A stretch of DNA of 30,099 bases from a virus, in the IMG/VR virus record IMGVR_UViG_3300006929_000068, positions 1-30,099 of that record; one strand, written 5' to 3'. Each line of letters starts with the position of its first letter. Within the stretch, counting starts at the first letter, position 1. Positions 1 through 30,099 of this stretch are shown here, piece after piece. The notes under the pieces were generated by a model. That model was not told where the DNA came from and searched no databases. It saw nothing but the letters and a program-made list of their open reading frames with translations. The translations under genes were made by a program, and so were the position numbers.

Positions 1-1
1 A

Positions 2-223
2 ACCTATTACAAGTCTACTTTTCAGAGAACAGTAGAGGCAGTAGCCCCTGATGGAACCGCGAACTTTACTAAGAAAGCTAAAGGTTCGTTTACAAAAGCA
101 CAGATAGAGGCACTCATGCCTATAGCTCTTTGGGATGGAGTTTTTGCAAGTCAGGTCGATTCGGTAATTACGAATCCTCCAAAACTTCCAGAATCAGATA
201 CCTCTTTCACTATACCTTCCTAA
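2..223 (+). CDS. C-terminal end of a truncated gene, unknown function
   Basis: An open frame enters from the left edge and ends at TAA 221-223, giving the last 73 residues of a protein. The visible part is soluble, with no membrane segment, and ends in a Pro/Ser/Thr-rich tail (PKLPESDTSFTIPS). It lies 14 bases before the next gene on the same strand, so it is probably the end of the preceding late or structural gene. I do not recognise the family. Codon use resembles the downstream genes, which supports a real coding region. Confidence 0.6.
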   Translation, partial: TYYKSTFQRTVEAVAPDGTANFTKKAKGSFTKAQIEALMPIALWDGVFASQVDSVITNPPKLPESDTSFTIPS

Positions 224-237
224 TCGGTAGGTGATGA

Positions 238-942
238 GTGTGGCGTTACATTGTCTTATTAGTTATATCTAGTATTGTTTATGGTGAGGAGGCTCCTAAT
301 CCTGATGGCCCACCACCACAAACAGAGGATATGCCTGACCCAAGCACAGCGCCACCACCTGAGAATGAACAGGACGGTAACTTAAATCAGAATAACCAGA
401 ACTCAAATAATAATAATACAACTAGTACAAGCAGTAGGACATACAACGGAGCAGGAAGCTCTGGAATGCCAGTACAAAGTGCCATAGCTCCATCGCTCAT
501 GTCCACAGGATCAGAGACATGTTTACGATCTAGCAGTTACGCACTACAGGCTTTTGTACTAGGAATGTCAAGAGGACATTATAAATTAGATGAGGAGTGT
601 AACAGAAGAAGGGATGCCAAGACTCTTAATGACTTAGGGCTGAAAGTTTCAGCAGTAGCAAGGATGTGTAAGTCTACGGAGATTTGGGAAAGCTTATTTA
701 TAAGCGGTACACCCTGCCCCATTATGAGAAATGGAAGACTCATTGTAGGCAAAAGAGCCTATTTAGAAATGAAGAGAAATCCAGAAATTCATATTCCGAA
801 CTATGTGGAGAAAGAAGAGTGGTACAACAAAATTCTAGGCATTGGAGGGTTAGATGAAGCTGAAGCAAATGGCAATGGCAATGGGGATACTTTGTCTCTC
901 AGTGAACGCTACAGAAGCTCACTCAGATCAAGTACTGAATGA
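238..942 (+). CDS. exported proline/asparagine-rich protein with four cysteines
   Basis: The start is GTG, because a stop lies one codon upstream and the nearby ATG at 234 is in another frame; AGGTGA sits just before it. Residues 1-16 form a signal peptide (MWRYIVLLVISSIVYG) followed by an acidic mature start. Residues 19-45 are Pro-rich and 46-72 are Asn/Ser/Thr-rich, apparently a flexible linker. The C-terminal domain has four cysteines (95, 121, 144, 160) and an SGTPCP motif, which suits disulfides in the periplasm or on the virion. From memory, exported proteins ending in a similar GTPCP domain occur in marine phages, but I cannot name a family or function. The last 89 bases overlap the next gene in another frame. 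Confidence 0.75.
   Translation: MWRYIVLLVISSIVYGEEAPNPDGPPPQTEDMPDPSTAPPPENEQDGNLNQNNQNSNNNNTTSTSSRTYNGAGSSGMPVQSAIAPSLMSTGSETCLRSSSYALQAFVLGMSRGHYKLDEECNRRRDAKTLNDLGLKVSAVARMCKSTEIWESLFISGTPCPIMRNGRLIVGKRAYLEMKRNPEIHIPNYVEKEEWYNKILGIGGLDEAEANGNGNGDTLSLSERYRSSLRSSTE
844..849 (+). promoter_or_regulatory. ribosome binding site for the gene at 854
   Basis: GGAGGG lies four bases before the ATG at 854, inside the coding region of the preceding gene. It is the evidence that the overlapping start at 854 is used rather than a later ATG. Confidence 0.6.
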
Positions 943-1708
943 TTTAGTTAACGCAAGTCGTAGTATTGTTCAAGATTTAGATAATGCATATAAGCTGACA
1001 GGCGGTTTAGCCTATGCAGGATATAATGGTCGGACTATTGGAATAGGAGCAGCCGATGTTGCTCTCATTACTCCAGACCAAGTAGCCGCCTATAATAATG
1101 CAGTAGCTGCAATGGCTGATGCAGACTACTACCATGCTCGTGAGTTCTTTGAAGACCAAGCAGCAGAAAGCTATGAAAATATGGAGACTGCCATTGATAG
1201 CTTTGTAGAGGCTACTGTAGAGCTGGTACAGACTGTAGAGGTTGCAGAGCTGGCTGTAGAGACTCAAGAGTCAGGGACTCTAGAGGATAAACAAGATCTA
1301 TCTACTTTTGTAGAAGAGAACCAAGTAAGCCTCGTTATAGATCAAGAAGACGTAGATAACTTTAATAACTCACTCATTGAAGTAGAAGAGACTGCATCAA
1401 CAGCCGCTATGTGGACAGCCGCTAGTCAGAATGATGAGCTAGTAGCCTACAGTAACGAACAGGCTGAAGAATGGGGAGTCTCATTCACAGAAGTAAACAA
1501 TGTATATACAGACCAGTATGTTGCTTACTTTGATTGGTACGAAGATCAGAACTGGTCTGGTGCAGAATACATATGGTTTACGACAGACTATTTAAATCAG
1601 GGAATTAGTATTGATGATCTCTTATCTGCTGGTGAAGAGAGTGGAATCTATCAAGAAGGCCCTACAGCAGCGTATAGATGCTTTGTCTTGGGTGATTGTG
1701 AGAGTTAG
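854..1708 (+). CDS. exported acidic protein, unknown function
   Basis: The ATG has a strong GGAGGG site and lies 89 bases inside the preceding gene. Residues 1-22 look like a signal peptide: a basic start (MKLK), a hydrophobic core around MAMAMGILCLSVNA, and a possible cleavage after Ala19 or Ala22. The mature protein is about 262 residues, very acidic, mostly helical in appearance, and rich in Glu, Val and Ala. It ends with two close cysteines (276 and 282, CFVLGDC), a likely disulfide in an oxidising compartment. There is no lipobox and no lysozyme or peptidase motif. Two exported proteins in a row suggest a role in the host envelope or on the virion; I cannot say which. Confidence 0.75.
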   Translation: MKLKQMAMAMGILCLSVNATEAHSDQVLNDLVNASRSIVQDLDNAYKLTGGLAYAGYNGRTIGIGAADVALITPDQVAAYNNAVAAMADADYYHAREFFEDQAAESYENMETAIDSFVEATVELVQTVEVAELAVETQESGTLEDKQDLSTFVEENQVSLVIDQEDVDNFNNSLIEVEETASTAAMWTAASQNDELVAYSNEQAEEWGVSFTEVNNVYTDQYVAYFDWYEDQNWSGAEYIWFTTDYLNQGISIDDLLSAGEESGIYQEGPTAAYRCFVLGDCES

Positions 1709-1712
1709 ATGA

Positions 1713-2294
1713 GTGCCAAAGATACCGCTTTACAAGTGGCCTACAGAAGCCTCACCAGAGCCTCCTGCTCCTGAGGCTCCACAGCCTGATATGTCTTTAG
1801 AGGCTACAGAGCTAAATGTAGGAGGTTTAAAACTTAAAGGAGTCTATATAGCTCTTTTATTTACGATAGTATCTACTATAGGAGGAACGATTTGGACAGC
1901 TAGTACGCTCTACGGAAGATTGGAAAGTGTAGAATCAGATAAGATAGAAAAGAAAGATATTAATCCTATAATAGAGCAGGTAGCTTTAGTAGAACAACAA
2001 TTACAGGATAATGATATAAGTAGTTTGCAGGGTAAGTTAGCTCAGTTAGGAACCAATTTACAGACAATAATGACTCAACAAGCAGAGCTTCTTGCCATAA
2101 AAGAAAGAGTAGTTGAAGCAGAAAAAGAAGTGACTGACATGAAAGCAACCGTACAGTCAGCTAAACTCATAGTAGAAAAGGTAGACGGTTTCAATAAACA
2201 GCTCAATGACTTTGATGTTAAATCAAAGAAACTTGAACGGGAAATAAACGACATATGGACAGCTATGGATGACTTAGCTAATCCACTACAATAA
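1713..2294 (+). CDS. membrane-anchored coiled-coil protein
   Basis: The predicted start is GTG 1713, four bases after the previous stop; an in-frame ATG near 1791 would remove only the Pro-rich head. Residues 10-26 are Pro/Ala/Glu-rich. Residues 43-62 form one transmembrane helix (GVYIALLFTIVSTIGGTIWT), and 70-193 are charged, Gln/Glu/Lys-rich helix typical of a coiled coil. The likely topology is N-terminus inside with a long rod in the periplasm. The position between exported proteins and small membrane proteins fits a lysis, spanin-like or envelope function, but no specific family is recognised. Confidence 0.7.
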   Translation: MPKIPLYKWPTEASPEPPAPEAPQPDMSLEATELNVGGLKLKGVYIALLFTIVSTIGGTIWTASTLYGRLESVESDKIEKKDINPIIEQVALVEQQLQDNDISSLQGKLAQLGTNLQTIMTQQAELLAIKERVVEAEKEVTDMKATVQSAKLIVEKVDGFNKQLNDFDVKSKKLEREINDIWTAMDDLANPLQ

Positions 2295-2305
2295 GGAAAA
2301 CTTAC

Positions 2306-2491
2306 ATGGATATTATGACAATTATTACTTGGGCGACAGCTATCGTGACAGCAGCTTCTGCTATCGCAGCTATGACACCTACTCCAAAAGACGATAACAT
2401 AATCAAATGGATTTACAAGGCTCTCGATTTTGCAGCATTGAACTTCGGTAAAGCAAAAGATAGGGGCGATGATGGCGACCAATCTAACTAA
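2306..2491 (+). CDS. small one-TM membrane protein, holin-like
   Basis: The product has 61 residues. Residues 3-23 are hydrophobic and Ala-rich (TIITWATAIVTAASAIAAM), followed by TPTPKDD and a short amphipathic stretch ending in NFGKAKDRGDDGDQSN. From memory, small phage proteins with this hydrophobic start and a TPTPKDD turn are widespread in tailed phages and are sometimes called holins. That function is an inference from size, hydrophobicity and neighbours. The next gene overlaps its last 23 bases, so the two are probably translated together as a membrane pair. Confidence 0.65.
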   Translation: MDIMTIITWATAIVTAASAIAAMTPTPKDDNIIKWIYKALDFAALNFGKAKDRGDDGDQSN

Positions 2492-2708
2492 TAAGGAGTT
2501 GACAGCAAATGAATTGGCTCTTGCGGCACTGGAAAGAATTGATGCACATGAAAAAGAATGTGGTGAACGTTGGTTGGAAGCCACCCTTGAACTCAGGGAG
2601 CTTAGACGACAGACTGATTCACATGCTGCACGATGGGAACGTGTTGCATGGTTACTTATTGGTACGATACTCACTTCAGCTAGTGCTGTAATAGTGACTT
2701 TAATTTAG
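2469..2708 (+). CDS. small C-tail-anchored membrane protein (XhlA-like layout)
   Basis: The product has 79 residues. Residues 9-57 are charged and helical with coiled-coil character (LERIDAHEKECGERW, ELRELRRQTDSHAARWERV), and residues 58-79 form one C-terminal transmembrane helix. This soluble-helix-then-TM order matches small phage proteins of the XhlA/haemolysin type that work with holins; the match is by layout, not by a diagnostic motif. It overlaps the preceding gene by 23 bases. ATG 2469 and 2472 are both possible starts. Confidence 0.6.
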   Translation: MMATNLTNKELTANELALAALERIDAHEKECGERWLEATLELRELRRQTDSHAARWERVAWLLIGTILTSASAVIVTLI

Positions 2709-2739
2709 GAGAAAGCTAGACTTTTGATAGGTATATACA

Positions 2740-5700
2740 ATGGCTAGAAAGAATAAAAGAGCTAGATCAAACTATTTACGAAAAGATTATCGTAAAGGTG
2801 GTCGAGTTAAATTGCAATCAGGTGGTGGTTTTGCGCCTTCTCCGAAACAAAAGAAAATGTTTCAGAGGCGTTTAGATGCTTATCAGGAACAACTACAGGG
2901 AAATCCTACTGATATACAAAGAACAAGATTAGAAAAAGATATAGGAGAGATGCAAGAATTATTAGGTCACAATGCTGCTCCTAAGACTCCTGTAGCTGCT
3001 CCACCTCCTACTACTACGCAAACTTCTACAACTGCTGGTCCTTCTACTAAAGTTGCAGCTACTTCGGCTCAAAGAACAAATTTTCAGAATGGTTCGACTT
3101 CGACATCTTCTGGTAGTAATGCATTTGATTATTCACCAAATAGAGGTGGTGAAGACGAGGAAGGTACTGATACTGGTGAAAATAAAGATATTCACGGAGA
3201 GGATAAAAAACAAGAAGGGTATCAAAGACCAGTAAGAGGATCTAGACAGCCCGGAGATCTTTTTTCTCCTGAAACCGAAACAAAAATACAAGATGAAAGA
3301 GCAAGAGCAGAAGCAGTTGCAATGCAAACAGAAGGATACCAACCTCCACAAATAGGTGCTCCTGAAGCTGTAGGATATCAAAGAGATGCCCAAGGAAATT
3401 TAATAGATAAAGATGGTAAACCTATAGAATATGACGCAGAGGGTAAGCCTATAGGTGATCCTGTAAAACTAGCTGGTGCTCAGACTAAAGAAATGGGAGG
3501 TTTTGTACCAGAAGGATATACTGTAGCCCATCCAACTGGTAATCCTACAAGACAAGATCCCCCTGCGGGGAAGAAGTGGGTCTATGATAAAAGAGGACGA
3601 AAACTAGCAGTTGATGATGATCTAATATCTAAAGCCCAAGCAGGACAAGCAAAAAAAGTAGGAAGATATTATGCTAGTACACAAACTCGTCCTACTGATA
3701 TAGCTGATCCTGATGCTATAGACGCAGGAACATATCAAGCTGCTGGACCCGGATTTGACCCTAGAGATTGGACAGCAAAACAAGGTACTGTTACTCAAGG
3801 AAAAATTGAAAATATCCAAGGAGCAATAAGAAGGCCCGGAATTCCAGAAGGCTACAGTGAAACTCCTCCTGCTGGTGTAAACTATCCTGCTGTTGAACCG
3901 CCAGAAGGAATGAAATGGGCTTATGGACCCGGAGGAGATAGAATACCTATTTCAAAAACTGCGGGAACTCAGTTTGCTAGTGTAGATGAAATTACAGCAA
4001 CAGCAGCTAAAGCAAGTAAAATTGAGGATATTTTAGGTCCAGATACTGATTATTTAGTAAAAGAAGTAGAAGGAGATGATACTACAATTACTCCAACTTC
4101 TGATGCTGAAGCATCGGCTCGTCAACAAATTACAGGTATAAAAGCTTCAGGAACAGAAGCAGCAATAATAAATACTGTAGGATACGAAGCTGCCAAACAA
4201 AGAATTGTTACAGGTGAAGCTGCTCAACGCGGAGCTGCTACAATGCTTACTGAAGTTGGTGGTTTACCTCCTGATATTACTGCTGCTATTGTTGAAGATC
4301 CTGCTACTGTAACAGCTCAAGTAGATACAAATCCTGTGGAAGTTAATGCTGCTATTGCTGCGTTACCTACAGAAGCTTTAGTATCTTCACAGATGGACTC
4401 ACTCTTAGGTAGTATGGAAGGAGGTGAAGTACCTATATGGGCAAAACCTGCTGTCGATGCTATCAATCAAAGAATGGCAGAAAGAGGTCTTAGTGTTTCT
4501 ACTGTAGGCAGAGATGCACTTTTTAATTCTATTGTTCAAAGTGCAATGCCAATAGCTCAAAGTAATGCACAAGCACTTCAGGCTAGAGCAGCACAAAATC
4601 TCAGTAACGAACAACAAGCAAACTTACAAGAAGCTACACAAGAACAACAATTAAGATTAGCAAACTTGGCAAATCAGCAAACTGCTGCAAGTCAAACTGC
4701 ACAAATGTCTCAGCAGATGAAGACAATGCAAAGTCAGTTTAAACAAGATGCTGTGATGGCAAGTGCTGCTCAAGCTCAACAGTCTAGAATGCAAGATTTG
4801 CAAAATAGACAAGAAGCTTCGCGTGTCCAAGCTCAAATGGATCAACAAGCTGCTATGGCTAACTTGGGCAATGATCAGCAGTTAGTTATGGCAGAGCTTC
4901 AAATAGAAGCCGCCGTTGAAGGAGCAAATCAATCTGCTGAAAATCAAGAAAAAATGGCAGAGATGCAAATTGGCGCTGATTTCCTAGCTAAAAATGCTGG
5001 TTTTGCACAGCAAATGGAGCTTGCAAATTTAAGTAACGATCAGCAAATGAGGTTAGCTAACTTATCTTCTAAAAACTTATATCAAAGTGAAACTTTTAGT
5101 AATGCAGAAAAGATAGAACTTGCAAATCTTAATAAGACTATGCAATCCAATCTGACACAAGCACAAATATCTAGTCAGATGGGGATAGCTCAACTTAATG
5201 TTGATCAGCAAACAGCTATTCAAAATGCTACTATTCACGCTAATATGGATCTAACTAAGTTTAGTGATGCCCAGAAAGTAGAATTAGCTAATAGTAAATT
5301 CATGCAGTCTGTAGCTCTTGCAGACATGAATGCAGAACAACAAGCCATTATGCAAAATGCTACAGCTCAAGCATCAATGGATATTGCTAATTTAAATACA
5401 GCAGAAAGATTAGCAGTTACTAATGCTCAGAATTTTTTACAGATGGATATGGCTAATTTATCTAATAAGCAACAAGCTTTTATTTTAAAGAACCAGCAAA
5501 AGCAACAAAAAATACTTAGTACTCAGGCTGCTGAAAATGCTGCTAGACAATTTAATGCAACTAGTGAAAATCAAACAAATCAATTTATGACTAATATGGC
5601 AGTACAAGTAGATCAGTATAATAGTCAACAATTAAATGCACAAAAACAATTTAATGCACAACAAATCAATGCATCTAAAGCACAACAAAAACAACTCAAT

Positions 5701-6126
5701 GCAGATATATCGAAATCTAATGCAGCTATGGCTACAAGTATTAATCAATTTAATGCACAAAATGAATTTAATAGAGAACAATGGAATCAACAGAATGCAC
5801 AGGCTGTAGAACAATCTAATGTAGCTTGGAGAAGACAAGCAAATACAGCAAATACTGCTGCTGCTAATGCAGTCAATATGCAGAACGCACAAAATGCATT
5901 TAATATGTCTTCACAGGCTCAATCATTTTTATGGCAAGAAATGAGAGATCGTGCAAACTACGATTGGCAACAAGCTGAAAACTTTGAAAACAGAAAAACA
6001 CAGGTCATTTCTCAAGCTTTAGCAAACGAAGGTGATCTAGCTAAAGTATGGAAAACTGTAGAATCAGCTAATTGGACTAACTTATTAGGTAGTGTATTTG
6101 GCGGCACAAATACTAGTGATGATTAA
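2740..6126 (+). CDS. large Asn/Gln-rich virion or ejection protein with hendecad rod
   Basis: The product has 1,128 residues. Residues 1-24 are basic with a double-glycine motif (YRKGGRVK). Residues 25-75 hold a short helical region and 80-240 are Pro/Thr/Gln-rich and probably disordered. Residues 240-600 contain recurring short motifs (PEGYTVAHP, PEGYSETPP, PPAGKKWVYD, PPEGMKWAYGPGGDR), apparently degenerate modules. Residues 605-1099 are 45 consecutive 11-residue repeats without a phase break, rich in Gln, Asn, Ala and Met. The final 29 residues are non-repetitive. It heads the block of large genes and lies next to membrane-active proteins, so a virion-internal role in DNA ejection or an envelope-spanning fibre or tube is likely. 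I recognise no named family. Confidence 0.75.
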   Translation: MARKNKRARSNYLRKDYRKGGRVKLQSGGGFAPSPKQKKMFQRRLDAYQEQLQGNPTDIQRTRLEKDIGEMQELLGHNAAPKTPVAAPPPTTTQTSTTAGPSTKVAATSAQRTNFQNGSTSTSSGSNAFDYSPNRGGEDEEGTDTGENKDIHGEDKKQEGYQRPVRGSRQPGDLFSPETETKIQDERARAEAVAMQTEGYQPPQIGAPEAVGYQRDAQGNLIDKDGKPIEYDAEGKPIGDPVKLAGAQTKEMGGFVPEGYTVAHPTGNPTRQDPPAGKKWVYDKRGRKLAVDDDLISKAQAGQAKKVGRYYASTQTRPTDIADPDAIDAGTYQAAGPGFDPRDWTAKQGTVTQGKIENIQGAIRRPGIPEGYSETPPAGVNYPAVEPPEGMKWAYGPGGDRIPISKTAGTQFASVDEITATAAKASKIEDILGPDTDYLVKEVEGDDTTITPTSDAEASARQQITGIKASGTEAAIINTVGYEAAKQRIVTGEAAQRGAATMLTEVGGLPPDITAAIVEDPATVTAQVDTNPVEVNAAIAALPTEALVSSQMDSLLGSMEGGEVPIWAKPAVDAINQRMAERGLSVSTVGRDALFNSIVQSAMPIAQSNAQALQARAAQNLSNEQQANLQEATQEQQLRLANLANQQTAASQTAQMSQQMKTMQSQFKQDAVMASAAQAQQSRMQDLQNRQEASRVQAQMDQQAAMANLGNDQQLVMAELQIEAAVEGANQSAENQEKMAEMQIGADFLAKNAGFAQQMELANLSNDQQMRLANLSSKNLYQSETFSNAEKIELANLNKTMQSNLTQAQISSQMGIAQLNVDQQTAIQNATIHANMDLTKFSDAQKVELANSKFMQSVALADMNAEQQAIMQNATAQASMDIANLNTAERLAVTNAQNFLQMDMANLSNKQQAFILKNQQKQQKILSTQAAENAARQFNATSENQTNQFMTNMAVQVDQYNSQQLNAQKQFNAQQINASKAQQKQLNADISKSNAAMATSINQFNAQNEFNREQWNQQNAQAVEQSNVAWRRQANTANTAAANAVNMQNAQNAFNMSSQAQSFLWQEMRDRANYDWQQAENFENRKTQVISQALANEGDLAKVWKTVESANWTNLLGSVFGGTNTSDD
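4552..6036 (+). repeat. 45 in-frame 33-base units encoding hendecad protein repeats
   Basis: Residues 605-1099 of the host gene divide exactly into 45 units of 11 residues, for example MELANLSNDQQ, MRLANLSSKNL, IELANLNKTMQ, MDIANLNTAER, MDMANLSNKQQ and VDQYNSQQLNA. Position 1 is usually hydrophobic, position 4 is often Ala or aromatic, and position 5 is Asn in 24 of 45 units. Gln is common at positions 10 and 11. DNA identity between units is low, so the period is held by selection on the protein rather than by recent duplication. Confidence 0.85.
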
Positions 6127-6138
6127 AAGGAGATAATA

Positions 6139-7314
6139 ATGGGAAATCCGTTAAAAAAAATATTTAGTGGTGTAGCAAAAGTATTTAGAAAAATAGGTAG
6201 AGGTATAAAAAAGGTAGTTAAGAAAGTAGGAAAATTTGTAGGCAAATTAGGAATTGTCGGACAATTAGGTATGTTCATGCTAATGCCTCATATTGGTTCG
6301 TGGATATGGAAGGGGATGCTTAAAATGGCCCCCGGAATTTTAGGAACAGGGGCAGCAGCAGGTTCAGTAGCAGGCGCAACAGGTACAGCAGCGGCTAGTA
6401 CTGCTAGTGCGGCAGCAGCAATGGCTGCACCTGTAGGAACAGCAACAGCAGGTCAAGTGGCAACGTCCTTAGTAGCAGGATCTACTGGAGCAACAGCACA
6501 GGCAGGACTTACTGCCGCAAGCACAGCTACAGTAGCTAATGTAGGACAACTTGCTAGTGCATTATCTACGGGAAATATAGTGCAAAGAACAGCAGGACTT
6601 ATAATGAAAGGCGCACATTTGACAGGTAGAGCTTTTAACAGTGTTACTTCTATGATTGATCAAGGTGTAAGCTGGGTTAAAGATACAGGATCAAAAATAT
6701 TTGGGCGGGGAAATGAAGCTAAAATGGTTACAGATGAAGCAATAGGTAAGAATGTTTTTGGTGCTGATACAAAAGATTGGTATATGGAAAAGTATGGTGT
6801 TTCGCAACCTTCAAAACCTTTTCCTAATTTAACCAAACAAGCTATGGAGGATACTTTTGCAAATTATGATTTTACTCCACCCATTAAAAATACAATTCCA
6901 CCTACAATAGCACCGGGAGATCCTTTATACCAAGATAAACTAAATGCTGAGATTTTAAAAAAGGTTGGATCAGATGCACCAAAGAAAACTTTAGGTGAAA
7001 AAGCAGGTGATAAAATAATAGATGCTGGAAAGCAATTTGTATCGGGGGCATTTAAAGAAGGGATGAATCCTCCTGTTCCAGACGACGACGATTATGGAAC
7101 TTCTGTGTGGGTAGGTGATATGCAAACTCCAGATTTAACACAGGCAAATGAAAATGATTTTTTATTAGCTCAAAGAGGACATCCTTATGGAAATAATTCT
7201 TATGTGCAACACATGAATCAAATTTTTGGTGGGTATCAAGATGCCTATTTTGGTTGGTTAAATGGGATGGCACCAATTCCTAGTGCAAGAGCAAATCAAT
7301 ATTCAACTGTTTAA
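6139..7314 (+). CDS. putative membrane-active ejection protein with cationic amphipathic N-terminus
   Basis: A strong AAGGAGATA site precedes the ATG. The product has 391 residues. The first 42 hold 12 Lys/Arg and no acidic residue, arranged as an amphipathic helix (KVFRKIGRGIKKVVKKVGKF) like that of membrane-lytic peptides. Residues 42-66 are hydrophobic (IVGQLGMFMLMPHIGSWIW). Residues 70-150 are Ala/Gly/Thr-rich and could insert in or lie on a membrane. The C-terminal 200 residues are soluble and mixed, with acidic PDDDDYG near residue 315. By position after the rod protein and before the giant protein it plausibly plays the part of a T7 gp14-like ejection protein, although no sequence relation is visible. 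Confidence 0.65.
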   Translation: MGNPLKKIFSGVAKVFRKIGRGIKKVVKKVGKFVGKLGIVGQLGMFMLMPHIGSWIWKGMLKMAPGILGTGAAAGSVAGATGTAAASTASAAAAMAAPVGTATAGQVATSLVAGSTGATAQAGLTAASTATVANVGQLASALSTGNIVQRTAGLIMKGAHLTGRAFNSVTSMIDQGVSWVKDTGSKIFGRGNEAKMVTDEAIGKNVFGADTKDWYMEKYGVSQPSKPFPNLTKQAMEDTFANYDFTPPIKNTIPPTIAPGDPLYQDKLNAEILKKVGSDAPKKTLGEKAGDKIIDAGKQFVSGAFKEGMNPPVPDDDDYGTSVWVGDMQTPDLTQANENDFLLAQRGHPYGNNSYVQHMNQIFGGYQDAYFGWLNGMAPIPSARANQYSTV

Positions 7315-7331
7315 TACAATAGGATAAAACA

Positions 7332-7943
7332 ATGTCTGAAGTTGAAGAGAATTTAAAATATAATCAAGAAGGTTTAGAAACTTTAGCAAATAATGGTGCT
7401 CCTATTCCGGGGGAATCTTTAACAAATAATCCCGATTCACAATTACCTTTTGAACAAGCTCCACAATATACTGAAGTATCCCCTGCTGTAGATGCTATAT
7501 TTTTAGAGCTTACTGAGCCAGAAAATTATCATACACTAATGGATACCATTACTGAAGGTCTTCCTGTAGCGGATGTAGCTCAAATTCTTTTATATGATGG
7601 CTTCAGCAAAGGTATGTGGAATCCTGATCTAATGTTATTACTTATTGAACCGACTATATTTATGTTACTAGGTCTAGCAGAACAAGCAGGAATAGATGAT
7701 CCTATTATATATCGAGGTGAAGAAGATGAACCAGATGATCCTGAAGATCAATTAACTGGTTTAGAAAGAGCAATGGAAGTTGCTAAAGAAAGAATAGTTC
7801 CAAGAGCTGAGAAGGGTCAAATACCTAGAGAAATAGAACAGAAACTAGAAACCTTTGAGCCTCCAGAGCAGCCAAGTTTATTGGCTCCTTCTGGTACAGA
7901 ACAGGCCGCACCACCTAATTTACTAGATCAAGGAGTACAATAA
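7332..7943 (+). CDS. acidic putative virion protein
   Basis: The product has 203 residues and is strongly acidic. Residues 1-50 are polar and probably flexible (PIPGESLTNNPDS). Residues 50-135 look like a compact helical domain, with a hydrophobic stretch WNPDLMLLLIEPTIFMLL that is more likely a buried core than a true membrane segment. The end is Pro/Glu-rich. It shares one base with the next gene (TAATG). I do not recognise a characterised family. Its place inside the ejection block suggests a small structural partner of its large neighbours. Confidence 0.65.
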   Translation: MSEVEENLKYNQEGLETLANNGAPIPGESLTNNPDSQLPFEQAPQYTEVSPAVDAIFLELTEPENYHTLMDTITEGLPVADVAQILLYDGFSKGMWNPDLMLLLIEPTIFMLLGLAEQAGIDDPIIYRGEEDEPDDPEDQLTGLERAMEVAKERIVPRAEKGQIPREIEQKLETFEPPEQPSLLAPSGTEQAAPPNLLDQGVQ

Positions 7944-9598
7944 TGGCACAGAGTATTGAAGATTTTGCTGCTCCTCTTTTAGCTAAAGCAAAAAAAGCTA
8001 ATAAGAAAATGGAAAAGAGAGTTAGAAATCAAAATTATGCTTTATTAGGTGTAAAACTAGCAAATCAGGCTTTACGATCAAGAGCAATGAATAGAGCGCA
8101 AAGTTGGTACGCTGGAGCACAGCCTATTTTACGACAAGCAAGAGATAACGCACAGGCTGGTTTTAACTTTTGGTCTAATCATAATGAAATGTTGGGAAAA
8201 CATGATTCTACAGATTGGAAAGTGGCAAAAGCACAACAACTATTTAATACTGCATATGCAGAACAAGGAAAACATTTAACTGAGGAAGAAAAGAAAAAAG
8301 CTTTTGCTGCGTATATGCCTACTATTGAAGATCAATTAAATGCTTATGATAAACAAATGAAGCTTCATGGTGAGTTTAAAGGTGCTACAACTGAAAAAGA
8401 AAAAGAAATATTAAGAAAGAGATATTACGGTAACATTGATACTATGTTGACTAACGAAACTGCTCGAATTAAAAATGATAATAGTATATTCAGTGCTGTA
8501 ACGGGCGCATTAGGTATTACTGGAAGAGATAGGCTAGATGATATTGATGCAATAGCTGGAATTCCACAAACAGGATTAAGTCCAAAGGAACAAGAGATTT
8601 CAGATTTCTTTGCGAGTGCAGAGCTTAGAGAAAAAGAAGATTTAGGATTAACAGAAGCTTCTAAAAGATCTGATGGTACGTTTAATTGGAATACTTTTGC
8701 AACTACAAATTTGGCTACACATGAAGATGTGTATGGTAAATTCCAAGATACAAGAGATAAATATATAGAAAATATTAGTGAGGGAACAGCAGGTATAGAA
8801 GCAATTGAAACGGATCTTCAACCTTACGGCGGTATAGTTGTAACATTAGACGATCAACATGAAAATAAAGTTGATATAGCATTTCATCAAATTGTAGACA
8901 TGTTACCAGATACCGGACCTAAGGGTGCTGATACTGCTCAAACGCAATTTATAGATGATGTAACTACCTTGTCTTCTATTTTACAATATAAATACCAAAG
9001 GGCAGCAGAAGCTCTAGCAAAAGCATCAGGTAAATCAGCTCCTATATTTATACCACCCCCACAACACTTTATGAAAGCAGCTACAGAAATGATTGTAAAT
9101 GACGGAAAATTTACATTTGAACGAAATAAAGTGATGCCAAATAAACTGACATATGAAAGCTACGATATAGCTAATCTTACACGAATAGCTAATGAAGAAT
9201 GGAGTTCTTTGCTTAGTGAAAAGACATCAAGAGAAATATTTAAAGACATAGACATTGATGAAGGTAATCAAGAAGAATTAGACAGAGTAATAAGAGAGCA
9301 AGCTCAAGCAGCAGCAGATGCTTCTTTGTCTGTCAATAACAAAATAATGGCAAATATACCTGTTAATCATCTTATACAAGCACTGGAAGAAGCTAAAAAA
9401 GAATCTGATTACGATAAGACAGGAACAGAAAATATAAGAGATCAGTGGATTAAAGCAAGAAAAGCGGCAGGTACTTGGACTCAAGAGGATGAAGATAAAA
9501 TAATGGCAATACAGCTTTCAGCTACTACAGTACCTACACTTCCATCTACGAGTGGTACTTTTGTACCACCTAGATCGGGACCGGGAAGACCTAGATAA
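7943..9598 (+). CDS. helical putative internal virion protein
   Basis: The ATG overlaps the previous TAA by one base, with GGAG about ten bases upstream. The product has 551 residues. Residues 10-35 are very basic (KAKKANKKMEKRVRNQ), and the rest is mostly helical and charged, with no membrane segment and no catalytic motif that I can identify. It ends in a Pro/Thr/Ser tail (PTLPSTSGTFVPPRSGPG). It is coupled by a one-base overlap to the giant gene. Size and order recall T7 gp15, which sits before gp16; this is an analogy of context, not homology I can show. Confidence 0.65.
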   Translation: MAQSIEDFAAPLLAKAKKANKKMEKRVRNQNYALLGVKLANQALRSRAMNRAQSWYAGAQPILRQARDNAQAGFNFWSNHNEMLGKHDSTDWKVAKAQQLFNTAYAEQGKHLTEEEKKKAFAAYMPTIEDQLNAYDKQMKLHGEFKGATTEKEKEILRKRYYGNIDTMLTNETARIKNDNSIFSAVTGALGITGRDRLDDIDAIAGIPQTGLSPKEQEISDFFASAELREKEDLGLTEASKRSDGTFNWNTFATTNLATHEDVYGKFQDTRDKYIENISEGTAGIEAIETDLQPYGGIVVTLDDQHENKVDIAFHQIVDMLPDTGPKGADTAQTQFIDDVTTLSSILQYKYQRAAEALAKASGKSAPIFIPPPQHFMKAATEMIVNDGKFTFERNKVMPNKLTYESYDIANLTRIANEEWSSLLSEKTSREIFKDIDIDEGNQEELDRVIREQAQAAADASLSVNNKIMANIPVNHLIQALEEAKKESDYDKTGTENIRDQWIKARKAAGTWTQEDEDKIMAIQLSATTVPTLPSTSGTFVPPRSGPGRPR

Positions 9599-12500
9599 TG
9601 ATAACTTATTCAGAATTACTTGATCTTTCTAATAAAATAGAGGAAGAAGAGGAAGAAGAACCTATTCAGACTTCTATCTTACCGCCTCCACAATCAAAAC
9701 AATCTGTTGAAGAAGAAGCCCAAGAAGAATCTGATTTAGGTGATCTTAATCAGTTCATGGCAAACTTTTATGCTAGGAAGAAACTTCAAAGGCAAGCAGA
9801 CGGAACCTTTATTCCTAAAACTAAAACAAAGTCTATATCTGTTGAAAATATTCAAGAGGAATTTAGTTTAGATGATCTTGAAGATCCTTCTCATTTTTTA
9901 CACGATGAGTGGACTCAAAGATCAAATAGATTTTTAGAAGGTCTTAGTAAGTTACAGCAAGATTCTGAAGTTACAGGAAGTAAAGATCTTTACGAATACT
10001 TCAGAGATGAAAAATGGAGTACTACCCGGACAATTCAAAGAGCTTTTCAAAATGGAAGCTGGACTCCTGAAATGATGGAGGACTACAGATTCTTACGTCA
10101 GGTTTTTGATAAAGCTAATTTAGGCGGTGCTGGTCAAATTGTAGAAGCTACAAAAGATATTGGTATCGATTTAATAGCTGATCCTATGAATCTTGTAACA
10201 GCTATAGCATCCATGTTTACTATGGGTGCAGGAGGTGTGGCTGTACAAGCTGGAGCCAGAGGTCTTGCAGCAATGGCGGGTAGACATGCTTTATCAAGAC
10301 ATATAAACACTAAGGCAGCACAAATAGCAGTGAGTCCTACATGGCAAGGTACTCTTCAAGGAATGAGCATAGGCTTAACTGAAGGTGCTTTAGATGGAAG
10401 TTTAATTAATGCTGCCACTCAAATAAGTGAAAAGCAAACTGGATTGAGACAGGGAGATTTTGATTGGGGTGAATTAGGAAAGGCTACAGGAGCTGGTGCG
10501 CTTTTTGGGGTAACATTAGGAGGAACCGTAGCTAGTGTAGCTAATGCTATAGCTAGACGATCTTATGCAAGAGCTATGGGCAATTCAGATATTAGTCTTC
10601 CACAACAAGTATTAGATGAAAAAACACAGAAACTTAGAAATACTACGCCAGAAGATATACGAAGATTTAGAAGAGCATCTCATCGTTATCATAAAATGAT
10701 TTCAGCTTTGCCTACATTTGGTAAAGCAACTACACGTTATTTAGAAGTTGCACAGTCTGCTTCTCCAAAGCTTAAAGAGTTTATTAAACTAATACGATAT
10801 GATGCTTTTAAAGGAGTTTTAGGTAAAGACCAAATAGATACGGTTGTTCCTAATTTTAATATACGAAGAGAAATGAGAGAGGGTAAACTTAGGGTTACTG
10901 CTGATAAATTCTTATCAAAAATAATACACAAAGGACAAGGAGCATTAGGTAAGCATAGTTTTTATAATATAAAAATGGACCCTGTTGCCAATAAACAATT
11001 ATTCAGTTTACTTACTGGTGATCATAAATTTAATTTAAAGACTTTATATAAACGTTATTACAATATTAATCCTCAGACAGCCAAAACAACAATGGATGGT
11101 GAGTTAAAAAATAATTGGAAAAATATACGCAAAGTTAAATTACATGGTGAGGAAGTTTCTCCTGAGGTTATTGGTGCAGCTTTTCATGTACGAAGAACTT
11201 TAGACAAAGCACACACAGATGCTTCTTTTATCGATGTTATTGGTACAGATGGTAAAGTCTCAGGAACAACAAGTTTATTTAATTACTCTAAAAAATTCAT
11301 AAAAAATTATTTGCCTCATGTATGGATATACGATGCATTAGAACCAAACAAAGAAGCCTTAGTAGATTTATTACTTAATACAAAACATACTAATTTATTA
11401 GAAGGACAATTTCCTACAGTTAAAGGTAGAATCGCTACTAAAGAAATAGATCTTAAAGTGATCGATGGGGAATTAAAGAAAAAGAATGCTGCTGGAGATT
11501 ATATAGAACTTACAGCCCAAGAAACAGATCAAATTAAAATTGTTTCTTCTTTCGATGAAGAAAGTAAACAGTGGACAAAAATTCAAAATGAAGAATTAGA
11601 ATTTATTTTAACTCAGCAAGGGGATTACGACCAAGTTACTTTTAAAAATTTATTTAAGGATGAAGGGGTATCAAGCTTTAGAGAACTAGCTAGAAAGAAA
11701 AATCCTGATACTGATGAAAATACTATAGAAACTATAGCCAGAAGATTAAAAGGTGAAGCATTAGTTCAAAATATGATCGATGGTAAGTATGATCTTCATA
11801 AAGGACTAAAAGATGTAACTTCTGATCGTACTGCATTTACTCAACACAGAGCTTTTAATGAACTTAATTCTACTGACCTATTTAATTTAGGTGTTATAGA
11901 GACAGATGTTCCTACTATATTCAGTGACTATATGCATAAGATATCTGCTTCTATAGAAAGAACTTCTTTATTTGGAAATACTAAAGGGGAGTTTTCTGAA
12001 CGATGGCAGATCCCTATTCAAAAAGAATTAATGGACGCAAGAGCTGATAATCCAGAATTAACTCTAGATATAATCCAAGAGATTACAGGGAAGGGTGCTG
12101 GCATGGATGCCGATTCTGGAATCATGCAGCTCTATGGCCGGGTTACTGGAATAGAGGGCGCTTATATTAAAAATCCATTTGCTAGAGGAGCATTAGATAC
12201 TACAAAAGTAGCTATGCGACTTGCGTATCTTCCATTAGCTGTAGTGTCAAGTTTTAGTGAGCCTTTAATTGCTTTATCTAGAGCAGACTTACCAGATACT
12301 AAAGATTTTATAAAAGAGTTTAGTAAAGCAGCAGGAAGACAGTTTAGTAAAAGTATGAAAAGAGCCATACGAGCTGGAAAAGTAGCTGGAGGAAAAGAGG
12401 TTCGTGGTGCTCCAGACATGAGCAATGAAGATTGGATGGACTTTTATCAGGCTGGTATCGCTGCTGAACAAGCAATGGAGGATAGACTTCAAGGGCTTTA

Positions 12501-15500
12501 TGGAGAATACCATACAAAAGCTGGGCAATATATATCTCAACAATTTTTCAAATATAATCTTTTGATACCGTGGACACAAGCAGTTCAGATGGGTGCTTAT
12601 AATTTCTCAAATGCTAGGGTTACTAGAATACTTGGTGATCTTAATAGAGGAACGAATTTTATGCATCAGCCTTTAACTAAAAAGGCTATTCAAAGAAGGT
12701 ATGAAGAACTAGAAGAAATTGGAATAAATCCAAAAGAAGCTCTTGAAGAATACAATCAGTATGTCATTCCTGAAATAAATACAGAAACCATTACTCCTAA
12801 AGGAAGAGCATGGGCTAGGTTCGATAGAAAAGAAAGAAAAATTTATGTGAATGAATCTGAATTACAAAAACGATATAAAAATAAAGCTTGGACTAAACCA
12901 AGAGTAAAAGGTGTAGAGGCTTTACCTGAAGATCAGTTTAAATCTTTAGATGAATTTAGACGATTTATTTATTCGCATGAAAGACATCATGCAATGTTAC
13001 CAAAAAGAAAAAAGGAAACAAAAGCTGAATATGAAAATAGAATAAATCAAGCAGCTTTAAATAATATGGATCTTGGAAGATCTATACAAGGTAATTTTAG
13101 ACAATCAGATTGGAAACAAAGTGATTATTATGATCACTCCATTACTCCTGCTTCATCTTTATTTGCCAGAGAAATTATTTTGAATCCTTCTGTAGCAGAA
13201 GCTAATACTCCTTTATGGTATTCCCATCCTGCCGCACAACTATTTGTTCAGTTTATGGGTTATCCAACAGCCTTTAATAATATTGTGTTAAAAGGAATGG
13301 CTAGGAATGTTGTTAAGAACCCTATGATTAATGGATCAAAAGTTTTAGCTGCAACAACTTTAATGACCGGAACAGCTATGCTGGGTAATATGATTCGTTC
13401 TCATGGAGAAAGTCTAGACTTAGATCCTATAGATCAAGTAGCAGAAGGAATCAGACGTTGGGGTGGCTTTGGTCCTTTTGAAATAGCGCACAAATATATA
13501 CAAGGAAAAAAATATGGTAGGTCATGGCTTGGTCCAGCTATAAAAGCTCCACTAGGACCATTACCTTCAGTTGTTGTTGATTCCATAGCATATGGGCAAA
13601 CTCCCTCACAAACTTTAGGAAAAATGGCTCCCGGTTATGGTCTTCTTTCTCCTGAGGCAAAAAGAGAATGGAGTAAATATTTAGGAGCTAAAGGACATAG
13701 AGATTCTTTTTCAGTAAGAGCAGGACTTAGAAGACCTCATAAGAAAAAAGTAAGGGATGGTCTAGCTACCGGAGGAGTTGTCAGTATAGATAATGCAACT
13801 CCAGAGCCTGATGAGCGTGTTGATCGTATGACAGGTCTACCTTATAACATACAAGCTGGTGCAGCTTTTATCGATGCAGAAGAACGTAGAGGCTTTGCTG
13901 AAGGCAGTCTTTTAGAAGATGACGATCCTCAATCCTTCTTACCGACTCCTCCAGTAGAGGGCGAATCAGATATGCCTGAATGGAGACAACCTACGACACC
14001 AATTAAAGCTATTGATGTAATGATGGAGGATGTAGATGAACCCATAACTCCTAAACAAAAGGCCCGACAAAAAGTTAAAGAAAACGATATGTATCGGGTC
14101 TTAACTAGAGACGAAGAAGAGTACGCTACATTTGATAGAACAGAGTTGGTGCTGTACTCAGAAGAGGATTTGAGTCCATTGAATTTGAAAATGGATCAGA
14201 CCTTCTATACTTCACTTCCTGAAGATTCTAGAAAGGCTAAGTTAGAAGCCTTTCGAGATTCCTCAACATTAGGTTTGAATGTCTCAGAAAATCCTGTGAG
14301 TGGAAATGTTCGATTGGCTGGTAAGATTCAGTTTAAGAATGTATTGAGGCTCAATGTAGACGAGGTTACTCCTGATACCATAGCGGATCAGTTATCTATA
14401 ATAAGAACACAGAATGTATTAGCAGAGCCTTTCTTAGCAAAGGCTGTTATAAGGACTGTGAAGAGTGATTTAAAAACCAGAGACATGGTTTTAGAAATGG
14501 ACGATCAGCTTACTCAAGATAAAAGAGATCTCATAGAACAAAGTAAAAGTTTTATTCTACGGCAAGGATTATTAAAACTAGGCTTCGATGCTATTAAATA
14601 CAACAATGGCTATGTGCTTTTAAGAGAGCACCAGTTCCTACCCACGGAGATTGAAGAAGAGCGTGATGCCCGTAGTCATGGCGGTCTACTAAGTACACTA
14701 AATAAAAGAAGGGCTAGATATAATGAGGGTGGCTCAACGGATGATGAGTTGGTTTTTGGCACTGATTTCACTAAAAAAGAATTAAATAGACGCAATACTT
14801 TATTTGGCATGGCCCGTAAGGAAGCGCTTAGAAGATGGAAAGCTGGTGTAGAGGCTGGCGATATTAATCCGAGAAAACATAGCCAGAGTGGATTTATGCG
14901 TACTCAACGGATGGTATTACAGCGTGAATTATTTACAGATTATGATGACTATCCTGAAGGTGAATATGTTTTCAGAAGAGATAGAAAAGCGGAAGGTGGC
15001 AAAATAAAAGAAGCTCTTAAATACGCAGGTACAAGATCATTAGAAACACTGGCAGACATATTTTATGACATGGGAGATGAAGAACTAAGAGCGCATGAAA
15101 AAGAAGCTGCCCGTCTACTTGATAAAGGTATTGATCGTGGAATAGTCAATGAAAGAGAACGAGTTACTATAGAAAACGACAGAGTTTTAAATGCAGGTGA
15201 TGCCTTTAATGCTATTAATCATATGCTGCTTTCGGCCAAACATCATCGTCTTGATAAAAAGATAGCATTACAAGCTAAAGAGATGGGACAATGGATCTTG
15301 GATGATCCGCAATCCTCTGAAATAGATTGGAGAAATAATAAACTTGGCTTTGAGATTGGCGAACAAAGCGGAGGAGATATTAATAAAATTAATGAGGGTA
15401 TTCTTCAGGCTATGAAAGAAGGAAGACAAACTAATAGAATAGACCATGAAAGTAAGATGGATAGATTCCGTTCTTTATTTTCAAATGGGGGAGATCTTGA

Positions 15501-16089
15501 CTTAGATATAGAGGAAGCTCTTGCAAAAGAAGAAGCTAGATTGGACGGAGAACGAAATGACAATCCAAACCTCAGTAAGAATAGAGGATTAAGAAATAGA
15601 AACTTTGGTAATATAATTGGAGGGTCGTGGAGAGATAACCGCATAAAGCATAATGAAAGAGCCATAAGATTTCACGGTGTATCAGGAGTAGACGAGGCTG
15701 GAGCAGGACCAGAAAACCCGGAAGTCTATCTTCAATTTGATAAGTGGTTGTGGGGTCTGAGAGCTATGGCCCATACACTTAGAAAAGAAAACTACAGGAA
15801 TAAATCTTTAGAAAAAATAACGAACACTTATTCTAGGACAGATCAAGATACTTACGCGACAGATGTTTCTGAATTCACTGATGGTGAATTAGCAGTTAAA
15901 GATACTATTGATACTCACGATGATAATAAATTAAGAATGTTAATGAAAGCTATGATAACGAAAGAAGTAGGACATGATATGTCTCCTAATAATTTAATGA
16001 TAAATGAAGCAATACGATTATCCAAAGAAGATAAAGAAGACTCAGAGTTTTCTCAAAGACGGAATATAAATAATGCCTCCAGCAACTAA
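9598..16089 (+). CDS. giant internal virion/ejection protein with HExxH motif
   Basis: The product has 2,163 residues. Residues 1-60 are acidic with a Glu run. Hydrophobic or amphipathic segments lie near 189-230 (GIDLIADPMNLVTAIASMF), 300-320, 873-890 (MRLAYLPLAVVSSFSEPLI) and 1249-1265. Residues 1127-1131 read HERHH, an HExxH zinc-peptidase signature, with Glu1140, Glu1144 and Glu1146 shortly after as possible third ligands. The part after about 1390 differs: acidic, Pro-rich linkers, five double-glycine motifs after basic clusters, and a 1450-1670 stretch ending in LGFDAIKYNNGYVLL. No lytic transglycosylase motif is seen. Length and position suggest a DNA-ejection protein with the role of T7 gp16 (1,318 residues) but far larger. 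Confidence 0.7.
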   Translation: MITYSELLDLSNKIEEEEEEEPIQTSILPPPQSKQSVEEEAQEESDLGDLNQFMANFYARKKLQRQADGTFIPKTKTKSISVENIQEEFSLDDLEDPSHFLHDEWTQRSNRFLEGLSKLQQDSEVTGSKDLYEYFRDEKWSTTRTIQRAFQNGSWTPEMMEDYRFLRQVFDKANLGGAGQIVEATKDIGIDLIADPMNLVTAIASMFTMGAGGVAVQAGARGLAAMAGRHALSRHINTKAAQIAVSPTWQGTLQGMSIGLTEGALDGSLINAATQISEKQTGLRQGDFDWGELGKATGAGALFGVTLGGTVASVANAIARRSYARAMGNSDISLPQQVLDEKTQKLRNTTPEDIRRFRRASHRYHKMISALPTFGKATTRYLEVAQSASPKLKEFIKLIRYDAFKGVLGKDQIDTVVPNFNIRREMREGKLRVTADKFLSKIIHKGQGALGKHSFYNIKMDPVANKQLFSLLTGDHKFNLKTLYKRYYNINPQTAKTTMDGELKNNWKNIRKVKLHGEEVSPEVIGAAFHVRRTLDKAHTDASFIDVIGTDGKVSGTTSLFNYSKKFIKNYLPHVWIYDALEPNKEALVDLLLNTKHTNLLEGQFPTVKGRIATKEIDLKVIDGELKKKNAAGDYIELTAQETDQIKIVSSFDEESKQWTKIQNEELEFILTQQGDYDQVTFKNLFKDEGVSSFRELARKKNPDTDENTIETIARRLKGEALVQNMIDGKYDLHKGLKDVTSDRTAFTQHRAFNELNSTDLFNLGVIETDVPTIFSDYMHKISASIERTSLFGNTKGEFSERWQIPIQKELMDARADNPELTLDIIQEITGKGAGMDADSGIMQLYGRVTGIEGAYIKNPFARGALDTTKVAMRLAYLPLAVVSSFSEPLIALSRADLPDTKDFIKEFSKAAGRQFSKSMKRAIRAGKVAGGKEVRGAPDMSNEDWMDFYQAGIAAEQAMEDRLQGLYGEYHTKAGQYISQQFFKYNLLIPWTQAVQMGAYNFSNARVTRILGDLNRGTNFMHQPLTKKAIQRRYEELEEIGINPKEALEEYNQYVIPEINTETITPKGRAWARFDRKERKIYVNESELQKRYKNKAWTKPRVKGVEALPEDQFKSLDEFRRFIYSHERHHAMLPKRKKETKAEYENRINQAALNNMDLGRSIQGNFRQSDWKQSDYYDHSITPASSLFAREIILNPSVAEANTPLWYSHPAAQLFVQFMGYPTAFNNIVLKGMARNVVKNPMINGSKVLAATTLMTGTAMLGNMIRSHGESLDLDPIDQVAEGIRRWGGFGPFEIAHKYIQGKKYGRSWLGPAIKAPLGPLPSVVVDSIAYGQTPSQTLGKMAPGYGLLSPEAKREWSKYLGAKGHRDSFSVRAGLRRPHKKKVRDGLATGGVVSIDNATPEPDERVDRMTGLPYNIQAGAAFIDAEERRGFAEGSLLEDDDPQSFLPTPPVEGESDMPEWRQPTTPIKAIDVMMEDVDEPITPKQKARQKVKENDMYRVLTRDEEEYATFDRTELVLYSEEDLSPLNLKMDQTFYTSLPEDSRKAKLEAFRDSSTLGLNVSENPVSGNVRLAGKIQFKNVLRLNVDEVTPDTIADQLSIIRTQNVLAEPFLAKAVIRTVKSDLKTRDMVLEMDDQLTQDKRDLIEQSKSFILRQGLLKLGFDAIKYNNGYVLLREHQFLPTEIEEERDARSHGGLLSTLNKRRARYNEGGSTDDELVFGTDFTKKELNRRNTLFGMARKEALRRWKAGVEAGDINPRKHSQSGFMRTQRMVLQRELFTDYDDYPEGEYVFRRDRKAEGGKIKEALKYAGTRSLETLADIFYDMGDEELRAHEKEAARLLDKGIDRGIVNERERVTIENDRVLNAGDAFNAINHMLLSAKHHRLDKKIALQAKEMGQWILDDPQSSEIDWRNNKLGFEIGEQSGGDINKINEGILQAMKEGRQTNRIDHESKMDRFRSLFSNGGDLDLDIEEALAKEEARLDGERNDNPNLSKNRGLRNRNFGNIIGGSWRDNRIKHNERAIRFHGVSGVDEAGAGPENPEVYLQFDKWLWGLRAMAHTLRKENYRNKSLEKITNTYSRTDQDTYATDVSEFTDGELAVKDTIDTHDDNKLRMLMKAMITKEVGHDMSPNNLMINEAIRLSKEDKEDSEFSQRRNINNASSN

Positions 16090-16387
16090 ACTAAATGAAA
16101 ACTCAGAGATAACCATACCACTCCGTAATCTAATAGCCTTAATAGCCGCTACAGCTATAGGAGTCATGGGATACTTCAACATCACAGAACGTCTTAGTTT
16201 CCTAGAACACAATCATGCCTTACAAACTGTTCAAGTAGAACAGAACTCAGAATTCAGAACGCTCTGGCCTCGTGGTGAGTTAGGCTCTCTACCCGATGAT
16301 GCAGAACAAAATATTCGACTAGACTTTTTAGAGCAGAGAGTTGAAAAAATGGTTGAGAGCAAAGCTTTTAAATACAATGAATCTTAA
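16073..16387 (+). CDS. small one-TM protein
   Basis: The product has 104 residues and the gene overlaps the giant gene by 17 bases in another frame. Residues 17-35 form a transmembrane helix (PLRNLIALIAATAIGVMGYF). The rest is a short helical domain with WPRGELGSLPDDAEQN followed by a coiled-coil-like end. I associate this WPRGELG-type motif with small marine-phage membrane proteins, from memory only. It lies just before the holin, so it may be part of the lysis cassette, for instance as a holin partner. Confidence 0.65.
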   Translation: MPPATKLNENSEITIPLRNLIALIAATAIGVMGYFNITERLSFLEHNHALQTVQVEQNSEFRTLWPRGELGSLPDDAEQNIRLDFLEQRVEKMVESKAFKYNES

Positions 16388-16416
16388 ATAAAGTACATAA
16401 AGATGGAGTACCGATA

Positions 16417-16779
16417 ATGCTTCCTATCATCAGTGCAGTATCAAACCTAGCAGGTACGTGGCTGGAAGGCCGTGTAGCGAAGACTAAAGCAAAAGCAGAG
16501 GCAGAGGCCCATGTACTCAAAACACAGGCTGAGAGTGCTGCTGATTGGGAGGCTGCGATGGCACGAGCGTCGAGTCAGTCTTGGAAAGATGAGTGGCTGA
16601 CTATCTTATTTAGTATTCCTCTAATTCTGTGCTTCATTCCAAGCACTGTTGTCTATGTGGAGCAGGGCTTTGATGCCCTATCAAGAATGCCCGAATGGTA
16701 TCAGTATGCCCTATCTGTCATAATTGCTGCCAGTTTTGGTGTTCGTTCTGTAATGGGTATAATGAATAAAAGGAAATAA
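16417..16779 (+). CDS. probable holin, 3TM type (PF11351-like)
   Basis: The product has 120 residues. A charged helical segment (20-50, KTKAKAEAEAHVLKTQ) is followed by SWKDEWLT and two hydrophobic segments at 60-80 (FSIPLILCFIPSTVVYV) and 97-114. A weakly hydrophobic N-terminus may be a third. The order WKDEW, IPLILCFIP, MPEWYQYALSVIIAASFG is what I know from the holin of 3TMs family found in gene-transfer agents and many tailed phages. Its role would be to permeabilise the inner membrane at lysis. GGAG lies 11 bases before the ATG. No endolysin is seen nearby. Confidence 0.75.
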   Translation: MLPIISAVSNLAGTWLEGRVAKTKAKAEAEAHVLKTQAESAADWEAAMARASSQSWKDEWLTILFSIPLILCFIPSTVVYVEQGFDALSRMPEWYQYALSVIIAASFGVRSVMGIMNKRK

Positions 16780-16781
16780 TT

Positions 16782-16907
16782 ATGGATGAGAAAATAAAAT
16801 GTTGCGGTGGGGGTTGTGGTCAGCACGATGTAATTCAAGAACGTATAAAAGAAATTCAATATAGAAAAGAGCAACGAGCTAAATTTTTACAAAGATATGG
16901 AAGGTAA
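16782..16907 (+). CDS. 41-residue cysteine-rich microprotein
   Basis: The ATG at 16782 follows AAGGA at a good distance and begins two bases after the holin stop. The protein starts MDEKIKCCGGGCGQHD and continues as a basic helix to GR at the C-terminus. The CCGGGC cluster with a nearby His could bind a metal, but too few ligands are present to be sure. Tight spacing to the holin supports translation. Function unknown. Confidence 0.55.
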   Translation: MDEKIKCCGGGCGQHDVIQERIKEIQYRKEQRAKFLQRYGR

Positions 16908-16922
16908 GAAAATAAAAACCAC

Positions 16923-17120
16923 ATGAACGTTATAGATATAGAATCCTATAAAAGATCAAAAAAATCTGAAAAGAGTAAAAAGGAAGTAGAACTATTGATG
17001 TTTTATTCAGAACTTAAACATCTTTTAAGATTGAAAGATCATGTGGAGTTTAATATTTCTATTATGCAAGAAGTCATCAGTAATGTTGAGGACGAAATAT
17101 GCGAGAAGAAGGACAAATAA
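16923..17120 (+). CDS. small charged helical protein
   Basis: The product has 65 residues. A basic Ser/Lys-rich segment (KRSKKSEKSKKEVE) is followed by a helical region that could form a coiled coil. There is no membrane segment. It overlaps the next gene by 22 bases, and the two products resemble each other in overall helical, Glu/Lys-rich character. The ribosome site is weak (AAGGTAAG about 20 bases upstream). Unknown function; genes of this kind at the end of a late operon are usually accessory. Confidence 0.5.
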   Translation: MNVIDIESYKRSKKSEKSKKEVELLMFYSELKHLLRLKDHVEFNISIMQEVISNVEDEICEKKDK

Positions 17121-17284
17121 TATTAATTACTGAACTATTAGAGCAAAAGAAACGTAAAGAAGATGAATTAGAATACTACCATAAAGAATTAGAAACGTTA
17201 CGACTCAAGGCTGACATTGTAGAAAAAGAATTAGAGATGACCAGAATGATTATAGATTTAATTGAGAATGAAAAGCTAAAATGA
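17099..17284 (+). CDS. small coiled-coil protein
   Basis: The product has 61 residues and is almost entirely one amphipathic helix with regular Leu/Ile spacing (LLEQKKRKEDELEYYHKELE). It overlaps the genes on both sides, by 22 bases upstream and by an ATGA junction downstream, which indicates translational coupling. A dimeric or trimeric coiled coil is the only structural reading I can support. Function unknown. Confidence 0.5.
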   Translation: MREEGQIILITELLEQKKRKEDELEYYHKELETLRLKADIVEKELEMTRMIIDLIENEKLK

Positions 17285-17463
17285 AGATGACAAAGTTTGA
17301 AAGTTTCTGTACTCGTATGTGGCTAGATTATTGCGATGAACAGAATGATTGGCAAACAGTTCCAACAAGATTAGAATTAGAAGAATATAAAAGAACTTAC
17401 CACGATTGGTTGTTCGATAAATTTATAAAACAAAAAGGGGTGGTTGATGGAAGAGATGTTTAA
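17281..17463 (+). CDS. small acidic protein, unknown function
   Basis: The product has 60 residues and starts at an ATGA overlap with the preceding stop. It is rich in aromatic residues (FCTRMWLDYCDEQNDW, YHDWLFDKF), consistent with a small folded helical domain. There is no membrane segment or known motif. The next gene begins inside its last 17 bases. Confidence 0.5.
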   Translation: MKMTKFESFCTRMWLDYCDEQNDWQTVPTRLELEEYKRTYHDWLFDKFIKQKGVVDGRDV

Positions 17464-17665
17464 TATGTTTGAACCACCGGAGGCAGCAGTTCTTAGATCG
17501 AATGCAGAAGCCATATCTCATTTGGCGGATGCTATTATGAATGTAGAAGATAAAGAACTTCAGCAAGGGTTGTTCACCTTGATTAATCGTCACAGTGAAT
17601 TTCTATTAGACTGTAGTGGTACAGTGATGACTGCGAATAAGATGCACTTGAAGGCTGTTAAATAA
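17447..17665 (+). CDS. small helical protein at the end of the left arm
   Basis: I chose ATG 17447, with AAGGGG upstream, over the TTG at 17444. The product has 72 residues and is helical (ISHLADAIMNVEDKELQQG), with a single Cys. It is the last gene on the + strand, and its TAA is one base from the stop of the convergent - strand gene. Function unknown. Confidence 0.5.
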   Translation: MEEMFNMFEPPEAAVLRSNAEAISHLADAIMNVEDKELQQGLFTLINRHSEFLLDCSGTVMTANKMHLKAVK

Positions 17666-17666
17666 T

Positions 17667-17885
17667 TCATTTCCGGGCATTCAAGGCCAGTTCAATCTTA
17701 TCGTGGATCTGATCAAGTTCTGTCTTAGCTTCTAGTAAAGTACTTCTTAATACATTAAAGTCTTTATTATTTAAATACTTTTTTAATTTTTTAATATCTA
17801 CCGATATTCGTTCAGTAATCAAATTACCTTTAGCATCAAATAAAATTTTATAACCTAATATAGTTGCTTCGCTTTTAGGTATCAT
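17667..17885 (-). CDS. small protein at the end of the replication operon
   Basis: The product has 72 residues and starts at an ATGA overlap with the nrdB stop. The first third looks like a small beta-rich segment (ILGYKILFDAKGNLITER), and the rest is a charged helix (EAKTELDQIHDKIELAL). Function unknown. Coupling to nrdB suggests co-expression with nucleotide metabolism. Confidence 0.55.
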   Translation of the reverse strand: MIPKSEATILGYKILFDAKGNLITERISVDIKKLKKYLNNKDFNVLRSTLLEAKTELDQIHDKIELALNARK

Positions 17886-18853
17886 TCTACTTCCCTAAAT
17901 ACAAGTTTACCAGAGTCGCCCCTCAATCCAGCTTTCATATATGAGGTAGCTCTTCCTTCAAAGAAGTTCTGATGTTCAATTCCCATCACCTCATCCAGCC
18001 ATCCTAGAGGGTTATCTCTCTGATCAAAATTAGTTTTTAATCCTAGTTGTAATAGTCTTCGATCTGCAATATATCTATTGTAAGCATACATATCTTCTTT
18101 AGTTAATCCTTGTATGTCTCCCATAGAAAATACTAGATCAAGAAACTTATCTTCTAGTTTCACCATTTCTCTACAGATTTGATAGAGTTCCTTTTTAAAA
18201 TCATCTGTCCAAATCTCTATGTTCTCTTGAATAAATTCTTTGAATAGTCTAGTCATGGCTTCTACATGCAGAGACTCATCTCGTATAGAGTACGTTACAA
18301 TCTGTCCCATACCCTTCATCTTCCCGAATCTAGGAAAGTTTAATAGTATTGCAAAGCTACTAAACAACTGGAGTCCTTCGGTGAATCCCGAATAGACTGC
18401 TAAAGTTTTAGCGATACTCTGCTTGTTGCTTAGTGTGGGCTTGAAGTCTTTAATATAATCGTGCTTATCAAGCATCTCTTCATACTCAGAGAATGCTTTA
18501 TATTCTAATTCAGGCATACCTACTGTATCCAACAGCAAGCTATATGCATGTTGATGTATAGATTCTATGTTTGCAAAGCTGCTCATCATCATACGAGATT
18601 CTGGTTTCTTGAATACCCGCATGTATTTATCGATATACCCGGCTCCTACATCTACATCAGACTGTGTAAATAATCGAAAGATCTGAACTAATAGGTTACG
18701 TTCAGTATCAGATAGATCCTGCCAGTCTTTAATATCTGTGTGTAAAGGAACAGACTCTGGCATCCAGTGCATTTGATTTTGTAATACATAATAATCAAAC
18801 ATCCACGGATGATCGAAAGGCTTATAGTAATCTCTAGTATTTAGTAAACTCAT
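17882..18853 (-). CDS. nrdB: ribonucleotide reductase class Ia small subunit
   Basis: The protein (323 residues) generates the tyrosyl radical that NrdA needs to reduce ribonucleotides to deoxyribonucleotides. The metal ligands of the ferritin-like fold are all present: Asp66 (TQSD), Glu97 and His100 (ESIH), Glu159 (FTEG), Glu193 and His196 (RDESLH). The radical tyrosine is kept at Tyr104 (ESIHQHAY). No ATP-cone is fused. Both ends overlap neighbouring genes by four bases (ATGA). It would supply dNTPs for phage replication in the cytoplasm, together with nrdA two genes upstream. Confidence 0.93.
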   Translation of the reverse strand: MSLLNTRDYYKPFDHPWMFDYYVLQNQMHWMPESVPLHTDIKDWQDLSDTERNLLVQIFRLFTQSDVDVGAGYIDKYMRVFKKPESRMMMSSFANIESIHQHAYSLLLDTVGMPELEYKAFSEYEEMLDKHDYIKDFKPTLSNKQSIAKTLAVYSGFTEGLQLFSSFAILLNFPRFGKMKGMGQIVTYSIRDESLHVEAMTRLFKEFIQENIEIWTDDFKKELYQICREMVKLEDKFLDLVFSMGDIQGLTKEDMYAYNRYIADRRLLQLGLKTNFDQRDNPLGWLDEVMGIEHQNFFEGRATSYMKAGLRGDSGKLVFREVE

Positions 18854-19548
18854 TCATCGTTCTCCACAGGAAAGCAGTTAAAGTTTGCAGCCACAGTTCT
18901 ACGTTCTCCTTCGCCTCTAAAGGGATAAACTGTATGCTGTAGCCAAGAAGGGAAGAAATAGATCTTTCCCACTTTAGGTTTGAATATCGTAGCGTATGTA
19001 GGTTTTAAGATCTCCTTATCTCTTGTCGAGTTTCTACCATAAATAAATTCTAAGAACCCATCTGAACATCCCGAAGCATTAAAATAACTGAGCTTTCCTT
19101 CGATTGATGGATCAGGTAATTTAGAAATCTGTTCTGGAACTTTTGTCCATGTGGTACAGGAAACTCCCATAGCTGTCTTAGTCCCATGATCGTGTATTGG
19201 ATTGTAGTCACCCGCATAGCTATGTACTGACCACAGGTGATCTATCTCTACTTGTCTATTGCCAGCCATTGTTTGCCCTGTAAAACCTAAAAAGTCTGAG
19301 ACATATTTAGCTGCAATACTGCAAAGAGCTACGTTAACTTCATCCAACTCCTCACATGTATGATCCATGCTCAGTTGTTCGCCACCGTGTATTTGACCAA
19401 CTAATGTATCGGCAGCAGTTTTACGATCTTTCTTTTTGAGTAAGTTATCTAAATGCTTATTTAGAGTATTGACCATAGCTTTAGGAAATTCTACTTCCAT
19501 TAAAAGCACAGCAGGTAAGGGCAACATTTTATAGGATATATCTTCCAT
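18850..19548 (-). CDS. 2OG-Fe(II) oxygenase family protein
   Basis: I chose the ATG four bases after the previous stop (232 residues); a TTG eight codons upstream is possible. The double-stranded beta-helix signature is clear: NPIHDHG gives iron ligands His119 and His121 (HxH type), and PSWLQHTVYPF gives the distal His205, with Arg216/217 as 2-oxoglutarate contacts. The order NPIHDHG, GVSCTTW, KIYFFPSWLQH matches the putative 2OG-Fe(II) oxygenase family (PF13759/TIGR02466-like) common in marine phages. The substrate is unknown. It sits between nrdA and nrdB and overlaps nrdB by four bases. Confidence 0.8.
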   Translation of the reverse strand: MEDISYKMLPLPAVLLMEVEFPKAMVNTLNKHLDNLLKKKDRKTAADTLVGQIHGGEQLSMDHTCEELDEVNVALCSIAAKYVSDFLGFTGQTMAGNRQVEIDHLWSVHSYAGDYNPIHDHGTKTAMGVSCTTWTKVPEQISKLPDPSIEGKLSYFNASGCSDGFLEFIYGRNSTRDKEILKPTYATIFKPKVGKIYFFPSWLQHTVYPFRGEGERRTVAANFNCFPVENDE

Positions 19549-19552
19549 CTTA

Positions 19553-19774
19553 CTAAGGATTTTCCCTGACAATAAAATTATTTTTTAAGCACTCTAGCTT
19601 GTCTTCGACTTCAGCTAATTGACCTATTAAACCATTGATAGATTCCATAAGATGAGGATGCTCCGCAACACCCACACTATTTGTCAGATAGTTATCTATA
19701 TCTATTTTCATTTCTTCAATCTCTGCTTCATACTTTAACTTCAGGGCATGTATTTTCATATTGCGAGTAGACAT
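19553..19774 (-). CDS. small conserved phage protein, unknown function
   Basis: The product has 73 residues, with AAGGAGAA before the ATG. It has two helical segments (LKLKYEAEIEEMKIDIDNYL and a later GQLAEVEDKLECLK) joined by a turn with GVAEHPH. From memory, similar small helical-hairpin proteins with a GVGEHP-like turn lie near reductase and replication genes in several marine phages. No function is known to me. It follows nrdA by 15 bases. Confidence 0.65.
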   Translation of the reverse strand: MSTRNMKIHALKLKYEAEIEEMKIDIDNYLTNSVGVAEHPHLMESINGLIGQLAEVEDKLECLKNNFIVRENP

Positions 19775-19789
19775 TTGTTCTCCTTTTAA

Positions 19790-21685
19790 TTAGCCTTCAC
19801 AGGCTAGACATTCTAATTCCTCTAATTTTATTCTAGGTACTTTGACGGTAATGTTCTCAGTTGTCCGTGCAGCTTCTGTTCTAAAATAATAAAGAGATTT
19901 TAGTTTGTTTGCACCGTACCAATGGACATCATTAACATACTGCATATAATCATCGTGTGTTTCCTGATCTTCAGTAGCCTTGGGAAGTGTAAAGAATAAG
20001 TTGACGCTCTGACTCTGACAAATAAACTCCTGTCTTTTGAGTGCGTGTTCAACTACCCAAATCTGATTGATCTCAGTTGCTGTTTTAAATACATTCTTCT
20101 CGTGATCAGAAAGAACATCTAAGTGCTGCACTGATCCATTATGTTCTAATATGTCAGCCCATAAATCTTTTATCTTCTCAGGTGATAACTTTTTCTTTCT
20201 AAAAAGATCTTCAAGAAATCTGTTTTTAACCTGATAATTTCCTGTGAGGGTTTTATGTGTAAAGATGTTAGCACGAAAAGGTTCAATAGAAGGAGAAGTC
20301 CCGCCACAAATAATACTGCTACTAGCATTAGGAGCAACAGCGAGTAAATGAGAATGACGATACCCCGTCCCGTACACATCAGGAGCTTCCCCACGCTCAT
20401 CAGCCAATCGTTGAGAAACTTTACGCGACTCAGATTTGATATGCTTAAAACATTTGTGATTAAAACTCGTAGCATAGATGCTTTCGAAATCAATGTCGTT
20501 ACGTTGGAGATAGGCGTGAAACCCCATTGCACCCAAGCCAATCGACCTTTCTCGATAAGCTGAGTATGCAGCCTTTGTAAACCCTTCCTGTCCTTCCCTA
20601 ATATAGTTTTTAAACCTTTTAAAATTTGCACTGTACTCTCCAAGTTGAGTAGTATCTATAGCATTCTCGATAAAATGTTGTAGTATATTATCGAGCATAG
20701 TTACCAAATCACTAATGAACAGCGGATCTTTTGACCACTCATCGAAGTGTTCTAGATTAACACTAGATAAACAACAAACCGCAGTTCGTTCTTCGTTTGT
20801 AGGTAACGTGATTTCAGAACAAAGATTGCTTTGTCTTATTTTTAAACCTAAATCTTTCTGCTGCTTGGGTAAGTACTCATTACATAAATCGATGTTGACC
20901 ATGTAAGGCTCACCAGTTTCTGCTCTTGCATATATAATCTGCCACCAAAGATCTCTGGCATTAATTATTTTCACAGCTTCATTAGTTTTAGGATCAACCA
21001 ATCGCCAATCTAAATTATCTTTTACAGCATTTAGAAACTCATTGGTTATTGTAATCCCATTGTGAAGATTCAAACATTTCCTATTTATATCCCCACCAGA
21101 CTCTTTACGCATGTTGATAAATTCTTCAATCTCCGGGTGACTAATATCCATGTAAGCAGCGTAGCTTCCACGCCTAGTTGTACCCTGATTGAAGGCAAGC
21201 ATCTGAGAATCCACTACATGCATGAAAGGAATGCTACCAGTAGAGCGACTACCGTGAGTAGTAGGAATGCCATTACTCCTAACGTCTCCCCAATATCCAC
21301 CAATACCTCCACCTGAACTTGCCAACCATATGTTCTCGTCATAGTGATCAGATAACCCGCCACGGCTGTCAGGTACATAATTGAGGAAGCAGCTAATAGG
21401 AAGACCACGGCTGGTTCCCCCGTTAGAAAGTATAGGAGTGCTATACATGAACCAACAGTCGGAACTGTAGTTATAAAGCCTTTGAGCCAGTTCATAATCT
21501 GTTACTCCTTTGAACGTCGCTCCAAAAACAGACGCTCTCGCAAATGCTTCTTGGGCATGTGTTTCTCCTTCCCAAAAATAACGATCCTTTAAACTGTTCA
21601 AACTAAAATCGTTTAAGTTGTTATCTTTATTGTAATTTATTTTTATACCTAAGTATTCTTTGGGTCCAATTTTATCCTCTACCAT
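19790..21685 (-). CDS. nrdA: ribonucleotide reductase class I large subunit, no ATP-cone
   Basis: The product has 631 residues. It reduces ribonucleoside diphosphates with NrdB. The key residues are Cys99 (LPISC) and Cys304 (AVCCLSSVNL) as the redox pair, Asn287-Cys289-Glu291 (SNLCSE) at the active site, Tyr599-Tyr600 (LYYFRT) in the radical path, and Cys626/Cys629 (CLAC) at the C-terminus for reduction by thioredoxin or glutaredoxin. APNASSSI is also typical. The protein begins close to the catalytic core, so the N-terminal ATP-cone of E. coli NrdA (761 residues) is absent. The start is ATG three bases after a double stop of the DUF3310 gene. Confidence 0.93.
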   Translation of the reverse strand: MVEDKIGPKEYLGIKINYNKDNNLNDFSLNSLKDRYFWEGETHAQEAFARASVFGATFKGVTDYELAQRLYNYSSDCWFMYSTPILSNGGTSRGLPISCFLNYVPDSRGGLSDHYDENIWLASSGGGIGGYWGDVRSNGIPTTHGSRSTGSIPFMHVVDSQMLAFNQGTTRRGSYAAYMDISHPEIEEFINMRKESGGDINRKCLNLHNGITITNEFLNAVKDNLDWRLVDPKTNEAVKIINARDLWWQIIYARAETGEPYMVNIDLCNEYLPKQQKDLGLKIRQSNLCSEITLPTNEERTAVCCLSSVNLEHFDEWSKDPLFISDLVTMLDNILQHFIENAIDTTQLGEYSANFKRFKNYIREGQEGFTKAAYSAYRERSIGLGAMGFHAYLQRNDIDFESIYATSFNHKCFKHIKSESRKVSQRLADERGEAPDVYGTGYRHSHLLAVAPNASSSIICGGTSPSIEPFRANIFTHKTLTGNYQVKNRFLEDLFRKKKLSPEKIKDLWADILEHNGSVQHLDVLSDHEKNVFKTATEINQIWVVEHALKRQEFICQSQSVNLFFTLPKATEDQETHDDYMQYVNDVHWYGANKLKSLYYFRTEAARTTENITVKVPRIKLEELECLACEG

Positions 21686-21688
21686 TTA

Positions 21689-22078
21689 TTATTTTTCCGA
21701 TTTATTATTTAAATAAAATGCAATCATAGCGTAGTGTATAATTTTAAGTAGATCCTTATTATTCTTACCGTCCTTCTTACCATATCGCATAGCATACTTC
21801 ATAACATTACCCATACAAAAACCTTCGCCGTGTCCTGCGTCAATTATCATATCGGTTGCTTGGTATTTCCCAGCAGCATAATGTTCTTTGTAAGTGGCAT
21901 CTATATAAGGTTTTATTATTTCATCTAATATAGTGTCTTCAGAATATTTATAATCTGTGGGAGTGCTCTTAATTCTAAGATTACTTTTTTGACTTTTAAC
22001 TCTGGGATTACTTTTTTGAATAGCTTTATGTACAGCATCCCATTCTTCATCAGTAGCACTATCAATACTAATACTCAT
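21689..22078 (-). CDS. DUF3310 family protein (T7 gp1.7-type domain)
   Basis: I chose the ATG (MSISID, 129 residues), because GGAGGTGA lies just upstream; a TTG four codons earlier has no such site. The C-terminal half has the pattern of DUF3310 (PF11753): YQATDMIIDAGHGEGF, CMGNVMKYAMRYGKKDG, then KDLLKIIHYAMIAFYL. This domain is found in the C-terminal part of T7 gp1.7, a nucleotide kinase, and alone in many phages. The first 65 residues are polar, Lys/Ser-rich and probably flexible. Its place directly before nrdA fits nucleotide metabolism, but kinase activity here is only inferred. Confidence 0.8.
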   Translation of the reverse strand: MSISIDSATDEEWDAVHKAIQKSNPRVKSQKSNLRIKSTPTDYKYSEDTILDEIIKPYIDATYKEHYAAGKYQATDMIIDAGHGEGFCMGNVMKYAMRYGKKDGKNNKDLLKIIHYAMIAFYLNNKSEK

Positions 22079-22080
22079 CC

Positions 22081-22088
22081 TCACCTCC
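22081..22088 (-). promoter_or_regulatory. ribosome binding site deciding the DUF3310 gene start
   Basis: GGAGGTGA on the - strand overlaps the stop of the endonuclease I gene and lies two bases before the ATG at 22078. It supports MSISID as the N-terminus rather than the upstream TTG. Confidence 0.55.
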
Positions 22089-22506
22089 AAGATTCAGGTA
22101 AAGTTTCTTCCGTGTACCATGTAAATTTATTCTTATTTGCCCATTCAGCATGTGATCTTTTAGTACCATCCTTTCTCCTTTTAGCTCCCGGCATAGGAGC
22201 TTCTGGTTTTTGAAATAGAAATACTAGTTCTGTATTTATAGGAAGAGATTTCCTTAACCATATATATTTGCTATATTCAGCATGGTCCCAAAACCTACCT
22301 TTAGCTTCCAACAAAATTGTTTTTAAACCTATTTGCTTTACAAAATCTATTTCGTAGGTTTTCTCCATAATATATTTAATGACATCCCCACGAAGATTCC
22401 AATTCTTCAGTGTGTTTTGGTGTAAAGAAAACTCCCACATACTGTCATAACCTTTCGGTATGTATCTCTTCTTGGGTCTAGGCTTCCTTGGTTTTCTTTT
22501 AGGCAT
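22081..22506 (-). CDS. T7 endonuclease I-like Holliday junction resolvase
   Basis: The product has 141 residues (T7 gp3 has 149). It cuts branched DNA such as Holliday junctions and, in T7, helps break down host DNA. The catalytic PD-(D/E)XK residues are in place: Glu25 (DSMWE), Asp54 (YEIDF), Glu67 and Lys69 (LEAKG). The family-specific segments FWDHAEYSKY and PMPGAKRRKDGTKRSHAEW are clear. The first 18 residues are very basic, which suits DNA binding. It overlaps the exonuclease gene by eight bases. Confidence 0.92.
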   Translation of the reverse strand: MPKRKPRKPRPKKRYIPKGYDSMWEFSLHQNTLKNWNLRGDVIKYIMEKTYEIDFVKQIGLKTILLEAKGRFWDHAEYSKYIWLRKSLPINTELVFLFQKPEAPMPGAKRRKDGTKRSHAEWANKNKFTWYTEETLPESWR

Positions 22507-23362
22507 CTAGTAATTCTTCGACCTTAGGTTCTCTTACAACTTTAGTTAAGTAAGTGATACCTTTAGAATATTTAAATGCCCTGAGTCCTTGACCATCATT
22601 TGAATCTTTATGGCATTCAAACTTATGAGCACAGTATCTACATTCTCTAGGAAGTCTGTAGTTACCTGAGGTTCCTTCAGGAACAGGATCATAGCAGAAT
22701 TCCGGTGGGGTATCCGACTTAATAACTTTTTGTAAATCTTCTATTTTAAAGGGTATATTAGGTTTGTCAAGTTCATCTGGTTGAAATAAGGCTAATTCTC
22801 CTGTTTCTTTATTAATAGCAAGGAAGCCGCCATCAGTTGTTTCTTCTGAATGTTCATATCCTGCCAGTTGTGCCATGTATCCGAATGGATCATCATCTGG
22901 TAGGCTACCATCTCTAAACTTTTTAAAAGCAAACCCGGAAGCAGACTTAATATCTACTACCTCCCCGTCTATTTTACAATCCATGTGTCCCAAGATACCG
23001 CTTATCTTAACTTCCTTTTGCTCATCAGTTACTTTATGTCCTGATAATTCTGTCAGGAATAAAACAACTCTCTCTAGAATATGACCATATAGAAATTTAA
23101 TAAGTACCGGAGAGGGTATTCCTTGAGTCTCCCTTTTAGAATTCATGTCATACCATAGTTGTCTTTTAGGTTTACCTATATTTGACATCCGTAAAGCAGG
23201 TTCTCTTTTTGATCTAGGTGTAAGCCAATCTTTAAGAGCTTGCTTCATAAATTCAGCAAACTTATCTAGATCTTTATCACACACATCTATAGTTTCTCCT
23301 TGACCTAGAACAGCTATGCGATCATAAATATCTTCTACAACTGTATCTAATTTCTTTGTCAT
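22499..23362 (-). CDS. Cas4/RecB-type PD-(D/E)XK exonuclease
   Basis: The product has 287 residues. The nuclease residues are visible: His94/Glu97 (GHILE), Asp128 (GHMDC), Asp137-x-Lys139 (VVDIKS) and Gln165-x3-Tyr169 (QLAGY). The C-terminal part has Cys223, Cys241, Cys244 and Cys250 (CRYCAHKFEC), the arrangement of the Cas4/AddB iron-sulfur or zinc cluster. The N-terminal cluster Cys expected before LWYD is replaced (GKPKRQLWYD). The likely role is 5'-3' or single-strand exonuclease work in recombination or host DNA breakdown. It overlaps both neighbours by four to eight bases. Confidence 0.85.
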   Translation of the reverse strand: MTKKLDTVVEDIYDRIAVLGQGETIDVCDKDLDKFAEFMKQALKDWLTPRSKREPALRMSNIGKPKRQLWYDMNSKRETQGIPSPVLIKFLYGHILERVVLFLTELSGHKVTDEQKEVKISGILGHMDCKIDGEVVDIKSASGFAFKKFRDGSLPDDDPFGYMAQLAGYEHSEETTDGGFLAINKETGELALFQPDELDKPNIPFKIEDLQKVIKSDTPPEFCYDPVPEGTSGNYRLPRECRYCAHKFECHKDSNDGQGLRAFKYSKGITYLTKVVREPKVEELLDA

Positions 23363-23661
23363 ATTTTATGCTCCACAAAATTTAAACTTCTGGTATCAGG
23401 ATTAAAGCCAAGAAACTTTACACCTAATTTTTCCTGTACTTTTGTCCTAGTTTTTTTAAGATTAGGAGATCTCTCTTTATTATTGACATGCAAAGTTTTA
23501 ACATCAATAAGAGTAATGTTTCCTTTTTTATCCATAGCTATCATGTCTACTGGCCCGGTACATCCTGAGTTTTGAAAGACTTCATACCCATGATCCCACA
23601 ACCAAGTCACAGCATAGTACTCAGCAAAGTCTCCTTTTCTACTTTGATTATGGTTATTCAT
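23359..23661 (-). CDS. small PD-(D/E)XK endonuclease, resolvase-like
   Basis: The product has 100 residues. The fold signature is compact: KGDFAEYYAVTWL with Glu14, GCTGPVDMIA with Asp39, and LIDVKT with Asp53-x-Lys55. This matches small Hjc/YraN-like or PF11645-type nucleases. The basic end of the domain (NLKKTRTKVQEKL) may bind DNA. It starts eight bases inside the previous gene and ends with an ATGA overlap on the next. The substrate is not predictable; branched DNA is one option. Confidence 0.75.
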   Translation of the reverse strand: MNNHNQSRKGDFAEYYAVTWLWDHGYEVFQNSGCTGPVDMIAMDKKGNITLIDVKTLHVNNKERSPNLKKTRTKVQEKLGVKFLGFNPDTRSLNFVEHKI

Positions 23662-24166
23662 ATAATTCCTTTAAAACTTGCAAATTATTTAATTCATTAA
23701 TAGGAAGATTGTAACAGTCTGTTCTAACCTTCCAATTATTAGAAGGATCTACCTCTCCTTTTTTCAAGAAGGTTGCTCTCTTAAGATAATCTTTCTTATC
23801 CATATAACCTAAGAGCCATCCTTCTGAGTAATCATACTTACTCCACTTCTTAGGAAGTATCCTTGTAAATACATATACATCACAGTCTTGTTTAGTATTG
23901 AGAGCAGCCACTGAACATTCATAGTGATCTCTAGGTGGAGTAGTTACCTTCTTACTCTTCACATCTATTTTAAATTTATTAAATATAATATCGTAGTCAT
24001 AGGTATTAGATAGTTCTGTTCCTAGATAGTTCGCTGTAATAATTTCTCCAAGGAATCCTGTGATATTTCCTTTACCTTTCATAATAGAATTATTGAGCTT
24101 ACCCATTTCAGTAGATAACTTCTTAGCACGATCCACATCTTCCTTTGTAATTCTAATGTGTTTCAC
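23654..24166 (-). CDS. PD-(D/E)XK fold protein, putative nuclease
   Basis: I chose GTG 24166 (170 residues), because GGGAG lies eight bases upstream; a GTG three codons earlier would have none. Residues 38-70 read FLGEIITANYLG, DYDIIFNKFKIDVKSKK, which gives Glu41, Asp59 and Asp68-x-Lys70, the core of a restriction-endonuclease fold. The C-terminal part (YVFTRILPKKW, EGWLLGYM) looks like the continuing beta sheet. It overlaps the polymerase gene by 14 bases. Nuclease activity is inferred from these residues only. Confidence 0.65.
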   Translation of the reverse strand: MKHIRITKEDVDRAKKLSTEMGKLNNSIMKGKGNITGFLGEIITANYLGTELSNTYDYDIIFNKFKIDVKSKKVTTPPRDHYECSVAALNTKQDCDVYVFTRILPKKWSKYDYSEGWLLGYMDKKDYLKRATFLKKGEVDPSNNWKVRTDCYNLPINELNNLQVLKELYE

Positions 24167-25901
24167 TCCAATCACTCCCTACTTTATATTCACCAGTTAA
24201 AGGACAACGTAGATTAAAATGCTCTGCTGCTTCTTCTATAGCTTCTACACCTAGCTGACCTACTATATCTGCTTGGTCTTCTTGTACTTGTACCTGCCAC
24301 TCATCGTGTATATTAGCAACAAAGGTAGCATTCAACTTATTAGCTTTAATCTTTTCATCTAAAAGTATCAGAGCTTTCTTCATTGCTATAGCGCCACCAC
24401 CTTGCAAGAGACTATTAAGAGCAGCGTGTTCACTTCTAATAGCAATACAACGTCCGTCTATTCCTTTGAGGAACCCTCTTTTAGCTGCCTTCTGTACTCG
24501 TTTCGTAAGTGAGCCAAGTGAGGGTAGATTGCCGAGGAAACGTTCTTTAAGCTGTTTACCATTAGATCTACTTCCTCCAACCACTTTCCCAAGTTTTTCA
24601 TCTCCTGCTCCGTATATGAAGGCATAGATGAAAGTTTTAGCCTTATCTCTTGATTGAATTCCTGCAAGTCTTTGGTTAACCGCATGTATATCTCCATTAA
24701 GGATTTCATTTATATACTCCTCGTCCTTCATGTAATGGGCAAGCATCCTTAATTCAAGTTGGGATGCGTCTATACCTACTAACTTATATCCATCAGGGAC
24801 AGTCCAACAAGACCTACATTCCTTACCATATTGACTACCCATATTAGGAACTTGGGCAACGTTCGGTCCTCGATGACTCATACGATTTGTAATTGTCCCG
24901 TTGGATATAACCGTACCATGTACCCGGCCATCATCTTGTAACTCATCGAGCCATGATGATAACTGAGCTATCCTCTTCTGTAGTAATAAGAACTCTGAGA
25001 TAAGTTTAGCCTCTGGTATATGTTGTACCTTTTTAAGAGTACCCTCATCTACAATAGGCTGTCCTGTAGGAGTAAATTTTTCTGGCTTCCATCCTAAATC
25101 TTTAAGATGTTCTCCAATTTGTTTACGTGATCCAAGATTAAATACCTGTAGTTTCTTTCTCATAAATGGTTTTATACTTGAAGGCCACGCACAATTGAAT
25201 CCTGCATATTCTTCTTTAGTCAGTCCTCTCTTAGAGAGAGTACCATCTTTTTTAATATAAGGAGTGACCAACTTATCGTCTACCCATTTAGGTTTAAAGG
25301 TTTCTTTTACCTCATCTTCTACTTCAGATATTCTAGTCTTTAACTTAGCAAGGAATGTCATAGCTTGGCGTTCATCAAAAAAGAATCCCGCCTCTTCTTG
25401 AGCATTTATAATCTTAGTTACATCCTGCTCTATCTCAATAGACTCTTTACTAAAGTTAGTACCATCTCTTAATAGCTGGTTGTAGACTAGTTCGTTAAGG
25501 CGAACATCTTGAACACAGTAGTCCATCATATTAGGAGTATAACTATCAAATGTTTCAGGCTGTTCTTTCTTAGGATAGCCTACTCGATACCCCCACGTTT
25601 GTAGGCTATGTCCGTTCTCTTGAACCGGGTTAAACAATCGTGACATTACAAGAGTATCTTCAATATCTGCCTGTAGTTTTATATTAAATAGTTTTTCTAC
25701 TACTGGAATATCGAAGCCTATAATGTTATGTCCGATTAATACATCGGCCCGTTGTAGTAACTTAACTCCTTCTTCAATGTTATCTGGATCAAACTTATAA
25801 ACATCTCCACCTAGTTCTTTAGCTACTATACACCATATCTTAGTCGCATCTAATCCATCAGTTTCAATATCGAATACAACTTTAAAAGGACTCGTCTTCA
25901 T
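24153..25901 (-). CDS. family A DNA polymerase with 3'-5' exonuclease (T7 type)
   Basis: I chose ATG 25901 (582 residues), with GGAG nine bases upstream; a TTG two codons earlier is possible. The proofreading exonuclease has Exo I Asp11/Glu13 (DIETDG), Exo II Asn59/Asp64 (NIIGFD) and Exo III Tyr128/Asp132 (YCVQD). The polymerase has motif A at Asp378 (DASQLELR), motif B Arg418/Lys422/Tyr426 (RDKAKTFIYAFIYG) and motif C His532-Asp533-Glu534. Tyr426 matches T7 Tyr526. It is shorter than T7 gp5 (704), and the Exo III to motif A distance suggests that the thioredoxin-binding loop is missing. It overlaps the primase-helicase gene by 20 bases. Confidence 0.93.
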   Translation of the reverse strand: MKTSPFKVVFDIETDGLDATKIWCIVAKELGGDVYKFDPDNIEEGVKLLQRADVLIGHNIIGFDIPVVEKLFNIKLQADIEDTLVMSRLFNPVQENGHSLQTWGYRVGYPKKEQPETFDSYTPNMMDYCVQDVRLNELVYNQLLRDGTNFSKESIEIEQDVTKIINAQEEAGFFFDERQAMTFLAKLKTRISEVEDEVKETFKPKWVDDKLVTPYIKKDGTLSKRGLTKEEYAGFNCAWPSSIKPFMRKKLQVFNLGSRKQIGEHLKDLGWKPEKFTPTGQPIVDEGTLKKVQHIPEAKLISEFLLLQKRIAQLSSWLDELQDDGRVHGTVISNGTITNRMSHRGPNVAQVPNMGSQYGKECRSCWTVPDGYKLVGIDASQLELRMLAHYMKDEEYINEILNGDIHAVNQRLAGIQSRDKAKTFIYAFIYGAGDEKLGKVVGGSRSNGKQLKERFLGNLPSLGSLTKRVQKAAKRGFLKGIDGRCIAIRSEHAALNSLLQGGGAIAMKKALILLDEKIKANKLNATFVANIHDEWQVQVQEDQADIVGQLGVEAIEEAAEHFNLRCPLTGEYKVGSDWSETH

Positions 25902-27531
25902 TATCAAAAGTCTCCTCGTCTGTCACTTCATACAGCCGACCAGTTTCTGAATCATATTTTAAAGCACAGGCTAATCCAGTGTCTCCTGTATATCTAGACT
26001 TTAGTACACGAACTCTAGTAGTGTTGGCCTCTTCTTCATTGTTTGCCTGTTGGTTGCGCTCTAGTGCAATGACACAATCTGAAAGCTGTGCTATGCCCTG
26101 AGAGCCTTTTAAATGACTGAGAGATACTTGGATACCCTTCTCATGCCCACGCTCTCCAGCAGCCCTGCGTAGGTGTGATACAAGTAACATACCTACACCA
26201 GTTTCTTCTACTAAACTTCGTAATCTATTCATCAAAGAATCGATACCTCGCCTCTCATCTCCCTCACTAAGTACATTAACTAGCATGTGTAAATGGTCAA
26301 CGATGACCCACTTACATTCGCATCCTATAATAATGTATCTTAATTTAGAAAAGAACTCTTCAATATCCGTTACTCCTAAGTGCGAGTGAATAAACACTCT
26401 ACCCTTTTGAATGATTGTATCGAATAGTTTTGATAGTTCCTCATCACTGTAGGCTTCTCTCTTTTCTTTGAGATACAGTCTATCGTTAGCCTCAATAGAT
26501 ATTATACCGTCAGCGGTTCTGTATTTATTTTCTTCAAGGGCAATGATTCCTATATTATCTTTGGTCTGTTTGATTAGCCAGTGTTCTAATTCTCGTACAA
26601 CACTGGACTTTCCAAGTCCCGTTCCACCCGTAAAGGTAACAAGCTCTCCCTGCCGTAAACCAAAAAGTTTTTGATTCAAACCTTCCCACGGGAAAGATAT
26701 ACTTTCTATTTCTTTACGGTGTAACCATTCATCTTTTAAGCTGGATAATTCTACAATACCTGAGGGCGTATAAGTTTTAGCTTCCCACCAAGCATTAGTG
26801 AATTCCTGAAACTTTTTATTACGCAGCATATCATTGGCATCTTTATAGCCATTGGGGAATGACATTATCTTTACTTTCCCCGGCCTAAGTATACCAGCTA
26901 CTTTTTTAGCAGCCTCATTACCTGCCTTATCATTATCAAAACAAAGAACTATATTTTGAAATGACTCAACAAATTCTATGCTCTCCCGTATATCTTTAAC
27001 TGCTCCAGCAGCCCCACGTTTCAGAGATACAACAGCCCATTTTCCTTGGAACATTTCACTAACTGCCATTGCATCACATTCTCCTTCTGTAATGGTCAGG
27101 TATTTAGCTCCCTTTGAATTGAAGAGTTGCTCTCCAAACAAACCAGTTCCTTCAAATGTACCGCCCGTTACAAATCCTTTATTAGCTACGTGTCTGGTTT
27201 TAGTACCGACGATTTCTGTGCCATTAAAATATGGGTAAATATGTTGGGCCATTTTCCCATCAATTAATACACTACGAACTCCGAATTTTGTAGCTGTCTC
27301 TTTGGATATGCCACGATCTGATAAGTCATTAAAAGATCCTGCATAAGAATTAAGGAAGGTATTTTTAGGGGCTTTGAATTCAACTATGGTATCTTGATCT
27401 GTTGCTTCATCGTACTTAGGGAATCGGGTCTGACAACTAAAACACCATGCTGATCCGTCATCGTTCAAACCTACAGGGTCTGATCCACCGCACTTGGGAC
27501 AGGGCAATTTAGTTTTAACAAAATTTCCCAT
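25882..27531 (-). CDS. bifunctional primase-helicase (T7 gp4 type)
   Basis: I chose ATG 27531, with AGGAGA just upstream (549 residues). It makes RNA primers and unwinds DNA at the fork. Domains in order: zinc ribbon with Cys11, Cys14, Cys30, Cys33; TOPRIM with Glu149 (TEGECDA) and Asp199/Asp201 (CFDNDKAG); RecA-type helicase with Walker A at 301-310 (TGGTGLGKSS), Walker B Asp412 (WVIVDH) and LLVSHLRR. The last residues are acidic and end in Phe (DNEDESF), like the T7 gp4 tail that contacts the polymerase. The short hairpin at 27551-27586 lies just before it. Confidence 0.93.
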   Translation of the reverse strand: MGNFVKTKLPCPKCGGSDPVGLNDDGSAWCFSCQTRFPKYDEATDQDTIVEFKAPKNTFLNSYAGSFNDLSDRGISKETATKFGVRSVLIDGKMAQHIYPYFNGTEIVGTKTRHVANKGFVTGGTFEGTGLFGEQLFNSKGAKYLTITEGECDAMAVSEMFQGKWAVVSLKRGAAGAVKDIRESIEFVESFQNIVLCFDNDKAGNEAAKKVAGILRPGKVKIMSFPNGYKDANDMLRNKKFQEFTNAWWEAKTYTPSGIVELSSLKDEWLHRKEIESISFPWEGLNQKLFGLRQGELVTFTGGTGLGKSSVVRELEHWLIKQTKDNIGIIALEENKYRTADGIISIEANDRLYLKEKREAYSDEELSKLFDTIIQKGRVFIHSHLGVTDIEEFFSKLRYIIIGCECKWVIVDHLHMLVNVLSEGDERRGIDSLMNRLRSLVEETGVGMLLVSHLRRAAGERGHEKGIQVSLSHLKGSQGIAQLSDCVIALERNQQANNEEEANTTRVRVLKSRYTGDTGLACALKYDSETGRLYEVTDEETFDNEDESF

Positions 27532-27535
27532 ACTG

Positions 27536-27541
27536 TCTCCT
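27536..27541 (-). promoter_or_regulatory. ribosome binding site deciding the primase-helicase start
   Basis: AGGAGA on the - strand is four bases before the ATG at 27531. An alternative in-frame start nine codons upstream lies inside the hairpin arm and has no such site. Confidence 0.6.
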
Positions 27542-27550
27542 ATTAAAAGA

Positions 27551-27586
27551 CTAGGCATTCTATTAAAGACTTCATAGAATGCCTAG
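27551..27586 (-). terminator. 13-bp perfect hairpin, possible terminator or attenuator
   Basis: CTAGGCATTCTAT at 27551-27563 is exactly complementary to ATAGAATGCCTAG at 27574-27586, with a 10-base loop. On the - strand it follows the stop of the preceding small gene by a few bases and is followed by TCTTTTAAT, a weak U-tract. It is the only clear stem-loop I saw in the replication operon. It could reduce read-through between the single-stranded-DNA-binding protein region and primase-helicase, or be an RNA processing or stability element. Confidence 0.55.
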
Positions 27587-27593
27587 CCAAGTT

Positions 27594-27833
27594 TTACTTA
27601 GACTCTACTACTTCGACTTCCTCCTCTACCCTAGCCTCTTCACATTGAGCCAATGTATTACCTAATGAATCTCGATATACATTGTTTGCAACAGCTAATG
27701 CCTTAATAATAATATCGACTACTGAAACTGTACGAATAATTGCATCGCTTTCCAATTTAATTTTTGGATTTTTTATATCGTCAGTTTCATATGTTGATAC
27801 TTCTTGCTTTTCGTTTTGAATACTAATCTTCAT
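27594..27833 (-). CDS. small acidic protein, unknown function
   Basis: The product has 79 residues and begins two bases after the stop of the single-stranded-DNA-binding protein gene. The middle part (AIIRTVSVVDIIIKALAVAN) is hydrophobic and helical, probably a buried core rather than a membrane segment. The end is very acidic (EEARVEEEVEVVESK). I do not recognise it. The short gap suggests coupled expression with the binding protein. Confidence 0.6.
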   Translation of the reverse strand: MKISIQNEKQEVSTYETDDIKNPKIKLESDAIIRTVSVVDIIIKALAVANNVYRDSLGNTLAQCEEARVEEEVEVVESK

Positions 27834-27835
27834 AG

Positions 27836-28252
27836 TTAGAATTCTTCTCCGTCTTCAAAGAACTCAGAGCCGTCATCGTTTTTATAAGGTACTAAATCTA
27901 AAACTTGAACAGCTTGTAAATCTAGTCCGATATAAGTACCAAACTTTCCTTCTCCTGAGTACTCATTATATTGCACCCTAACTTTAGAGCCGTTACCAAC
28001 AGCTACCTTGAGTTCAACCTTATTAGAATCTAACAATCTAGGTGCTGGTCTAACTCTACCGTTAGGTCCGTTTACTTTACGCTTCACAATAACTGCTGGA
28101 CCTTCGTCCATTTGTTTTACGTTGTGTCCACGAGAAGCAAACTCATTTGCTGTATCGTCATCGACTACAACATTAACTGTATATACAGGCTCAAACATTG
28201 TATTAGGTGTTGTTATACTAGCCCAATATGCGGTCCCTTCTATAATTGCCAT
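27836..28252 (-). CDS. putative single-stranded-DNA-binding protein
   Basis: The product has 138 residues. It is beta-rich (YWASITTP, YTVNVVVDD, VELKVAVGNGSKVRVQY, YIGLDLQAVQVLDL), which suits an OB fold, and ends in an acidic tail with terminal Phe (GSEFFEDGEEF), the hallmark of T7 gp2.5 and bacterial SSB proteins. It is about 90 residues shorter than T7 gp2.5. GGAGATAG lies upstream of the ATG. Its place at the head of the polymerase module supports this role: coating single-stranded DNA and recruiting polymerase and helicase through the tail. The family is assigned by these features, not by a diagnostic motif. Confidence 0.75.
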   Translation of the reverse strand: MAIIEGTAYWASITTPNTMFEPVYTVNVVVDDDTANEFASRGHNVKQMDEGPAVIVKRKVNGPNGRVRPAPRLLDSNKVELKVAVGNGSKVRVQYNEYSGEGKFGTYIGLDLQAVQVLDLVPYKNDDGSEFFEDGEEF

Positions 28253-28264
28253 ACTCTCTATCTC

Positions 28265-29092
28265 CTAAGTAATGTTAAATTTAAATGTCATTTCACAATT
28301 TGCAAAAGCATTATCTGATTCTTCAAATACTAATGCGCCTACATATTTTTGTACAGCATTAACCAATGACTGACTAGCTGTTCCTGATTCTGCATTCTTA
28401 AAATTTGTTACTCCTTCTGTTGTTATATCAAACCACACTTTAATATCCTGCCTACTAGTAGCATTAATGTTTTGAAGTCTTCTTTGTAGATCAGAAAGAA
28501 GTTCTTTTCTATTTAAGGCTTCAGTAGGGGCTGGACATTTCGCTAATGATTTATCTACAGGCTCACTTATAGATTCATTTACGGGTTCTTCTTTAAGTAT
28601 GGGTTCATTTACTAAGTCTTCCTCTCCAAATAATACATTGTGATTGAACTGAATACTAGAAACTTTATTACTTAGTTCTTGTATCATTAATAAAAGAGAA
28701 GACACTTCGTTATTTAATTCTCTAGAACGAGAAGCCATCATAGCGTGGTCTTTTGATGCATCAACACTCAATGTTTCAACCCGGCCTTCGACTTTCTCTA
28801 AGTGTTCAGAAACTAAATTAGTTTGTTCCCCTACTATATTGTTTAAGCTAACTAAATCTTGATTGATTTCATATGACCTTTGTAATGAATAATCAATTCT
28901 TTCTGATAGAGCGTTGTCTATTTCTTGAAAGCTATCAGTTACCTTTTGATATTGAGTAACGGCTTTTCTTTCTACACTATCTATCTGTTCTGAAATCCTT
29001 GGACTCAGAATATAGACTGTTGCTGATGCTACTAGTATCGCTACTAATGTAGATACCGCTAATGTTTGTACTACTGTTAATAAATTTTTCAT
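28265..29092 (-). CDS. one-TM protein with coiled coil and possible TonB-like C-terminal domain
   Basis: The product has 275 residues, with AAGGAGA before the ATG. Residues 8-30 form a transmembrane helix (QTLAVSTLVAILVASATVYI). Residues 34-150 are a helical coiled coil, 155-192 an acidic, Pro/Glu-containing linker (NEPILKEEPVNESISEP), and 193-275 a small domain with the pattern of the TonB/TolA C-terminus: DIKVWFDITTEGVTN, SLVNAVQKYVGALVFEE, EMTFKFNI. Cys186 and Cys266 could form a disulfide in the periplasm. The likely topology is N-terminus inside. It could act on TonB-dependent receptors or block other phages. A membrane anchor for replication (as phi29 p16.7) is the alternative. Confidence 0.5.
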   Translation of the reverse strand: MKNLLTVVQTLAVSTLVAILVASATVYILSPRISEQIDSVERKAVTQYQKVTDSFQEIDNALSERIDYSLQRSYEINQDLVSLNNIVGEQTNLVSEHLEKVEGRVETLSVDASKDHAMMASRSRELNNEVSSLLLMIQELSNKVSSIQFNHNVLFGEEDLVNEPILKEEPVNESISEPVDKSLAKCPAPTEALNRKELLSDLQRRLQNINATSRQDIKVWFDITTEGVTNFKNAESGTASQSLVNAVQKYVGALVFEESDNAFANCEMTFKFNIT

Positions 29093-29096
29093 GCTA

Positions 29097-29103
29097 TCTC
29101 CTT
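29097..29103 (-). promoter_or_regulatory. ribosome binding site of the TonB-like gene
   Basis: AAGGAGA on the - strand lies four bases before the ATG at 29092, one of the strongest sites in the right arm. The 27-base gap upstream also holds the palindrome TAAACGTTTA (29109-29118). Confidence 0.55.
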
Positions 29104-29119
29104 AACATTAAACGTTTAT

Positions 29120-29374
29120 TTAATTTTTAGAATCTCGAAGTACCAGTTTTATTGCTCCTTTATTTTCGATAGTGCTCCTTAATTGTCTAAGTTCTGTTAA
29201 ATCTATATCTGGAAAAGTCCAGAATTTTTTATCTTTAACTCTAGTGGCTTTGAATATATTAGTAACAACTTCCATTGTTACCACCGCATCGACAACTTCT
29301 TCTATAGTATCTTGATATGTCTTCATTTTAGTTTGCTGATTGTCAATCATCACATCTAATATGAATTCATCCAC
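29120..29374 (-). CDS. small protein, unknown function
   Basis: The product has 84 residues and is mixed alpha/beta in appearance: a start with FILDVMIDNQQTKMKTYQDT, a helix EEVVDAVVTMEVVTNIFKAT, and an end with IDLTELRQLRSTIENKG. There is no membrane segment or known motif. It overlaps the upstream gene by 19 bases. It belongs to the cluster of small early-type genes at the right end. Confidence 0.55.
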   Translation of the reverse strand: MDEFILDVMIDNQQTKMKTYQDTIEEVVDAVVTMEVVTNIFKATRVKDKKFWTFPDIDLTELRQLRSTIENKGAIKLVLRDSKN

Positions 29375-29691
29375 AAGTTATTATTATTTCTTTGGATCTG
29401 TTTTCGTTTATCATTGAACTCATCTAGTTCTCCTACTGTTGAAATGTGTGGATATTTTTTTAAAATCTTCATTATCCACTTACTTGTCATATAAGATAAG
29501 CGTATACATCTATGCTCCTGCCCATTAGAATTTGAAACCATCGCATAGAAATGAGTTTGTTTAGGAAGTAAAGACTTAAAAGTTTTTAAATTAATTCCTT
29601 CTCCTTCTTCCTCACTAACCAAAGACTTCAACCATTCGATTTGTAATTGTTTAGTTTTTCTTCTTAGCTCCTTTAACTTTTTTGAATTCAT
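29356..29691 (-). CDS. small basic protein, unknown function
   Basis: I chose ATG 29691 (MNSKKL, 111 residues); a start 13 codons upstream would overlap the previous gene further. The N-terminal third is a basic helix (KLKELRRKTKQLQIEWLKSL). The middle has HFYAMVSNSNGQEH and CIRLSYMTSKWIMKILKKYP, suggesting a small folded domain. A nucleic-acid-binding role is possible from the charge but not supported by a motif. It overlaps both neighbours. Confidence 0.55.
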   Translation of the reverse strand: MNSKKLKELRRKTKQLQIEWLKSLVSEEEGEGINLKTFKSLLPKQTHFYAMVSNSNGQEHRCIRLSYMTSKWIMKILKKYPHISTVGELDEFNDKRKQIQRNNNNLWMNSY

Positions 29692-29833
29692 TCCAAGGTT
29701 CCGAATACAAACAAAAGAATATGTTACCATCGTCAGCCTGATAAGTAAACTGAGCCGACAGTAAGTTAAGTACGCGGCCTGTTCTTTCTTCGTGCTGTAT
29801 GTATTGTCCTACTTCTGGTGTTTTACGTTTCAT
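29651..29833 (-). CDS. small beta-rich protein, unknown function
   Basis: The product has 60 residues. The pattern VGQYIQHEERTGRVLNLLSA, FTYQADDGNIFFCLY suggests a small beta barrel, somewhat like an SH3 or KOW fold; the end is basic (EFKKVKGAKKKN). Its ATG shares one base with the upstream TAA (TAATG), so the two genes are coupled. Function unknown. Confidence 0.55.
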   Translation of the reverse strand: MKRKTPEVGQYIQHEERTGRVLNLLSAQFTYQADDGNIFFCLYSEPWNEFKKVKGAKKKN

Positions 29834-30000
29834 TAGAATCTATCTTTATCATCTACTTCATAGCTATAGACAACTTTCATTATGTCCTCAAACATCTTTC
29901 TGAAATCATCGGCATCCATATACTCACATCGATTATGCATGTGATGATAGCGATACTCTTTGTAGACGGAATCGAATTGATCTTCAGTGTACAGAATCAT
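29833..30000 (-). CDS. 55-residue acidic protein, unknown function
   Basis: The ATG at 30000 has AAAGGAGA seven bases upstream and overlaps the preceding stop (ATGA). The protein begins MILYTEDQFDSVYKEYRYHH and ends in DDKDRF; it is helical, His/Tyr-rich and acidic. The overlaps of four bases upstream and one base downstream support translation. Confidence 0.55.
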   Translation of the reverse strand: MILYTEDQFDSVYKEYRYHHMHNRCEYMDADDFRKMFEDIMKVVYSYEVDDKDRF

Positions 30001-30098
30001 ACGTGTTCTCCTTTAGCTTTAATTGCAAAGGTATCGAACCAATCCACACTTATTATTCTATCATGTTTAAGAGTAAATTCTGAGTTCTCTTCTATATC
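29997..30098 (-). CDS. C-terminal end of a truncated gene
   Basis: An open frame on the - strand enters from the right edge and ends at a TGA overlapping the next ATG. Only the last 33 residues are visible (HDRIISVDWFDTFAIKAKGE). The length is too short to assign a family. The four-base overlap indicates that it belongs to the same operon. Confidence 0.5.
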   Translation of the reverse strand, partial: DIEENSEFTLKHDRIISVDWFDTFAIKAKGEHV

Positions 30099-30099
30099 T

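Follow-up and report, generated by a model that had tools for sequence, protein, structure and literature searches.

The 1,128-residue protein encoded at 2740 to 6126 on the + strand of a 30,099-base IMG/VR record (the window, meaning the whole stretch of DNA analyzed) includes a long series of 11-residue units, and the length of this array varies among relatives in quanta of 22 residues, rarely 11. Our preferred reading, to which we assign a probability of about 45%, is of a modular virion protein from HMO-2011-like podoviruses that most likely serves as an ejection (internal virion) protein and has a helical repeat of paired hendecads spanning 22 residues. By its proteins and gene order, the source record is a fragment of an HMO-2011-like marine podovirus, and this group is among the most abundant viruses of the ocean. 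Structural genes occupy the left side of the record on the + strand, and genes for ribonucleotide reductase, an endonuclease, an exonuclease, DNA polymerase A, and a primase/helicase lie on the right side on the − strand. The ribonucleotide reductase is a two-subunit enzyme (17882 to 21685, − strand, with a 2OG-Fe(II) oxygenase gene in between), whereas HMO-2011 itself encodes a cobalamin-dependent one. Searches of Pfam and PHROGs with the repeat protein returned no match. Its relatives extend to 27 annotated phages, including HMO-2011, HTVC103P/104P/115P, CRP-1, Vibrio phage CHOED, Aeromonas phage MQM1, and Pseudoalteromonas phage Slicky01, and every one of these entries is labeled a hypothetical protein or is misnamed.

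A preliminary description had placed 45 unbroken units of 11 residues at residues 605 to 1099 (4552 to 6036); these coordinates are exact, and the units keep one phase throughout. Residue identity at lags of 11, 22, 33, 44, and 55 is 0.188, 0.195, 0.182, 0.206, and 0.184, compared with a maximum of 0.163 from 1,000 shuffles over all lags from 2 to 39. The Asn noted at position 5 of 24 units is present as counted, and the remaining column preferences are real but had been worded a little generously: position 1 is Met, Ile, Val, or Leu in 22 of the 45 units and position 4 is Ala, Phe, or Gln in 29, both given as "mostly," and 12 units end in Gln-Gln, given as "often." The array is 31.5% Asn plus Gln and has no proline, a residue found at only 7 of 37,653 positions family-wide. 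Two repeat types, which the preliminary description did not mention, follow one another. Units of the form MDLANLSNxQQ (type I) fill approximately units 1 to 30 (residues 605 to 934; 4552 to 5541, delimited by similarity and length variation) and pair roughly as MDLANLNxEQQ / xAIQNATIxxQ, and units of the form xxQFNAxxxNA (type II) fill approximately units 31 to 45 (residues 935 to 1099; 5542 to 6036, delimited by unit profiles), which are the best-conserved part across the superfamily and end in WRRQANT..WQEMRD. Ahead of the array, residues 1 to 403 (2740 to 3948) are of low complexity and poorly conserved, homologue matches mostly starting at 380 to 440; the corresponding N-termini in close relatives had no reliable Pfam match. 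Homologue alignments define residues 404 to 604 (3949 to 4551) as a conserved domain with the consensus ..RPAVDAVNQxMAxRGLSxSTxGRDALxNAIIQSALPxAQ.., which is helical in the AF2 model at low confidence. Comparison with relatives sets off a C-terminal tail at residues 1100 to 1128 (6037 to 6123), where CRP-3, CRP-738, and CRP-235 carry a Peptidase_S74 domain instead. In the HMO-2011 group (e.g., HMO-2011 gp25, locus L083, 14960 to 17080) there is a C-terminal extension (CWVAREVYGEGDPRWYAFRIWLKYKAPKW...) that is absent from the 1,128-residue protein and looks like a separate domain.

Homologues were gathered by five protein-guided scans of IMG/VR together with named phages that were fetched, and their lengths were compared without alignment through three ungapped anchors per protein: the end of the N-domain, the QAAENAARQFNA boundary, and the WRRQANT end. 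The expectation that these lengths differ by multiples of 11 was strongly borne out. Among 205 distinct proteins none is off phase: the first anchor interval comes in 13 lengths between 92 and 620 residues and the second in 5 lengths, and within each interval all lengths are congruent modulo 11. Off-phase gaps seen for phiM6 and CRP-3 in a first MAFFT alignment were discarded, both proteins being in phase by best anchor match, with the first anchor below threshold. Relative to the 1,128-residue protein, the first interval differs by −24, −20, −17, −16, −10, −6, −1, 4, 10, 14, 20, or 24 units of 11 residues, and by −22 in the S74 subgroup, where the first anchor is below threshold. Eleven of these 13 differences, the S74 subgroup included, are even, that is, multiples of 22 residues (p ~0.011); the odd ones belong to L067 (−1) and to CRP-9/CRP-207 (−17). 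Total unit number runs from about 21 (HTVC033P) to about 67 (L275). The proteins HMO-2011 gp25, HTVC115P gp47, and CHOED gp13, all annotated as hypothetical, are genuine homologues that share the repeat and the gene cassette but have 27, 35, and 22 units rather than 45. Unit number tracks phage lineage, not host: the SAR11 phages HTVC115P and HTVC103P each have 35 units and HTVC033P has 21, Roseobacter phages have 26 to 27 with CRP-3 at 21, and Vibrio and Aeromonas phages have 22 to 23. Homologues also occur in bacterial MAG contigs (L281 to L284; Campylobacteraceae, Maricaulis, Sphingobacteriales), and these contigs probably come from phages and were binned together with the MAG. At the DNA level the tandem array is invisible, TRF giving trivial pairs only, and the best direct copies are 65 to 91% alike over 22 to 63 nt. 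DNA slippage was considered as the origin of the quantized lengths and rejected; because near-identical DNA repeats are now absent, selection on phase or old duplications are more likely.

Evolution seems to handle the array mostly in hendecad pairs, a 22-residue superperiod that the preliminary description had not noted. Unit-profile similarity is higher at even lags than at neighboring odd lags up to lag 8, and generally beyond, and within units 10 to 29 the two halves are unlike, M-D-L-A-N-L-N/S-x-E-Q-Q alternating with A-x-L/I-Q/A-N-A-Q/T-x-x-Q-Q/S. In mean-field DCA, each of the three ungapped orthologue groups has i+3/i+4 peaks of alpha-helical type, and the group of the 1,128-residue protein also has a lag-22 signal ~3.5 to 4 sd above background. 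The lag-22 coupling of 0.21 compares with 0.05 ± 0.10 in a column-shuffled null, and since this null is wide we take the coupling as supporting rather than decisive. In an AF2 monomer prediction from a 58-sequence alignment, residues 704 to 934 (4849 to 5541) form a compact array of short helices (pLDDT 86.3, pTM 0.71, 79% helix; four of the five models at pLDDT 79.5 to 86.3 and one at 65.7), with helix breaks spaced ~22 residues apart across the second half of this segment, mainly on the MDLANLN half-unit. Foldseek found no relative of this model in the PDB at E 0.001, PDB profile searches with family alignments gave nothing, VIA scores reached Z of at most 6.3, below chance level for helical repeats, and BFVD models of three homologues agreed with it in part (TM 0.36 to 0.47). 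Given the missing solved-structure match and the partial agreement with BFVD, we place more confidence in the predicted local pattern of breaks than in the global fold. The weak best Foldseek matches, designed helical repeat proteins (DHR8, 5cwf) and natural alpha-solenoids, are likewise arrays of short helices, but the present repeat is only 22 residues long and the TM of ~0.2 is not significant. Prediction of the 725-residue C-terminal part was of low confidence (pLDDT 54) and rendered the type II units as long helices; its Foldseek and VIA matches were dismissed as generic long helices only; among them, a DEV ejection protein scored Z 4.7, which does not exceed background.

What the repeat protein does is best approached through its gene neighborhood, which suggests a virion or ejection protein. 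Four + strand genes follow it. The first (6139 to 7314; 391 residues; family in 73 loci) has a weak PHROGs tape-measure match (6e-4) and a conserved Lys-rich, cationic amphipathic N-terminus that leads into a hydrophobic stretch, a sequence pattern that makes it possible that the protein is membrane-active, like membrane-active peptides; in HMO-2011 this gene is not directly downstream of the repeat gene. The next encodes 203 residues (7332 to 7943) and resembles T7 gene 14 in position and size; of the 91 loci examined, 85 have it, among them every one of the 11 named phages fetched. A fast-evolving gene of 551 codons (7943 to 9598) and one of 2,163 codons (9598 to 16089) likewise correspond in position and size to T7 genes 15 and 16, and the giant product matches endolysin and virion structural PHROGs (phrog_7348, 1e-28; phrog_6958, 2e-12; phrog_873, 2e-5). 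Near its C-terminus, inside the phrog_873 match, NRGLRNRNFGNI (15580 to 15615; residue 1995) resembles the RGxRNNNPGNI motif of phage-associated peptidoglycan hydrolases. The same protein contains HERHH (12976 to 12990; residue 1127), an HExxH metallopeptidase-like motif that may be due to chance, since a crude motif scan of relatives found four large ORFs with a similar QF[ML]GY region and HExxH in none. Every named relative examined has the repeat gene, sometimes one or two accessory genes, a homologue of the 203-residue protein, a gene for 300 to 930 residues, and a giant gene, so that the order repeat protein, (391), 203, 551, large extends from Vibrio, Aeromonas, and Rhizobium phages to those of SAR11, SAR116, and Roseobacter. 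T7 genes 14, 15, and 16 (196, 747, and 1,318 residues) show the same small-medium-giant layout, and gp15-like proteins are usually identified by synteny (PMC8954989). The repeat gene sits in an equivalent arrangement beside putative ejection genes of small, medium, and giant (muralytic) type. Along with the order of genes, the cassette shares with T7 gp14/gp15/gp16 and P22 gp7/gp20/gp16 an endolysin-family match in the giant protein and poor sequence conservation. In contrast to those systems, sequence homology is not detectable (hhalign of the repeat protein to T7 gp14 gave probability 0, and T7 gp13 to gp16 sequences did not match the cassette profiles), and a further and larger component, the repeat protein, is encoded upstream of the gp14-sized gene. 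A literature search found virion proteomics for none of the relatives. On the strength of synteny and domain company, ejection is the best-supported function, and a role as either an ejection or a cell-envelope virion protein is probable.

How the array is built was initially described differently, as a single unbroken hendecad helix of 495 residues and 74 nm. Its alpha-helical character holds, given i+3/i+4 covariation, the near absence of proline, and an all-helical model, but the single rod is not supported: although the slip-free 11-residue period of a continuous (11/3) coiled coil is present, the predicted hydrophobicity peak at 3.67 is absent (power 0.2 to 0.3, against a null 95% level of 4.5), AF2 predicts repeated helix breaks within residues 704 to 934, and both indels and similarity run in quanta of 22. 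A long rod is thus less likely than a paired-hendecad helical repeat. Hydrophobicity peaks strongly at 2.75 and 2.2 instead; a beta-solenoid, raised by these peaks and the Asn columns, was rejected against the i+3/i+4 covariation, composition, and all-helical models. A rival that we regard as unlikely sets long straight helices side by side in an amide-lined tube like that of the phiX174 DNA pilot protein H. When the residues are placed on an 11/3 wheel, charged ones (65 to 98 degrees) and amides (229 to 262 degrees) occupy opposed faces with two hydrophobic seams near 130 to 196 and 327 to 0 degrees between them. The spectra show a power of 16 for charge at 3.67 and of 30 for hydrophobicity at 2.2, where the second harmonic of 11/3 falls. 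One reading of these spectra is a bifacial helix as expected in a phiX174 H-like barrel; another is a regularly broken structure. The opposed faces would be compatible with an H-type tube, H having Gln/Asn-rich hendecads with charged and amide faces similarly opposed and Asn, Gln, or Arg at 18 of 23 inward positions (PMC7354561), and multiples of 11 would preserve helical phase. The type II units are modeled as long helices, at low confidence. However, a tube leaves the missing 3.67 and the 2.75 hydrophobic peaks unexplained and conflicts with helix breaks modeled with good confidence in residues 704 to 934. The indel quantum is mostly 22 where 11 would equally suit a continuous helix, and at 0.15 nm per residue the helix would measure 74 nm, more than the outer capsid of the relative MQM1 (diameter 70.6 nm). 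Protein H itself has 3 hendecads plus heptads, compared with 21 to 67 units here, shows no homology, and differs from the modeled 704 to 934 segment in the latter's breaks about every 22 residues. It is more improbable still that the array is a compositionally biased, partly disordered Q/N-rich linker on which AF2 is over-confident; the amide content, the low-confidence 725-residue model, and the global disagreement of the BFVD models would fit, but strict phase, invariant columns, i+3/i+4 couplings, and scarce proline favor an ordered, helical structure.

The paired-hendecad repeat could also belong to a protein on the outside of the virion. Relatives carry the C-terminal S74 domains mentioned above, the CRP-235 homologue (L102, 2426 to 4960) adds an N-terminal LysM, and one relative has DUF4214, all of which points to the virion or cell envelope and is compatible with an external appendage or fiber, trimerized in some relatives by an S74-type chaperone. 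S74 is typical of trimeric fibers, upstream genes are annotated as tail fibers, and the N-terminus is variable. Nevertheless, Pfam finds no S74 in the 1,128-residue protein, and most relatives also lack it; the gene keeps company with the putative ejection cassette, not with fiber genes; and the protein is conserved at its C-terminus and variable at its N-terminus, the reverse of usual tail fibers. We consider an appendage about as doubtful as the tube. A tape-like ruler, one of the roles first proposed, would be set by envelope thickness or tail length and could draw on quantized lengths that vary about threefold. Unlike tail tape-measure proteins, which set the length of a long tail, this family belongs to short-tailed podoviruses (the MQM1 tail is 9.2 nm) in which unit number does not track the host, and because phages of the single host group SAR11 differ in unit number, a ruler is very improbable.

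We favor an ejection protein with a paired-hendecad repeat, and propose that the structural unit would be a hendecad pair, comprising a helix of ~14 residues and a turn on MDLANLN. The array would grow and shrink by whole 22-residue repeats, occasionally by 11, and in this way inter-repeat packing would be kept. The repeat protein would be packaged together with the 203-, 551-, and 2,163-residue proteins and would enter the envelope ahead of the DNA, where the amide-rich helical array, perhaps as an oligomer, would form or scaffold part of a trans-envelope path, with the lysozyme-like giant protein opening peptidoglycan and the cationic 391-residue protein possibly acting on a membrane. More tentatively, a previously undescribed 22-residue, two-hendecad fold, changed only by whole repeats, might serve the HMO-2011 group as an element of adjustable length in a trans-envelope DNA path, a proposal we think less likely than not. 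Very clean length quantization opens the repeat structure of this family, which has no Pfam or PHROGs match, to direct testing, and the range of 21 to 67 units provides a natural series for structure-function study in cultured phages such as CHOED, MQM1, Slicky01, HMO-2011, CRP-1, and HTVC115P.

Follow-up and report, generated by a model that had tools for sequence, protein, structure and literature searches.

A protein with a predicted TonB-type C-terminal domain is encoded beside the replication genes of uncultured marine phages

The 30,099-base IMG/VR virus record analysed here (the window, by which we mean this whole stretch of DNA) carries, directly upstream of its gene for a single-stranded DNA-binding protein (SSB), a gene whose product is laid out like bacterial TonB, and the question is what such a protein could do for a phage. 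A first-pass annotation, which gave no strand, had pointed to the gene at 28265-29092. It is confirmed as an open reading frame on the minus strand, and the plus strand across the same positions is full of stops. The gene and its cluster are the following:

28265..29092, minus strand: TonB-like phage protein of 275 aa, its gene running from ATG to TAA in the ORF list, with homologues at the equivalent slot
29098..29103, minus strand: ribosome-binding site AAGGAG 5' of the gene for the TonB-like protein, read directly from the sequence
27836..28252, minus strand: gp2.5-like SSB gene (phrog_112, E 2.5e-10)
25882..27558, minus strand: primase/helicase of the same gene cluster (phrog_239, E 4.4e-173)
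24153..25907, minus strand: family A DNA polymerase, also of this cluster (closest isolate pelagiphage HTVC115P, 50.6% identity)

From the stop of the TonB-like gene to the start of the SSB gene there are 12 nt. After the SSB come a 79-aa gene, the primase/helicase, the family A polymerase and, still on that strand, more genes, among which both ribonucleotide reductase subunits were recognised by reading the translations. The polymerase is closest to those of the pelagiphages HTVC115P, HTVC103P and HTVC104P, at about 50% identity, and the replication module is therefore T7-like; these nearest isolates by polymerase infect Pelagibacter. The 79-aa gene between SSB and primase (window 27594-27833) has no PHROG match and apparent counterparts in L014, L009, L169 and L177. 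Elsewhere, window 9598-16089 encodes a protein of 2163 aa that has PHROG matches named 'endolysin' (phrog_7348, E 1.3e-28) and is probably an internal virion protein.

The gene belongs to a diverse family in uncultured marine phages, under purifying selection and with two main subfamilies. All ORFs were searched in 154 distinct IMG/VR contigs, 80 taken by their primase and 80 by their SSB, and family members were present in 13 of them (L006, L007-L012, L014, L032, L080, L083, L084 and L146), which is a lower bound because many contigs are fragments. A near-identical contig, L001, was found directly, L169 and L170 were found by a profile scan, and a scan with subfamily 2 gave 33 loci, already-known loci included and two of them halves of one contig. 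In a search of 29 whole records the family occurred in four, the window and G065-G067, the latter three having been put into the set because they carry the gene; it was absent from the other 25 records, three GenBank phages among these. A tblastn search of GenBank phages with three family queries gave chance matches only and no relative among 50,697 phage records, and a pattern scan of genome contigs found no cellular relative of L014.

The slot is a variable one, and the TonB-like gene in it is accessory. Within subfamily 1 (window, L007, L014, L146, L169, L170) it directly adjoins the SSB gene, with gaps of 11-23 nt, and in the subfamily-2 loci that were laid out (L177, L198, L201) one or two small ORFs separate the two. 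Whole-gene dN/dS was 0.13-0.29 in 11 of 11 subfamily-2 pairs (14 pairs were tested overall), 0.35 for L007/L014, 0.30 for L146/L169, which differ by very few changes, and 0.64 for the window against L014, where synonymous sites are near saturation. The homologues in the equivalent slot, the low dN/dS and an invariant CP...C cysteine pair make the ORF more than a chance one.

Other genes occupy the region as well. A distant family member at L032:1442-2149 lies about 1.7 kb upstream of the SSB region and does not adjoin the SSB. In pelagiphage HTVC115P two genes annotated as lysozyme occupy the slot upstream of the SSB (L003:6082-7460), and at L016:109-591 the slot has a Hydrolase_2 cell-wall hydrolase (E 1.5e-23) with a signal-like N-terminus. 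Small anchor-plus-coil proteins of 86-90 aa are encoded in this slot upstream of the SSB at L124:169-429, L135:1092-1361 and L137:1167-1436 and in L033 and L145; they resemble the family's anchor and coil in layout, and the two that were scanned had a weak DUF7365 match. Two genes upstream of its SSB, pelagiphage HTVC103P has a gene annotated 'toxin-activating lysine-acyltransferase' (L004:9458-9907).

Along the chain, the window protein can be divided into four parts:

29006..29062, minus strand: predicted membrane anchor at residues 11-29 (no His, no Ser-3x-His; hydropathy over 19 residues peaks at 2.31)
28631..28996, minus strand: long helix after the anchor, residues 33-154 (helix 2-154 in the AlphaFold2 model)
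28538..28630, minus strand: low-confidence Pro/Glu linker, residues 155-185 (pLDDT <50 for 154-184; EP/PE dipeptides)
28268..28537, minus strand: predicted TonB-type C-terminal domain (CTD), residues 186-275, with conserved Cys186 and Cys266 (models, alignment, profiles)

The layout of TonB that had been read from the gene, with an N-terminal membrane anchor, a long helix, a Pro/Glu linker and a CTD of about 90 residues, is thus recovered. The motifs quoted for it are found at residues 218-230 (KVWFDITTEGVTN) and 267-274 (EMTFKFNI), and residues 186 and 266 are the only cysteines of the protein. The 122 helical residues from 33 to 154 would measure about 18 nm if straight, by arithmetic at 1.5 Å per residue; the periplasm is given as 15-40 nm in PMC12905483. 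A hydrophobic segment near the N-terminus, with hydropathy 1.9-2.7, is present in 30 of 30 distinct family proteins with a start, and the net charge of the N-terminal flank is 0 to +2 in all 30, a range that is not decisive for topology in every member. In a 16-row alignment of the domain five columns are invariant, including the C-P where the domain begins and the C ahead of the last strand, so that the cysteine pair is kept throughout. From the hydropathy, charge and cysteine arguments we infer an N-in/C-out topology with the CTD in the periplasm, and the two conserved cysteines of the CTD probably form a disulfide.

The linker has a motif of its own, GVNAGxGVLTG, in 23 of the 29 proteins examined, that is, in all subfamily-2 proteins among them; it is strongly conserved and sits in the Pro/Glu linker (for example L177:6001-6681, residues 122-132). 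Subfamily 2 also has forms that end before the CTD, two distinct proteins in 3 of the 33 loci, at L198:767-1150 (127 aa, also in L199) and L201:804-1172 (122 aa). They keep the anchor, the coil and GVNAGxGVLTG, and part of the function may therefore lie in anchor and coil.

The predicted models give good support to the fold of the TonB CTD in both subfamilies. The AlphaFold2 model of the window protein, made from a 10-sequence alignment, has a mean pLDDT of 67.6, with the blocks of the CTD at about 56-78, which is middling confidence. When it was compared with the PDB by Foldseek, ranks 1-20 were all TonB, FusB, HasB or TolA, with a best E of 6.7e-3 at probability 1.00 and none <0.001. With VIA, for which a Z of about 8 may reflect a common arrangement, the best match was E. 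coli TonB 1u07_B (Z 8.1, 2.6 Å over 80 residues), ranks 1-18 were all of TonB/TolA type, and the first unrelated row, a kinesin stalk at Z 4.8, was matched on the helix. As a second test the CTD of L177 was modelled, from the subfamily that is 20-28% identical to the window domain. This model reached pLDDT 90.7 and pTM 0.79, two of the five models being weaker (72.5 and 65.9); its Foldseek ranks 1-16 were all TonB/HasB/TolA, with TM up to 0.72 and a best E of 3.8e-3, and by VIA it matched E. coli TonB 1u07_A at Z 8.5 (2.2 Å over 78 residues), with ranks 1-19 TonB/TolA and the first unrelated row at Z 4.2. We assign the fold because one family fills both lists, the matches span the entire domain and the two subfamilies have diverged. 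The TonB-like fold suggested from the sequence is in this way borne out by two models, one per subfamily, that retrieve TonB CTDs first and almost exclusively.

In both predicted models the strand-strand-helix-strand arrangement of the TonB CTD is found, with a C-terminal strand open for augmentation. The whole CTD of the window model reads helix-strand-strand-helix-strand, with strands at 213-223 and 228-235, a helix at 241-252 and a strand at 263-274; a helix and then a final strand had been described correctly, and the one strand placed before them is two in the model. TolA matches reached Z 5.5 or less against 8.1-8.5 for TonB in both subfamily models, and together with the hhalign comparisons given below the models clearly favour TonB over TolA. 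ATP-grasp and carboxylase chains also appeared in the VIA searches of both models, below TonB/TolA and at Z under 5. A BFVD search, in which the long helix dominates the query, returned no TonB-like viral structure.

By sequence alone, homology to TonB is suggestive and not established. Pfam scans gave no TonB_C match for the window protein or the family, and no curated profile of the TonB_C type was matched above its cut-off. In NCBIfam the window domain matches only myxo_SS_tail (NF033768, the AgmX/PglI C-terminal domain), with E 0.0038 over profile positions 23-91 of 92, but at 17.3 bits against a cut-off of 40; four of 16 family members match the same profile, best E 0.0033, below the curated cut-off. 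AgmX is a protein that we take to carry a TonB-like CTD. Profile A2, of 7 sequences, had 15 matches in the PDB, 7 to TonB (best E 0.065), 7 to protein G and 1 to OR280, and protein G was rejected as an explanation because it is absent among the matches listed in the Foldseek searches of both models. The broader, mixed 16-row profile A5 had no PDB match. In hhalign, A2 gave a probability of 73.5 to E. coli TonB and 48.7 to 39 TonB sequences, scores that were each reached by none of 300 shuffles; the score to E. coli TolA was reached by 12 of 300 and lies within the shuffles, and with A4 and A5 the probability against TonB was below 20. The profile match that had been looked for is thus weakly present for TonB in hhalign (49-74%), sub-threshold for NF033768 and missing for Pfam TonB_C and for TolA. 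What had been named as speaking against a TonB-like protein was a missing profile match combined with a fold of another type; the predicted fold is TonB's, and it is the sequence half that is weak. Single-sequence Pfam and PHROGs scans gave coiled-coil or chance matches only, and a PADLOC JetA match (E 0.0014), to the coil only, was taken as a coiled-coil artefact.

Compared with TonB itself (E. coli CTD 1u07; FusB 7zc8), the phage protein has the same order of anchor, spacer and CTD and a C-terminal strand similar in character, but its CTDs are 8-22% identical to TonB CTDs in the structure tables, the spacer is mostly helical, a cysteine pair is conserved, the coupling His is missing and the gene lies in a replication module without ExbBD. 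It shares with TolA domain III a related fold, a long helical spacer and cysteines in the CTD, whereas the fold match is weaker than to TonB, an hhalign signal is lacking and there is no SHLS motif. No phage TonB-like protein was found in the open-access literature searched, whose coverage was partial, in agreement with the remark of the first-pass annotation that it knew of no described case; PMC10504331 mentions a pelagiphage TonB-dependent receptor gene, which is a receptor and not TonB.

Whether the protein could be driven by a motor depends on its anchor. PMC12905483 describes a transmembrane motif, Ser-3X-His-6X-Leu-3X-Ser, that is common to TonB and TolA and touches ExbB/TolQ through its Ser and His. 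In the window protein the anchor lacks a His. Among the 30 phage proteins, which are interrelated and thus not 30 independent events, none has Ser-3x-His near the anchor, and two have a His near the predicted transmembrane segment, both at its outer edge; these are the two that contain the loose coupling motif, which was found in 26 of 38 cellular TonB_C proteins. The strict SHLS motif was found in only 2 of these 38 controls, and a transmembrane segment in 32, of which 25 have the His and 7 have none by this crude test, so the missing His is suggestive and not proof. ExbD and MotA_ExbB profiles matched none of 25 viral records, most of them fragments, and neither did the TonB-dependent receptor plug or the OmpA/Pal families; host ExbB/ExbD could serve. 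Since it lacks the coupling His, and since the viral records gave no match to ExbB/ExbD, the protein, as judged from its sequence, is a TonB-like CTD protein that is unlikely to be energised. The proposal that it takes part in energised transport or keeps nutrient uptake going is disfavoured on the same two grounds. A TonB substitute that is driven by the ExbBD (or TolQR) motor of the host and maintains uptake in the infected cell, or redirects it, would have the right fold and domain order, and His-less cellular TonB proteins exist, but we find this improbable.

The reading that we tentatively prefer, and that falls a little short of an even chance in our judgement, is of an inner-membrane-anchored, periplasm-spanning phage protein with a TonB-type CTD and no coupling motif, which captures an outer-membrane partner without force. 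Anchored in the inner membrane, and with a helix long enough to cross the periplasm, it would use its last beta strand to capture, by strand augmentation, the TonB box of a transporter or some other strand donor. TonB and TolA capture partners in this way too, but the phage protein would exert no force. According to PMC12905483, the CTDs of TonB and TolA both add a strand of the partner to their own C-terminal strand. Coupling should be blocked by a clamp that has no motor, and in the infected cell the protein would therefore compete with TonB-type coupling, or clamp it, so that it is stopped or frozen. The phage would most likely gain by keeping out other phages, or bacteriocins, whose receptors must be energised; protection against superinfecting phages had been among the roles suggested in the first-pass annotation. 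It may thus be a passive viral decoy or tether. That a marine T7-like phage family encodes a force-free TonB, a clamp that seizes the pulled strand and switches off TonB- or Tol-type coupling, is possible, but we would sooner doubt it than believe it. Such a purpose has a precedent, since PMC9586334 describes T5 Llp as jamming TonB-dependent transporters from the periplasm; the design differs, because Llp and Cor, which likewise act on TonB-dependent receptors from that side and offer a possible analogy of purpose, are small plug-binding lipoproteins whose architecture is unrelated and not TonB-like. Pelagibacter ubique has no TonB-dependent transporters according to PMC3400609, and a TonB box as the target would therefore fail if the host is SAR11.

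A host without such transporters would suit a block of Tol-Pal, in which the protein takes hold of TolB or a similar strand donor and gives a looser outer membrane and tolerance to TolA-using phages or bacteriocins. The helical spacer and the cysteines of the CTD resemble TolA, and TolA CTDs are the next-best fold matches; yet the fit to TonB is clearly better and the hhalign score to TolA stays within the shuffles, and this explanation seems to us quite unlikely. The likeness to inner-membrane spanins raises another one, an envelope tether or lysis aid that bridges both membranes and helps to disrupt the envelope at lysis, where the TonB-type domain would give the grip on the outer membrane in place of a lipoprotein partner. 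The i-spanins of the Rz type have a single N-terminal anchor and a periplasmic coil, as the phage protein has with its periplasm-length helix. A simple lipobox scan gave no lipoprotein (o-spanin) candidate in the window, forms without the CTD exist, and the lysozyme-annotated genes and the cell-wall hydrolase at the slot of relatives keep a role in lysis or tethering alive. Against it, the gene is part of the replication module, which T7-like phages make before lysis, spanins are not known to carry a TonB CTD, and the Rz family PF03245 was over cut-off in none of 25 records, with one sub-threshold match (G078), though spanins are diverse and one could be present in spite of the missing Rz match and lipobox ORF. 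We consider the lysis or tether role unlikely, but worth keeping in mind. The tight position upstream of the SSB in the six subfamily-1 loci would fit a membrane anchor for phage replication, with a cytoplasmic CTD that contacts SSB or DNA as in phi29 p16.7. This is very improbable, as the predicted fold is that of a periplasmic domain, the cysteine pair is invariant and the N-terminal flank has no net negative charge in any of the 30 proteins; in addition, 141 of the 154 SSB- or primase-matched contigs, many of them fragments, gave no sign of the gene, and replication therefore does not seem to need it.

Even without any claim of function, a fold has been assigned to a marine phage gene family that Pfam and PHROGs scans leave unnamed. 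If the reading as a force-free clamp is true, nature would have supplied in this protein a competitive inhibitor of TonB-type coupling, which bears on how phages exclude their rivals, and it would offer a tool for blocking outer-membrane uptake. It would be a superinfection exclusion that acts on the step of energy transfer and not on a single receptor, and these phages would have adopted the part by which the bacterial energy system takes hold of the outer membrane, stripped of its motor.
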